A stretch of 56,867 bases of DNA, from positions 1-56,867 of the forward strand of contig JAHJQV010000050.1 in the NCBI GenBank assembly GCA_018819105.1, given 5' to 3'. The stretch's first letter is position 1; every line of letters begins with the position of its first letter. The notes below the pieces were generated by a model. That model was given only the letters and a program-made list of their open reading frames with translations. It had not been told where the DNA came from and made no database searches. This document shows positions 1 through 56,867 of the stretch, piece after piece. A program made the position numbers and the translations under genes. The stretch comes from Gammaproteobacteria bacterium (GTDB taxonomy: Bacteria > Pseudomonadota > Gammaproteobacteria > Xanthomonadales > Wenzhouxiangellaceae).

Positions 1-600
1 ACCGTACCTGATTCATGGCATCGAGGTCCCTCCGCTCGCTGCGCTCGGTCGGGATGACAGCCTGATTTTTGAGATCTTACTGGCTTGCAGAGTTCACGAC
101 CCTGGGCTGTCATGTCGACCGGAGCAGCTCGCAGAGCTGCGCAGTCGAGAGATCTGTTTGCTCAGCTGTCAGCCCAAACACCGTACCTGATTCATGACAT
201 TGAGATCCCTCCACTCGCTGCGCTCGGTCGGGATGACAGCCTGATTTTTGAGATCTTACTGGCTTGCAGAGTTCACGACCCTGGGCTGTCATGTCGACCG
301 GAGCAGCTCGCAGAGCTGCGCAGTGGAGAGATCTGTTTGCTCAGCTGTCAGCCCAAACACCGTACCTGATTCATGACATTGAGATCCCTCCACTCGCTGC
401 GCTCGGTCGGGATGACAGCCTGATTTTTGAGATCTCACTGGCTTGCTGAGTTGTCGCGACAGGGGCTGTCATGTCGACCGGAGCAGCTCACAGAGCTGCG
501 CAGTGGAGAGATCTGTTTGCTCAGCTGTCAGCCCAAACACCGTACCTGATTCATGACATTGAGATCCCTCCACTCGCTGCGCTCGGTCGGGATGACAGCC
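1..600. repeat. 179-bp tandem repeat array, about 3.3 copies
   Basis: Near-identical copies begin at 1, 180, 359 and 539, spaced 179, 179 and 180 bases; similarity ends near 600. The first copy sits at the window edge, so the array may continue to the left. Each copy carries the block CTCGCTGCGCTCGGTCGGGA followed by TGACAG, and a short inverted repeat GCAGCT/AGCTGC (124-129 with 135-140 in the first copy). The third copy differs most around 430-465. Short open frames cross the units on both strands but have no ribosome binding site and resemble no protein I know. The units are too long and too similar throughout to be a CRISPR array. Confidence 0.9.
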
Positions 601-678
601 AGGACTTTGATCATCCCATGCGTTGCCCGCCCTGTTGCGATTGCTATTGATGACTTGCGGAGCAACGGCATCACGGTG

Positions 679-720
679 CCCCCCACCCCGACCCTCCCCC
701 GCTATGCTGGGGAGGGAGAT
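679..720. repeat. GC-rich dispersed hairpin motif
   Basis: Arms CCCTCCCC (692-699) and GGGGAGGG (709-716) flank a nine-base loop. This type of C-rich/G-rich palindrome is scattered between genes in many proteobacterial genomes. I see no T-tract that would make it a terminator. Beyond this hairpin and the tandem array I find nothing gene-like in 1-875. Confidence 0.5.
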
Positions 721-821
721 GGGCAATGTTTGGCTTCTGTTCTGTTGCTGACGGTCTGGTTTTTCTGGGTCGGATTTTAGTTGAGAACCCTCCGCTCGCT
801 GCGCCATACCGGGCGCACCAC

Positions 822-848
822 AAAAAAGGCACCCCGTGGGGGTGCCTT
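822..848 (-). terminator. Rho-independent terminator of the DUF1800-DUF1501 operon
   Basis: Perfect 10-bp arms 826-835 and 839-848 enclose a three-base loop. On the minus strand the stem is followed by six T (822-827). It lies 28 bases past the DUF1501 stop codon, the right place to end that transcript. Confidence 0.9.
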
Positions 849-875
849 GAGGTTACCGGGTGGCTATGCAGTCAG

Positions 876-2267
876 CTATTCAAAACCTACCCTGGCGATA
901 ACGTCCTGCGGGCCGGTGTTCACCGACAGGTCTGTGCCATTGACGAAGCCCAGCGGGGTGTAGCCCAGCGGTATCTCGTCATCGGCCTGGCCCTGGTCAT
1001 TGAAGCCGGGCAGAATGGTGCCCAGCTCGGGGTTGCCCAGATGGCGGACCAGAACTTCAGCAAACACGTTGCGGTAGTCGGTGGTGGTCTTGACGTCGGC
1101 ATTCTGGAACAGGTCAGGAGGGCTGAGTCCAAGGAAGTTGCCGTAGAACTGACCGCCGTTGACCGGACCGCCGGCCACCAGAATGTCGGCACCGGAGCCA
1201 TGATCGGTGCCATTGTCCGCGTTGTCGAACACGCGGCGACCGAACTCACCCTGCAGCATGACCACGGTGCGATCCTTCCAGCTGTCGCCTTCGCCGGTGG
1301 GCACATCCAGATCCAGTAGCAGTGCACGCACCGCTTCGGCAACATCCTGCAACCGATCACCGAACTGCCCGTTGAGGTTGCCCTGGTTGCCGTGCGTGTC
1401 CCAGCCACCCTTGTCGGCCTGGGCCAGACGCAGGCCAACCCCGGATTTGATCAGACGGGCGATGTTCAGCAGTTCGTCGCCAATGTCGTCGTCGGGATAC
1501 ACCGCACCGTTGTCGGGAATGTAATCGCCGGCGAACACCTGCTCGACAATCTGCAGTGACTCGATCGCCTGAGCACCGGCTACCTCAATGTCGGAATTGC
1601 CCTGGCTGTAGATTTCACCCAGTGCCACTTCCAGCTCTTCCTCGAAATTGCCATTACCGCCCTCAAGGTCAAAACTGCCGGGATTGCCCAGCGCCAGCAC
1701 CGAAGGTTCGCCCAGCAGCGAGAAGCTGACATTGCTCTCGGCCGTCATCAGCGGCACCTGCATGCTGCCGGGCAGGTTGATGGCCGATTGGAAATGCCGC
1801 GCCAGCCAGCCGTCGGTGGTGAAGCGCTCTCCGGGGGTGCCCAGCTCGATAAACCGCTCGGCCTCAAAATGACTGCGGTTGACAAACGGCAGGCCGGTGG
1901 CACGGATCACTGCCAGATCGCCATTGTCGAACAGGTCCTTGAAGGCCGCGCCACGTTCGTTGATGCCCCAGAGCCCATGTACATCGCTTGTGAGCGAGAG
2001 AAGGTTGGCATCAGGTACAAATACGCCATTCTGACGAAGGTCGATGTAATTTTGATGATGATCATTATCAAATTTCGGCGCGATGATGCTGAGCCAGTCC
2101 GGCCCGCCACGCAGAAATATGTAGACAAAAATGTTTTTGTTGATGCTGTCGCTGCCCATGGCAAAACTGACCCCGCAAGGCAGGGCCCCGATGCCAATGG
2201 CACCACCGGCGATGGCCGTGTTGCGCAGAAAATTGCGGCGCTGCTGGTTGAATTGTGTAGTGTTCAT
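876..2267 (-). CDS. DUF1501 family Tat-exported protein
   Basis: DUF1501 protein of 463 residues, a family of unknown biochemical role distantly related to the sulfatase/alkaline phosphatase fold. The N-terminus has a twin-arginine signal (QRRNFLRN, then an Ala/Gly-rich hydrophobic stretch), so export to the periplasm as a folded protein is expected. Family-typical segments include the GPDWLS region near the N-terminus and GGWDTHGNQG in the centre, followed by LQGEFGRR and DHGSGAD. I chose the ATG at 2265-2267 because AAGGAG lies seven bases before it; an ATG two codons earlier would be only one base from the same site. It follows the DUF1800 stop by 19 bases, so the two are co-transcribed. 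The protein ends in VGFE. Confidence 0.88.
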   Translation of the reverse strand: MNTTQFNQQRRNFLRNTAIAGGAIGIGALPCGVSFAMGSDSINKNIFVYIFLRGGPDWLSIIAPKFDNDHHQNYIDLRQNGVFVPDANLLSLTSDVHGLWGINERGAAFKDLFDNGDLAVIRATGLPFVNRSHFEAERFIELGTPGERFTTDGWLARHFQSAINLPGSMQVPLMTAESNVSFSLLGEPSVLALGNPGSFDLEGGNGNFEEELEVALGEIYSQGNSDIEVAGAQAIESLQIVEQVFAGDYIPDNGAVYPDDDIGDELLNIARLIKSGVGLRLAQADKGGWDTHGNQGNLNGQFGDRLQDVAEAVRALLLDLDVPTGEGDSWKDRTVVMLQGEFGRRVFDNADNGTDHGSGADILVAGGPVNGGQFYGNFLGLSPPDLFQNADVKTTTDYRNVFAEVLVRHLGNPELGTILPGFNDQGQADDEIPLGYTPLGFVNGTDLSVNTGPQDVIARVGFE

Positions 2268-2286
2268 GGTCATTCTCCTTAACGAC

Positions 2287-4068
2287 TCAGCGCTGCTGGC
2301 CAACCGGCAGCATCACGATCAAACCCACGGTCGCCCGCAGCACCCGGTTGTACTCTCCACCATTGCTGGTGTTGCTGGTGTCCATACTGTTTTCCAGTTG
2401 TTCGTTGACACCGACATCGGCGATCTGGGCCATGAAACCGGCCACCTTGTTGATGGTTTCGGTTTCCGGCAGAAAGCCATAGGCCTGTTGCAGCCAGGCC
2501 GACACCACATTGGCTGGCGTGCGCTGGGATACCGTCGGCACCAGCTGGTTGGTTTGCTGCACCAGGTTGATGGCCAGATCATCGCTGTTGTTACGGGTCA
2601 GAAAATAGCTGATGGTGCGCCAGGTGAATACCATGGTCCCGGTGCCCTGCCAGAATGCCTTGAAATCGGGATAACCAGTTGGTGGCTCCATGTGAAACGG
2701 TCGATGTCCGGCCTGTTGCAAGCGGCTGAGCAATGCACTGCTGATGTTTTCACCTTCGTCCTCGTTCAGCTTCGGGGTGTAGTCGATGCCCACCGCACGC
2801 CAGGCCCGCAACAGCGTTTCGGTGGGACGCCGGGCCTTGTCGCCCCAGGTGTTCTTGAACTCCTCGGAAAGCAGCACGTGGCGATAGACTTCGCGCAGCT
2901 GATTCGCCTCATCACGGCGGTTCCAGAACTCATCGGCGGTCGATGCGATCAGTGATTCCGGCACGTTGTCGCCAATCAGGCGACGGCACAGTTTCATGGC
3001 GATAAAGCGTGCGGTGCCGTAATGACGGGCAAGGTAGGTGAGGATCTGTTCGACATCATTGATGCCGCCGTCGCTGTTGATGGTGATGTCCATGACCCGG
3101 ATAGGCTCCTGAGCATGTTCATCGTAATGGCGATCGGCGCGGAACAGGAACGTGCCGTTGTCCAGATTGTCGCCCTGGCGGCCATCGGCCACGCCCCAGC
3201 CGGTCAGCGCACGGGCAAACTGGAACACGTCGATTTCGGTGTAACCTGCACGCTCGCCCTTGATGTTGTTAGGCACCGTGTCCGGTTCTACCGCACCGAA
3301 GAAATTTTCGATGGCACCGACGGTGTGCAGCTCAAGCACTTCGCGCGCGTAATTCTCGTTCGGATTCGGCCAGGTGTTGAAGGCATTGTCCAGGTAGTAC
3401 AGCATGGCCGCATTGCGCGTGGTGTTGCGCAACATGTCGCGGAAATTGCCAAACATATGCTGACGAATGTCGCGATCCCAGGCGGGGAAATAACCACGGG
3501 TCTCGTTGCGCAGCTCAATGTCGATATTGAAATGGTTATGCCAGAAATCGGCCAGCACCTCACGCAGTTGCCAGCGGCTGTAGGCACCGCGCAGCAGCAT
3601 CTGACGCATGGACTGCTCGCGTGGACGGTTGCGCAGACCAAAATCATCGCTGCGCACATGCTCGGTCCACAGTGCAATGTTGGATTTGTTGATGGTGTCG
3701 TAGGACTGGCCGGGGAAAGTCAGGCCACTGAGTCGCGCATCCACATCCGGATCGGAACTACCGGGGTTCAGCTGCTGGTTGACCCAGGCGGCCAGCCTGG
3801 CATCGTCGTTGCTGCCCAGGGCGTTGAAGGCCGCAACATCGCCGCGTGCCGGCCCATAGGCGGCTTTGTTGAGCACGCGCACGGCAAACGGCGGCACATC
3901 CGGCGAGGCTCCGCGCTCGATCGGCGGTGCCGGAAACAACTTGCTGTCCTTGCTAATGTCTGTCGCCAATTGCGCATTGGCGGTTTGCATGTTGCCTGCT
4001 GTCAGTGCGACGGCCCCGACTCCAGCCCCCAGACTGGCAATGACCTCACGGCGGGATAAACTTTCCAT
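2287..4068 (-). CDS. DUF1800 family Tat-exported protein
   Basis: 593-residue DUF1800 protein, first gene of a two-gene operon with DUF1501. This pairing recurs in Proteobacteria and Planctomycetes; no enzymatic activity is established. The N-terminus (SRREVIASLG plus a hydrophobic Ala/Gly run ending near ANAQ) is a Tat signal. Characteristic segments are RVLNKAAYGP at about residues 65-74, LADFWHNHFN, NYAREVLELHTVG and FQFARALTGW, and near the C-terminus a PTGYPDFKAFW motif. The start is supported by AGGTGA upstream. Both partners carry their own Tat signal, which suggests they act together outside the cytoplasm; the substrate cannot be read from the sequence. Positions 4069-4206 hold the likely promoter, but I cannot assign boxes with confidence. 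Confidence 0.88.
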   Translation of the reverse strand: MESLSRREVIASLGAGVGAVALTAGNMQTANAQLATDISKDSKLFPAPPIERGASPDVPPFAVRVLNKAAYGPARGDVAAFNALGSNDDARLAAWVNQQLNPGSSDPDVDARLSGLTFPGQSYDTINKSNIALWTEHVRSDDFGLRNRPREQSMRQMLLRGAYSRWQLREVLADFWHNHFNIDIELRNETRGYFPAWDRDIRQHMFGNFRDMLRNTTRNAAMLYYLDNAFNTWPNPNENYAREVLELHTVGAIENFFGAVEPDTVPNNIKGERAGYTEIDVFQFARALTGWGVADGRQGDNLDNGTFLFRADRHYDEHAQEPIRVMDITINSDGGINDVEQILTYLARHYGTARFIAMKLCRRLIGDNVPESLIASTADEFWNRRDEANQLREVYRHVLLSEEFKNTWGDKARRPTETLLRAWRAVGIDYTPKLNEDEGENISSALLSRLQQAGHRPFHMEPPTGYPDFKAFWQGTGTMVFTWRTISYFLTRNNSDDLAINLVQQTNQLVPTVSQRTPANVVSAWLQQAYGFLPETETINKVAGFMAQIADVGVNEQLENSMDTSNTSNGGEYNRVLRATVGLIVMLPVGQQR

Positions 4069-4206
4069 GGCTTCACCTGCTTGTCTGTTTGGTATCTGTG
4101 GTGTGTTGTTGGTGGTATCGTCCTGATACTGCCAGATGCTATGTTAACGATATGTTCCGATAAAAATGTGAATAATTAATGACATAGAGCACATTAGACA
4201 TATCAT

Positions 4207-5943
4207 TCAAATCAGCACATGTTCAACCATCAGTTGTACTGACGTGTCACCACGGAATCGGTTGACCCCCAGACGGTAGCCAATGGTCACCATGGCGTCG
4301 ACTGGAAACTGCTCGATGTCACGATTGAAGGCGATCGCCGCAATGGTTTGTCGACTGTTCGCAGGCTGCAGCTGCAGACGCACATGCGCGCCTTTCAGCA
4401 ACTGTCGGTCGCGCACCCGAAAGCTGCCCTGAAACAGTGGTTCGGGGAATTTCTGCCCCCACGGCAGCGCCGATTCCAGCAGGCTGGCCAGCGGCAGACT
4501 GATGTCTTCCGGCTGCAGCTCGCCATCAGTGAACAGCACCTCATCGCGCAACTCCAGGTCGCTGGCATGCGCCTGCCAGGCCTGCTGAAACGCATCCAGA
4601 TGCGCCAGCGGCATGCTCAGCCCGGCCGCCATGGCATGCCCGCCAAATCCACTCATCAGCCCCGGATGCCGTGCATCCAGCAGCGCCAGATGATCGCGAA
4701 TGTGAATGCCGTTGACCGAGCGCGCCGAGCCCTTGAGCAGCGCTTCAGCGCTGGCGTCCTCGGGGTTGGCCGGAGCCAGCGCCAGCACCGGCCGGCCGAC
4801 GCGATCCTTGATGCGACCGGCGACCAGACCGACGATACCCTGATGCCAGCGCTCATCAAACAGACACAAAGCCAGTGGCAACTGCTCGCGCGGCCCCAGT
4901 TGCTGCAACAACTGATCTATCTGGGCATCGGCCTCTGCCTGCATCTGCTGCTGCAGCGCGCGTCGCTGCTGATTGATGTCGTCCAGCAGTGTGGCCATGT
5001 CATCGGCCTGCTGCTGGTTATCACAGAGCAGGCATTCTATGCCCACGCTCATGTCCTCCAGCCGGCCGGCGGCATTCAGCCTAGGGGCCACGCGCCAGCC
5101 CAGATCCTGTGCCGTGCACAGGCGGTGGTTGACCCCACCGGCATGCAGCAGTGCCTTGATGCCGGCACAGGCGCGGTCAGCACGGATACGCTGCAAGCCC
5201 TGCTGCACCAGAATGCGGTTGTTTGCATCCAGCGGCACCATGTCGGCAACCGTGCCCAGCGCCACCAGATCCAGCCAGTCGGCCATTCTCGGCAACGGCC
5301 GCGTGGCGCTGAACCAGCCGCTGTCTTGCAGCAGCCGGCGCACGCCACTGAGCAGGTAGAACACCACCCCGACACCGGCCAGTGCCTTGCTGGGAAATTG
5401 CTCTCCGGGCAGATTGGGATTGACGATGGCCACAGCCTGCGGCAGGGTTTCTCCGGGCAGATGATGATCGGTGACGATGGTCTGCAGCCCCAGCGCATTG
5501 GCATGCGCCACCCCGGCCACACTGCTGATGCCATTGTCCACGGTCACCAGCAGGTCGCCACTGGCCGCCAGCTTTTCCGCCAGCATGGCGTCCACCAGCG
5601 GCGCGGTCAGGCCATAGCCAAAGGCGAACCGGTTGGGCACGCAGTAGCCGATATTGCGCGCGCCCATGGCCCGCAGAGCACGCAGGCTGAGTGCGCTGGC
5701 GGTGGCACCGTCGGCATCAAAATCCCCCACCACCACAATGCGGCGCTGGCTGCGAATCGCTTCGGCCAGTGCACTGGCGGCCTGCTCGAACTGGGAAAAC
5801 TGTGGTGGCAGCAGGCGTGCCAGCCGATGATCAAGCTGCTCGGCCAGCGCCACCCCGCGCCCCAGCAGCACCCGGCGCAGCACCGGATGCAAACTGTCCG
5901 GAAGCTGGTCCTCGACGTCTATGCTGCGCTGCTGAACAATCAT
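4207..5943 (-). CDS. recJ: Single-stranded-DNA-specific 5'-3' exonuclease RecJ
   Basis: RecJ degrades single-stranded DNA 5' to 3' in RecF-pathway recombination and mismatch repair. At 578 residues it matches the usual size. DHH-family motifs are all present: DFDADG with Asp74, 76 and 78; VDNG with Asp136; TDHH at 158-161; GTVADMVPL at about 230-238; and RLNAAGR at 288-294. The frame is open further upstream, but the ATG at 5941-5943 gives the standard N-terminus. It overlaps the stop of the preceding gene as ATGA, so the two are translationally coupled. No redox or zinc additions are seen. Confidence 0.95.
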   Translation of the reverse strand: MIVQQRSIDVEDQLPDSLHPVLRRVLLGRGVALAEQLDHRLARLLPPQFSQFEQAASALAEAIRSQRRIVVVGDFDADGATASALSLRALRAMGARNIGYCVPNRFAFGYGLTAPLVDAMLAEKLAASGDLLVTVDNGISSVAGVAHANALGLQTIVTDHHLPGETLPQAVAIVNPNLPGEQFPSKALAGVGVVFYLLSGVRRLLQDSGWFSATRPLPRMADWLDLVALGTVADMVPLDANNRILVQQGLQRIRADRACAGIKALLHAGGVNHRLCTAQDLGWRVAPRLNAAGRLEDMSVGIECLLCDNQQQADDMATLLDDINQQRRALQQQMQAEADAQIDQLLQQLGPREQLPLALCLFDERWHQGIVGLVAGRIKDRVGRPVLALAPANPEDASAEALLKGSARSVNGIHIRDHLALLDARHPGLMSGFGGHAMAAGLSMPLAHLDAFQQAWQAHASDLELRDEVLFTDGELQPEDISLPLASLLESALPWGQKFPEPLFQGSFRVRDRQLLKGAHVRLQLQPANSRQTIAAIAFNRDIEQFPVDAMVTIGYRLGVNRFRGDTSVQLMVEHVLI

Positions 5944-7016
5944 TGTTGCGCGCTGGCGGATGCCGTCAGCCAGTGCAGCGCCTGCTGCCAGCCTACTGTG
6001 CGCTGCGCCGTCGGCCACAGTGCACGCAGTCGCCGCAGGACTTGCTGCCAGGTGACTGCCGGCACATGCTGCAGGCAGCGTCCGGCCACACATTGCAGCC
6101 GCAGCGGTCGTCGCTGGCGATCGGCCAGCAGTTGTTGCAACAGCCGCAGCAAGGCCTGCCAGTTGTCCGCCTGGCTGCGGCCACGGTCAAGTCGCCATTC
6201 CAGCAGCAGGCTGCCTGTGGCCGGCAGTTCCTGCATGACTGAACCGGGGCTGTACAGTTGCCACTGCGGCAGTTGCAGCCAGTCGGCATAGCCGGCCATT
6301 TGCGGTGACTGCACCCGCGCCGCCGACCATGACGCGGTGCTGGCAGCAGCTTGAGCAGGCAGACGACCGCCACCCCAGAACCACAGCGAATTGAGCGCCG
6401 GCAGTCCCTGTTGCTGGCGTTGCAGATTGACCGGGTGCTGGTGCAAGAGCATTTGCGCTTCCGCCTGCAACCGCAGCCAGACACGCGCCTCGGGCGCGCT
6501 CAGCAAGGCCTCATCCAGCGGCCTGCCCAGCGCCTGCCAGGGCGGCATCCAGGCTGCCGGCTGCGGTGATTTTGCCTGCAGATACCAGCGTTCACAGCCG
6601 TTGGCGAACTGCCCCCGTTGCAGCAGCATGTCGTGCTCCTGAAACAGTGGCTGCAATGCTTCTATGAGTGCATCCGCCTGCTCGGGTTGCAGGCCAAAAT
6701 CAGCCACCTGAAGCAGATGCACACGCGTCATGTCCGCCTGCATGTGCACCGGATCGGCGCGCAGAATGAAATCGTGCTGATGAGTGTGGCTGGCAGCCGC
6801 AGCGCCGCCATCATGTCGCCAGGCAAATGCCGCCACCGGTGCCTGCGGCTGCAGCAGCGCCGCGGCCATCGGCGCGGCAGAGACCGGCTGCCAGCGTGAG
6901 GCGACCAGCTGTCGCGAGCGTTGCAGTGGCTCCTTGTGGGCACTGCCGCTGAGCAGGTCGGCCAGTTCCGGAAGCAGCAGATGAATGTGATCGACGCAGG
7001 ATTCAGTGGTAGGCAA
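5940..7016 (-). CDS. RecJ-coupled COG4255-like protein (phosphoglycerate-mutase-like annotation)
   Basis: About 358 residues. It resembles the COG4255 proteins often annotated as cofactor-independent phosphoglycerate mutase and found directly before recJ in xanthomonads and relatives. Recognisable segments are HIHLLLPEL at the N-terminus, [17 protein letters not shown] in the middle and [10 protein letters not shown]. No catalytic role is established, and I see no obvious metal-binding set of a true phosphoglycerate mutase. The start is uncertain: TTG at 7014-7016 puts the conserved N-terminus near the beginning, while a GTG at 7044-7046 is also in frame; both overlap the end of greA. The ATGA overlap with recJ makes co-expression very likely. 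Gln/Ala-rich composition is notable. Confidence 0.7.
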
Positions 7017-7482
7017 CGGCCACAATCTCGTAGGTTTTCTCCCCACCCGGGGCTCTTACCGTGACTTCATCGCCGACCTGCTTGCCGATCAGTGCCCGCG
7101 CCACCGGCGAACTGATGGAAATGTGGTTGTTGCGGATGTCGGACTCCAGATCACCGACGATGGTGTAGCTGACTTCATCACCGGAATCGACATCGGCCAG
7201 CGTCACGCTGGCACCGAACACCACCTTGTCACCGGCATTGAGCTTGCCGGTGTCGATGATGCGGGCATTGCTGATGCCGGACTCCAGCTCCTTGATGCGC
7301 GCTTCAATGAAACCCTGCTGTTCGCGGGCAGCATGGTATTCGGCGTTTTCCTTCAGATCGCCATGGGCCCGCGCCTCGGCAATGGCGGCGATGACCTGGG
7401 GGCGATCCTGTTTCTTGAGTTTTTCCAGCTCGGCACGCAGCCGCTCGGCGCCGGCCTGCGTCAATGGTGGACGCTGATCCAT
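7003..7482 (-). CDS. greA: Transcription elongation factor GreA
   Basis: GreA binds the RNA polymerase secondary channel and stimulates cleavage of backtracked transcripts. 159 residues, the normal size. The N-terminal coiled coil carries the acidic tip around [15 protein letters not shown]; the C-terminal globular domain includes the conserved segments [10 protein letters not shown] and [23 protein letters not shown] lies six bases before the ATG. Only three bases separate it from the carB stop, so it is the third gene of a carAB-greA transcript, an arrangement common in Gammaproteobacteria. Confidence 0.97.
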
Positions 7483-7485
7483 GGT

Positions 7486-10400
7486 TTACTCCTGACAATC
7501 CGTGACAATGCTGAGTTGCTGATGCAACGCCTGCAGACAGCGTACCTGTTCTGTACCGTCGTAGTCCAGTGCCTTGAGTGTGGCACTGGCACCGGCCAGC
7601 GTGGTGGAATAGTTGACCCGGTGCTGCAGTGCCTCACGGCGGATGGAATAGGAGTCGGCAATCGCCTGGCGACCCTCGGTGGTGTTGACGATGAACTGAA
7701 TCTCGTCGTTGATGATCATGTCGACAATGTGCGGGCGGCCTTCTATGACCTTGTTGACCTGGGCGCAGGCCAGTTGATGCTGCTGCAAAAAATCTGCCGT
7801 GCCCGATGTGGCCACCACACTGAAGCCACGCGCCAGCAGCTGCTGCGCAATCGGCAGCAGATGCGGCTTGTCGGCATCGCGCACGCTGAGGAAGGCGCGG
7901 CCGATTTCCGGCAAGGCGGTGCCAGCACCGGCATGGGCACGATAGCTGGCCTCACCGAAGCTGTCGCCGACCCCCATGACCTCACCGGTGGAGCGCATTT
8001 CCGGACCCAGAATGGGGTCCACGCCAGGGAAGCGGATGAACGGGAACACAGGCTCCTTGATGGCAAAGAAATCCGGCACCAGTTCAGCCGTCAGGCCCTG
8101 CGCTGACAGCGTTTTGCCGACCATGCACAGCGCCGCGGCTTTGGCCAGCGGCGTGCCGATGACCTTGGACACGAAAGGCACCGTGCGGGCCGCACGCGGA
8201 TTGACTTCGAGGACGAAAATCTCCTCGCCGCGAATGGCAAACTGCACGTTCATCAGACCGACCACACCGATGCCCAGCCCCAGTTGCCGGGTCTGTTCAC
8301 GCAAGCGGTCCTGCAGCGCACGACTGAGCGACCAGGGCGGCAGACAACAGGAGGAATCGCCGGAGTGCACGCCGGCCTGTTCGATGTGCTCCATGATGCC
8401 GCCGATCAGCACCTGCTCACCGTCACAGACCGCATCGACATCCACCTCGATGGCATGATCAAGAAAGCGATCCAGCAACACCGGTGAGCGGTTGGAGACG
8501 TGCACGGCATCCCGGATGTAACGCTTGAGTTCGGTTGCGCTGTTGACGATGTCCATGGCGCGACCGCCCAGCACATAGGACGGGCGCACCACCAGCGGGT
8601 AACCGATTTCCTCGGCCAGTCGCAGGGCATCCTCCTCGTTGCGGGCAGTGCGGTTGGGCGGCTGGCGCAGACCGAGTTTTTGCAACAGCTGCTGGAAGCG
8701 CTCGCGGTCTTCGGCCAGGTCAATGGCATCCGGCGAGGTGCCGATGATGTTGACCCCGGCTGCCTCCAGATCACGCGCCAGCTTCAGTGGTGTCTGGCCA
8801 CCAAACTGCACGATCACGCCGACCGGCTGTTCCAGCGCATGGATATCCAGCACCCGCTCCAGTGTCAGCGGCTCGAAATACAACCGATCGGAGGTGTCGT
8901 AATCGGTGGACACGGTCTCGGGATTGCAGTTGACCATGATGGTTTCAAAACCGGCTTCGCGCAGTGCGTAGGCGGCGTGCACGCAGCAGTAATCGAATTC
9001 GATGCCCTGGCCGATGCGGTTCGGTCCACCACCCAGAATCATGATCTTGCGGCGCTCGCTGGGTCTGGCTTCGCAGTCGCTCTCGTAGCTGGAATACAGG
9101 TATGCGGTATCGGTGGGAAACTCGGCTGCGCAGGTGTCCACGCGCAGATACACCGGCGTCACGCCGTGCTGCTGGCGCAGCTCGCGTACCGCATGCTGAT
9201 CCAGCTGCAGCAGGCTGGCGAGCCGCTCGTCGCTGAACCCGTTGCGCTTGAGATGCTGCCAGTGGGCTGCGCCAAGCTGCTCGGGGCGCATCTGCTGCAG
9301 CGCGTGCTCATCCTCGATGAGTTCTTCAATCTGGTACAGAAACCACGGATCAATGCCGGTCAGTGACTGGATTTCGTCCAGCGCCAGGCCCACGCGGAAG
9401 GCATCGGCCACATAGCGAAGACGATCGCTGCTGGCTTCCTTGAGTTCCAGCTTCAGCCTGGCCATGGACTCGCTGTCTGCCTGCAGCAGGGACGTGTCCA
9501 TGATCGGATCCAGTCCGGTGAGGTCGGTTTCCATGCTGCACAACGCTTTCTGCAGCGATTCCTTGAACGTGCGGCCGATCGCCATGGCCTCGCCGACCGA
9601 CTTCATCTGCGTGGTGAGCACGGCATTGGCGGCGGGAAATTTCTCGAACGCGAATCGCGGAATCTTGGTGACGACATAATCAATGGCCGGCTCGAACGAA
9701 CTCGGCGTCAGCCCGCCGGTGATTTCATTGCGCAACTCGTCCAGCGTATAACCCACCGCCAGCTTGGCCGCCACCTTGGCAATGGGAAAACCGGTGGCCT
9801 TGGAAGCCAGCGCCGACGAGCGCGACACGCGCGGGTTCATCTCGATCACCACCATGCGGCCGTCGTCCGGATTGATGGCAAACTGCACATTGGAACCGCC
9901 GGTCTCCACACCGATGCGCCGCAACACCGCCAGGCTGGCATCACGCATGACCTGGTATTCCTTGTCGGTCAGTGTCTGCGCCGGTGCCACGGTGATGGAA
10001 TCGCCGGTGTGTATGCCCATGGCATCGACGTTCTCAATCGAGCAGATGATGATGCAGTTGTCGGCGCGATCACGCACCACCTCCATCTCGAACTCTTTCC
10101 AGCCGAGCAGGGATTCATCCAGCAGCACCTGCGATATCGGCGACATTTCCAGGCCATGGCGGGTAATGCGCTCGAACTCGTCCATGTTGTAGGCGACACC
10201 ACCGCCACTGCCGCCCAGTGTGTAGGCCGGGCGAATGATCACCGGAAAACCGATGTCGGCCTGCTTGTCGAAGGCATCCTCCATGTTGCTGACAATGTGC
10301 GCGCGCGGCACGTCCAGGCCAATGTCAACCATGGCGTCGCGAAACAGCAGCCGGTCCTCTGCGGTCTGGATTGCCTCCGGCTGGGCACCGATCAGCTCGA

Positions 10401-10737
10401 CCTGGTATTTCTCCAGTACCCCGTGCTTGACCAGATCCAGCGCGCAATTCAACGCGGTCTGTCCACCCATGGTTGGCAGCACCGCATCGGGCCGCTCCAG
10501 CTCAATGATTCTGGCCACCGTCTGCCAGCGCACCGGTTCCACGTAGACGGCATCGGCCATGCCGGGATCGGTCATGATGGTGGCCGGATTGGAATTGACC
10601 AGGATCACCCGGTAGCCTTCCTCCCGCAGCGCCTTGCAGGCCTGGGCACCGGAATAGTCGAACTCGCAGGCCTGGCCGATGACAATGGGGCCGGCACCAA
10701 TGATGAGAATGCTGTGCAGGTCGTTACGCTTGGGCAT
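7486..10737 (-). CDS. carB: Carbamoyl-phosphate synthase large subunit
   Basis: CarB makes carbamoyl phosphate from bicarbonate, ATP and ammonia delivered by CarA, feeding pyrimidine and arginine synthesis. 1083 residues, full length. The N-terminal ATP-grasp half begins [20 protein letters not shown] and includes [11 protein letters not shown] and [19 protein letters not shown]. The second, homologous half has [20 protein letters not shown] and [21 protein letters not shown]-terminal allosteric domain ([38 protein letters not shown]) is where UMP and ornithine bind in characterised homologues. It overlaps the end of carA by 14 bases. Confidence 0.98.
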
Positions 10738-11896
10738 GGTGCTGCTCCATCAGATCAACAAAACGCTGGAACAGGGGCTCCAGGTCGTGCGGGCCGGGGC
10801 TGGCTTCGGGATGCCCCTGGAAACCGAACACCGGCAGGTCCTGGTGCGCGATGCCCTGCAGACTGCCGTCAAACAGCGAGCGATGGGTGGGCACGACGCC
10901 ATCCGGCAGGCTGCTTTCATCCACGGCAAAGCCATGGTTCTGGCTGCTGATCAGCACCTGGCCGCTGGCCAGGTCCTGCACCGGATGGTTGGCACCGTGA
11001 TGGCCGAACTTCATTTTCTGCGTGCGTGCACCCAGCGCCAGTGCCAGCAACTGATGCCCCAGGCAAATGCCGAACAACGGCAGGCGCTGCTGCAGCAATG
11101 CACGGATGGTGGCCACCGCATCGCCACAGGCATCGGGATCACCCGGCCCATTGGCCAGAAACACACCATCGGGCTGCAGCGCCATGATGTCGGCGGCGCT
11201 GGTGCTGCCCGGCACCACGGTCAGCTCACAGCCGTGCTCGTGCAGCAGCCGGAGAATGTTGTATTTGACGCCGTAATCGATGGCGACCACGCGAAACCTG
11301 GCGTCTGCCAGCTGGCCAGCGGCCAGATGCTTCTGCCAGTGCACTGCGCCCTCGCGCCAGGCATAAGCGGCGTGGCAGGTCACCTGCGGCACCAGATCCT
11401 GCCCCAGCATGGCCGGACAGGATTGTGCTGCCTGCAGCGCCTGCTGTGCGTGCTCCTCGCTGATCATGGCCTGGTGGTCGTCGGCCAGCGCCAGAATGCA
11501 GCCACCCATGGCTCCGTGCTCACGCAGACGCCGAGTCAATGCGCGGGTGTCGACATTGCCGATGGCGACCACGTTTTCATCACGGAGAAACTGCGGCAGG
11601 CTGTAGCGGCCGCGCCAGTTGCTCCACTGGCGCGGGCAATCGCGCACGATCAGGCCACCTGCCTGCGCCTTGGCCGATTCCATGTCATCGGCATTCACGC
11701 CCACATTGCCGACATGCGCGGTCGTCAAGGTGACCAGCTGACCGGCATAGGACGGATCGGTAAGAATCTCCTGGTAACCGCTCATCGCGGTGTTAAACAC
11801 CACCTCACCCACTGCCATGCCGGCAGCACCAATGGAACGACCGGGCATGAGAGTGCCGTCGGCCAGAGCCAGAACTGCGTTGTTGTGTTTGATCAT
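10724..11896 (-). CDS. carA: Carbamoyl-phosphate synthase small subunit (glutaminase)
   Basis: CarA hydrolyses glutamine and channels ammonia to CarB. 390 residues, usual size. The N-terminal CPSase_sm domain includes [20 protein letters not shown]; the C-terminal class I glutamine amidotransferase has the nucleophile Cys278 in GICLGHQ and His362/Glu364 in [10 protein letters not shown]. Gly/Asn residues of LANGPGDP are also present. It is the first gene of the carA-carB-greA run; a good sigma-70 promoter lies 24 bases upstream of the start. No dapB is found before it, unlike in many relatives. Confidence 0.98.
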
Positions 11897-11919
11897 GGCG
11901 CGCTCGCTGTTTCACCAGA

Positions 11920-11947
11920 CTGTAGCACAGACTGGCAGGTGGTCAAT
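11920..11947 (-). promoter_or_regulatory. Sigma-70 promoter of carAB
   Basis: On the minus strand -35 TTGACC (11942-11947) and -10 TACAGT (11920-11925) are separated by 16 bases, giving a short leader to the carA ATG. A perfect TATAAT (12016-12021) further upstream, with only a weak -35, may be a second promoter, reminiscent of the tandem carAB promoters known in E. coli. I see no convincing ArgR box. The rest of 11948-12192 holds nothing gene-like. Confidence 0.6.
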
Positions 11948-12192
11948 TGATTGTCGAACAGGTGACGATGGTCATTTGCAGGCTGACGAAGCATGTTGCC
12001 TGCGGCTGGATAGATATTATACCCTGAGCGGGGCTCCAATAACCAGCGTGCCTCTTGCCAGCGCCTACATGAAAGCGCATACAGGCACACGTTGTCTTTG
12101 CGAGAGGGTGAATGTGGTTGTAGAAAAGGCGCTGACATCCAGTGCCAGCGCCAAAGAACAACATCGAGTTAATGGATGTTATCTGCTACCTG

Positions 12193-13128
12193 CTATTCGG
12201 TGCGGCATATCAGCGTGCATGCCTGCTCATCGCAGGACCAGCCACAGCCGCTGCCACCACTTCCGCCCCCGGGGGCACCAAATAACAACCTGTCGGCGAC
12301 ACTCAGCTGATTGGATGCATTTGTGCTGGACTCTCCCCCTCGAAAGAAGAAACTGCCATTAACATTGACTTCAGTTTGTCGTCTTGGGATTTCATTCTGA
12401 TCATTGTCTCTTAAAGATCCTTCAACAAGATCCAGCTCATTCAATTCATTGAGCTTCCATAGACCGATGGAGCCATCTGGAAAATTGACAATCACTTCAA
12501 ACTCGAAGTCAACGACAAATGAGTTGCTGAACAATTGAGACAGCTTATCAATCGTTATCAAAGTAAACGATATGATTGGATTGTTATTCTGGATCCATAG
12601 CCCAATATCAAGATCATCACGGTTTGTTCTTACATCGAATGCTGTATTAATGTCACGAACCGCCCCCAATGGCAGATTCACTTCCAAACCAGCGCTCATA
12701 GAACGCGCTCTTAGCGGGCCGGTAATGCCGAAAACTTCGTCAAGCATCAATTTGTAATCAGCAAATAGCGTCAGCTCAGACGAAAAAGGCTGCACTTCTG
12801 CAATAGTATGATCCGGCAGATTGAATCCCGCACCCTGTTGCGGGTCTTTTTCGCTGTCGCGTAATTTTTTAAAGTACAGCTTTTGCTGCTCAGGTGACAG
12901 GGGAATACCACCAGGGGTGTAAAAAATCAGGAACTTGCGAAGCTGATCCTGACCACGATCAATCACAAAGTAAGTCAGCTCAGTCCGCAGACCATTGGTT
13001 GCATCAACCACCATGGCATTTTCTGCCGCTGTACTGCAGGCAAAGCACTCATCGCCCAAGCTGAATGCAGAAACATTCGAAGCAAGCATTAAACCCAATG
13101 CGTTGACAAGAAAGCATTGTAATCTCAT
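12193..13128 (-). CDS. Secreted protein of unknown function with Gly-rich, Cys-rich C-terminus
   Basis: 311 residues, not recognised. The ATG at 13126-13128 follows AGGAG by seven bases and begins a clear signal peptide (MRLQCFLVNALGLML, then ASNVSAFS), so the product is exported. The mature N-terminus has a CFAC pair; the C-terminus has a Gly/Ser linker followed by a small cysteine-rich tail (Cys at GCGWSC, QACTLIC). The middle looks beta-rich and hydrophobic. Base composition is clearly more AT-rich than carA and rsmI on either side, and it sits alone between two core transcripts, which suggests acquired DNA. A longer in-frame upstream extension exists but has no ribosome binding site. No function is proposed. 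Confidence 0.75.
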   Translation of the reverse strand: MRLQCFLVNALGLMLASNVSAFSLGDECFACSTAAENAMVVDATNGLRTELTYFVIDRGQDQLRKFLIFYTPGGIPLSPEQQKLYFKKLRDSEKDPQQGAGFNLPDHTIAEVQPFSSELTLFADYKLMLDEVFGITGPLRARSMSAGLEVNLPLGAVRDINTAFDVRTNRDDLDIGLWIQNNNPIISFTLITIDKLSQLFSNSFVVDFEFEVIVNFPDGSIGLWKLNELNELDLVEGSLRDNDQNEIPRRQTEVNVNGSFFFRGGESSTNASNQLSVADRLLFGAPGGGSGGSGCGWSCDEQACTLICRTE

Positions 13129-13294
13129 AACGGTTCTCCTTTTTTGATGACGTTGGGACAGCGCAGATCCTCTGCGTATATGCACATCCAATACGTACCC
13201 TTTCTGCCCCACCAAAATACTAAAAAAAAACCAAAATGCTGTCAAGTTCGTTTTTTCTTCACTCATGATACGCCCATATTCGCACAGCAGAGAA

Positions 13295-14146
13295 TCACTT
13301 TTTCATCGACAAGGTATACAGATCATTCCGGTTCACGCCCAGATGGGTGGCCAGCAGGCCGGCTGCCTGACGTGGCGGCAGGTGCTCGCACAGGGCTTTG
13401 TGCAGCGCAATCATCGCTGGCGGGATGGCAGCATTGCTGGCGCTGGCAGGCATGCCTGCCAGCAGCAGCACATGCTCGCCGCGTTGCTGATCGGGATCGG
13501 CCAGCAGGCCGGCTTCCAGCTCAGCCAGAGTGGTCAGGGCGGTGACTTCGAATGCCTTGGTCAGCTCCCGTGAATGGGCGACTTCACGCTGGTCTCCGAA
13601 CACCTCGCGCATGGCGCGCACGGTGTCCAGCAGGCGTTTGGGAGATTCATAAAAGATCAGTGTGGCGTGGCTCTGCGTCAGTGCCTGCAGGCGCTGGCTG
13701 CGGGCAGCGGCCTTAGGCGGCAGAAAACCGATGAAACAGAACTGATCGCTGGGCAAGCCGGCCACCGACAAGGCGGCCATGGCGGCGCAGGGACCGGGCA
13801 CCGCCAGCACCTGCACACCATGCTGGTGACAGGCGCGCACCAGGCGGTAGCCGGGATCGGAAATCAGCGGCGTGCCGGCATCACTGATCAGGGCCATGCG
13901 CTGGCCTGTCTGCAACCGCTCAATCAGCTTTTGCACACTGGCCAGTTCGTTGTGCTCGTGCAGCGCCTGCAGCGGGGTGACGATCTGATAGGCCTGCAGC
14001 AGTTTACGGCTGTGCCGGGTGTCTTCGCACAGGATCAGGTCCACCGTCTGCAAAGTGGTGATGGCGCGCTGTGACAGGTCTTCCAGATTGCCGATCGGTG
14101 TTGCCACGACGCTGAGCGTGGACGGTGCGGGCTGCAGGCTGCTCAT
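13295..14146 (-). CDS. rsmI: 16S rRNA 2'-O-ribose C1402 methyltransferase RsmI
   Basis: RsmI methylates C1402 of 16S rRNA with S-adenosylmethionine. 283 residues, normal length. The tetrapyrrole-methylase-fold signatures are VVATPIGNLEDLSQRA at the N-terminus, ILCEDTRHSRKLL, LISDAGTPLISDPGYRLV near residues 86-103 and PGPCAAMAALSVAGLP. It is divergent from lpoA, the standard arrangement in Gammaproteobacteria. The 76-base gap between the two starts contains a 15-base palindrome (14225-14239, GCGCTATCATAGCGC) that could be a shared regulatory site. Confidence 0.96.
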   Translation of the reverse strand: MSSLQPAPSTLSVVATPIGNLEDLSQRAITTLQTVDLILCEDTRHSRKLLQAYQIVTPLQALHEHNELASVQKLIERLQTGQRMALISDAGTPLISDPGYRLVRACHQHGVQVLAVPGPCAAMAALSVAGLPSDQFCFIGFLPPKAAARSQRLQALTQSHATLIFYESPKRLLDTVRAMREVFGDQREVAHSRELTKAFEVTALTTLAELEAGLLADPDQQRGEHVLLLAGMPASASNAAIPPAMIALHKALCEHLPPRQAAGLLATHLGVNRNDLYTLSMKK

Positions 14147-14297
14147 GCCTGAGATGTGGCGCAGTCTCTTCCTGCCAGGCTCTGCCTGACGGGTGCTGCG
14201 ATGACGGGAACGATCATGCTCATTGCGCTATCATAGCGCCATGACCGCAGCAGCGACAGACACAGCTCAACTCATGGAGTGGACGACCACAGCGCCA

Positions 14298-16256
14298 ATG
14301 CGCGCTGGACTGGGCAAGGCCGCACTGCTTTGGTGCGCCGTGCTGCTGCAGGCCTGCCAACCCACCCCCACGCTGCGCGATGCCGGGACATCCATCTCGC
14401 CGCAACAGCAGGCACAGCTGGATCAGGCCAGCACAGCCCTGCGCAGCGGCCAGCCGCTGCTGGCTGCCGAACAGTTTGCGCAATTGGCCCAGGCCGATGC
14501 CGAACGGCGGGCAGGCTGGCAGCTGCGGCAGGCTGATGCGCTCTATCAGGGCGGCGACTATCAGCGCAGCAGCAGTGTGCTGGAATTGATTGATGGCAGC
14601 ACGCTGGCCCCCGATGAACTGGCCCTGCTGCATTTGCTGCAAACCGAAAATGCCATCGCCAGCATGGACTTCACCGGCATGCAGCAGGCGGCGGCGACAT
14701 TTCGCCGCAGCCAGACGCAACTGGCCGCACAGTATCTGCCCCGGGCTGAGGCTGTTTCAGCGCTGCTTCAGCATGCCATTGACAGTCGCGCGCAGCTGGC
14801 TCTCGCCGTGCTACAGCAATCCTGGCCTGATGCGCTGTTGCGGGAAACGGCATTTGCCACGCTGGCGGAATCCGCTTTCACGCAACTGGCACAGGAGTTT
14901 GGCCACAGCGATGACGTCGCTCGCGGCTGGCTGGCTGCCGCTGCAGACGCCAGACAGCTCAGTGTGACCGGGCATTTTGAACTGCACTGGCAGGCATCGG
15001 CACCACAGCAGCTGCTGCAGGCTCCACGCAGCGATGAGCAGCAGGCGTTTGCTGAGCTGTATGTGCAGGCGCAATCCTTTCCACAGCGCATTGCCGTGAT
15101 CCTGCCGCAGTCGGGCAATCTGCAGTCGGCGGCAGAGGCCATCCGCATGGGCATCATCAGTGCCTGGTCTCTGTTGCCGGCAGCATCCCGTCCGGCGCTG
15201 CGCTTTATTGCTGCCGATCAGGGCATCACCGGGGCCTATTACGAGGCTCTGGAGTGGCGCAGCGATCTGTTGCTGGGGCCGCTGGCGGCCGAACAGGTCA
15301 GCGCCATGCGCGACCTGCCCGACCGCAGCATACCCATGCTGGCACTGAACCTGCCGGCAGAGTTGAGCACCAGCCCCCAGGTCAACCCGCCGGTCAATTC
15401 ACAAAACAGCACAAATACCAGTGACGGTGATGATGACAGCATGACGGCCGCCGACACCGGCATGAGCATGTCGGCACGAGCAGCGCTCCCGGCATTGGCC
15501 AGCAGTCATTATTTCGCCCTGCCACCGGAGGACTCAGCCAGCGCTGCCGCCGCCTGGATGCGGCAACTGGGCCATCGCAAGGTGGTCGCGCTGGCCGCCG
15601 ATGACAACATCGGCCAGCGCCAGCTGCAGGCCTTCAGCCAGGCACTGCAGCAACACGATGGCAGCGTGTTGCGTGAGCTGCTGTTTGATCCCGCCACAAT
15701 TGAATTCACCAGTCTGCTGAACACCGTGCTGGGTCTGCAGAACAGTCTGCAGCGTCATCAGCAACTGCAGGATCTGCTGGGCCTGGAATTGGGCTTTCAG
15801 GCGCGCGCCGACGACAACATCGATGCCCTGTTTGTCGCCGCCGACCGCCGCCAGGCCAGATTGCTGGTGCCACAGCTGAAGTTTGTTGATGCCGATTATC
15901 TGCCGGTGTTTGTCACCGAACGCAGCTATGCCGCCGGCCGTGACAGCAGCAACGACCGCGATCTGGAAGCGGTGCACATCACCCTGCCTGGCTGGCAGCT
16001 CGGCGCGCCACCGCTGCCGCCTCTGCAGCAGGTGCAGGACTGGTATCCACCGGCCCGCAATGAGATCGTGGCGCGCCTGTTCGGACTGGGTCGCGACAGC
16101 CTGCTGCTGAGCGCTCACCGCCAGCGCCTGCAGGGAGACACGGCGGTGCGACTGCAGGCCGCCAGCGGCGAACTCTACATCGACCAGACCGGCATTGTGC
16201 GACGCGAGCTGCAGCGCGCACGCTACCGCAATGGCGTCATTACGCTGGTTGAGTAA
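14298..16256 (+). CDS. lpoA: Penicillin-binding protein activator LpoA
   Basis: LpoA is an outer-membrane lipoprotein that activates the peptidoglycan synthase PBP1A from outside. The ATG at 14298 gives a classic lipoprotein signal, MRAGLGKAALL then a lipobox ending LLQAC with the lipidated Cys at residue 20. Earlier in-frame ATGs (14241, 14274) would place an unusually long charged stretch before it; none has a good ribosome binding site. About 652 residues: an Ala/Gln-rich helical TPR-like N-domain, then the periplasmic-binding-protein-like domain from about residue 260 (RIAVILPQSGNLQSAAEAIRMG). A Ser/Asn/Thr-rich insert lies around residues 355-390. yraN follows after nine bases. Confidence 0.9.
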   Translation: MRAGLGKAALLWCAVLLQACQPTPTLRDAGTSISPQQQAQLDQASTALRSGQPLLAAEQFAQLAQADAERRAGWQLRQADALYQGGDYQRSSSVLELIDGSTLAPDELALLHLLQTENAIASMDFTGMQQAAATFRRSQTQLAAQYLPRAEAVSALLQHAIDSRAQLALAVLQQSWPDALLRETAFATLAESAFTQLAQEFGHSDDVARGWLAAAADARQLSVTGHFELHWQASAPQQLLQAPRSDEQQAFAELYVQAQSFPQRIAVILPQSGNLQSAAEAIRMGIISAWSLLPAASRPALRFIAADQGITGAYYEALEWRSDLLLGPLAAEQVSAMRDLPDRSIPMLALNLPAELSTSPQVNPPVNSQNSTNTSDGDDDSMTAADTGMSMSARAALPALASSHYFALPPEDSASAAAAWMRQLGHRKVVALAADDNIGQRQLQAFSQALQQHDGSVLRELLFDPATIEFTSLLNTVLGLQNSLQRHQQLQDLLGLELGFQARADDNIDALFVAADRRQARLLVPQLKFVDADYLPVFVTERSYAAGRDSSNDRDLEAVHITLPGWQLGAPPLPPLQQVQDWYPPARNEIVARLFGLGRDSLLLSAHRQRLQGDTAVRLQAASGELYIDQTGIVRRELQRARYRNGVITLVE

Positions 16257-16265
16257 GCCCGCATC

Positions 16266-16649
16266 ATGCTGCAGCTGCGCAAGCCGACCGCGAAGCAACG
16301 CCAGGGACGCGCTGCCGAACAGCTGGCACAGCGCTTTCTGCAGCAGCACGGCCTGCGCCGGGTGACCAGCAATTACCATTGCCGACACGGCGAAATCGAC
16401 CTGATCATGCGTGACGATGACGGCCTGGTATTTGTGGAAGTGCGCTACCGCAGTCGCGCCGGCCACGGCAGTGGCCTGGACAGCATTGACCATTTCAAAC
16501 AGCAGCGCCTGTTGCAGGCCGCCCGCCATTACCTGGCCAAACACCCACGCTGGCTGAACCGCCCGTGCCGGTTTGATGTCATCAGCATTGACGGCGCACT
16601 GGAGATGTCTGCGGTGCAGTGGATCAGCAACGCCATTTCGGAGAATTGA
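16266..16649 (+). CDS. yraN: UPF0102 / YraN family endonuclease-fold protein
   Basis: 127-residue YraN protein with the core of a Holliday-junction-resolvase-like nuclease fold: RGRAAEQLAQRFLQQHG, the catalytic-type motif GEIDLIMRDDDGLVFVEVRYR (Asp plus ExK-like E-V-R) and a C-terminal RFDVISID. Its cellular role is not established. It stands between lpoA and dolP, as in many relatives, and its stop is directly followed by the dolP ATG. The diaA gene that separates yraN and dolP in E. coli is missing here. Confidence 0.93.
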   Translation: MLQLRKPTAKQRQGRAAEQLAQRFLQQHGLRRVTSNYHCRHGEIDLIMRDDDGLVFVEVRYRSRAGHGSGLDSIDHFKQQRLLQAARHYLAKHPRWLNRPCRFDVISIDGALEMSAVQWISNAISEN

Positions 16650-17321
16650 ATGAACCATCACATCATCCAGCAAGCTGTCTGCACGCGCCTGGCCATGGTG
16701 CTGCTCGCACTGATTGCACTAACCCAGCTGGCCGGTTGCGTGGTGGCTGCGGTCGGCGGTGCTGCGGTCGCCGGATCGGCCGTGCATGACCGGCGCAGCT
16801 TCGGCACCGTGATCAACGACGAAAACATCGAGATTTCGGTTACCGATGCCCTGTACAGCAAGCCAGAGATCAAACGCAGCGATCGCATCAAGGTGGTCAG
16901 CGTCAACGGCATCGTGCTGCTGGCCGGCGAGATCGACAGCGAGGAGAAGAAGCAGTTTGCCGGCGAGGTGGCCGGACGCATCGAGGACGTGCGCAAAGTG
17001 GTGAATGAACTGGTGGTGACCGACACCATCGCCGGGGTCGGTACCCGCACAAGCGACAGCTGGCTGACCACGCGCGTAAAGACTGCACTGTTCGGCGTCG
17101 ACATCGATGGATTTGATCCGACCCGGGTTAATGTCACCACCGCCAGCGGCCGGGTTTACCTGCAGGGCATGGTCACCGTCGCAGAGGGTGAGGCCGCCGC
17201 TCAGGAGGCGAGCACGGTGGGCGGGGTAAAACAGGTGGTGAAAGTGTTTGAATACATTGAACCCGCATCGGATGCACCGCAGCTGGAAGGCGAGCTCGGT
17301 CGCGCTGACGAGGAGACTTAA
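16650..17321 (+). CDS. dolP: Outer-membrane lipoprotein DolP (dual BON domain)
   Basis: 223 residues. The lipoprotein signal ends LAGC (Cys at about residue 30). Two BON domains follow (about 56-124 and 135-205), each with the typical pattern VVSVNGIVLLAGEI and VTTASGRVYLQGMV. DolP helps keep the outer membrane intact and acts near the BAM complex and division site in E. coli. It starts directly at the yraN stop, so translation is probably coupled. A Glu-rich tail follows the second BON domain. The stop overlaps the end of the convergent ATP-grasp gene by four bases, with no terminator hairpin in between. Confidence 0.93.
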   Translation: MNHHIIQQAVCTRLAMVLLALIALTQLAGCVVAAVGGAAVAGSAVHDRRSFGTVINDENIEISVTDALYSKPEIKRSDRIKVVSVNGIVLLAGEIDSEEKKQFAGEVAGRIEDVRKVVNELVVTDTIAGVGTRTSDSWLTTRVKTALFGVDIDGFDPTRVNVTTASGRVYLQGMVTVAEGEAAAQEASTVGGVKQVVKVFEYIEPASDAPQLEGELGRADEET

Positions 17322-18265
17322 GTGATCTTTGCCACGCAGGCCAGGCGTTCCTCCAGACTCATGCTTTCCGGCTCACCCAGCGCATCCACCCGCTGCAGGC
17401 GCTTTCTCAGACCGCACTGATTGGCGATCTGGATGGCCAGCCCGGGCCGTGCATTCAACTCCAGCACCTGCGGCCCGTGGCGTTCATCCAGCACGATGTC
17501 CACGCCCAGATAGCCCAGCGGTATCGCCTGCTGACAGCGCGCCGCCATGGCCAGCAGATCCGGCCAGTCAGGAATTGAGAAATCGTTGATGCTGGCACCG
17601 CTGTCGGGATGCAGTTCCACCACATGGTTCTGCATGACGCCGGCATGGGTGACACCGCTGACCAGATCCACACCAACACCGATCGCGCCCTGATGCAAAT
17701 TGGCCCGACCACCGGACATCCGCGTCGGTACCCGCATCATGGCCATCACCGGAATACCGCGATAGACAATCACGCGAATGTCGGGCACACCGAACGGCGC
17801 TATCGACTTGAGCACCTCGGCCGGTTCGATCAGGGTTTCAAACATGGCCGCATCGGGCTGGCCGCCCAGCGAATACATGCCGTTGAGGATGCCGGAGACA
17901 TGAAACTGGATGTCATCCAGCGAATAGGCTGAGCCACCGGCGGAGATCCAGCGCTGGTTGCGCCGGGCCACAATGACGATGATGCCGTCGCCGCCACTGC
18001 CGGACGCCGGCTTGATGGCAAACTTGTCCAGCTGCTGCAGGCGCTTGTCCAGATGTCCGGCCTCGTACTGGCCGCGAATGCTGTCGAGCAGCACCGGCAC
18101 GGCAATACCGCGTTGCTGCAGCATGCGTTTGCACTGGATCTTGTCATCCACCAATGGATACAGACGACGCTGGTTGCGGGTCATGATGTAGCAGGCATTG
18201 CGTGCGTTTAAGCCCAGCACACCGGCACGCCGCAGGTCGCGATAGCGGCTGATCGGGTTCATCAT
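17318..18265 (-). CDS. Alpha-L-glutamate ligase-like ATP-grasp protein
   Basis: 315 residues. RimK-related ATP-grasp ligase of the type described as alpha-L-glutamate ligase-like. Visible features: KFAIKPASGSGGDGIIVI (ATP-binding loop and lysine), ETLIEPAEVL, DIRVIVYRGIPVMAMMRVP, and the metal-binding signature LELNARPGLAIQIAN near the C-terminus. Such enzymes join an amino acid to a peptide or protein carboxyl through an acyl phosphate. Its start overlaps the stop of the preceding 7TM gene as ATGA. The operon of retropepsin, 7TM inactive transglutaminase and ATP-grasp ligase has been predicted from comparative genomics to form a peptide-modifying and processing system; substrate unknown. Confidence 0.88.
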   Translation of the reverse strand: MMNPISRYRDLRRAGVLGLNARNACYIMTRNQRRLYPLVDDKIQCKRMLQQRGIAVPVLLDSIRGQYEAGHLDKRLQQLDKFAIKPASGSGGDGIIVIVARRNQRWISAGGSAYSLDDIQFHVSGILNGMYSLGGQPDAAMFETLIEPAEVLKSIAPFGVPDIRVIVYRGIPVMAMMRVPTRMSGGRANLHQGAIGVGVDLVSGVTHAGVMQNHVVELHPDSGASINDFSIPDWPDLLAMAARCQQAIPLGYLGVDIVLDERHGPQVLELNARPGLAIQIANQCGLRKRLQRVDALGEPESMSLEERLACVAKIT

Positions 18266-19785
18266 TGACTTATGCTGAGTTCGCGGAAGCGGATCAATTC
18301 GGTGAGACGATAACCGGAATAGCGACCACAGGCGATGGTCAATCCCAGCACCACCAGCAGCGATTCCGGAAACACGAACACCAGATGCCTCACCACATCC
18401 AGCCCCATGACCAAATAGGCCAGCACGGTGATCACCGCCGAGCCGGCACTTTCGATCATGGCATCACCGGGACCACGCTCTTCCCAGACAATGGTCATGC
18501 GCTCGATCACCATGGCCAGGATCACCATTGGGAACAGCCCGATGGACAGCCCGACCTCCCATTCCAGCGCGGCACTGAACAGGCTGATCAGCAGCATCAG
18601 CATGACCACAATGGTCACCATCGCTGCCAGCCTCGGCACCAGCAGCAGACGCAAGCGCTCCAGGTACATGCGCAGAATCAGTCCTACCGCGATAACCAGA
18701 CCAAACAGCACCAGCCCGGCGAGCAGACCGGTTTCACGAAACGCCAGCGCAATCAGCACAGGCATGAAGGTGCCGAATGCGCGCAGACCGATAAAATTGC
18801 GCATCAGCACCAGCACCAGCGCCCCCAGCGGTACCAGCAGCAACGTGGCATACACCGACTGCGCCTGCAATGGCAGTTGCTTCAGTGACAATGCAGCCAG
18901 ACCGGAATCATGTTCATCCGCACGCCGTTCGGCCAGCTCAAGGCTGGTCACCAGATTGCGTCGCACCGACCACTGCAGACTGGTGATTTCCGCACCACGC
19001 GCGGTCACCGCCGGGGTATCACCCAGCCACCAGACCAGCAGATTGTCCGGCAGCATTTCATCGCCAGTGACCGGATCAAAAAACAGCCATTGCTGTTCGT
19101 TGTGAACCGCCAGCCACGGCGTCAGCTCAGACTGGCGTTCGGATTCCACCAGCAGCAGCCCGTTGATCTGCAGGGAAGGAATGCGCGCCGCCGCCAGCAG
19201 GGTTTGTGCGACCTCGGTTTTTTTTCCGGTATACTCCGGCGAATTCAGAAACAGGCTGATCTCTTCGCTGGGTGCACTGGCATTGATTTCCGCAATGATG
19301 GCGGTGGCAAACGATGCGATGTCGGCAGATTTCTGCCGTGCCCGATCGGTCACCGAACGCATCGCGGTGGCGAACGGCTCATCCAGGCGAGGCACATCGG
19401 GATAGGCCGGAACCGGCGCAAAAGCCTGATTTTCCGGATCACGATAGAACTGTGCACGGTAATAGAGGGTGCTGCTGGAGCCACTGCGGCGTATGCTCCA
19501 GGTGGCACTGCGCTGATCGGGTTTGTCCTGCACATCCAGACCGAAACCGCGCGAAATAAAATCCTCACGCAGGCGGGCCAGGCCCGGCGTTTTGTCCGGC
19601 AACTTCAGCGTCAGCTTGACCGGTCCTTCTTCCGGATCAATGCGCACCCGCGCCTGTACTGTCCAGGTTTCGTCCTCGGCACCCGGCAGCAATGGATAAC
19701 CATAGACTTCGACCCGCCAGATGATCAACGCGACACCCGCCACCACCAGCAGCAGGCTGAGCCACATCCAGTGTCGCATCTGCAT
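18262..19785 (-). CDS. Inactive transglutaminase fused to seven transmembrane helices (UUP1 family)
   Basis: 507 residues. One N-terminal membrane anchor (HWMWLSLLLVVAGVALIIW), a periplasmic transglutaminase-like domain to about residue 300, then about seven hydrophobic segments to the end. The only cysteine lies near the C-terminus (LTIACGRYSG), so the papain-like nucleophile is absent, consistent with the inactive transglutaminase class. I chose the ATG at 19783-19785, which overlaps the previous stop as TAATG and has AGGACA before it; a longer in-frame start would overlap the retropepsin gene. It is probably a membrane platform that binds a peptide substrate for the flanking protease and ligase. 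Confidence 0.85.
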   Translation of the reverse strand: MQMRHWMWLSLLLVVAGVALIIWRVEVYGYPLLPGAEDETWTVQARVRIDPEEGPVKLTLKLPDKTPGLARLREDFISRGFGLDVQDKPDQRSATWSIRRSGSSSTLYYRAQFYRDPENQAFAPVPAYPDVPRLDEPFATAMRSVTDRARQKSADIASFATAIIAEINASAPSEEISLFLNSPEYTGKKTEVAQTLLAAARIPSLQINGLLLVESERQSELTPWLAVHNEQQWLFFDPVTGDEMLPDNLLVWWLGDTPAVTARGAEITSLQWSVRRNLVTSLELAERRADEHDSGLAALSLKQLPLQAQSVYATLLLVPLGALVLVLMRNFIGLRAFGTFMPVLIALAFRETGLLAGLVLFGLVIAVGLILRMYLERLRLLLVPRLAAMVTIVVMLMLLISLFSAALEWEVGLSIGLFPMVILAMVIERMTIVWEERGPGDAMIESAGSAVITVLAYLVMGLDVVRHLVFVFPESLLVVLGLTIACGRYSGYRLTELIRFRELSISQ

Positions 19786-20372
19786 TACGGTGTCCTGTCG
19801 GCAGGCTGGTCGCGGTTGCCCTTGTCCTTGCCATTTTTCTTGCCCTGGCGCTGCTTGCCGGCATCGTCGTCGCAACGCGGCCGGCTCAGATAGGTTTCAT
19901 CCGGATCAATCACCGCCTGCCCCTGCAGGGCAGAGCGACCCAGCAGCACAGGATAGATAAAGTGGCTGCGATCTATCAGGCTGAACTCGATGTCATGCAG
20001 CTTGTCCCCGAGGCAGACCTCAAGCATGACCACCGGGCGGCGCTGATGCTCGCCACTGTGGCGCACGATGCGCACATAGCGTTCCAGTGGTCGCTCCAGC
20101 GTGAACGATTCCTGCGCATCATCGTCGGTGATAACAAAGCGCACCCAGCGCTTGCCGTCCTGGCGAAAGACTTCAATTTCGGTGGCATCCAGCGACGAGG
20201 TTTTTGCGCCGCTGTCCAGTTTGGCCTTCATCGACAGACCGCTGCCGAAGATCTCCACACGCTCGACCCAACCCAGAATGTCCTTGTCGGCAGCCGACAA
20301 CGGTGGCACCTGCAACACTGCCAGCAGGCAGAACGTTTTCAACATGGCGCGATAGGGATTCATGCTGCGCAT
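19785..20372 (-). CDS. Retropepsin-like (ATP-dependent zinc protease family) periplasmic protein
   Basis: 195 residues. A signal peptide (LKTFCLLAVLQVPPLSA) precedes a single retropepsin-like domain: active-site-type motif KLDSGAKTSSLDA with Asp53, then a PVLLGRSAL strand where the family has its second conserved element. The family is named ATP-dependent zinc protease in databases, though the fold suggests an aspartyl-type protease. The C-terminal tail is strongly basic and charged (KQRQGKKNGKDKGNRDQ). GAG lies five bases before the chosen ATG; another ATG three codons in is possible. It is the first gene of the three-gene operon with the 7TM and ATP-grasp proteins. Confidence 0.85.
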   Translation of the reverse strand: MRSMNPYRAMLKTFCLLAVLQVPPLSAADKDILGWVERVEIFGSGLSMKAKLDSGAKTSSLDATEIEVFRQDGKRWVRFVITDDDAQESFTLERPLERYVRIVRHSGEHQRRPVVMLEVCLGDKLHDIEFSLIDRSHFIYPVLLGRSALQGQAVIDPDETYLSRPRCDDDAGKQRQGKKNGKDKGNRDQPADRTP

Positions 20373-20426
20373 TGTAGCTCACAGCATCAGCGACAGCACA
20401 GCCGTCGCAAGATATCTTTTCCAGGT

Positions 20427-22043
20427 CTATTTTTTGCCGCTTTCCACCTTGCGCACATGTTCCACCGCCGCCTCCAGCGCCTCCTGCCGGGTGGGGAACA
20501 CCATGCCCGGGTCAAAATACTTGTCGGCCTGCAGTGAGCGCAGCACTTTTTTCAGCTCCTCGTTCATGGCAGCCACATAGACATGGCGTCCGGCCGCATG
20601 GGCATCCTGACTGATGTCGGCGATGGCACGGGCCGATGACACATCCAGAAACGGCACGCGGGAAAAGTCCAGGATCAGAATGTAGGCATCATCATGGGCA
20701 TGGGTGCGAATCATGTGTCCCATGTTGGCGGCGGCACCGAAACTCAGCGGACCACCAAAATCAAACACATTGACCCGGCCTTTGGCCTGCTCGATCAGCT
20801 CCAGCTCATTGGGCAACAGTTCCCGCTTGGGGTGCTCGGCAATACGCTTGAGCTGAAGTTGTGCCACTTGACGCACAAACGCCAGCGCCGCCAGCACCAC
20901 GCCAGCCGCTACCGCTGTGATCAGATCGACAAACACGGTCAACGCCAGCACCAGCACCATCAGCAGCAGGTCCCAGCGCGGGCCACGGTGGGCCATGCGC
21001 AGATAACCCCAGTCGATGATGTCGATGCCGACCTTGACCAGAATGCCAGCCAGTGCAGCGTGCGGAATCTGCGCCGCCAGTGGTCCCAGCGCCAGCACGA
21101 TGGCCAGCAGCAGCACGGCATGGATGATGCCGGAGAGATTGGTCACGCCACCGGCCCGGATGTTCACCACCGTGCGCATGGTGGCGCCGGCACCGGGCAG
21201 CGCGCCAAAGAATCCGGCCACGCCATTGCCGATACCCTGGCCGATCAGTTCCTTGTCAGGGTCATGCTTGCTGCGCGTCATGTTGTCGGCCACCAGCGAG
21301 GTGAGCAGACTGTCAATGGCTCCCAGCACGGCCAGAATGAAGGCGGCCTCCAGCACCAGGTAGGCGGCATCGTGATCGTAGGATGGCAGCATCAGTTGCG
21401 GCAGACCGGAGGGGATGTCGCCCAGTACCGGCGCACCCGGCAACAGCAGACTGACCACGGTGCCGGCGATCAGTGCAGCCAGTGCACCTGGCAGGTATTT
21501 TGAATAACGCGATGGCCAGCCATAGCCGACAATCAGGGCGGTGGCACCGACCGCAAGGGCCTGCCAGTTGACGTTGACCACGGCATCGGGAATCACCGAC
21601 AACGCCCCCAGCACATCGCCCGGGGGCTCGGCCCCGAGCAGGCGGCCAATCTGCAGAATCACAATGATGGCACCAATGCCGCTCATGAAGCCCGACACCA
21701 CCGGGTACGGCACCAGCTGTATGTACTGGCCGAATTTGAGCACACCGAAGGCAACCTGCATGACGCCGGCGAGAATGACGGCGGTAAACACCAGTTCCGG
21801 GCGATCCGACATGCTGGCAAACAAGCCGGCAAACACCACCACCATGGGTCCGGTCGGGCCGGAGATGTTGGTCGGTGTGCCACCGAACAGGGCGGCCAGA
21901 AAGCCGACAAAAATGGCGCCATAGATGCCTGCAATGGGCCCGGCTCCGGAGGCCACACCAAATGCCAGCGCCAGTGGCAGTGCCACAATCCCAGTGGTGA
22001 TGCCACCGTAAATGTCCCCGCGCAGGTGCTTGAAAGAAACCAT
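20427..22043 (-). CDS. SulP family anion (probable bicarbonate) transporter with STAS domain
   Basis: 538 residues. SulP transporter: hydrophobic core with the conserved N-terminal pattern DIYGGITTGIVALPLALAFGVASGAGP and NISGPTGPM, about ten to twelve membrane spans, and a cytoplasmic C-terminal STAS domain from about residue 420 (ILDFSRVPFLDVSSARAIAD). SulP proteins exchange sulfate, bicarbonate or dicarboxylates with sodium or protons. The start overlaps the stop of a beta-carbonic anhydrase as TGATG, which strongly suggests bicarbonate as substrate, as for BicA-type transporters. I cannot tell the coupling ion from sequence. Confidence 0.92.
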   Translation of the reverse strand: MVSFKHLRGDIYGGITTGIVALPLALAFGVASGAGPIAGIYGAIFVGFLAALFGGTPTNISGPTGPMVVVFAGLFASMSDRPELVFTAVILAGVMQVAFGVLKFGQYIQLVPYPVVSGFMSGIGAIIVILQIGRLLGAEPPGDVLGALSVIPDAVVNVNWQALAVGATALIVGYGWPSRYSKYLPGALAALIAGTVVSLLLPGAPVLGDIPSGLPQLMLPSYDHDAAYLVLEAAFILAVLGAIDSLLTSLVADNMTRSKHDPDKELIGQGIGNGVAGFFGALPGAGATMRTVVNIRAGGVTNLSGIIHAVLLLAIVLALGPLAAQIPHAALAGILVKVGIDIIDWGYLRMAHRGPRWDLLLMVLVLALTVFVDLITAVAAGVVLAALAFVRQVAQLQLKRIAEHPKRELLPNELELIEQAKGRVNVFDFGGPLSFGAAANMGHMIRTHAHDDAYILILDFSRVPFLDVSSARAIADISQDAHAAGRHVYVAAMNEELKKVLRSLQADKYFDPGMVFPTRQEALEAAVEHVRKVESGKK

Positions 22044-22714
22044 CAGGCGGTCACTCCGCTGGTCACGTCATCGGCCATGTGATGGCTGCCTTCATAATGT
22101 TCCTCGACCGGAATGAAGCTGTCGCTGGGGCTGTTGTAAGCCTTGACCATGCCGCTGCCGACATCATAGATCCAGCCATGCAGCTCAATCTCGTTGGTGG
22201 CCAGACGCGCGGCAATATAGGGATGGGTGGCCAGATGCTGCATCTGCAGCACCACATTGCGCTCACACAGCAGATCCAGCCGCTCTTGCGGGTCTGATTC
22301 CTTGTATTTGTGGTCAATCACTGACACTGCCGCACGGCTGTGCACCAGCCAGTCCAGCACATGCGGGAAATCCTTCAGGCTGTCGATGTCCATGGCTGCA
22401 CCCATCGCGCCACAGCCATAATGGCCGCAGATGATGACATCCTTGACTTGCAATGCCTGCACCGCGTACTCGATCGATGCGGTCATGCCACCGGCATGGT
22501 ACTGATGCGGCGGCACGATGTTGCCGGCATTACGGCAGATGAACAGCTCACCGGGATTGGTCTGGGTGATAAGATTCGGGTCAATGCGTGAATCCGAGCA
22601 GGTAATGAACAGCACCTCAGGCGATTGCGATATGGCCAGCCGATCGAACAGTTCAGACAGCTTGGGCAGCACCTCACGGCGAAACTTCAGGGTACCTTCG
22701 ATGACGTGTTTCAT
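22043..22714 (-). CDS. Beta-class carbonic anhydrase
   Basis: 223 residues. Interconverts CO2 and bicarbonate. Zinc ligands and catalytic dyad are complete: Cys39, Asp41 and Arg43 in CSDSR, His98 and Cys101 in HYGCGAMG. Length and spacing are typical of the family, with a C-terminal extension (SFIPVEEHYEGSHHM) as in many cyanobacterial and proteobacterial members. GAGG lies eight bases before the ATG. It is the first gene of a two-gene operon with the SulP transporter and is transcribed away from a LysR-type regulator. Together they would supply bicarbonate, which is also the substrate of the CarAB enzyme encoded elsewhere in the window. Confidence 0.95.
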   Translation of the reverse strand: MKHVIEGTLKFRREVLPKLSELFDRLAISQSPEVLFITCSDSRIDPNLITQTNPGELFICRNAGNIVPPHQYHAGGMTASIEYAVQALQVKDVIICGHYGCGAMGAAMDIDSLKDFPHVLDWLVHSRAAVSVIDHKYKESDPQERLDLLCERNVVLQMQHLATHPYIAARLATNEIELHGWIYDVGSGMVKAYNSPSDSFIPVEEHYEGSHHMADDVTSGVTA

Positions 22715-22738
22715 GACCTTGACCTCGATGTATCAGTA

Positions 22739-22806
22739 AAACTTAACGATGTAATGACGATATTGTATAGTTTAAGTTTCACTATTTCACGATAGTCAAC
22801 TGCTAT
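22739..22806. promoter_or_regulatory. Divergent regulatory region with OxyR-like half-sites
   Basis: Between carbonic anhydrase and the LysR gene lie an inverted repeat AAACTTAA (22739-22746) / TTAAGTTT (22772-22779) and a series of ATAG/CTAT elements: ATAG 22767-22770, CTAT 22782-22785, ATAG 22792-22795 and CTAT 22803-22806. The last pair has the seven-base spacing of an OxyR half-site, and CTAT-N6-ATAG is close to the inter-site spacing. A possible lysR promoter is TTAACG (22744-22749) with TATAGT (22766-22771). A TTGACT on the minus strand (22796-22801) might serve the anhydrase, but its -10 spacing is poor. Confidence 0.55.
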
Positions 22807-22815
22807 CATTCTGTC

Positions 22816-23769
22816 ATGCGAACCAAACAACCGACACTGCGTCAGCTCGGCTACTTCATCGCCGTCAGTGAGAGCGCCAACTATCATCGTGCTGCAGCCC
22901 GTCTGCAGGTCAGTCAGCCCACCATCACCACGCAGATCCAGGCGCTGGAAAATCTGCTCGGCTGCAAGCTTTTCGAGCGCGCTCGCAGTGGCATCATGCT
23001 GACCCCGACCGCACGCGAGTTGCTGCCAATGGCACGGCAGATCATGGAGTCCGTGGGCAACCTGGAAATGCTCGCCAAAGCCACCGACGATGGCCCGGCC
23101 GGCACCTACAAGCTTGGTATTCCGCCGACGCTGGGGCCGTATTATCTGCCGCGCATTCTGCCGCAACTGCATCAACAGTATCCGCGCCTGCAGTTGTATT
23201 GCCGCGAACGCCCGCATGCGCAGCTGGAGGCCGGTCTGCTCGATGGTGAACACGACCTGATCATCTCCACCCTGCCACTGCTGGGGGCGCAGACCAGCAG
23301 CCGGCTGCTGTTCCACGAGCCCCTGCAACTGGTGGTCAGCATGGAGCACCGTCTCGCCGCAGAAACCGCCATCAGCAAGCAGGAACTGGTGGGCGAAAAA
23401 CTGCTGATTCTGGAAGAACAGCACCACCTGCATGAGCTGATCCAGAGCTTCGCCCGCGAGCTTAGTGCGGACATCCTGTATGGATTCGCCGGCACCAGTC
23501 TGGATACGCTGCGCCAGATGATCGGTCTGAACATGGGGGTGGCGCTGTTGCCGGACTTCTACATCGACTCGGAAATCATCACCCACGCAGATCCACAGGT
23601 GTCGGTGATGCGCATCCGTGATTATCCGCTGCAGCGCGGCATCTACATCAGCTGGCGCAACCGTTCACCCAATCGGGCATTTTTTCAGCAATTGGCGGAG
23701 TTGCTGACCCGCCTGCAGCATACATCCGGCAAAACGCTCACCGCGCAGAGTTATTCAGAAGCCCCTTAG
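22816..23769 (+). CDS. LysR-type regulator, OxyR-like but without the redox cysteines
   Basis: 317 residues. N-terminal winged HTH (LRQLGYFIAVSESANYHRAAARLQVSQPTITTQIQALE) and a periplasmic-binding-like effector domain from about residue 95. Segments LLILEEQHHLHEL and GTSLDTLRQMIGLNMGVALLP align with OxyR, yet the peroxide-sensing positions are His204 and Ala213 instead of Cys199 and Cys208 of E. coli OxyR. It is therefore not expected to form the OxyR disulfide. Being divergent from carbonic anhydrase and SulP, it probably controls them in response to another signal. Its stop overlaps the convergent flavoprotein gene by four bases. Confidence 0.88.
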   Translation: MRTKQPTLRQLGYFIAVSESANYHRAAARLQVSQPTITTQIQALENLLGCKLFERARSGIMLTPTARELLPMARQIMESVGNLEMLAKATDDGPAGTYKLGIPPTLGPYYLPRILPQLHQQYPRLQLYCRERPHAQLEAGLLDGEHDLIISTLPLLGAQTSSRLLFHEPLQLVVSMEHRLAAETAISKQELVGEKLLILEEQHHLHELIQSFARELSADILYGFAGTSLDTLRQMIGLNMGVALLPDFYIDSEIITHADPQVSVMRIRDYPLQRGIYISWRNRSPNRAFFQQLAELLTRLQHTSGKTLTAQSYSEAP

Positions 23770-24971
23770 ACAAACTGACCGCAGGCATGGCCACTGGCCC
23801 AGGCCCACTGGAAATTGAAACCACCCAGATGTCCGGTCACATCCAGCACCTCGCCGATGAAATACAGATCAGGTTGCCGGTGTGCGGCAAAACTGCGTGA
23901 CGAGATCTCATCGGTGTCAATGCCGCCGAGGGTGACCTCTGCAGTGCGATAGCCTTCGGTGCCACCAGGCTTGAGACGCCAGCAGCAGAAGTGCCGGGTT
24001 AACAGGCCGATGTCTTTATCCGAACAATCCGCCAGCCGCCGCTCCAGCAAATGTGGACACCACCATTGCAGCAGGCGTCGCGCCAGGTTGCGACTCAGCC
24101 GCTGCGACAGCCAGTTGCCCACGGTGGTTTTCGCTTGCTGTCGGCGGGCAGCGGCAAGCTCCACCTCCAGATTCAGTTCCGGCAGCAGGTTGATGTCGAT
24201 GGCGTCGCCGGGCTGCCAGTAGGAGGAGATCTGCAGCATGGCCGGGCCACTCAGACCGCGATGCGTAAACAGGATGTTTTCCGCGAAACTGACCCCGTTG
24301 CAGCGCACTGTGGCAGCCGTTGACACGCCGGACAAACCATCCAGCTGGGCGAGCTGCTCCGCACTGAGCGTGAACGGCACCAGCGCCGGGCTGGTTGGCA
24401 GCACCCGCAGCCCGAACTGTCTGGCCAGCTCATAACCAAATCCGCTGGCCCCCATTTTCGGAATCGAGAGCCCTCCAGTTGCCACCACCAGTGCGGCACA
24501 GCTGACTGGCCCCAACGTGGTCGCCAGATAGAAACCTGTGTCCTGCGCCTGCACCGCAGACACACTCACCGAGGTGTGCAACTGCACGCCGCCAGCTTCG
24601 CATTCGCGCAGCAGCATATTGAGGATGTCACGCGATTTGTCATCGCAAAACAGCTGACCCAGCTTCTTCTCATGCCAGGCAATGCCGTGACGATCAACCA
24701 TGGCCAGAAAATCATTCTGGCTGTAGCGACTCAGCGCCGATTTGCAGAAATGCGGGTTGCCGGAAATGAAATTGTCCGGCGTCGTCCACAGATTGGTGAA
24801 GTTGCAACGCCCGCCACCGGACATGAGAATCTTCTTGCCGGGCTTGTTGGCATGATCGAGCAGCAACACACGACGGCCACGCTGCCCGGCGGTGAATGCA
24901 CACATCAGCCCGGCAGCACCGGCTCCGATGATGACCACATCAAAATGCGCTACAGAGCCCGCCTTCACCAC
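23766..24971 (-). CDS. BaiN/RdsA-type NAD(P)/FAD-dependent oxidoreductase (HI0933 family)
   Basis: About 401 residues. HI0933-family flavoprotein: FAD-binding FDVVIIGAGAAGLMCAF near the N-terminus, the family hallmark KKILMSGGGRCNFTN, VVATGGLSIPKMGASGFGY, and a C-terminal GEVLDVTGHLGGFNFQWAWASG. Family members are poorly characterised; one is reported as a bile-acid dehydroxylation reductase. The start is uncertain. I prefer GTG at 24969-24971, which gives the usual N-terminus. An in-frame ATG at 25056-25058 lies in the loop of a hairpin in a repeat (25044-25075) and would add a foreign-looking leader, though AAGG stands before it. Confidence 0.88.
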   Translation of the reverse strand: MVKAGSVAHFDVVIIGAGAAGLMCAFTAGQRGRRVLLLDHANKPGKKILMSGGGRCNFTNLWTTPDNFISGNPHFCKSALSRYSQNDFLAMVDRHGIAWHEKKLGQLFCDDKSRDILNMLLRECEAGGVQLHTSVSVSAVQAQDTGFYLATTLGPVSCAALVVATGGLSIPKMGASGFGYELARQFGLRVLPTSPALVPFTLSAEQLAQLDGLSGVSTAATVRCNGVSFAENILFTHRGLSGPAMLQISSYWQPGDAIDINLLPELNLEVELAAARRQQAKTTVGNWLSQRLSRNLARRLLQWWCPHLLERRLADCSDKDIGLLTRHFCCWRLKPGGTEGYRTAEVTLGGIDTDEISSRSFAAHRQPDLYFIGEVLDVTGHLGGFNFQWAWASGHACGQFV

Positions 24972-24975
24972 AGCA

Positions 24976-25452
24976 TTACTGGCGTTTGTACTGACTGGGG
25001 CAATGCGCGCGCTGCACTGATTTGTGGCGCAGTATAACAGGATGTTGAAAAAGTCCATCCCTGGCCTTTTTCAACTCGCTTAGGCGCGGCGCATGTCCGC
25101 GCCTCGCTCCGTTTCGCAAGCACTTGCGTGCTTGAGAAACGATGCGACCCATCCCAGGATCGCATAACAGGCTGTTATTCAACAGCCTGTTAAAGTGCTT
25201 GGTACGACGGCCACTGACCCGCTGGCGCCACAACCTGAAGCTGCCCGGTTTGAGCTGCCTGCGCATCAGGGTGATCACATCGGCCTCAGTCAGACCGTGG
25301 TTGCAGGCTATGGCCTCAAACGGCGTGCGATCCTCCCAGGCCATCTCAATCACGCGGGACATGGCTTCTTGTGACAGTCTGTGCATAGTCTGGCTCTGTG
25401 CAGTTGCTGGCTCCAGAACAACAGTCGCCCGGCGCAGCAAGTTGGATGTCAT
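24976..25452 (-). CDS. DUF2805 / TIGR03643 family protein with repeat-derived C-terminal extension
   Basis: 158 residues as read here. The conserved part (LSQEAMSRVIEMAWEDRTPFEAI, ADVITLMRRQLKPGSFRLWRQRVSGRRTKH) is the DUF2805 domain, a small putative DNA-binding fold of unknown role, normally about 80 residues. After about residue 82 the frame enters a structured repeat (25036-25192) and the tail no longer resembles the family. The native stop has probably been replaced by the repeat, so the gene reads on until 24976. The start could be ATG at 25450-25452 or, closer to the domain, ATG at 25384-25386; neither has a strong ribosome binding site. It follows arfB on the same strand. Confidence 0.7.
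   Translation of the reverse strand: MTSNLLRRATVVLEPATAQSQTMHRLSQEAMSRVIEMAWEDRTPFEAIACNHGLTEADVITLMRRQLKPGSFRLWRQRVSGRRTKHFNRLLNNSLLCDPGMGRIVSQARKCLRNGARRGHAPRLSELKKARDGLFQHPVILRHKSVQRAHCPSQYKRQ
25036..25192. repeat. Structured intergenic repeat with three strong hairpins
   Basis: Three stems: GTTGAAAAAG / CTTTTTCAAC (25044-25053 with 25066-25075), GTTTC-CAAGCAC / GTGCTTG-GAAAC (25111-25140, arms nearly perfect around TTGC), and TAACAGGCTGTT / AACAGCCTGTTA (25165-25176 with 25181-25192). None has the T-tract of a standard terminator. GTTGAAAAAGTCC-type ends are familiar from dispersed repeats and IS ends in proteobacteria, so this is probably a non-autonomous repeat, not host sequence. Confidence 0.7.
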
Positions 25453-25464
25453 GCGCCACGCCAA

Positions 25465-25881
25465 TCAGGACAAATCCGGTTTGCCGCGCAGTTTCTTGAT
25501 CTGCGCCTTGTGCGTTTTTGCCTGCAGACGCCGTCGTTTTGCCGCCAGTGAAGGCCGTGTCGGCTGGCGTTTTTTGCGCACCCGTGTGGCATCAAGTATA
25601 AGTTGACGCAGCCGCTGCAAAGCATCATTGCGATTGAGTTCCTGGGTACGATGGGATTGCGCCTTGATCACCACCACGCCATCGCGGGTGATGCGCTGAT
25701 CAGCGAACTGCAGCAAGCGCTGTTTCCATGACTGCGGCAGCGACGAGGCATGGATGTCAAAACGCAGGTGCACCGCTGTGGCCACCTTGTTGACATTCTG
25801 CCCCCCTGCGCCACCGGCACGAATGAACTGCAGGTCAATTTCGCCGAGTGGAAGGCTGATATTGTTGTCAAGATCAAGCAT
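25465..25881 (-). CDS. arfB: Alternative ribosome-rescue peptidyl-tRNA hydrolase ArfB
   Basis: 138 residues. ArfB (YaeJ) enters stalled ribosomes and hydrolyses the peptidyl-tRNA. The catalytic GGQ is at residues 26-28 in RAGGAGGQNVNK, followed by VHLRFDI and VVIKAQSHRTQELNR. The C-terminal tail is strongly basic (KKRQPTRPSLAAKRRRLQAKTHK in pieces), the part that threads into the empty mRNA channel. The ATG at 25879-25881 gives the standard N-terminus; a longer frame upstream is unlikely. The tail region is complete, so the gene appears functional. Confidence 0.94.
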   Translation of the reverse strand: MLDLDNNISLPLGEIDLQFIRAGGAGGQNVNKVATAVHLRFDIHASSLPQSWKQRLLQFADQRITRDGVVVIKAQSHRTQELNRNDALQRLRQLILDATRVRKKRQPTRPSLAAKRRRLQAKTHKAQIKKLRGKPDLS

Positions 25882-25968
25882 AAACTGACAATAGTGTAGC
25901 TGGTTCCATAACAATACAATGAAAAATTAATCTGTTATCTTTAGTGGAGATCAGAACAGGAATCAGTC

Positions 25969-26457
25969 ATGGCCATTCGCTATCTTAAAGTACTGCTGGT
26001 GCTGTGCACAGCTCTCATGTGCCTGCTTTATGCTCTACAAAACCTTGCCAATCTGCAGGTCGCGCACCAGGTCGTGGGGTTGGTCCTGAACATGGCAGAT
26101 CACCAGTATTATCCGAACTCGATATTACCAGCCATCACCAGCCCGATACTCACCGGCCTGGCCGTGACCGTGATCATCGCTTTGGAGTTCGCCGCCGGTT
26201 TAATCGCCTTGAAAGGCTGCTTGAATCTGTGGCGGCATCGCCATGCCAGCAGCGAGGCATTTCAGCAGGCCAAGTGCTGGGCCTTGCTGGGTTGCGGTCT
26301 GGCGGTACTGATCTGGTTCGGCCTGTTTGGCGTCATCGGTGGTGCCTTGTTCCAGATGTGGCAGACCGAGTTGGGCAGCCAGTCACTCAACGGTGCTTTT
26401 CAATATGCGGTGAGTGCCTCGCTGATACTGATTTTTGTCAACATGCCAGATCATTAA
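25969..26457 (+). CDS. DUF2165 family small integral membrane protein
   Basis: 162 residues with four hydrophobic segments, matching the DUF2165 pattern: an N-terminal helix after MAIRYLKVLLVL, a loop with the NLQVAHQVVGLVLNM segment, two central helices around LAVTVIIALEFAAGLIAL and LLGCGLAVLIWFGLFGVIGG, and a last one (AVSASLILIFV). Function is unknown; inner-membrane location is expected. AGGA precedes the ATG by about seven bases. It stands alone, divergent from arfB, with a 263-bp MITE inserted 51 bases after its stop. Confidence 0.85.
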   Translation: MAIRYLKVLLVLCTALMCLLYALQNLANLQVAHQVVGLVLNMADHQYYPNSILPAITSPILTGLAVTVIIALEFAAGLIALKGCLNLWRHRHASSEAFQQAKCWALLGCGLAVLIWFGLFGVIGGALFQMWQTELGSQSLNGAFQYAVSASLILIFVNMPDH

Positions 26458-26508
26458 GCCAGAGCTCGTTGCTTCTGCATAAAACATGTTTCTTTCGAAA
26501 CCATCTAG

Positions 26509-26771
26509 TGTACCCCGCCGGAAATACTGTAACGTTCAGCGAGTCGGAAAGCGCTTAGCCGCAAGGCATGGCTCGCAGGTCATGGCCATTCCATGGCCAA
26601 GAGTCATAACACAGCGGATGAGTGCTTTCCGGCTCGCCCTGCGGGAGCGCCCCTGAGGCTGCATTATGGCGTTGCAATCCTTGTCAAGGGCTTGCCATTG
26701 ACTGCGGATCGTGTCTTGTACTGCAGCCTCAGGTCGCGCTCTGAATGTCACAGTATTTCCGGCGGGGTACA
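26509..26771. mobile_element. MITE-like element, 263 bp, complete copy
   Basis: The two ends are terminal inverted repeats of about 30 bp beginning TGTACCCCGCCGGAAATA, with two differences over that length, and both are flanked by CTAG (26505-26508 and 26772-26775). CTAG is its own complement, so it could be a 4-bp target duplication or part of the ends. The interior encodes nothing convincing. A second copy starts at 56674, about 95 percent alike by eye over its visible 194 bases. Confidence 0.88.
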
Positions 26772-26841
26772 CTAGCAGCAGCAGAAACCTGGGGTGAACA
26801 TATTGCAATCTGCCACAACTTCACTATAGACAAATAAGCAC

Positions 26842-26872
26842 AAAAAAGCCCGGATGATTGCTCATCCGGGCT
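26842..26872 (-). terminator. Rho-independent terminator of the haloperoxidase gene
   Basis: Perfect 11-bp arms AGCCCGGATGA (26847-26857) and TCATCCGGGCT (26862-26872) around a four-base loop; on the minus strand the stem runs into six T. It lies 60 bases after the haloperoxidase stop. Confidence 0.92.
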
Positions 26873-26931
26873 CTATGGCTGCCTGTTCAGATGCGCACAC
26901 CGCGTGGCTGTGCGTCAGAACATGGCAAGGT

Positions 26932-28692
26932 TTACAGTGGGATCACATCACCGTTGACGATCTGTACCACGGTACCGTCAAACTTGGTCAGGGTGAAACC
27001 GTCGAACTCCTCATTGTAGACACGACTGTAATCCTGCAGCATGCCCATGGCCTGCTGCTCACCAACCAACAGGCCATCCACACCGTCAGAACGGTAATGC
27101 ACACCTGCCCAGTCACGACCCAGGGCAATGTTGTTGGCGAGCTTGTTGATTTCACCACCGATGGTCAGGTCCTCACCCGTCCACGGCAGCAGGTTGGCAC
27201 CGGTGGCATCGGCCTGAACCGGGTCCGGAATCACCATCTGCTCATCGAACATCGCTTTCAGCACGGTACAGCAGGCACCGGCGATGGTGGCGTGACCGGC
27301 AGGGTAAGCCGGGTGCGTCGGTGAACCTTCAGGGAAGGCCATCGGCAGGAAATAGGTGCCGTACTGACCGAATACCCGGCCCACAGCTTCGGATTCGGCG
27401 ATTTCAGCAGGCAGGCCATAGTCTCTGGCACCGGTGAGCTGGAAGTGCAGTCGGCCACCATACATTTCTGGTCGCAGGCGACGATGCACCAGCCATTTCT
27501 GATACCAGGCACCGGTGAGTGACAGATTGCCGGCCTTGGCCACCAGATCCAGCACATCAGGACCGCCCAGAGAAGTGAAACCGCCCTGGGTGGCAGAGGT
27601 GTTGTAGGGGTTGGAGATGTCCAGACTGTTGGGGATCGACAACAGGATCAACGCGGCACTCTGGTAAGCCTGATAGCTGAAATCCAGATGTACGAACTCA
27701 CCCAGCGCGCGGGCATCGGAAATGTAGCGCGGACTGCCTTTGGTCAGCGGCGAGGGGTTGACACCACGCTGCACCGCCACCCAGGCTGCCGGGTCGGTCA
27801 TGAAATCGTCACCCGGCGCTGGTGTGTCGTAACGCTGCACGATGCTGCCATTGCCAAACGGTACGGTTTTCCACAGGAACTGGCTGATGTATGGGCCGAC
27901 CAGATCACCCGGGGTTTCACCACGGAAGATGGTGGCAGGCGTGACCACACCGCCCTGCTTGGGGCCAACGGTTTCGGCAAAGGCGTTCAGATCACTGACT
28001 GCGGCAGCAATGTCGGCACTGCTGTCGAAATCAATGAAAGGAATGTCTCTGGCCAGAGCTTTCCAGTACACCTCGCCCATTTCTGCAGAGGTTTCCGCGC
28101 TGGCAAAGGCCGGTGCCGGGCGCATCCAGGTTGCCTGCGAGTCCCGTCCGGTCAATTCAAACTTGTAGGCACCCTGCGGATTGGCCAGCTTCCGCTGCGC
28201 CGTGGGGTCCAGCGGGATCGCTTCAAAGTCCAGGCTGTTACCGCTGCGCAGTGCGTCCAGCAGCGCCACATAGGCGGCAGTATCGACTTCACCTAATTCG
28301 TTCTGCGGCAGTGTCTTGAAGAAACTGGCACGGAAGTCACTGTACAGACCTTCATCGCCATTGGTTTGCTGCACAGCAATGAAGTTCTGCAGGTAGCTGT
28401 TGGCAGCGCTTCTACGCAATTCTGCAGCGGCGGCACTGCGTTGGTTGCGATTGCCGCCAAAAACAGGATGACCATTGGCATTTCCGCCGCTGGTTTCAAA
28501 GAACTCGATCAACCCTGAGTCGAAAGCCGCAGCTGTGGTGGCAAACCCGCCAAGCCCGGTAACACCGGCCAGAACGGTTGCACCGGCACTGGCTTTCAGC
28601 AGATCCCGGCGACTGTAACCTGAAGCCCGATTGGTCTCAGGTACTGATTGGCTCAACTCTGATTCATAACCCGATCTGATAGATTCAGACAT
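26932..28692 (-). CDS. Vanadium-dependent haloperoxidase (Tat-exported)
   Basis: 586 residues. Vanadate-dependent haloperoxidases oxidise halides with hydrogen peroxide to hypohalous acid. The PAP2-fold active site is complete: KWLVHRRLRPE at about residue 397 (vanadate-binding Lys and Arg), HPAYPAGHATIAG at about 461-473 (Gly-His of the acid-base site), and GRDWAGVHYRSD at about 524-535 (Arg and the vanadate-ligating His). A Tat signal (SRRDLLKASAGATVLAGV) starts about residue 27, so the enzyme is exported folded. It has no partner gene: MITEs and a terminator lie on one side and about 1 kb of repeats on the other. Chloride versus bromide preference cannot be read. Confidence 0.92.
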   Translation of the reverse strand: MSESIRSGYESELSQSVPETNRASGYSRRDLLKASAGATVLAGVTGLGGFATTAAAFDSGLIEFFETSGGNANGHPVFGGNRNQRSAAAAELRRSAANSYLQNFIAVQQTNGDEGLYSDFRASFFKTLPQNELGEVDTAAYVALLDALRSGNSLDFEAIPLDPTAQRKLANPQGAYKFELTGRDSQATWMRPAPAFASAETSAEMGEVYWKALARDIPFIDFDSSADIAAAVSDLNAFAETVGPKQGGVVTPATIFRGETPGDLVGPYISQFLWKTVPFGNGSIVQRYDTPAPGDDFMTDPAAWVAVQRGVNPSPLTKGSPRYISDARALGEFVHLDFSYQAYQSAALILLSIPNSLDISNPYNTSATQGGFTSLGGPDVLDLVAKAGNLSLTGAWYQKWLVHRRLRPEMYGGRLHFQLTGARDYGLPAEIAESEAVGRVFGQYGTYFLPMAFPEGSPTHPAYPAGHATIAGACCTVLKAMFDEQMVIPDPVQADATGANLLPWTGEDLTIGGEINKLANNIALGRDWAGVHYRSDGVDGLLVGEQQAMGMLQDYSRVYNEEFDGFTLTKFDGTVVQIVNGDVIPL

Positions 28693-29281
28693 GACACTAA
28701 CTCTCCATTTATTTTGTATTTTGATGATTGTGGTTTTTTCGTGCTGAGCCGATGAGAAGAGCTGTCAATCATTCAGCTGCTGCTGAACAGATCGGCAGAC
28801 CGCCAACCGACTCCACACCAGTTCACCTGCGCTGAATCGGATTGATCTGGCGGCAGGTTTTCTGGCGCGGCAAGCATACACGATTGCTCGCACAAACGCC
28901 GGGTTCGTCAGGCGGATATGAGTGGATGCACTAAAAAGTAACGATATTCAAAAAAGATTCGAACAAATAGATAAGTATTCTCTGATTTAGTATTTTCTAA
29001 TTATTCACAGATGAACTGCTGCGAACACAGCCGGTTTTGCACCATGCCCGCAGAAACTCTGTATAGACCAAGCCATCGCTTCTGCATTTGCCTGATGTTG
29101 ACACGTCAGCAGGCTAGTGTACCCCGCCGTGCCGACACTGAACGCAAGGTCACGCCTCATCAGGCAAACCCGTCGATGACCTGCAGGTCATAAGTCTGTC
29201 GCCACGCCGGCGGAGAACGCCGAAATGTGGTGGCATTGGCAGCAGCCTCAGCATGGCCGCCATGCTGGTTGTTGTTGCCTG

Positions 29282-29443
29282 GGAGCCTGTCGGACTTAAC
29301 ACTGATCTACTGCAGAAAATCCGGATTGGGCCAGATTCTCCGATCTTCATCGTTGCATAGGCTCACTATTCACCTCAAAAGATCGAAAAATCTGACTCCA
29401 ACCGGCTTTCCTTCGCTACGATCGATCAAATCCGACAGGCTCC
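29282..29443. mobile_element. MITE-like element, 162 bp
   Basis: Perfect 13-bp inverted ends GGAGCCTGTCGGA (29282-29294) and TCCGACAGGCTCC (29431-29443), with weaker similarity continuing inward. The interior is AT-richer and non-coding. It abuts the next element without a gap, so one probably inserted at the edge of the other. Confidence 0.7.
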
Positions 29444-31763
<2,320 letters not shown>

Positions 31764-31887
31764 GCCGTTCGGCGTCATGATAATGTCATCGACGCCGTGT
31801 AATCTAAAATAGTCTTGATTTTTCATTCACAATGTGATAAAGATCTAAGACAACAAAATGTAAGGGCATTATTCAAGGGTGAACATC

Positions 31888-34800
31888 ATGCACAGGAAAT
31901 GGGTATCTATTGCAGTCACTGCAATATCAATCGCCGTAACCGTTTATTTGGGCTATGTCTACTCTCCTGAGTCAGTGGCTCAGGATATTGACGACGACAT
32001 TCAGTTCATGGACAGTTTTGAAGACCCTCCCGCACCTCCATTTCCGTTTTTTGAACCTCCCGATCCTGCCGCCATTGCACCGCCCATAGACACCACAGTA
32101 CCTGGACATTTTGGAGATGACCTGATGTTCCTGTGCACTGCCCCAGAACCTGTTCAAAGAGGAGCGGATTGCGCCAACCTGGAACCCCATCGTGTTGCCG
32201 CTTTGCGTGGAAGGGCATTCGATGGCAATGGCAATCCATTAGCCGGCGTACTGGTGCACATACCTGATCACCCCGAGTTTGGCTATACCTTTTCGAGAGC
32301 AGATGGGTATTATGATCTGGTGGTCAACGGTGGCGGCGAACTTACATTGCAGTTCAGCAAAGATGATTTTCTAACCGCGCAAAGGGGTTTACGAGTCCGC
32401 TGGCAACAATTTGAAAGCGTCGACGATGTTCACCTTGTTCAATTGGACTCAGCCGTAAGCGAAATCCTGCTCGGGCAGGGCTTCATGCAAGTACATCAGG
32501 CCACGATGAGTAGCGATGCCGATGGGGATCGTCAGGCAACCATGCTGTTTCCGATAGGCTTACAGGCAGAAATACGCTTAGCAGATGGCAGCACACAAGC
32601 CTTGTCCACTATGAATGTACGTGCAACAGAGTACACGGTGGGCCCAAATGGGCCTGCTCGAATGCCAGCAACTCTACCTGAAGTCACCGACTACACCTAT
32701 GCCGTTGAATTGTCAGCAGATGAAGCCATCGCCTTGGCAGCAACACGGGTAGAATTCGACCAACCCATCTGGTTGTATGTAGAGAATTTTCTGGATTTCC
32801 CCGTAGGAATACCAGTGCCCGTAGGCTATTACGATTTTCAGCTACAATCATGGATACCTTCCCAGGATGGTCAAATTATCCAGATTGTTGACGAAAGCAA
32901 CGGATTTGCGCTTGTCGATGTTGATGGTGATGGCGCCGCCGAGGACCCGATAGATCTGCAGACTAACCTCAGTATGACATCTGATGAACTGATGCAGTTG
33001 GCGGTGCTCTATCAGCCTGGCCAAAGTCTTTGGCGATCTCCGATTATGCATTTCACGCCATGGGATAAGAATTGGCCCTATGGTCCTGGACCAGATGACG
33101 AGCCGCCACCTGAGCCAACAACAGACGATGATGACGACAACCCTCCACCTGACACAGAAGAAGATGACACCCCTGGTGACGATGATCCACCTGACCCAGA
33201 AGATGGCAGCAATCCGCCAGATGATAGCGAGCCAACTTCAGAAGAAGGCGGTGATACCGAACCTGAATCAACAGATCAGGAAAATCCTGATTGTATGACC
33301 GGCAGCATCATTGAATGTGAAAACCGGGTATTGGGTGAGACTTTACGGATACCGGGAACGGACTTCAATCTGACTTACCGCAGCAGCCGAAGTCGTGGTG
33401 GCAACATGGGTATCAGTCAGGCAATTGTCAGAGTACCGATTGCCAACGGGTCTGTACCGGCCTCACTTCGACGGGCATCGGTTGATATTGCTGTGGATGG
33501 AACACCAATCTCGCGTTCGATTCCCGAGCTCAGCCCATTCCAGATAGAGCGCTTCAATGTTCCGGCCGCTGATCGCTTCAGCAGAGAATATTTGATTCGC
33601 AGCGCCAAAACTGATGTGACATTGACATACTGGTATGAGCCTTTTTACTACGGCAATAGAGAAGATTTTGAAAATTCCTTCGGTATCACTGAGGGTGTAG
33701 AGTTCATAGGCAGACGAGGCGGGCTCGAACTAGGGTTGAGCAGGCGCTGGGAAACCAGCCTGAACTTCCGCTCTGGCGTGCCTGCGGCGCAAACCTATCT
33801 GGCCAAAAGTCAGAAACTGGGTGGCTGGACCCTTGACGAGCATCATGTATTTGATGCTAGAGGAGGCAAGCTATGGAAGGGCGATGGCGGTGAACGATCG
33901 GTAACCAATCTCAGCGATATTCAGATACATCAGCTTCTGCCTTTTGGCCCTGATCTGTTTGGACAGGTCAACGATATCGATGAAATCAGAGATTTTGATA
34001 TTGGACCAGATGGAAGCATTGTGGTGCTAACTGGTGGATTCATTCAGCGGCTGCTGGTGATTGATCAGGACAATCAGATCATACAAATCAGTCGTTCCTG
34101 CCAGCCACCATTTGTCACGATTCCAGCAGAGGCAAGACGTGGTGATGTGAAGTTCTGCTCTGTTGGATCTGGTAAGGAAGCCAACCGCGGCGATGATCCC
34201 CCACCTCCACCACCACCAGAAGATGAATGGTCCCAGGGCTGGTCGGTGGCATGGGGTGACAATGGACAAATCTTTCTGGGCACACAGCGACCTTTCGGAG
34301 AAGCTGACATCATACGCTTCGAGTCTGACGGAACACGCCCTCGCAGGTTCGAACTCAGCGGCCTGGAGTCGCCGGCTTGCTTCGGTCGTGTCAATGGTAG
34401 TGACTTCCATAACCGCAGACTCTTTTTCACTTGTGACAGTGACTTTGATTCCGGCTCGGCCTGGATGCTCTGGCCCAATGGATCATTGAGCCCTATTGCC
34501 GGTGCCATCATCGAACCACCTGGCGATACGCTTCCCGGCGCGCCAGTCTCGGCATTGTGGTTTGGTCTCGCTGAACCTGCAGATATTAGCGTCAGCCCGG
34601 ATGGCGATATTTATATCGCCGAAACTGGCCAGCATCGTATTCGCAAGATTGACAGTGATGGTCGTATCAGCACTATTGCCGGCACCGGCACTGCTGGCTT
34701 CGCCGGTGAGGGCAGCAGCGCAACAGATGCGCTGCTGTCAAGCCCGTCTGCCGTGGCTGCCTTGCCCGATGGCAGCCTCTACATAGCGGACACAGGCAAT

Positions 34801-37800
34801 GGCAGATTGCGCTTGGTGGACAGAGCCGGGCGAATATCCACAACAGCGGGTGGTGGAGCAAATGAATTTGTGCAATCTGGTGTAGCAGGAGCAATTCAAC
34901 TGGGCTTGTTGCGCAAGATTGGTATGCATGAGAATGGCAGTGTTGTGCTGTCTATTCACAGCCTGACACAGCTGTTACAGGTTTCATTCAACCAATTCAC
35001 GTTTGACCCTGATGCAGATGTTTACACCATACCATCAGCCAATGGCAGCGAACTGTTCATCTTCTCCCGTCAGGGCCGCCATCTTGAGACACGTTTTACG
35101 CTGACCTATGGCCTCAAGTACAGCTTCCAATACAATGCCTCAGGCTATCTGACCGCTATCATCGACGGCGATGGCAACACCACGCAAATACAGCGAGGAA
35201 CGAACAATCTCGCCGAGTCCATCATTAGCCCCTACGGCGTTGTAACCTCACTGGAATACAATACCAATGAGGATTTGTCTGCCGTGGTTACCGCGGACTC
35301 TGCGCGTTGGGAGATGGCGTATCAATCCAATACCGGTCTGTTGGTAGAGTTCAGGGATCCCAGAAACAACGCCAGTGAATACAATTACAGCCTGAGCGGC
35401 GATCTCGCCTCAAACATCAACCCTGCTGGTGGTGGCTGGAGCGTCAGCAAATGGCTTAACCGCAGTCGTGATGAGTTTCAGGTCATCATGACCAACAGCA
35501 ACGGCGACACGGCACGTCATTACGTCAATACCACCGCCACTGGTCGAGAGTATCGGCGGCGTTCATTCCCTGGCAGCAAGACCTCAGAGGTTTTAACACC
35601 AGCTTTTGAAAAAACCGTTCTGACGCCAGAGAGGACCAGTATCTACACCATTATGGGTCCCGATCCACGGTTTGGCTTACTTGCACCGATTACCGACAAG
35701 GAAATCATCAAAACACCTTTCGGTCTGGAGCGCAAAACCGAGCGTGAGCGGGTTGTGACTGCACAACAATCTGGTGCGCAACTCGGCGAACTGGACATCA
35801 TCGACAGCATTACTGTCAATGGGCGGATATGGCAGCAAAGCTACAATTCCAACTTGCTAACATGGACCTTTACCAGCCCGCAAGGGCGGGTCAGCAGCTT
35901 CTCGCTGGATCAGCAACAGCGCCCCATACGCACAAGCGCACCTGGCCTGGCAGCGATTGATTTCAGCTATGACGCTGGCGGACGCCTGGCCAGAGTTAGC
36001 CAGGGTGAGGGCGATCAACAGCGCGAAGTGCTGCTGGATTATGATGAAACCGGTTTTCTTGATCTGATCCAGGATCCTATCGGCAGAGTGACCACTTTCA
36101 TCAACGACCCAGTTGGACGCCCGGTTTTGCAAACCCGACCAGATGGCGAGATCATCAATCTCGGTTATGATCCAAGCGGAAACCTGAATGCTCTTGCTCC
36201 ACCCGGCAAGCCCGAGCATGAATTTGACTACAGCGTGCTGGACCAGCAGTCGCTGTACGTGCCCCCAGATATCGGGCTCGATACCGAGCAGACCACCTAC
36301 AGCTATGACGGTGAGCGCAGATTACTCAATATGTTAAGACCCGACGGCTTGAGTGTTGCACTGAACTACCGCAGCGCTGACCTGATTGAAAATATCCAGC
36401 TCAATCATGGTAGTCATGCCATCACTTATCATGATACAAACCTGAGTAGCTCCAGACCAGCAACCATTACATCTCCCGGCGGTGTCACACTGGAATTTGG
36501 TTACGACGGACCACTGATGACGCGCACCACCTGGCTAGGCCCGGTGGCAGGAACGCTCATATTCAGCTTCGACAATGATTTGCGCCTGGCATCCATTGAG
36601 CTCGCCAGCACAACAGGTGGTGATGTCATCAACTACGGCTATGACCTCGACAGTCTGCTCGTCAACGCCGGTGATCTCGTGCTTGCCCGCGATCCGGAAA
36701 ATGGCCTGCTCGAGGGCACCAGTCTGGATCAGGTCACCGATACCATGATTTACAATCAGTTCGGCGAGTCCATTGATTACCAGGCCACGATCAGCGGCAG
36801 CGGATTGTTTCAGCAAAGCTTCCTGCGCGACAAGCTGGGCCGTATCACGCGCAAGACCGAGACTGTCCTGGGCATCAGTCGGGTGTATGATTACACCTAC
36901 GACCTGGCTGGTCGACTGGAGACCGTGAGTGTGGACGGAACATCGCAATCAACCTATGTTTACGATGCCAACGGGAATCGCCGCAATCACATCAGTCCAG
37001 GCAACAACACCAGCGGCAGCTACGACAATCAGGATCGTCTGCTCAGCTATGGTGTCAACACCTATGAGTACACCGCCAATGGTGAGATGGTTAGCAAAAT
37101 GACCCCCGATGGAGAGACGCTGTACCAATATGACGAACTGGGCAATCTGCTCAGCGTCGAGTTGCCTGACGGTGACAGCATCGAGTACATCATTGATGGC
37201 CTGAACCGGCGCATCGGCAAAAAGGTCAATGGTGTGCTCTTACAGGGGTTGCTGTATCAGGATACCCTGAACCCGGTGGCGGAACTGGATGGCGCAGGCA
37301 ATGTCATCAGCCGCTTTGTCTATGCCAGCAAACTCAATGTCCCGGATTACATGATCAAGGGCAGTCAACGCTATCGCATCATCAGCGACCAACTGGGCAG
37401 CCCGCGATTGGTGGTCAACACACAGACCGGCGCGGTAGTTCAGCAATTGGATTACGATGAGTTTGGCAATGTGATCAGTGACAGCAATCCGGGGTTTCAG
37501 CCTTTTGGCTTTGCCGGCGGCATCGCTGATCGGGATACCGGTCTGGTCAGGTTTGGGGTGCGGGATTATGATCCTGAGACTGGGCGCTGGACGGCTAAGG
37601 ATCCACTTGGATATTCGAATATAGAAAATGAAAATTTATATTTATATGCACTGGGTGATTCAATTAATTATATAGATATTACCGGAACTGTTACGTGGCC
37701 AACTGATCATTCAGCGATAACATCTCCATTTAACTCGAATGAAGGCCGGAGCGCGCCCCACAATGGAACTGACATAAGAAACCCACTAGATGGCGATGTA

Positions 37801-38088
37801 TATTCAACTCATGATGGGACAATTATTGACATCAACTCAAATTCCAGAGGAGGCGACCAGATAATCATATTGAACACTGACGGCAGCCGATCAGGATATG
37901 CTCACACTAAAGCACATGGTGATTTGAACATTGGGGATACAGTCAGAGAGGGTGAGAGCATCGGTTTTTCTAATGGCAGCGGACAACTTAGAGGGCCACA
38001 CTTACATTATACATACAGCACATGCCAAACATGCCCAAGGATAGACCCTGAGCAGATACTTCCCGACCCAATATCATGCGGCAATTGA
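31888..38088 (+). CDS. RHS/YD-repeat protein with NHL repeats and C-terminal M23 peptidase domain
   Basis: 2066 residues. AAGGG lies nine bases before the ATG; a GTG three codons earlier is less likely. Order of parts: Sec signal or anchor (about 1-30); Pro/Asp-rich stretch; carboxypeptidase-regulatory-like domain (about 101-168); Asp/Pro/Glu-rich linker (about 400-467); RHS-type entry region beginning VLGETLRIPGTDFNLTYRSS; NHL-type repeats (about 890-990, GDIYIAETGQHRIRKID and GSLYIADTGNGRLRLVD); YD repeats (about 1065-1900); RHS core end with DPLG at 1905-1908; then a short variable tip. The tip is an M23 (LytM) peptidase with HNGTD (His1958, Asp1962), YAH and HLH (2038-2040), so all zinc and catalytic positions are present. 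The tip from about 37610 is strikingly AT-rich. Probable exported toxin; no PAAR or VgrG element is seen. Confidence 0.9.
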   Translation: MHRKWVSIAVTAISIAVTVYLGYVYSPESVAQDIDDDIQFMDSFEDPPAPPFPFFEPPDPAAIAPPIDTTVPGHFGDDLMFLCTAPEPVQRGADCANLEPHRVAALRGRAFDGNGNPLAGVLVHIPDHPEFGYTFSRADGYYDLVVNGGGELTLQFSKDDFLTAQRGLRVRWQQFESVDDVHLVQLDSAVSEILLGQGFMQVHQATMSSDADGDRQATMLFPIGLQAEIRLADGSTQALSTMNVRATEYTVGPNGPARMPATLPEVTDYTYAVELSADEAIALAATRVEFDQPIWLYVENFLDFPVGIPVPVGYYDFQLQSWIPSQDGQIIQIVDESNGFALVDVDGDGAAEDPIDLQTNLSMTSDELMQLAVLYQPGQSLWRSPIMHFTPWDKNWPYGPGPDDEPPPEPTTDDDDDNPPPDTEEDDTPGDDDPPDPEDGSNPPDDSEPTSEEGGDTEPESTDQENPDCMTGSIIECENRVLGETLRIPGTDFNLTYRSSRSRGGNMGISQAIVRVPIANGSVPASLRRASVDIAVDGTPISRSIPELSPFQIERFNVPAADRFSREYLIRSAKTDVTLTYWYEPFYYGNREDFENSFGITEGVEFIGRRGGLELGLSRRWETSLNFRSGVPAAQTYLAKSQKLGGWTLDEHHVFDARGGKLWKGDGGERSVTNLSDIQIHQLLPFGPDLFGQVNDIDEIRDFDIGPDGSIVVLTGGFIQRLLVIDQDNQIIQISRSCQPPFVTIPAEARRGDVKFCSVGSGKEANRGDDPPPPPPPEDEWSQGWSVAWGDNGQIFLGTQRPFGEADIIRFESDGTRPRRFELSGLESPACFGRVNGSDFHNRRLFFTCDSDFDSGSAWMLWPNGSLSPIAGAIIEPPGDTLPGAPVSALWFGLAEPADISVSPDGDIYIAETGQHRIRKIDSDGRISTIAGTGTAGFAGEGSSATDALLSSPSAVAALPDGSLYIADTGNGRLRLVDRAGRISTTAGGGANEFVQSGVAGAIQLGLLRKIGMHENGSVVLSIHSLTQLLQVSFNQFTFDPDADVYTIPSANGSELFIFSRQGRHLETRFTLTYGLKYSFQYNASGYLTAIIDGDGNTTQIQRGTNNLAESIISPYGVVTSLEYNTNEDLSAVVTADSARWEMAYQSNTGLLVEFRDPRNNASEYNYSLSGDLASNINPAGGGWSVSKWLNRSRDEFQVIMTNSNGDTARHYVNTTATGREYRRRSFPGSKTSEVLTPAFEKTVLTPERTSIYTIMGPDPRFGLLAPITDKEIIKTPFGLERKTERERVVTAQQSGAQLGELDIIDSITVNGRIWQQSYNSNLLTWTFTSPQGRVSSFSLDQQQRPIRTSAPGLAAIDFSYDAGGRLARVSQGEGDQQREVLLDYDETGFLDLIQDPIGRVTTFINDPVGRPVLQTRPDGEIINLGYDPSGNLNALAPPGKPEHEFDYSVLDQQSLYVPPDIGLDTEQTTYSYDGERRLLNMLRPDGLSVALNYRSADLIENIQLNHGSHAITYHDTNLSSSRPATITSPGGVTLEFGYDGPLMTRTTWLGPVAGTLIFSFDNDLRLASIELASTTGGDVINYGYDLDSLLVNAGDLVLARDPENGLLEGTSLDQVTDTMIYNQFGESIDYQATISGSGLFQQSFLRDKLGRITRKTETVLGISRVYDYTYDLAGRLETVSVDGTSQSTYVYDANGNRRNHISPGNNTSGSYDNQDRLLSYGVNTYEYTANGEMVSKMTPDGETLYQYDELGNLLSVELPDGDSIEYIIDGLNRRIGKKVNGVLLQGLLYQDTLNPVAELDGAGNVISRFVYASKLNVPDYMIKGSQRYRIISDQLGSPRLVVNTQTGAVVQQLDYDEFGNVISDSNPGFQPFGFAGGIADRDTGLVRFGVRDYDPETGRWTAKDPLGYSNIENENLYLYALGDSINYIDITGTVTWPTDHSAITSPFNSNEGRSAPHNGTDIRNPLDGDVYSTHDGTIIDINSNSRGGDQIIILNTDGSRSGYAHTKAHGDLNIGDTVREGESIGFSNGSGQLRGPHLHYTYSTCQTCPRIDPEQILPDPISCGN

Positions 38089-38089
38089 T

Positions 38090-38539
38090 ATGCGATTAAT
38101 ACTAATATACATCACATTCATGATAAGCACCTCTCCGTGCTTCAGTATCGAGTGCGATTTTGAAGATTTTCCGACCCAATCTGAACGCATAGCGGACGAA
38201 CACTGTAACAGAGCTAATGAATGGAGACAGTCTATACTTAAATCGAATATTTCTGATTTTATAAGATTCGAACCACCTGAGGCACAAGAACATATCTCGT
38301 ATCAAATACGCGATAATATTTTTGGTGTCCGTGATCTTATATTCGGAAATAATAATTCATTTAAATCAAAATTGATTAACACTGATAATATATTAATCAA
38401 ATACATACGAAACGATGGGATAAATATTTGTTATGTAAATAACATTGAGTCCAAATCTTTTTGCATGTACTGGTTCAAGCTCGGCCCATATATGTGGTAC
38501 ATTGGAACCGACTACTTAGAGGCTGAAAATATTGGATAA
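38090..38539 (+). CDS. Putative periplasmic immunity protein for the RHS-M23 toxin
   Basis: 149 residues, no family recognised. The ATG begins one base after the RHS stop codon, so translation is very probably coupled. MRLILIYITFMISTS then PCFS is a signal peptide, so the product should be periplasmic; that is where a peptidoglycan-cutting M23 toxin would act. The mature part is rich in Asn, Ile and Phe, with four cysteines that could form disulfides. Base composition is AT-rich like the toxin tip and unlike the RHS core. Position, size, export and composition all fit an immunity gene; there is no direct homology evidence. Confidence 0.7.
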   Translation: MRLILIYITFMISTSPCFSIECDFEDFPTQSERIADEHCNRANEWRQSILKSNISDFIRFEPPEAQEHISYQIRDNIFGVRDLIFGNNNSFKSKLINTDNILIKYIRNDGINICYVNNIESKSFCMYWFKLGPYMWYIGTDYLEAENIG

Positions 38540-38562
38540 TCTATATATCCGTTAAGATTGTT

Positions 38563-38880
38563 ATGTACAGAATTTTCGAAATGTCTGGTGTTCATAGTCA
38601 AGAATCATTGGCTATTGAAGAGCTATTGTACAAAAATAACATCCAATATTACATTACGGACGAACCAAATCATGGCCTTTCTAATCAAGGCATCTGGGTA
38701 ACCGATAAAAAATCATTCATTAAGGCCAGATCATTAATTGATAATTATTATGCAAATGATCTACACAAGAATCTTGACTGCAATAAGAAAAAAAATGAAG
38801 GCATTACATGGCCAGTCATTATTCTCGCCATAATTTCTTTTTGCTACTTGAGTATTTTTTATATTCGGATGATGGGGTAG
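38563..38880 (+). CDS. DUF6164-like protein with C-terminal membrane anchor
   Basis: 105 residues. The soluble part (IFEMSGVHSQESLAIEELLYKNN, YYITDEPNHGLSNQGIWV, FIKARSLIDNYYAND) resembles small DUF6164/DUF2007-type proteins of unknown role. These are normally soluble; here a hydrophobic helix (WPVIILAIISFCYLSIFYI) is appended, so the protein is probably membrane-anchored with the domain in the cytoplasm. It follows the candidate immunity gene by 23 bases on the same strand and shares its AT-rich composition, so it appears to belong to the exchanged RHS tip module. It could be a second immunity gene or an unrelated passenger. Confidence 0.6.
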   Translation: MYRIFEMSGVHSQESLAIEELLYKNNIQYYITDEPNHGLSNQGIWVTDKKSFIKARSLIDNYYANDLHKNLDCNKKKNEGITWPVIILAIISFCYLSIFYIRMMG

Positions 38881-39179
38881 AGCAATTTACCATGAACATC
38901 TATCATTCACACGCTGATAATGCACGATGTATGCCGCCATATCTGCATCACAGTGGATTGCGTTAATGCGGTCGCGCTGCCTGTATCCGAATCATAAAAT
39001 CAATCCATGACCACATCACCTTCCTGTTCTTTGAACAGGATACCTATACCAACCCTCCCAGTTACATACTCGCGCTAAAGAATGCACACACAGCCTTGCA
39101 TATCCTGACAGTCACCCTCAAGTTTTTTCGACCAAAGCTTCCTAAGTCTATCACCCGGCTCTCTGATAACTCCGCGGCC
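38881..39179. other. Intergenic stretch, nothing recognised
   Basis: About 300 bases between the RHS module and the convergent parA-like gene. A short hairpin TGTTC-TTTGA-GAACA-like element (about 39027-39040) is present; otherwise I see no gene, repeat or terminator. Short frames have no coding character. This is where the AT-rich island ends. Confidence 0.5.
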
Positions 39180-39815
39180 TCAATGCTTCACCCAGTCCAC
39201 CAGCGGATGCCATTCGCTCCAGTCCTGGCGGCACTGGTAGTAGGGCAGCTCAGCAACGCCCAGACCGGCTTCCATGGCGCGGATGTAGTTCACCGATTCA
39301 CGCAGGTGGCCAACGAAGGGAGCTTTGAACTGGTCGATGAAACCGATCAGTTCGCGATAGATAATCGTCCAGCTTTTGACCCGGTTGGCGATCAGGCCGA
39401 TTTCGCATTGCGAGCGGCTGGCCTTGCGCAGGCGGAACAGTTGATCCAGATAACGCCAGCCGCTGCGCATGTCGATCGGTGACGGCAAAAGCGGCACGAT
39501 GATCTTGTCGCAGTAAGCCAGCAGCCGCTCCAGCTCACGGGCGTTGATGGCAGCCGGCGAGTCGATGATCAGGTAGTCACAATGCGCCGGCACTGCCGGT
39601 GGCCAGCGGCGCGCTGCGAGCAGTTCGATGTAGGGATTGTCTGCCAGGCGCAGGCTGTGCCATTCGGCGCTGGATTGCTGCACATCCAGATCGGCCAGCG
39701 CAACGTCGGCCTCATAGGCCAGCCAGGCCGCCAGTGAAGTGGCAATGGTGGTCTTGCCGCAGCCGCCCTTGGGATTGACCACGGCGATTTTGCGGGTGCT
39801 GGCCGCGCGCTTCAT
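39180..39815 (-). CDS. Orphan ParA/MinD-family ATPase
   Basis: 211 residues. Deviant Walker A motif KGGCGKTT at 16-23, Walker B-like LIIDSP near residue 85, and a C-terminal part with GLIANRVKSWTIIY. Short ParA-like proteins without a partner parB occur on many chromosomes, where some position protein cargo; here there is no parB or parS visible. Its ATG follows directly after the stop of a small lipoprotein gene, which itself follows a thioesterase gene, so the three form an operon. Whether the lipoprotein is a functional partner is unknown. Confidence 0.85.
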   Translation of the reverse strand: MKRAASTRKIAVVNPKGGCGKTTIATSLAAWLAYEADVALADLDVQQSSAEWHSLRLADNPYIELLAARRWPPAVPAHCDYLIIDSPAAINARELERLLAYCDKIIVPLLPSPIDMRSGWRYLDQLFRLRKASRSQCEIGLIANRVKSWTIIYRELIGFIDQFKAPFVGHLRESVNYIRAMEAGLGVAELPYYQCRQDWSEWHPLVDWVKH

Positions 39816-40259
39816 TTACGGCGCACTGCCCAGATCCGGCAGGCCGGAATGCAGTCGCCACACGCCTGGCGGGTCATGCCATTTCCAGTTTTGATAGTAT
39901 AAAACAGTGCGTTCCCTCGCGGTCCGAAGATTGAACAGCTTCAGTTCCACCACCTGCCGGAAGCCCTGCTCGTCGTCGTCGGCGACCACCGAGCGCACGT
40001 CATAGCTGGATACCTTGTACTGGCGCAACCGGTTCATCTCCAGTGAGGTGATCGGGTTTTCCTTGAGATAGTCGGAATCGATGAAATTGAGCAGACCACC
40101 GTATTCGCTGAAGCGCAGCATGGTCTGGAAATTGTTCAGGGTCTCGTCCTGTTTCTTGCTCTTGTCGTTCATCGGACAGCCGATCAGCAGCAGGCACAGG
40201 CCAGCGGCCATCAGGGCCCGGATGCAGCCGGCAACTCGGTGGTCAGTCATGCGATGCAT
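39816..40259 (-). CDS. Small lipoprotein of unknown function
   Basis: About 147 residues. The N-terminus is a lipoprotein signal ending LLLIGC (lipidated Cys about residue 28). The mature protein (LNNFQTMLRFSEYGGLLNFID, then ITSLEMNRLRQYKVSSYDVRS and VVELKLFNLRTARERTVLYYQ) looks like a small alpha/beta domain; I do not recognise the family. The start at 40257-40259 has AGGAG ten bases upstream; an ATG three codons earlier overlaps the thioesterase stop as ATGA but would be one base from that site. The stop is immediately followed by the ParA-like ATG. Confidence 0.7.
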   Translation of the reverse strand: MHRMTDHRVAGCIRALMAAGLCLLLIGCPMNDKSKKQDETLNNFQTMLRFSEYGGLLNFIDSDYLKENPITSLEMNRLRQYKVSSYDVRSVVADDDEQGFRQVVELKLFNLRTARERTVLYYQNWKWHDPPGVWRLHSGLPDLGSAP

Positions 40260-40264
40260 TCGTT

Positions 40265-40777
40265 TCATGCTCCTTTCAAAGTGGCATAATGGCCGGTCAT
40301 GGCTGCTGCCAGACTACCATCTGCCAGCCTGATCTCACAACTCAGCGACAATCTGGCACGATCGCGCCTGGCCATGGCCTGCTGATATTTTTGCCATGCC
40401 GGCGCGGACGGCCCGGCGCAGCGGCAGCGCAGTGGCTCATACACCGGCTGCTGATAACTGTGTTCGGCAGCGGCGATGACGATGTCACGTGCCAGGCCGA
40501 TGCGGCGATTGGCCAGCCACAGCCAGCCCCAGCCGGCCAGTGTCATGAGACTGGCGCTGGCACCGCCAAATGCGCTGCCCTTGTCGTTGATGTTGGGCGC
40601 CAGCGGAGCCTGCAGCATCAAGCTGGCATGATCTGGCAGCGTGACCTGCAACTGCATGGCGGCGGCAAGCGGAATGTTGTGCAGCAGAAAGGCCTGCAGC
40701 TCGGCCGCGTCGGCAGCGCTGAAACCCGGCATCTCGGTCTGGTCATCGGCGACAAAGGTGGAGAACGGCTTGGACAT
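40265..40777 (-). CDS. YiiD C-terminal-domain type thioesterase (hotdog fold)
   Basis: About 170 residues. Resembles the thioesterase domain at the C-terminus of YiiD: FLLHNIPLAAAMQLQV, then LAPNINDKGSAFGGASASLMTLAGWGWLWL, where the Asn/Asp and the long helix form the hotdog active site. It probably hydrolyses an acyl-CoA or acyl-carrier thioester; the substrate is unknown. I chose the ATG at 40775-40777; two more in-frame ATGs (40787-40789, 40793-40795) lie upstream, and longer extensions would overlap the divergent MFS gene. First gene of the operon with the lipoprotein and ParA-like ATPase. Confidence 0.8.
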   Translation of the reverse strand: MSKPFSTFVADDQTEMPGFSAADAAELQAFLLHNIPLAAAMQLQVTLPDHASLMLQAPLAPNINDKGSAFGGASASLMTLAGWGWLWLANRRIGLARDIVIAAAEHSYQQPVYEPLRCRCAGPSAPAWQKYQQAMARRDRARLSLSCEIRLADGSLAAAMTGHYATLKGA

Positions 40778-40821
40778 CAACAGATCCATGTACATCAGAC
40801 ATTGAATTATACCCGGCACGC

Positions 40822-42138
40822 ATGAAAACCGATCAACAGCACAGCGCAAACCCGGCCTCCACACAGGCCTCGATCATGGCACGCGCGCTGATTCCGCGTG
40901 AGATGCTCAGTTGGGCGCTGATCTCGGTCACGCTGGGCGCGGTTGAAGGCGGTCTGCTCGGGGTGCTGGTCAAGACCAGCTACAGCGGCACCACATCGCC
41001 GTTGCTGATCAACCTGGCCGTGGCCGTGGTCTCCGGTGCGCCGGCATTTGCCAATCTGATCAGCTTCTGGTTCGCCAGCTGGGCGCGTGGTCGCGACAAG
41101 GTCAGACTGCTGTCACAGCTGATGTTTGCGAGCGCCTGCTGTGTGCTATTGATTGCTGCCGCACCGCGCTCGCTACCGGGACTGCTGCTGCTGATGCTGG
41201 CCAGCGTCGCCGCGCGCATGCTGTGGGCGGCCACCATCACTCTGCGCGCCACGGTCTGGCGTGCCAACTTCCCGCGCCATGTGCGTGCGCGCATCACCGG
41301 ACAGATGACCACCCTGTCATCGCTGCTGATCGCTGCCAGCTCCGCCGTGCTCGGAGCGCTGCTGGATCAGCATGCCCTGCTTGCCCGGCTGCTGTGGCTG
41401 CTCACCGCCCTGTCCGGCTTTGCCGCCGCCATGGTCTACCGGCGCGGCCGCATCCGTCGTCATCAGCACATACTCAAACTGGAACGACAGGTGGTGGACA
41501 GCGATGGCAGCAGTCATCTGTGGCAGCGTTTTCTGGCTGTGCTGCGCGATGACTTTGCCTTTCGTCGTTACATGCAGGCAATGTTCGTGTTCGGCACTGG
41601 TAATCTGATGGTGACCGCACCGCTGATCATCCTGCTTAACGAGCAATTTGGTCTGGAGCGGCTGCAGCAGGTGCTGATCACCACCTCGATTCCTCTGCTG
41701 CTGCTGGCGGTGTCGGTGCCGTTCTGGGCCCGGCTGCTGGACGGGCAGCACATCATTCCCTACCGTGCCCGGCAAAGCTGGGGCTTTGTGCTGGCGATCG
41801 GCTTTTTTGCCGCTGCCTGCATGTTCGATGCCGGCTGGCTGCTGTGGGCCGGCGGTGGCATGCTGGGCATCGCCTATGGCGGCGGCGTGCTGGGCTGGAA
41901 CCTGGGCCACAACGACTTTTCCAGCGACCACAGCTCCGAGCTTTACATGGGCGTGCATGTCACGCTGACCGGTCTGCGCGGCCTGATCATGCCGGCGGTT
42001 GGCGTGCTCATTTATGAACTGCTGGAAGCCTGGCAGCCCGGCTGGGGACGTTACAGTCTGCTGGTCCCACTGGTGCTGTCCACCGCCGGTGCCTGCTGGT
42101 TTGTGCTCATGGCCAGACAGCAGTCGAAGCCTTCCTGA
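40822..42138 (+). CDS. Major facilitator superfamily permease
   Basis: 438 residues with about twelve hydrophobic segments arranged in two halves, split by a charged central loop (YRRGRIRRHQHILKLERQVVDSDG). ISFWFASWARGRDKVR after the second to third helix is the MFS motif A-like loop. No specific transporter subfamily could be named, so the substrate is unknown; drug or metabolite export are both possible. It starts 44 bases from the divergent thioesterase gene. It is followed after 88 bases by an ArsR-type regulator with its own promoter, so it is probably a separate transcript. Confidence 0.85.
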   Translation: MKTDQQHSANPASTQASIMARALIPREMLSWALISVTLGAVEGGLLGVLVKTSYSGTTSPLLINLAVAVVSGAPAFANLISFWFASWARGRDKVRLLSQLMFASACCVLLIAAAPRSLPGLLLLMLASVAARMLWAATITLRATVWRANFPRHVRARITGQMTTLSSLLIAASSAVLGALLDQHALLARLLWLLTALSGFAAAMVYRRGRIRRHQHILKLERQVVDSDGSSHLWQRFLAVLRDDFAFRRYMQAMFVFGTGNLMVTAPLIILLNEQFGLERLQQVLITTSIPLLLLAVSVPFWARLLDGQHIIPYRARQSWGFVLAIGFFAAACMFDAGWLLWAGGGMLGIAYGGGVLGWNLGHNDFSSDHSSELYMGVHVTLTGLRGLIMPAVGVLIYELLEAWQPGWGRYSLLVPLVLSTAGACWFVLMARQQSKPS

Positions 42139-42190
42139 CCAGCGTTACCCAGCGTCTGACCGGCAATACTGCCATCTGTCACGTTCCTGC

Positions 42191-42219
42191 TTGACATCAT
42201 TTAGATAGTTAGCTAAACT
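42191..42219 (+). promoter_or_regulatory. sdpR-like promoter with palindromic ArsR-type operator
   Basis: -35 TTGACA (42191-42196), 17-base spacer, -10 TAAACT (42214-42219). The spacer and -10 are covered by TTAGATAGTTAGCTAA (42201-42216), an inverted repeat of form TTAG-N-TA-N2-TA-N-CTAA, extended by one more base pair on each side. The ATG of the regulator follows the -10 by seven bases, so the message should be leaderless. A repressor bound here would block polymerase directly. Confidence 0.85.
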
Positions 42220-42226
42220 TCTAATT

Positions 42227-42565
42227 ATGAGCAAGGTCTTCAAGGCACTGTCCGATCCAACCCGCCGCCGGGTGCTGCAACTGCTGCGCCGCGGCCCGCT
42301 GAGTGCCGGCGATCTGGCCGCACATTTTGATGTCTCCAAGCCGACCATGTCGGTGCACTTCAATGTGCTCAAGGATGCCGACCTGGTGCATGCCGAGAAG
42401 CATGGCAATTCCATCGTCTACTCGCTGAAGATGTCGGTGCTGGAGGAAGCGCTGATGGGCTTTGCCCAGACCTTGGGCATACAGGCGCACAGCATTGAAG
42501 CCGCCAGCAACGCTGAGCTGAACCCCGAACGGCCCCAAGCAGACAATAAGGAATCGCAGTCATGA
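42227..42565 (+). CDS. ArsR/SdpR-type winged-helix autorepressor
   Basis: 112 residues. Winged helix of the ArsR family, closest in pattern to SdpR: VFKALSDPTRRRVLQLLRRGPLSAGDLAAHF, then VSKPTMSVHFNVLKDADLVHAEKHGNSIVYSL. No ELCVCDL-type metal site is present, so it is not a metal sensor of the ArsR/SmtB type. It overlaps the start of an SdpI-like membrane protein by four bases (ATGA), reproducing the sdpRI pair, in which SdpI binding of a signal peptide draws SdpR to the membrane. No ribosome binding site is seen, in keeping with the leaderless transcript. Confidence 0.88.
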   Translation: MSKVFKALSDPTRRRVLQLLRRGPLSAGDLAAHFDVSKPTMSVHFNVLKDADLVHAEKHGNSIVYSLKMSVLEEALMGFAQTLGIQAHSIEAASNAELNPERPQADNKESQS

Positions 42566-43149
42566 ACCCGAATCATTATCCATTCATCTGGCACCGGCTT
42601 GCAGTACAGGCGCTGATACTCGCTGGCCTTGTGCTGGGTGTGCTGTTGTGGCGCCTGCGCCCGGAACAGTCGCTGACCTGGCTTACCGGCATGCTCACTC
42701 TGCCGGTGTGCTGGGGCATGCTGCGGGTGCTGGGCGCGCTGGGTGAGAATCAGTCCGTATTCAGCCGCCAGCAACTTTACAACGCGCTGGTGGTGGCCGG
42801 CTTGATGGTTGTGGGCGCGCTGCTCGCGGTTACCATGACCACACTGGAATGGCTGCCGGAAAACTGGTCGGACCGCTATGGCATGCTGATCAGTGCGCTG
42901 GTGCTGGTGGTGATCGGCAATGGCCTGCCGAAAAAGATTGAACCCGGTTGCTCACGCAGCCGTGGTCAGGCCCTGCAGCGTCTGTTCGGCTGGACTTTTG
43001 TCGTCGGCGGGCTGCTACTGGCGGCGCTTTGGCTGTCGCCATTGAGCATGCACATTGCCCGCCCGCTCAGCATGCTGCTGTATGGGCTGATGCTGGCCAG
43101 TTGTGTGATCGGCTACCTGCGGATCAGGGCAAGCGACCGCAATGCATGA
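42562..43149 (+). CDS. SdpI-like integral membrane protein
   Basis: 195 residues with about six hydrophobic segments. It resembles SdpI/YhfL-type membrane proteins through the loop IGNGLPKKIEPGCS preceding a helix, and through its pairing with an SdpR-type repressor. In Bacillus SdpI gives immunity to the SdpC killing peptide and signals to SdpR; proteobacterial versions are mostly uncharacterised. Translation is coupled to the repressor. I see no sdpABC-like toxin genes in the window, so any inducing signal would come from elsewhere. Confidence 0.78.
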   Translation: MNPNHYPFIWHRLAVQALILAGLVLGVLLWRLRPEQSLTWLTGMLTLPVCWGMLRVLGALGENQSVFSRQQLYNALVVAGLMVVGALLAVTMTTLEWLPENWSDRYGMLISALVLVVIGNGLPKKIEPGCSRSRGQALQRLFGWTFVVGGLLLAALWLSPLSMHIARPLSMLLYGLMLASCVIGYLRIRASDRNA

Positions 43150-43189
43150 GCGATTATACCTTGCCTGTCGATACTGCTGAGAGCGACGC

Positions 43190-43573
43190 CTAGCCCGCAT
43201 TTCGCCACTGCAACCAGCCCATACAGCCGACCAGCGCCGCCACCAGCAGCGCGGCACTGATACCGGCCGAGGTGTTGATCCACCAGCCGGTAGCTATCAG
43301 CAGCAGTGTTGCCACCACCCAGAGCAGATCCCCAATGGAGAAGAATCTGACCAGCCCTGCTTGCGGTGCTTGTTGCCGTGCCGTGACAGCCAGTCCGACA
43401 CCGTTGGCGATCAGGCCCGCGCCCAGCACAACGATAAACCAGACCGGTGCGGTCTTCTCATTTGCCAAAAACATTGCCGTCGGCGCAGGCAGACTGATGA
43501 ACAGCAGCCCGAAGCCGATACAACTGGCGGCATTGAGCAGCAAAACCGATTGCAATCCAAAGGTCGAACGCAT
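43190..43573 (-). CDS. Small four-helix membrane protein of unknown function
   Basis: 127 residues with four hydrophobic segments (LQSVLLLNAASCIGFGLLFI, WFIVVLGAGLIANGVGLAV, IGDLLWVVATLLLIATGWW, ISAALLVAALVGCMGWL). No family recognised; the pattern resembles small membrane proteins often paired with MarR regulators. AGGAG stands seven bases before the ATG at 43571-43573. It is divergent from a marR-type gene with only 55 bases between the start codons, and a palindrome lies there, so the regulator probably controls it. Inner-membrane location expected. Confidence 0.78.
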   Translation of the reverse strand: MRSTFGLQSVLLLNAASCIGFGLLFISLPAPTAMFLANEKTAPVWFIVVLGAGLIANGVGLAVTARQQAPQAGLVRFFSIGDLLWVVATLLLIATGWWINTSAGISAALLVAALVGCMGWLQWRNAG

Positions 43574-43593
43574 TGTAATCTCCTCGTGTAAAC

Positions 43594-43605
43594 TGTGTTG
43601 ACACA
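43594..43605. promoter_or_regulatory. Palindrome between membrane-protein gene and marR
   Basis: TGTGT-TG-ACACA, a 12-base inverted repeat centred 24 bases before the marR start and about 26 bases before the membrane-protein start. It contains a TTGACA (43598-43603) that could be a -35, though I see no good -10 at the right distance. Likely the operator of the divergent MarR. Confidence 0.5.
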
Positions 43606-43628
43606 TAGAATACTGATTTGAAAACAGC

Positions 43629-44111
43629 ATGTCAACCAGGTTTACACGACGTGGCACACCCTTGGTCGAAAGCCAGTCCCTGGCACTGGTGCAGACCGCA
43701 CGCAATCTCAGCGACAGGTTTGTCGAACTGCTGGCCAGCCAGCTGGCGCAACGCGGTTATCGTGAGGCCACGCCGGCAGCACTGAACTTTCTGGGCGCGC
43801 TGGAATGCGGTGACAACCACGCCGCCGAAATCGCCCGACGCATCGGTGTTTCCAGGCAGTTTGTGGCTCGTGAGGTCAGGCGTTTCTGCGCCCTGGGCTA
43901 TCTGCAGCAGCGCCCCGGACATGGCAAGCAGATCATCATCAGCTTTACCGATCGCGGCGAGCAGCTGATGGCCGATGCCCGCAGTCTGCTGGCGCAGATT
44001 GACGACCTCATCGCCACCGGCACCAGTACGAGCTGCGTGCAGGATTGTGTGGATTTGATGCAGCAGATTGATACGGCATTGCGGCAGTCAAGCTGGGAGA
44101 CTGGCAAGTGA
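43629..44111 (+). CDS. MarR family transcriptional regulator
   Basis: 160 residues. Winged HTH of the MarR type: ALNFLGALECGDNHAAEIARRIGVSRQFVAREVRRFCALGYLQQRPG, followed by the wing (KQIIISFTDRGEQLMADA) and a C-terminal dimerisation helix. Two cysteines at SCVQDC near the C-terminus might be redox-active. It is divergent from a small membrane-protein gene with a palindrome between them, so autoregulation and control of that gene are likely. A GTGACGG/CCGTCAC hairpin covers its stop (44108-44124), with a second weak ACCTG/CAGGT stem plus TTTT after it (44123-44140). Confidence 0.88.
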   Translation: MSTRFTRRGTPLVESQSLALVQTARNLSDRFVELLASQLAQRGYREATPAALNFLGALECGDNHAAEIARRIGVSRQFVAREVRRFCALGYLQQRPGHGKQIIISFTDRGEQLMADARSLLAQIDDLIATGTSTSCVQDCVDLMQQIDTALRQSSWETGK

Positions 44112-44148
44112 CGGCGGCCGTCACCTGCCGAACAGGTTTTACTGGATA

Positions 44149-45012
44149 TCAGCGCTTGCGGATGCGCACATCACCACTGAAGGTGTTGGCATCGATTCTG
44201 GCGTCACCGCCACTGCGCTCGAAGTCGTTGTAGACATCGCCACTGAAGCTGCTGCTGTCCAGTTCGAATCGGCTGTCTGCCGGCAGCGTCAACACCACAT
44301 TGCCGCTGTGGGCATTGAGCTTGACCCTGGCATCGGTGGCCAGACTGAACTCGAACTCCATGTCGCCGGACACCGACTGGGAGGTCAGATCAGACACTGC
44401 ACCTGCTCGCAGCGCGACGTCTCCGGATACCGTCTCGACCCGTATGCGGCCGGCCAAACCCTCAAGGCGGCTGTCGCCACTGACGGTGTTCAATTCCAGC
44501 GCACTGTCACTGCCGTTGAACCTCACATCGCCGCTGACTGATTTCAAGCGCAACTCACCGGCTGCTGCGCTGCCGCGGATCTCGCCGCTGACGGTGGTCA
44601 CCGACAATTCTTTTCCGTCCAGCCCGCTGAGCTCAAAATCACCACTGACCGAGGTCAATCTGGCCATGGCAGCATGCGGCAGCATCAGCTTGAGGTCGGT
44701 GCTCTCGCGGCTGCCGCCACCAAACCAGCCGCGATCCTGGTGCGGTTCAATCTTGACCCGCCATTCACCGGCATCACCATCGATACTCAGTTCATCTTCC
44801 TCATGGCCCAGGGTACCGGTGAGCTGAAAGCGGTTCTGATCCCAGCCTTCTACGACGACGTCTCCAGACACCAGCGACAGCTTGAATCTGCCATCGGGAT
44901 TCATGTCACGCTGCTCATCAATATCCTGTTGCGCCAGCAGTGGTGCTGTCACCAGCATGGCTGTCAACAGCGCAGCGCCAGCGGTAAAGTGATTGGTTTT
45001 ATGGTTGCTCAT
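44149..45012 (-). CDS. DUF4097 family exported beta-repeat protein
   Basis: 287 residues. Signal peptide (FTAGAALLTAMLVTAPLLAQ) then a right-handed beta-repeat domain in which a short strand-turn unit containing VSGD or FSGD recurs about ten times (for example LKSVSGDVRF, LNTVSGDSRL, VETVSGDVAL). DUF4097 proteins are often encoded with ECF sigma or PspC-like envelope-stress genes; no enzyme activity is known. GGAGA lies about seven bases before the ATG at 45010-45012. It is the third gene after an ECF sigma factor and its anti-sigma, so it is probably part of that regulon. Periplasmic or outer-membrane location expected. Confidence 0.88.
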   Translation of the reverse strand: MSNHKTNHFTAGAALLTAMLVTAPLLAQQDIDEQRDMNPDGRFKLSLVSGDVVVEGWDQNRFQLTGTLGHEEDELSIDGDAGEWRVKIEPHQDRGWFGGGSRESTDLKLMLPHAAMARLTSVSGDFELSGLDGKELSVTTVSGEIRGSAAAGELRLKSVSGDVRFNGSDSALELNTVSGDSRLEGLAGRIRVETVSGDVALRAGAVSDLTSQSVSGDMEFEFSLATDARVKLNAHSGNVVLTLPADSRFELDSSSFSGDVYNDFERSGGDARIDANTFSGDVRIRKR

Positions 45013-45145
45013 GTTCTGTCTCCGTGGTTGTGTCTGATTGACTTGCAAGCTTGGATGCCAGCAGGCCGGCAAACGTTTACAACCGCCTGGTAAAAAAACG
45101 TTTGCGGCCCGCTGGGACGTCTCTGCCGCTGTCACAGGGTGGTGG

Positions 45146-45745
45146 TTACTGTATGTGCACGGCGAACATGTTCAGCCGTGAGCGCTGCAGGCTGCCAAGC
45201 TGCTGCCACAGGTTCTGATTGTCGGGTTGCCGGCTCAGCGCCTGCTGCAGCTGCTGCTCGGCCAGTTCGTACTCCTGCAGGCCGGCCTGCAGGTCGGCAT
45301 CGGCCATCGCTGCAGGCAATGTCTCCAGGCTTGCCGTGGTCTCCATCTGCATGCCTTGCAACAGGTTCTGGGCTGCCCGCTGCTGCGCATTGGCTGGCGA
45401 CTGATTGCCTGGCACAGGGTCGGCAGTTGTGCCAACTTCGACCAGCGGATCGGACAGCATGGACAGTGGTCCCGGCAACTGCTGCCAGACCACGGCCGCC
45501 AGCACTGCCAGCACCAGCACTGCTGCCAGCGCCTGGGGCCAGTGCCACCAATGGCTGCTGTGCCCGGACTGAATCGGCTCCGGTGACTGCACCAGGCCGG
45601 CGGCAATCTCTGGCCACAGGTCACGCGCCGGGGTGATCTCCTGCGGCAGCGCCTGCAGGCGACTTTGTAGCGCTCTGGGCAGCGCTCTGGGCAGCGCTTT
45701 GGGCAGTGCCGTATCGGCGGCTTCGTGATGTTTTGGATCAGACAT
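45146..45745 (-). CDS. Membrane anti-sigma factor
   Basis: 199 residues. A cytoplasmic N-terminal part of about 80 residues, one membrane helix (WPQALAAVLVLAVLAAVVW) and a periplasmic C-terminal part rich in Gln and Leu that looks helical. Overall this is the plan of an anti-sigma factor, and it overlaps the end of an ECF sigma gene by eight bases. No HxxxCxxC zinc motif is present. The N-terminus carries a small tandem repeat (ALPKALPRALPRAL). AGGAGG stands nine bases before the ATG. Signal input would be from the periplasm. Confidence 0.8.
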   Translation of the reverse strand: MSDPKHHEAADTALPKALPRALPRALQSRLQALPQEITPARDLWPEIAAGLVQSPEPIQSGHSSHWWHWPQALAAVLVLAVLAAVVWQQLPGPLSMLSDPLVEVGTTADPVPGNQSPANAQQRAAQNLLQGMQMETTASLETLPAAMADADLQAGLQEYELAEQQLQQALSRQPDNQNLWQQLGSLQRSRLNMFAVHIQ

Positions 45746-46328
45746 GTGTGTTGACCTCCTGGCCCTGATTGTTGACGGCCAGATCCTGTTGTAAATGTTG
45801 CTGCATAAGATTGCGCGCACGGTTCAACTGGGCGCGTGATGTGCCTGCGGCCATGCCACTCATGCTGGCAATTTCGACATGGCTGTAACCATGCAACTCG
45901 TGCAGCACCAGCACCAGCCTGGCCCGTGGTGGCAGGCTGGTGATGGCAGCTTCAAGATCATGATCGGCGTGCGTCTCGCCGGCTGCCACCGCCACGTCCT
46001 CATTGGCCATGGGGTCACTGAGCTGACGCAGCCGGGCACTGCCGCGACGACGCTCGGCCAGCACGATGTTGACCGCCAGTCGATGCAGCCAGGTGGTGAG
46101 CGCGGACTCGCCACGAAATTCGCCGAGATTGCGCCACGCCTGCACAAAGGTGTCCTGCAGCACATCTTCGGCCCAGTGAACGTCGTTGCCACACAGACGC
46201 CAGCACAACGCATAAATGCGCGCATGATAACGACGAAACAGCTGCTCGAACGCGCTCTGGTCGCCAGCACTGCTGGCAGCGATCAGATCCAGATCCGTGG
46301 CTTGCTGATTGACGGCAACTGTGCCCAT
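45738..46328 (-). CDS. ECF subfamily RNA polymerase sigma factor
   Basis: 196 residues. Region 2 (FEQLFRRYHARIYALCWRLCGN, WAEDVLQDTFVQAWRNLGEFRGESALTTWLHRLAVNIV) and region 4 (LPPRARLVLVLHELHGYSHVEIASMSGMAAGTSRAQLNRAR) are both complete, as in RpoE-type ECF factors. It is followed by the anti-sigma gene and then the DUF4097 gene; the three form a typical cell-envelope stress cassette. Only a weak AAGG lies before the ATG at 46326-46328. A small open frame ends four bases upstream on the same strand but overlaps the receptor gene and is not convincing. Confidence 0.92.
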   Translation of the reverse strand: MGTVAVNQQATDLDLIAASSAGDQSAFEQLFRRYHARIYALCWRLCGNDVHWAEDVLQDTFVQAWRNLGEFRGESALTTWLHRLAVNIVLAERRRGSARLRQLSDPMANEDVAVAAGETHADHDLEAAITSLPPRARLVLVLHELHGYSHVEIASMSGMAAGTSRAQLNRARNLMQQHLQQDLAVNNQGQEVNTHV

Positions 46329-46443
46329 GATTCATTGCCTTTTTCTGCGCATGCACTCTATGATGGCTGCCGTCATGATATCGTTTAAATTGCTGCCATC
46401 TGAGCCGTCGCACAAGCTGCTGCTGGTGCCCATGCCCTGGTTC

Positions 46444-48528
46444 ATGACCATGCCCATATCCAGGCCAGTGATCAAGCGCTGCTCCAGATTCGCACTCATG
46501 CTGATGCTGGCTGCAGCAGCCGCCAGCGCCAGCGCCATTGCAGAAGAGCCCGAACTGCCTCCGATTGAGGTGCATGAGCGCAGCCTGCAAAGCGACCAGC
46601 AACAGGTTTATGCGCTGGGTCGCGACGCCATTGAACAGCGTCAGGCACAGCATCCGCAACAGTTGCTGGCCCCGCTGCCCGGGGTCTGGATCAGTCGCGG
46701 CAGCGGTCAGGAACATCTGACTGCGATCCGCTCTCCGGTGTTCACTGGCGCTGGTGCCTGCGGTGCCTTTCTCATGCTGCAACACGATGTGCCGATCAGA
46801 CCGGCCGGCTTCTGCAATGTCAATCAGCTGTTCGAGATCAATCTGAACGCTGCCGGCGCAGTGCGTGTGCTGCCCGGGCCTGGTGATGCCCAGCATGGCG
46901 CCAACGCCCTGTTCGGTGTCATCGATGTGCAGGCCGAGCCGATCGCACTGCGACCTGAGCACGCGCTGCAACTGACCGGCGGCGACAACGATTTTGTGCG
47001 CATCAATGCCCAGGCCAGACTGGGGGGCACCAGCATCGCCATCGACCACAGTGACAGCAACTCGTTTCGTGCCGACGAGGGCTATCAGCAATTTTTTGGC
47101 GAATTGGCCGATCAGCGCGTGATCGGCAAAGCCAGCGTCAACACCTTCATCAACGCGGCCTATCTGGATCAGCAGACCGCAGGTTTCATTCTCGGTGAGG
47201 ATGCTTTTCGCGATCCGCAGCTGCGTAAATCCAACCCCAACCCGGAAGCCTTTCGCGAGGCCAGCGCGGTGCGCCTGGTGCAGCAGTGGCAGTGGCAACC
47301 GGACGCACAGCAAAGCTTTAACCTGACCGGCTTTGCCCGCCGCAGCCGGATGGAGTTTCTACAACATTTTCTGCCCGGCCAGCCACTGGAAAACAATGGC
47401 CAGGAGAGTCTTGGTGTGCAGTCGGACTGGCAGCGGCGCTGGCGCCACAGCACCCTGCAGATCGGCCTGGACGCGGAATGGTCCAGTGGTTTCCTGCGAG
47501 AGTTTCAGGCCGAAGCCATCACCGGGGGCTCAGACTTTCTGCGCGAGACCCGACCGGCAGGCCAGCATTATGACTACGAGGTCGATGCCATCAGCCTCAG
47601 TCAGTGGCTGCGTTTTCAGTATGCTTTCCGCAACGGCTGGCAGCTCGATGCCGGCCTGCGCAGCCAGTATCTTCGCTACCACTACGACAACAACATGCTG
47701 TCGGGCAACACCCGCGAAGACGGCAGCGTCTGCGACTTCGGCGGCTGTCTGTTCACCCGCCCGGCTGATCGCAACGATGACTTTTTCAATCTGGCCCCGT
47801 CACTGACGCTTAAAATACCGTTGGCACAAACGCTGGCATGGCAATGGCGTGTGGCGCGCGGCTTCCGTCCACCGCAGGCCACCGAACTGTACCGGCTGCA
47901 GAATGGTCAGACCGTGGCCGATCTGGACAGTGAAACGCTGTGGTCGGTCAGCAGCGGCATCGGTGCCCAGGGCAAGACACTGAACTATCGGGTCAACGCT
48001 TTCTACCAGCGCAGCCGTGACCAGATCTTCCGCAATGCCGATGGCTTCAATGTCACCGATGGTGCGATTCAATCGGTCGGCCTGGAATGGCAGGCCCGGC
48101 TGCTGCTGACACCCGGCCTGCAGGCCAGCTACAGTGGCAGCTTCGCCGATCACGAGTATGCGTCGGACAGCTTTGCCGGCAGCGGCGAGGATTTTGTTCG
48201 CGGCAACCAGGTGGACACTGCGCCGAAGTGGCAGAATCATTTCAGTCTACAGTGGCAAGCCAGCGCCGGGCTGGTCCTGAGCAGTGAAATTGAACAGCTG
48301 GGCGGGTATTTTCTCGACGCCGCCAACAGCGCCCGTTATCAGGGCCACACCCTGGTACACCTGGCTGCAGCCTGGCAACCGGCGCGGCAATGGCTGCTGC
48401 GACTGCGGCTGGAAAACCTGTTCAACAGGCGCTATGCCGAGCGCGCCGATTTCGCCTTTGGCAACTTCCGCTATTTTCCCGGTCAGGGCACCACGCTGCG
48501 TATCAGCCTGGGCTGGCAGTCAGACTGA
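46444..48528 (+). CDS. TonB-dependent outer-membrane receptor
   Basis: About 694 residues from the ATG at 46444, which gives a signal peptide (SRFALMLMLAAAAASASAIA) after a short basic segment; ATGs at 46432 and 46450 are alternatives. Plug domain: YALGRDAIEQRQAQHPQQLLAPLPGVWISRGSG, then a region with paired cysteines (GAGACGAF, RPAGFCNVN). The beta-barrel ends in a family-typical terminal strand (TTLRISLGWQ), and ENLFNRRYAERADFAFG is a typical late barrel motif. A second Cys pair sits in an extracellular loop (VCDFGGCLF). The ligand is unknown; no siderophore or cobalamin genes are nearby. It is divergent from the ECF sigma gene and ends nine bases inside the convergent redoxin gene. Confidence 0.9.
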   Translation: MTMPISRPVIKRCSRFALMLMLAAAAASASAIAEEPELPPIEVHERSLQSDQQQVYALGRDAIEQRQAQHPQQLLAPLPGVWISRGSGQEHLTAIRSPVFTGAGACGAFLMLQHDVPIRPAGFCNVNQLFEINLNAAGAVRVLPGPGDAQHGANALFGVIDVQAEPIALRPEHALQLTGGDNDFVRINAQARLGGTSIAIDHSDSNSFRADEGYQQFFGELADQRVIGKASVNTFINAAYLDQQTAGFILGEDAFRDPQLRKSNPNPEAFREASAVRLVQQWQWQPDAQQSFNLTGFARRSRMEFLQHFLPGQPLENNGQESLGVQSDWQRRWRHSTLQIGLDAEWSSGFLREFQAEAITGGSDFLRETRPAGQHYDYEVDAISLSQWLRFQYAFRNGWQLDAGLRSQYLRYHYDNNMLSGNTREDGSVCDFGGCLFTRPADRNDDFFNLAPSLTLKIPLAQTLAWQWRVARGFRPPQATELYRLQNGQTVADLDSETLWSVSSGIGAQGKTLNYRVNAFYQRSRDQIFRNADGFNVTDGAIQSVGLEWQARLLLTPGLQASYSGSFADHEYASDSFAGSGEDFVRGNQVDTAPKWQNHFSLQWQASAGLVLSSEIEQLGGYFLDAANSARYQGHTLVHLAAAWQPARQWLLRLRLENLFNRRYAERADFAFGNFRYFPGQGTTLRISLGWQSD

Positions 48529-49047
48529 TTCCGTTCCCAGCAACAGGCTGGTGATTTCCGCCGCCAACTGCAAATCCGCCACCGGGCCGAAATGCTGTGC
48601 CCGCCGACGCCCGCTTCGGTCAATCAGCACGCAGGTGGGGGTACCCTGCATGCCATAGGCCGCCATGGTTTCAGGCAATCCTCCAGTCTGGCCTCCCGTC
48701 TGGCCTCCCGTCTGGCCTCCCGTGTGGCCTTCAGCATCCACCGCCACCGGGAAAGTAAGCCGATTTTCGTGTATGAATGCTTGCAGGGCGGTGCTGGTCT
48801 GCGCAGCATGATGTTCAAACACACTGTGCAGGCCAATCACCTGAACCCCCAGTTGGTGAAAATAGCGATGCAGGCGCTGCGCCTGCGGCAGACTGTGCTG
48901 CACGCAGCCCGGACACAGCATCTGGAATGCTTCCAGCACCACCACCTGCCCGCGCAGATCGGCCAGCGTTAAGCCCTGATTGCAGTTCAGCCACTGCGTG
49001 CACTGCCACGCCGGCGCCAGTCGCATGGCGCTATCAGTCTGCGGCAT
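48520..49047 (-). CDS. Thioredoxin-fold redoxin (TlpA/peroxiredoxin-like) with TGGQ repeat insert
   Basis: 175 residues, no signal peptide. Thioredoxin-fold core with redox motif CPGC (Cys45, Cys48) in LEAFQMLCPGCVQH, HSVFEHH, and a cis-proline TPTCVLIDRSG near residue 137. Between them four TGGQ-type units (about 109-123) encoded by 12-base repeats form a flexible insert not usual in the family. The protein may be an AhpC/TSA-type peroxidase or a disulfide exchanger; I cannot decide. It follows cytochrome P460 by six bases in the same operon. Its end overlaps the TonB-dependent receptor end by nine bases. Confidence 0.82.
   Translation of the reverse strand: MPQTDSAMRLAPAWQCTQWLNCNQGLTLADLRGQVVVLEAFQMLCPGCVQHSLPQAQRLHRYFHQLGVQVIGLHSVFEHHAAQTSTALQAFIHENRLTFPVAVDAEGHTGGQTGGQTGGQTGGLPETMAAYGMQGTPTCVLIDRSGRRRAQHFGPVADLQLAAEITSLLLGTESV
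48680..48727. repeat. Coding 12-bp tandem repeat, four units
   Basis: Units at 48680-48691, 48692-48703, 48704-48715 and 48716-48727, consensus CCTCCCGTCTGG; the second and third are identical, and the first and fourth differ by one base each. In frame they give T-G-G-Q units, so unit gain or loss changes length by four residues without a frameshift. Confidence 0.92.
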
Positions 49048-49053
49048 TGCTGC

Positions 49054-49548
49054 TCAATCCCGCCACTGACTGAAGACATAGTCGTCTTCAGCCTGTGGCT
49101 GATGACAGGCAAAACAGGCCGTGGCTGCCTCAGCACCCACCACCCGCTGTCCCGGCTCACCGCCGGCGAAGCCCTCGAAGCCCCAGCCACCGGTAGCGGC
49201 AAAGCGCGCGGCATCTTTTTGCATCACGCCCAACACCTTGCGCCCGGCTTCGGTCACGGCATGTTCAGCGCTGTTGACCTCCAGCAGGTCGAACACCAGC
49301 ACGGCACCATCGGGAAAACTGCCCAGCGCATAACCCTGTACTGCCAGATCATTGGCATAGATGTGATGCAGACCGCCAAATGCCGCATGCAGCGGGTGTC
49401 CCGGCTCGATCAACATGGATTTGACGTGCTGCCACTGGCGATATTCATGGGGAAAATCGACCGCCTCATCTGTCGCCGAGAGCAATGCTGGCAATAGCAT
49501 GATGACAAGCAGTGTGGTAATCATTTTTGTAGCAGAAGGCTTGAACAT
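49054..49548 (-). CDS. Cytochrome P460 family protein
   Basis: 164 residues. A signal peptide (MITTLLVIMLLPALLSA) leads into the P460 domain: YRQWQHVKSMLIEPGHPL, FGGLHHIYANDLAVQGY, FPDGAVLVFDLLE, VMQKDAARFAATGGWGFEGF and the heme-binding CFACH at 145-149. Characterised P460 proteins oxidise hydroxylamine or bind NO in the periplasm; others are of unknown use. The ATG at 49546-49548 has GGAG eight bases upstream. It is the first gene of a short operon with the redoxin. A palindromic site 25 bases upstream resembles the site before a Cys-rich MarR gene. Confidence 0.9.
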   Translation of the reverse strand: MFKPSATKMITTLLVIMLLPALLSATDEAVDFPHEYRQWQHVKSMLIEPGHPLHAAFGGLHHIYANDLAVQGYALGSFPDGAVLVFDLLEVNSAEHAVTEAGRKVLGVMQKDAARFAATGGWGFEGFAGGEPGQRVVGAEAATACFACHQPQAEDDYVFSQWRD

Positions 49549-49572
49549 GATTGGGCTCCATCTATGTAGGCA

Positions 49573-49595
49573 TTATGTTTCGATTCGAAACATAA
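49573..49595 (-). promoter_or_regulatory. Palindromic operator before cytochrome P460
   Basis: TTATGTTTCGA-T-TCGAAACATAA: perfect 11-base arms around one base, 25 bases upstream of the P460 start. The left half recurs at 49629-49639 and 51110-51120, where the right half is degraded. Probable binding site of the MarR regulator encoded at 51138. Confidence 0.8.
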
Positions 49596-49617
49596 ATAGT
49601 TTGCCGCGCAAGAGTGC

Positions 49618-49650
49618 CGCTTGTCAAGCTATGTTTCGATACGCTACATT
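49618..49650. repeat. 33-bp direct repeat, copy 1 (promoter duplicate)
   Basis: Identical to 51099-51131 except one base (49627/51108). It carries TTGTCA (49621-49626), TACATT (49645-49650) and the operator-like TATGTTTCGATACG. An ATG follows at 49657, at the same distance as the marR start from the other copy, but the frame behind it is short and not like MarR. Confidence 0.85.
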
Positions 49651-49699
49651 GGTATCATGGGTTTGATTTGCATTTCCACCAGGAATTGCATGCATGCGC

Positions 49700-50869
49700 T
49701 TATGCTGAAGTGCTCTCGTCATGGAACAGGCGCAGGTAGTCTCGATAGAGAAATCGGCGATTGCGTTTGTAGCCGGTCATTTCGTGCAAAATGTCGAGCT
49801 CGACCATGCGGCTGACCAGATTATTCGCCGCCGGGTAGGTGGTGCCAATCCAGTCTTGCACCTGCTTGACCGTAACGATGGGTTGCTGGTAGAGGTGTTC
49901 GAGCGCACGATGCGCGTTGGCAGCGCTGCCGCCCAGCTGATCGGTGATGGACTGCCGGTGTTGCTCACGCAATAACAGCACCTGACGGGCCGTTTCGCTG
50001 GCCTGCTGACTGACGACGAAGACCCCGCGCAGGAAAAACGCAAGCCAGGCTTCCCAGTTGCCGTGATCCCGCACCGCCTGTAGGTGGTCGTAGTAGTCCT
50101 GTCGATGCGCCTTGAAGTACCATGACAAATACAGCACCGGTCGGCTCAGGATGTTTTTTTCGCACAGCAGAAAGGTAATCAGCAAGCGCCCCACGCGACC
50201 ATTGCCGTCGAGAAACGGATGGATGGTTTCGAACTGTGCATGGGCGAGCCCAATGGCGATCAGTACCGGCTGTCGGTTGTCCTGGTGCAAAAACGTTTCA
50301 AGCTCACCGAGCAGCCCAGGCAGCTCATGTGGTGGCGGTGGCACAAAGGTCGCCTCGTGCAAGGTGCAACCCCGCGGGCCGATCCAGTTCTGCGAAGCTC
50401 TGAGTTCGCCGGGGGTGAGACTGTGGCCGCGCCCGCCGCGCAAAAGCGCTGGGTGAATCTCGCGGATCAAACGCACCGATACCGGCAGTGAGGGCAATCG
50501 CTCAAGACCGTGGCGCATCGCGTGGATGTAGTTGAAGATTTCGTCGACGTCGTCAGGCGCTTCGGGCGCGAGAATGCGTGCTTCGGCCTGGAGCACATCC
50601 TGCAGCGAGCTTTGCGTTCCTTCAATCTGACTGGAAAGGACGGCTTCCTTGCGCACGTACATGGCCACGAACAGATCCGGATTGGGCAATGTCTGGATCG
50701 ATCCATCCAGCCTTCCCAGAGCCCGATCAGCATTTGACAGCAGCGTTTGGAGTTCCCCATCCAGCACCACTGGCGGTTGTGGTGGTAAAGGTGCCGGCAT
50801 AAAAGCCCGATAGCCGCTGGGCTGTCGAATATAGCGGCCCGCACGGGCCTGGATCAGTTGACTGGTCAT
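49700..50869 (-). CDS. Fic family protein, class II (N-terminal inhibitory motif)
   Basis: 389 residues. Fic core motif HPFLDGNGRVGR at 217-228 is complete, so AMP or another nucleotide group can be transferred to target hydroxyls. Before the core the motif Ser79-x3-Glu83-Gly84 (SSQIEG) matches the inhibitory helix pattern, placing it in class II, in which the protein inhibits itself. A C-terminal winged-helix-like part (PIVTVKQVQDWIGTTYPAANNLVSRMVELDILHEMTGYKRNR) is usual in this subfamily. It is a lone gene between two copies of a 33-bp repeat, so it looks like an inserted module. No ribosome binding site is obvious; no toxin-antitoxin partner is seen. Confidence 0.92.
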   Translation of the reverse strand: MTSQLIQARAGRYIRQPSGYRAFMPAPLPPQPPVVLDGELQTLLSNADRALGRLDGSIQTLPNPDLFVAMYVRKEAVLSSQIEGTQSSLQDVLQAEARILAPEAPDDVDEIFNYIHAMRHGLERLPSLPVSVRLIREIHPALLRGGRGHSLTPGELRASQNWIGPRGCTLHEATFVPPPPHELPGLLGELETFLHQDNRQPVLIAIGLAHAQFETIHPFLDGNGRVGRLLITFLLCEKNILSRPVLYLSWYFKAHRQDYYDHLQAVRDHGNWEAWLAFFLRGVFVVSQQASETARQVLLLREQHRQSITDQLGGSAANAHRALEHLYQQPIVTVKQVQDWIGTTYPAANNLVSRMVELDILHEMTGYKRNRRFLYRDYLRLFHDESTSA

Positions 50870-50909
50870 GTTTGGCAGACATTTACCATGGGGACATAAT
50901 CACCCCATA

Positions 50910-50926
50910 TTAAACGTAACGTTTAA
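50910..50926 (-). promoter_or_regulatory. Palindrome in the fic promoter
   Basis: TTAAACGT-A-ACGTTTAA, perfect eight-base arms. On the minus strand it falls between -35 TTGCTT and -10 TAATAT (18-base spacer), so a bound repressor would block fic transcription. The binding protein could be Fic itself through its C-terminal winged helix, but that is a guess. Confidence 0.6.
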
Positions 50927-51098
50927 CAAGAAGCAACTTTTTGCGCCATAGTAAACGCAATGACGAGTTAGAGGATCGTTACCTAAGCCACCAGCAGAAG
51001 CCAGTCAGAGTTGGTCGATCATAGCGCAACAAGCAGATTGCATAAAACAGATTAGTCATAATCCATTTACGCTGCGCATAGGCGTCGCCCATGCCTGA

Positions 51099-51131
51099 CG
51101 CTTGTCATGCTATGTTTCGATACGCTACATT
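51099..51131 (+). promoter_or_regulatory. Promoter and operator of the Cys-rich marR; direct repeat copy 2
   Basis: -35 TTGTCA (51102-51107), 18-base spacer, -10 TACATT (51126-51131); the operator-like TATGTTTCGATACG fills the spacer. The marR ATG follows the -10 by six bases, so the transcript should be leaderless; no Shine-Dalgarno is present. The same 33 bases occur at 49618-49650. Confidence 0.8.
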
Positions 51132-51137
51132 AACACC

Positions 51138-51686
51138 ATGGACAAGACCATCTCATTGCTGGAGCGACTGGGCAACCTGCTGCAGCAGCAGCTGCGTGAG
51201 GATGCCAATGAGCTGGGTCTGCAGGCGGTGCATCTGCAGATTCTCAGTTACCTGCAACGCGCCAATCGCTACAGCGACATCCCCATTGCTGTGGCCGAGT
51301 ATCTGGGGCTGACCCGGGGCACGGTGTCGCAGTCGATCAAGCTGCTGCAGCAAAAAGGGCTGTTGATCCAGCACAATCAGCAGACGGCCCGGCGCAAGGT
51401 GCATCTGCAACTGACTGAGCAGGGCAAGGCGGTGCTGCAGGCGAGTTGGCTGCACAGCCTGCAAGCAGAGCTGGCGGAAGATACCTCAGCTGCAGCCCGG
51501 CTGGAAATAACCCTGGAATCCCTGCTTGGCAAGCTGCAGCGCGCACGCGGAAATGCCGCGTTCGGTGTCTGTCGCGGCTGTGTGTTTCATCAGCGCGAGC
51601 AGACCGGCGCACGCTGCGGACTGACCGGGGAGTCATTGTCCGAGCAGGAGACTCTGCAGTTGTGCCGGGAATGGCAATCTCCGTGA
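51138..51686 (+). CDS. MarR family regulator with C-terminal four-cysteine cluster
   Basis: 182 residues. MarR winged helix: VHLQILSYLQRANRYSDIPIAVAEYLGLTRGTVSQSIKLLQQKGLLI, wing RRKVHLQLTEQG. All four cysteines of the protein lie in the C-terminal tail (145, 148, 160, 176; pattern C-x2-C-x11-C-x15-C), which suggests a metal or iron-sulfur site that senses redox state, NO or metal. Its promoter contains an operator-like sequence shared with the cytochrome P460 operon, so it probably represses both. The ATG at 51138 is directly after the promoter; an upstream in-frame ATG would lie inside the operator. Confidence 0.88.
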   Translation: MDKTISLLERLGNLLQQQLREDANELGLQAVHLQILSYLQRANRYSDIPIAVAEYLGLTRGTVSQSIKLLQQKGLLIQHNQQTARRKVHLQLTEQGKAVLQASWLHSLQAELAEDTSAAARLEITLESLLGKLQRARGNAAFGVCRGCVFHQREQTGARCGLTGESLSEQETLQLCREWQSP

Positions 51687-51711
51687 ATGCTTCAGGACTT
51701 TGTTAATACGA

Positions 51712-53295
51712 TCAAAGCGTCTCAAAGCCATCACGAAACAGCAGATCAGACTTGTCCGGGATGAATTCGGTGCTGGCCAGTGCCACCCCGGCCAGACCAT
51801 TCTGCAGGCGATAATAAAACGCCTGCTGGCCAAGATTGTTGAATGCGTTCTGGGCATTGTGGGTGTAGCGCATGGTATTGGGAAAGAAAGGCAACGCCAC
51901 CTCTATATCGGCGAGGACGTCACCGGCAAAGGGTTGCCCGGTGCGTGCCACCAGCGCCAGGCCGAACTCGGGATCAAACAGGAACAGCGCTTCACGGCCA
52001 AGTCCTTCGGCGATGACAAAGGCGGTAAACATCACCTGATCCTGCTCATTGAGAGCAAAGGTGAACGGATCGCGCACCTCCAGACCGATCGGCTCCGGCA
52101 GCATATCAAAAGCGCTGACGATGGGAATGGTGGCCCCACCACGACGCATCAGCAGTTGCTGCACATTGCCGAGGCTGGTGCTAACCACCGCACCGTACAC
52201 CAGTGTGTCGTTGTCATTGATGCGCACATCCCCGGTGAAATTGAAAATCGTTCCGGTGGGCGCAGTGCCGCCGGTGCGTCCGACTTCAGCCAGCGTCACG
52301 CCATCACCCTGAAACAGCCCGAGGTAATCCTGGGTGATGTCGTCAACGTTAAACAAAGTCAGCATCTGCCCCAGGTTGTTCTGCTGTGCTGCCAGTCCAA
52401 CACCGGCAATCAGCGTACCCAGCCCGTCTGGTGCCGGTTCGCCGGTGTGCAGCATCTTGACCACATCCACACCATCGCTGGCATAGATACCGACATTAAA
52501 TCCGGAGCCCTGTGTGTTCAGCGCAGCCGCAGCCCTGCCATTGTTGTTCAAGGTGGCGTTTTGGAATGCGATATTGGCGACGGTGCGGCCATCGGGCAGC
52601 AGCTGTCCTGAAAGCAGCAATGGGGTCAGCGCGCTGTCACCTGCTCGCAGAATGCCAAACTGCTGCGGCACTCCGTCAACCACAATATCGCTGATAAAAC
52701 TGATCTCGCCAGGATCGTTGGCCTGCATGGTAAGGGGCAGGAATGCGGCGATGTTGGCAACATTTCCAGCGCCGACGACATCACCTTCCTGCACCAGCAG
52801 CTCTATGTTGCTGCCATCGCCTCGATATACCGCCACCTGGCCAACATTGTCTGGTGCCGCCACCACCAACCGACCACTGGCGTCGATGCCGTATGGCCGG
52901 TTAAATTGTGGTGTATTGGCTGCCACAGCAGCGATGTCCAGGCGCAGCAGGTTGCCATCGGCAGAAGGCTCACCACCACGCAGCACCTTGTTCATACCAT
53001 TGCCATCGGCAACAAAAAAACCCCAGTCATCCAGTGGACCTGGATCGGTCGTGGCCAGCAGATTGGCCCACACCAGCACCTGGCCGGCATCGTTTAATAC
53101 CGGAAACAGGATGGTGTCGGAAAACACACCGTTGCCATCTGGAGCGGGCTGCCCGGTTTGCACCAGCAGTTCCGTGGTAACGATGAAGTCGGGACCAACT
53201 GTCTGGCCATGGCCATACCCGGTCACCAGCAGACCACAAACAAGCAGCAGGCGCTGCCGGATACTAACAGGCGACAACAACAGACGAATGGACAT
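51712..53295 (-). CDS. Secreted beta-repeat protein (DUF7453-like)
   Basis: 527 residues. Signal peptide (LLLVCGLLVTGYGHGQ) followed by repeats of about 60 residues in which the pattern G-x-PAPDGxGxF, then an alternating beta strand, and N-x-x-G-x-V/A-x-F recurs (for example LLVQTGQPAPDGNGVF, HTGEPAPDGLGTL, RTGGTAPTGTIFNF). This matches repeat proteins listed as DUF7453 or similar. It ends DLLFRDGFETL; a final D-G-F-E motif recurs at the C-termini of secreted proteins in some Gammaproteobacteria and may be a sorting signal. GGAG stands seven bases before the ATG. Convergent with the Cys-rich marR. Function unknown; extracellular location is likely. Confidence 0.8.
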   Translation of the reverse strand: MSIRLLLSPVSIRQRLLLVCGLLVTGYGHGQTVGPDFIVTTELLVQTGQPAPDGNGVFSDTILFPVLNDAGQVLVWANLLATTDPGPLDDWGFFVADGNGMNKVLRGGEPSADGNLLRLDIAAVAANTPQFNRPYGIDASGRLVVAAPDNVGQVAVYRGDGSNIELLVQEGDVVGAGNVANIAAFLPLTMQANDPGEISFISDIVVDGVPQQFGILRAGDSALTPLLLSGQLLPDGRTVANIAFQNATLNNNGRAAAALNTQGSGFNVGIYASDGVDVVKMLHTGEPAPDGLGTLIAGVGLAAQQNNLGQMLTLFNVDDITQDYLGLFQGDGVTLAEVGRTGGTAPTGTIFNFTGDVRINDNDTLVYGAVVSTSLGNVQQLLMRRGGATIPIVSAFDMLPEPIGLEVRDPFTFALNEQDQVMFTAFVIAEGLGREALFLFDPEFGLALVARTGQPFAGDVLADIEVALPFFPNTMRYTHNAQNAFNNLGQQAFYYRLQNGLAGVALASTEFIPDKSDLLFRDGFETL

Positions 53296-53355
53296 GACTG
53301 ACTCCGAAATGGTTGATGACTGAAGTCATCAGTGTGCGTCCGTGAAGCTGTCGAT

Positions 53356-55464
53356 TCAGCCGCTGTTTGTCTGCTTTAGGGTGGGATTGTCATGATTAAC
53401 AATGATGTCCGGTGAAATTGCCAACCCGGGACATCCCGCACCGGCATCCGTTAGCAATTCTGCGGCCCGGTCGTATTCATGCAGATGCTGCAGCACGATG
53501 GCCAGATAGATCTGGTAGATGGCATCCAGCTTGTCCGGCTGAATCGATAGCGCGGCCAGATCTGTCGCTTGCGGCGCAGTCTGCTGGGTATCTATGAGTG
53601 CCAGCATGGTGCGGTAGTACAGACTGGAGACAGCATGCATGGGCTGCCCATCTCCTGAGTGATATAACCGCTCTGCCAGCGCAATGGCGGTGGCATAGGC
53701 TGGTCCGGCCTGCGCATGCTGACCGGCGTGGCGCAGGGCATCGGCATAGTTGCCCCAGAGCCGGTGATCTTCGGCGGCACCTGATTCGGCGTGTCGCTGT
53801 ATGGCGGCCGCGAAACCCTCTACGGCAGCCGCAAACTCTCCGAGGTTGTAATCGATCACCGCGATCTGGCCGGCTCCGACGAAGGAGTCCGGATCCTGCT
53901 CGCCGGCACGCAGATAGCTGTCTCTGGCGGCAGCGAAATCACCGGCACAGAAATACAGCGTGCCCAGATTGTTCAGCACCTGCAGGTTGGCGTCGCGTTC
54001 GGCAGCCCGCCCGGCAGCCTGAAGTGCTGCGGCAAGATCGCCGCCCATGTATAGCAGTCGTGCCTGCTGATAGGGAGGTTTCCAGAAACCCGGCTCAATC
54101 TCTGCCGCCTGCTGCAGGGTCTGCAGCGCCAATACAAGACCGTCCGGGTCCTCGCCACGGGCATAACTGCCGAATTGCAGCTCGGCTGCGGCCAGCAAGG
54201 CATCGATATGCTGCGGTGCAAGCTGCAATGCCTGTTGCGCGCTGGCCATGGCCTGGGCGTGGCGACCGCGCTTGCGATTGAGCATGGCTTGTGCCACCAG
54301 CGCCTCGGGCAGATCCGGCTGCAGCGCCAAAGCGCGATCACAGGGTTGCGCCGCTTCATCCAGTCTTGCCGTGTCACCGCTGCGAATGTGTTCATGCACC
54401 AGCGCTTCACACAAACCGGCGTGCGCGGGGGCATGTTCGGGCGACACACGGATGGCGCTCTCAAATTCGGTCAGGGCACGACGCAGATGGTCGGCGGTGC
54501 GCGCCTGATCGAGAAAGTACCGCCCGTTCATGACCTTGCGCATGGCCTCGCGACTGTCGGCGGGCAGTTCCCGGCGTCGCACAATGGCCGCAGACGCCTG
54601 ACCGAACAAGTCCTGCAAACGCTGCGCAGACGCGCTTGCCGGATACACGCTGTGCCAGACCGAGCGCATGGCACCAGCCTGATGCAGATTGACCAGCACG
54701 GCATGCCAGCGGCCGCGCGCTTCACTGCGCAACTCGACAACATAGTCCACGCCGGCTGCGGCGGCGATCTGCTGGGCATCGGTGCTGGCCTCAGGTCCGG
54801 CAATGGCAGCGGGCAGCTGACGCCAGTGTGCGCTCAGCGCAGACGCCAGCAAGGTGCCATGTGCCTGCAGATCAAATGCCTGCCCCACCGCCGGCAGCAT
54901 GACAAAGCTGGCGGTTTGAGGTGGGGGTTCGGGCTGGTTGGCGTTTGCGTCAGACGCAGTCTCAACCGTGGGCAGTGGTGTTGTTTGCGCCAGCCAGAAC
55001 TGTCCCAGCCACACAGCCACGGCCAACAACAGCAGGCCACCAAGTCCAATCAGCGGCCTGCTTAATAATCTCGATGACCGTTGCGGCGGGCCGGCAGGCA
55101 TGGCGTCTGCATCAGCTGCAGGGTCGATTGTGCTTTTCGAATCATCGAGCGCCGATTGCGCTGCGGCAAGCCTGGCTGCAGGGTGCGGGTGCGAAGCAGC
55201 ATTGCTCACAGGCAGGTCATTGCTGTTGGCATACAGCGTCCAGGACTCAACCTGCAAAGCCTGGGCCACGCGCTCGATGCTGGCCGGGTCCACCGCTTCG
55301 CCACGAAACATCTTGTTCACCAGGCCACGCGGTGGATTGTCCAGACCTTCCAGGTCGGCCATGCGCTCGGCCAGCGCGGTCTGGGTTTTCAGGCCTGCCG
55401 CCAGCAGCGCCTGTTGCAGCCTGGGTAGCGATGCGCGGAGTCCTCGTTGCCGCTTTTCTGTCAT
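53356..55464 (-). CDS. Membrane protein with N-terminal HTH-like domain and C-terminal TPRs
   Basis: About 702 residues. N-terminal part (LPRLQQALLAAGLKTQTALAERMADLEG, RGLVNKMFRGEAVDPASIERVAQALQVESW) resembles an Xre-type HTH. A Ser/Ala/Pro-rich linker leads to one membrane helix (PLIGLGGLLLLAVAVWLGQFWL, about residue 150), a domain of about 130 residues that may bind a ligand, and TPR-like repeats from about 270 to the end. The layout is similar to CadC/ToxR-like membrane regulators that end in TPRs. Start uncertain: ATG at 55462-55464 gives the compact N-terminus; ATG at 55477-55479 is an alternative. It could control the neighbouring secreted repeat protein, but no operator is visible. Confidence 0.75.
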   Translation of the reverse strand: MTEKRQRGLRASLPRLQQALLAAGLKTQTALAERMADLEGLDNPPRGLVNKMFRGEAVDPASIERVAQALQVESWTLYANSNDLPVSNAASHPHPAARLAAAQSALDDSKSTIDPAADADAMPAGPPQRSSRLLSRPLIGLGGLLLLAVAVWLGQFWLAQTTPLPTVETASDANANQPEPPPQTASFVMLPAVGQAFDLQAHGTLLASALSAHWRQLPAAIAGPEASTDAQQIAAAAGVDYVVELRSEARGRWHAVLVNLHQAGAMRSVWHSVYPASASAQRLQDLFGQASAAIVRRRELPADSREAMRKVMNGRYFLDQARTADHLRRALTEFESAIRVSPEHAPAHAGLCEALVHEHIRSGDTARLDEAAQPCDRALALQPDLPEALVAQAMLNRKRGRHAQAMASAQQALQLAPQHIDALLAAAELQFGSYARGEDPDGLVLALQTLQQAAEIEPGFWKPPYQQARLLYMGGDLAAALQAAGRAAERDANLQVLNNLGTLYFCAGDFAAARDSYLRAGEQDPDSFVGAGQIAVIDYNLGEFAAAVEGFAAAIQRHAESGAAEDHRLWGNYADALRHAGQHAQAGPAYATAIALAERLYHSGDGQPMHAVSSLYYRTMLALIDTQQTAPQATDLAALSIQPDKLDAIYQIYLAIVLQHLHEYDRAAELLTDAGAGCPGLAISPDIIVNHDNPTLKQTNSG

Positions 55465-55524
55465 GTCCTTCGGTCCCATCAGTAACCCGGCAATGCAGTA
55501 CCTGCTCGATTCGCTGCACAGCAT

Positions 55525-55902
55525 TGCTGGCCGCGACCATGACGGCCGGCATGTAACCCGTCAGTTGGACTGCATGCCGGGCCATTGCTCATTGCTGCAC
55601 AAATCGTCAGGCACGATTATAGCGTCTGCAGCAGCATCGGCCTGACGGTAGAAGCGGAGGGTGAAAAAAGAAAGGCGGGCATCCCTGCCCGATTTTGAAG
55701 ACGGTATCCTTGTCCGCCGGGTTGTGCTTGTGCTGTGGTGCCAGCTTACGGCCATGTATTGATGCCCTCTACGCAGTGGAAGTGACTGCCAGAACACATC
55801 TTTCGATACCTGCATGAAGCATAAACGCAATGCATCACTGTTTGCAAGTGTTTTTAGATAGTTTTTGCAAATTACTGTTAAACAATGTGTTTATGACAAT
55901 TA
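55525..55902. other. Intergenic region between the TPR and SDR genes
   Basis: 378 bases. Contains a terminator-like hairpin (55664-55691) for the SDR transcript and an AT-rich part (55845-55915) with TTTTT runs. A small open frame on the minus strand (55561-55830) has no coding signature. No repeat or RNA gene seen. Confidence 0.6.
55664..55691 (-). terminator. Terminator-like hairpin after the SDR gene
   Basis: CGGGCA (55676-55681) and TGCCCG (55686-55691) form a six-base stem around TCCC. On the minus strand it is followed by CCTTTCTTTTTT. It lies 212 bases beyond the SDR stop codon, so it would end the SDR transcript late, or protect the TPR gene from read-through. Confidence 0.65.
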
Positions 55903-56700
55903 TCAAAAACCGTTTACGCTCATCCCACCATCCACCGGCAGACAGGTACCGGTGATAAAGCCGGCGGCGGGCATGGCCATGAACAGGGCCGCGTCGGCCA
56001 CTTCAGTGGCGCTGGCAATGCGCCCCAGCGGTGTCCGCTGCAACACCTGCGTGCGGTAATCCGCGTCGGCCAAAACCTGTCGTGCCAGCGGGGTATCGGT
56101 GTACCATGGCGCAATGGCGTTCACGCGAATGCCGTCACTGGCCCACTCCACCGCCAGGTTGCGGGTCATCTGCAGCATTGCCGCCTTGCTCATGGCATAC
56201 ACCACCCCGGTACGCAGATGACACAATCCGGCCACCGAAGCAATGTTGACAATGCTGGCACCTGCTGCGCTGCGCAGCAGCGGATGCGCCAGCTGCGACA
56301 GATGCAAGGCTGTGGTGAGGTTGAGATCCATCAGTTGCCGGTATTCATCCAGCGTGTACTGCAACGCCGGTTTACGCAGATTGCTGCCGACATTGTTGAT
56401 CAGCCCATGTAGCACCTGCCACCGCGATTGCACATCATGCAGCAGATCGTGGCGCTGATCCGCATCGCTCAGGTCTGCCGCCCGAAAGAAAACCTGTTGC
56501 TGCGGGAAGCGCTGCTGCAGTTCGGTCTGCTGCTGTTGCAGCCGTGCGCTGCCGCGTGCCACCAGCCAGACATCGGCACCAAGCTGCAAGGCGCTGTCGG
56601 CGATGGCAGCACCGATGCCCTTGCTGGCACCGGTGATGAGCAGCTTGCGGCCATCCAGCCGCCAGCGACCTAGTGTACCCCGCCGGAAATACTGTAACAT
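55903..56700 (-). CDS. Short-chain dehydrogenase (tropinone reductase-like) with MITE-derived start
   Basis: 265 residues as read. Classical SDR: cofactor motif TGASKGIG at 23-30, INNVGSN (structural Asn), catalytic S-x-Y-x3-K as Ser in IVNIASVAG and YAMSK, and a C-terminal GTCLPVDGG. NNVGSN and the overall pattern are those of tropinone-reductase-like enzymes; NADP or NAD preference and substrate are unknown. The first ten codons (MLQYFRRGTL) lie wholly in a MITE end that begins at 56673; host sequence starts right after with GRWRLDG. No ATG, GTG or TTG lies between the MITE and the cofactor motif, so the native 5' end has been lost or displaced. No ribosome binding site is seen. Confidence 0.82.
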   Translation of the reverse strand: MLQYFRRGTLGRWRLDGRKLLITGASKGIGAAIADSALQLGADVWLVARGSARLQQQQTELQQRFPQQQVFFRAADLSDADQRHDLLHDVQSRWQVLHGLINNVGSNLRKPALQYTLDEYRQLMDLNLTTALHLSQLAHPLLRSAAGASIVNIASVAGLCHLRTGVVYAMSKAAMLQMTRNLAVEWASDGIRVNAIAPWYTDTPLARQVLADADYRTQVLQRTPLGRIASATEVADAALFMAMPAAGFITGTCLPVDGGMSVNGF

Positions 56701-56867
56701 TCAGCGAGTCGGAAAGCGCTTAGCCGAAAGGCATGGCTCGCAGGTCATGGCCATTCCATGGCCAAGAGCCATAACACAGCGGATGAGTGCTTTCCGCCTC
56801 GCCCTGTGGGAGCGCCCCTGAGGCTGCATTACGGCGTTGCAATCCTTGTCAAGGGCTTGCCATTCAC
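56674..56867. mobile_element. MITE-like element, second copy, cut by the window end
   Basis: Begins after CTAG (56670-56673) with the same TGTACCCCGCCGGAAATA end as the complete copy at 26509. The 194 visible bases match that copy with a handful of substitutions and no gap that I can see. The other end lies outside the window. Confidence 0.88.

What the first reader, a model, noticed from the sequence alone, without database searches (positions are those of the whole stretch)
31888..38088. Teneurin-like RHS protein ending in an M23 metallopeptidase
Order of parts: Sec signal, carboxypeptidase-regulatory-like domain, acidic Pro-rich linker, NHL repeats, YD repeats, RHS core end with DPLG, then a tip with complete M23 zinc and catalytic residues (His1958, Asp1962, HLH 2038-2040). 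NHL plus YD repeats recall teneurins. No PAAR or VgrG part is present, so delivery would be by Sec plus an unknown step. A peptidoglycan-cutting tip on a self-exported RHS cage is a strong candidate for an undescribed contact-dependent or surface toxin.
Basis: partly seen in the sequence, partly recalled or inferred. Interest (0 to 1): 0.78.

Follow-up and report, generated by a model that had tools for sequence, protein, structure and literature searches.

The report
Bacterial teneurin toxin with wall-cutting tip
This bacterium carries a bacterial cousin of the animal nerve-wiring protein teneurin, a hollow protein shell whose swappable tip is a complete cell-wall-cutting enzyme, most likely a weapon against rival bacteria; the class was described in 2026, but a tip of this kind looks new, and a short tag near its front hints at how such shells leave the cell.

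Summary
ORF 31888-38088(+), 2066 aa, has TTR, TIP-like, FN-plug, NHL and YD-shell regions and an intact M23 peptidase tip. Its best solved relative is the Bacillus inaquosorum teneurin-like protein (TLP; 924 bits). Bacterial TLPs were published in 2026 (PMC13018210) as polymorphic toxins, so the class is not undescribed; 'M23' does not occur in that paper's main text.

The tip is a cassette: the closest relative (L076) is 71-89% identical in every 100-residue block to residue 1900, then carries an unrelated tip. Among 55 TLPs, 1485 of 1485 shell-end pairs are related but only 72 tip pairs. TseH-like and Tlde1-like tips also occur. The next gene (149 aa, signal-like N-terminus, GC 34%, no relatives found) is the immunity candidate.

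Export: no T6SS sheath gene, but a T2SS gene. A motif FxDGFE, mostly at the C-terminus of exported proteins (22 sites in this genome, 0 in the reversed control), occurs as FMDSFE just after this TLP's signal sequence. In 299 same-order genomes its abundance tracks T2SS GspL (24 of 24 genomes with at least 30 sites have a strong hit). My searches found nothing in print on the motif. Activity, immunity and export are untested.

The parts
31888..38088 (+). gene of the teneurin-like protein, 2066 aa
31888..31980 (+). Sec-type signal sequence, about residues 1-31; first cysteine of the protein is residue 83, so no lipobox
   Evidence: inspection; cysteine list; no predictor available
32005..32022 (+). 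FMDSFE, residues 40-45, near-match of the FxDGFE tag
32185..32433 (+). teneurin TTR domain, residues 100-182
32434..33084 (+). TIP-like region, residues 183-399
   Evidence: aligned with BiTLP (residues 61-399 on BiTLP 360-696); conserved in alignment A1
33085..33255 (+). acidic, proline-rich linker, residues 400-456
   Evidence: sequence
33256..33927 (+). FN-plug region, about residues 457-680 (far end approximate), with C469 and G472|S473 at the places of BiTLP C719 and the G723|S724 cut
   Evidence: roles from PMC13018210
34567..34818 (+). NHL repeats recognised by Pfam, residues 894-977
35017..37686 (+). YD/RHS shell, residues about 1044-1933; self-cleavage residues R1892, D1905, D1930
37690..38085 (+). 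M23 peptidase tip, residues 1935-2066, 14.1 kDa
38090..38539 (+). candidate immunity gene, 149 aa, signal-like N-terminus, no known family
38563..38880 (+). DUF6164 gene, GC 33%; may or may not belong to the cassette

Best explanation
A polymorphic toxin of the bacterial teneurin-like (TLP) class armed with an M23 peptidoglycan endopeptidase. Sec exports it; the NHL/YD superfold forms a shell; the RHS core (R1892, D1905, D1930) cuts the tip free inside it, by analogy after T1934. The shell reaches the outside, most likely by type II secretion. On an unknown trigger the tip is released at a rival cell and cuts the peptide cross-links of its wall. The adjacent exported 149-aa protein protects the maker's own wall in the periplasm. 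Shown by sequence or model: architecture, intact M23 site and fold, conserved self-cleavage residues, tip swapping, no T6SS sheath gene, a T2SS gene. Inferred: enzyme activity, encapsulation, immunity, T2SS export, release and target.
For: Best solved relatives are the two BiTLP entries, with TTR+TIP, FN-plug and core end aligned piecewise. M23 site invariant, fold supported. Tip swap against L076; 72 of 1485 tip pairs against 1485 of 1485 shell-end pairs related. TseH-like tips on two other TLPs and a Tlde1-like tip on a third. Next gene one base downstream with a signal-like N-terminus, as after both TseH-like tips; AT-rich tip and next gene. No T6SS sheath gene, T2SS GspL present.
Against: No activity data. 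The immunity candidate has no relatives and no readable fold. The second core motif is DITG, not DPxG. T2SS export rests on gene presence and a correlation that is not corrected for relatedness. The published paper reports toxic tips that act inside cells (ART) as well, so the class does not always act on the wall.
Confidence: 0.7

Rival explanations
1. A surface wall-remodelling or scavenging enzyme: the M23 tip digests wall fragments or dead cells for growth or food, and the tip is not a weapon.
For: M23 domains are common housekeeping enzymes: six in this genome with this one. No toxicity has been shown.
Against: A shell that is otherwise 71-89% identical carries an unrelated tip in L076; tips of the class are hypervariable; a housekeeping enzyme would not need this.
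Confidence: 0.12
2. The protein is a toxin, but the 149-aa gene is not its immunity gene (unrelated AT-rich insert; protection comes from wall modification or from caging in the shell).
For: No relatives, no interpretable fold; a second small AT-rich gene (DUF6164) follows.
Against: One-base gap, signal-like N-terminus where an M23 toxin would hurt its maker, and the same arrangement after the two TseH-like TLP tips. The 2026 paper found a gene directly downstream of almost all TLPs, and that caging alone did not protect E. coli.
Confidence: 0.25
3. An adhesion or signalling protein of the cell surface, or a weapon against eukaryotes, with the M23 tip acting on something other than bacterial peptidoglycan.
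For: Teneurin folds mediate adhesion in animals, and the 2026 authors leave communication roles open.
Against: The closest M23 structures are peptidoglycan hydrolases; polymorphic tips with a small exported neighbour fit conflict between bacteria.
Confidence: 0.08
4. A decayed or inert gene left by a recent tip exchange.
For: The second core motif departs from DPxG.
Against: 2066 codons without a stop, all M23 metal and catalytic residues kept, and DITG-like second motifs recur in other intact TLPs (for example DVTG, DVNG, DING, DSTG).
Confidence: 0.05

Closest known systems
Bacterial teneurin-like proteins (TLPs), type member BiTLP of Bacillus inaquosorum (PMC13018210; PDB 9ifo, 9pt5)
   Same: TTR, TIP-like region, FN-plug, NHL, YD shell, core cleavage residues, plug cysteine and G|S site, short polymorphic tip, small gene directly downstream
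   Different: M23 tip (word absent from that paper's main text; it lists unspecified 'peptidases'); second motif DITG; [quoted passage not shown] FxDGFE-like motif after the signal
T6SS Rhs effectors (for example RhsA, Tse5, Tse15)
   Same: RHS shell with self-cleaving core and swappable C-terminal toxin
   Different: no PAAR or VgrG part; no T6SS sheath gene in the genome; Sec-type N-terminus; teneurin TTR, plug and NHL parts
T6SS M23 effectors such as Tpe4 and Tpe18 of Acinetobacter baumannii (PMC6833914, passages seen)
   Same: M23 domain as a predicted peptidoglycan-cutting toxin
   Different: those listed are LysM/NlpD-type proteins of about 670-850 aa without an RHS or teneurin shell
Animal teneurins
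   Same: TTR, NHL and YD-shell homology
   Different: animal proteins are membrane receptors with an external Tox-GHH domain and lack the core cleavage motif (PMC13018210)

Membership tests
Bacterial TLP | FN-plug, NHL and YD-shell in this order in one frame | tested here: met
   FN-plug by alignment to BiTLP 707-965 (E 1.5e-17; no Pfam plug model matched); NHL and YD-shell by Pfam. The paper's own three HMMs were not available.
Bacterial TLP | TTR and TIP domains before the plug (TIP in 96% of TLPs) | tested here: met
   residues 61-399 align to BiTLP 360-696, E 5e-98; TTR_TEN1-4
Bacterial TLP | RHS core aspartyl self-cleavage residues | tested here: met
   R1892, D1905, D1930 at BiTLP R2103, D2116, D2140; but second motif DITG instead of DPxG; cleavage itself not tested
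Bacterial TLP | polymorphic C-terminal toxin of about 15 kDa | tested here: met
   14.1 kDa tip; swapped in L076; 38 tip clusters in 55 TLPs
Bacterial TLP | downstream gene that neutralises the tip | not testable with these tools
   gene present one base downstream; binding and rescue need experiments
M23 metallopeptidase (Pfam PF01551) | H-x3-D and HxH metal ligands plus catalytic His | tested here: met
   H1958, D1962, H2038, H2040, H2006 invariant in 30 rows; score 57.2 against cut-off 28.7
M23 metallopeptidase (Pfam PF01551) | M23 fold | tested here: met
   model pLDDT 77.6, Foldseek to M23 structures; the alignment given to AlphaFold2 was itself made of M23 domains
M23 metallopeptidase (Pfam PF01551) | hydrolysis of peptidoglycan peptides | not testable with these tools
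   needs enzyme assay
T6SS Rhs effector | PAAR/VgrG part or other T6SS loading domain, and a T6SS in the genome | tested here: not met
   no such domain; T6SS_VipA 0 matches in the own genome, 98.68% complete
T2SS substrate | Sec signal and T2SS-dependent export | tested here: inconclusive
   signal by inspection; GspL present; dependence needs a mutant

The most novel reading that the evidence does not exclude
Bacterial teneurins of this order are type II secretion cargo marked by an undescribed short localisation tag, F-x-D-G-F-E. Ordinary Sec-exported proteins wear it at the very C-terminus; a toxin shell whose C-terminus must stay caged wears it just after the signal sequence. This would supply the missing export or anchoring step of teneurin-like toxins and define a protein-sorting signal that lacks the hydrophobic anchor of tags such as GlyGly-CTERM.
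Probability: 0.35. Interest if true: 0.78.

Novelty: new member of a known kind. Interest (0 to 1): 0.52.

Why it matters
The 2026 paper presents bacterial TLPs as relatives of the ancestor of animal synaptic receptors and says that their delivery is unknown. A TLP with a wall-cutting tip, and relatives with TseH-like and Tlde1-like tips, suggest that some TLP tips work on the envelope of the target and give a mechanism that can be tested directly: peptidoglycan cutting blocked by an exported partner. The FxDGFE tag, if real, would make TLP export testable and would mark up to dozens of exported proteins per genome in part of a large bacterial order.

Tried and rejected
Other M23-tipped TLPs: none among the 54 tips scanned (window plus 53 of 54 loci; L090, 36 aa, left out by me). 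Plasmid tblastn with the tip: the 30 rows shown of 2775 are ordinary M23 proteins. Relatives of the immunity candidate: none in 369 class and 299 phylum genomes apart from itself (overlapping samples), plasmids or viral contigs. Its single-sequence fold is unusable (pLDDT 48.8) and was not searched. L093 and L107 tips looked to me like wall enzymes (SleB-like, M15-like); Pfam did not support either, so they are not counted. Two other weak Pfam hits among tips (VWA7_N 1e-4, an ATP synthase subunit 0.008) were not pursued. Downstream-gene statistics use a crude hydropathy rule and mechanical ORF choice: 51 of 55 loci gave an ORF, 29 called cytosolic, 11 multi-TM, 7 signal/anchor, 4 single internal TM; only named cases are used.

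Rows dropped: 95 ORFs match the TTR+TIP profile and 85 the core profile; 56 match both; L149 and L042 run off their contigs, which leaves 54 loci plus the window. The search for related loci kept the best 80 of 406 relatives. One of the 22 tag sites (L201) could not be read.

Papers. PMC13018210: abstract, Results parts 1 and 2 of 3, Discussion, one Methods section and found passages; supplements not seen. PMC3482391, PMC6833914, PMC10763514: passages only. All others: search listing with the start of the abstract. Claims that something is not in print rest on (M23 with Rhs or polymorphic toxins; teneurin with toxin, peptidoglycan, secretion; the tag), in an open-licence library only.
Full report
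What is there. The ORF at 31888-38088(+) encodes 2066 aa without interruption. Pfam gives, in order, the teneurin TTR domain (100-182), teneurin NHL (894-977), teneurin YD-shell (best stretch 1486-1907) and Peptidase_M23 (1957-2044); NCBIfam adds the RHS-associated core (1856-1933). Among solved structures the two best matches are both 'Teneurin-like protein' (9pt5, 9ifo; E about 1e-276), ahead of animal teneurins (best about 1e-79) and Rhs-family proteins (best about 1e-22). Piecewise, residues 61-399 align to BiTLP 360-696 (TTR and TIP), 457-713 to 707-965 (FN-plug region) and the core end to 2038-2145. R1892, D1905 and D1930 fall on BiTLP R2103, D2116 and D2140; C469 and G472|S473 fall on C719 and the G723|S724 cut (what these BiTLP residues do is from PMC13018210). 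The second core motif reads DITG rather than DPxG. By analogy the tip would be cut free after T1934.

The tip. Residues 1935-2066 (14.1 kDa) carry H1958, D1962, H2006, H2038 and H2040, invariant in an alignment with 29 M23 domains of same-order genomes. The AlphaFold2 model, made with that alignment (pLDDT 77.6, pTM 0.75), matches M23 structures such as StM23, V. cholerae ShyA, LytM, DipM and lysostaphin (top rows E about 1e-8, TM about 0.7-0.76). The tip has three cysteines near its end; none of the 29 others has any cysteine in the aligned stretch. In BiTLP the plug cysteine is bonded to the tip. Of 31 TLP ORFs here with a recognisable plug site, 30 have the cysteine and 29 have it together with a tip cysteine, so a C469-to-tip bond is a specific prediction, not a result.

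The tip is a cassette. The TTR+TIP alignment found 406 relatives in genome contigs, of which the best 80 were kept. The nearest, L076 (contig titled Marinicaulis sp.), is 71-89% identical in each of the nineteen 100-residue blocks of residues 1-1900; DNA similarity (75.8%) runs from window 31834 to 37676, from 54 bases before the start codon to codon 1930, and the tip beyond is unrelated. In 55 TLPs (window plus 54 loci) the end of the shell is related in 1485 of 1485 pairs, the tips in 72 of 1485, in 38 clusters, the window tip being a singleton.

Peptidoglycan-type tips recur. Of 54 tips scanned (window plus 53 of 54 loci), Pfam finds TseH in two (L032 5e-15, L114 3e-21), M23 in this one, Tlde1 in one (L108, 1e-5, below its curated cut-off), two weak hits of unclear meaning, and nothing in the rest at E 0.01. 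That TseH and Tlde1 act on peptidoglycan is from recall; the Pfam entry itself calls TseH a T6SS effector. Some TLP tips therefore share toxin families with T6SS effectors of the periplasm.

Neighbour and site. One base after the stop begins a 149-aa ORF with a hydrophobic, signal-like N-terminus; after both TseH-like tips the next gene also begins with a signal or anchor (gaps 2 and 20 bases). After the Tlde1-like tip the next ORF is a 238-aa multi-TM protein. GC is 52.9% in residues 1-1906 of the gene, 46.2% in the tip, 34.2% in this gene and 33.0% in the DUF6164 gene after it, against 62% in the two flanking genes tested and 58.5% in the window. No relative was found, and the single-sequence model is unusable. 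It is an immunity candidate by position, signal and composition only. In the same-genus genome G001 the next block (window 39175-43049) is conserved at 70-75%, but the 2.8 kb of contig beyond it has no match in the window and holds other ORFs, so the site is variable.

Export. The genome has no T6SS sheath gene and has GspL of a type II system. Reading the N-termini of relatives led to a motif, F-x-D/S-G/S-F-E, ahead of the TTR domain in 10 of 85 N-terminal regions (shuffles: mean 0.02, maximum 1 of 85); the window has FMDSFE at residues 40-45. A DNA pattern for FxDGFE hits this genome 22 times and its reversed control 0 times. Of 21 readable sites 16 lie within 6 residues of a C-terminus. Of seven tagged frames complete at their N-terminus, five (L197, L198, L199, L209, L210) show clear signal-like N-termini by eye; L208 and L211 do not show one clearly. 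In two genomes of other families 15 of 20 fetched sites are within 6 residues of the C-terminus, and one of the other five (L225) lies directly behind a signal-like sequence, as in TLPs. Among ten tagged proteins scanned are an ExeM/NucH-type extracellular endonuclease, a GSDH protein, FG-GAP proteins and a Calx-beta protein; no NCBIfam sorting-tag model matched.

Tag and T2SS. Over 299 same-order genomes the tag count is 0 to 77 and the control 0 to 4 per genome, both strands summed. Of the 91 genomes with at least 5 sites, 79 have a strong GspL hit (E < 1e-10), against 42 of the other 208; all 24 genomes with at least 30 sites have one (counts copied by hand). TTR_TEN over its cut-off occurs in 15 genomes, 13 of them tag-rich (78 of 284 among the rest; Fisher 6e-6); with E < 1e-10 it is 10 of 12 (Fisher 2e-4). 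Against this: the genomes are related, which inflates every p-value; 12 tag-rich genomes lack a strong GspL hit, six of them under 90% complete; many genomes (for example in f1 g6 and f2 g310) have GspL and few tags; only 10 of 85 TLP N-termini carry the motif; L032 and L033, from a tag-rich genome, do not; G609 and G031 have a TTR hit with 0 and 3 tags. So T2SS is not sufficient for the tag, and the tag is not universal in TLPs. My searches found nothing in print on the motif.

How it most likely works. Shown by sequence or model: architecture, intact M23 site and fold, conserved cleavage residues, swapped tips, no T6SS sheath gene, a T2SS gene. Inferred: Sec export, shell folding and self-cleavage in the periplasm, passage outside by T2SS (perhaps tag-guided), an unknown trigger, hydrolysis of cross-links in the rival's wall, and protection of the maker by the exported 149-aa protein.

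Placement. It is a bacterial TLP by every sequence feature of the class that I could test. The class, its polymorphic toxins and its immunity genes are published (PMC13018210), which lists 'peptidases' among predicted tips and a Ghiorsea bivora 'peptidase' tip whose family the text does not name; 'M23' and 'peptidoglycan' do not occur in its main text, and its supplements were not seen. M23 T6SS effectors are known (PMC6833914) on other scaffolds. Hence: a new member of a known kind, with a tip type that looks new; the side observation, the tag, may be the more novel part.

Noticed in passing
own genome, 22 sites; in the window 51721-51738(-), frame ending FRDGFETL; TLP residues 40-45 at 32005-32022: FxDGFE tag, mostly at the extreme C-terminus of exported proteins, sometimes right after the signal sequence; abundant in 91 of 299 same-order genomes and correlated with T2SS GspL.
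   Followed up: partly
L031 (own genome, contig 17) 7786-9504(-) and 10090-12606(-): Two further RHS core pieces, 51% and 44% identical to this shell, each with a different tip and a same-strand ORF starting at its end; no TTR part was found next to them. They look like orphan tip cassettes.
   Followed up: partly
L032:6194-6604(+), L114:11691-12107(+), L108:15311-15733(+): TLP tips of the TseH family (two) and a Tlde1-like tip (one, below cut-off): toxin families of T6SS effectors carried by teneurin-like shells.
   Followed up: partly
window 31834-39174 against L188 (G001 contig 9) 5025-7836: In the same-genus genome the DNA next to the conserved ParA-like block is unrelated to the TLP region, so the locus is a variable site.
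   Followed up: partly
L134, L087, L076: TLP loci on metagenome bins titled Klebsiella pneumoniae, Akkermansia muciniphila and Marinicaulis sp.; the titles may be wrong for these contigs.
   Followed up: no
L083, L082, L111, L040, L096, L125, L091, L150, L084, L142, L147, L153, L146, L131 (tips): The largest tip cluster, 14 of 55, is a glycine-rich type shared by Paenibacillus and several Gram-negative TLPs; probably the 'outer membrane protein-like' tips of the 2026 paper, not checked.
   Followed up: no
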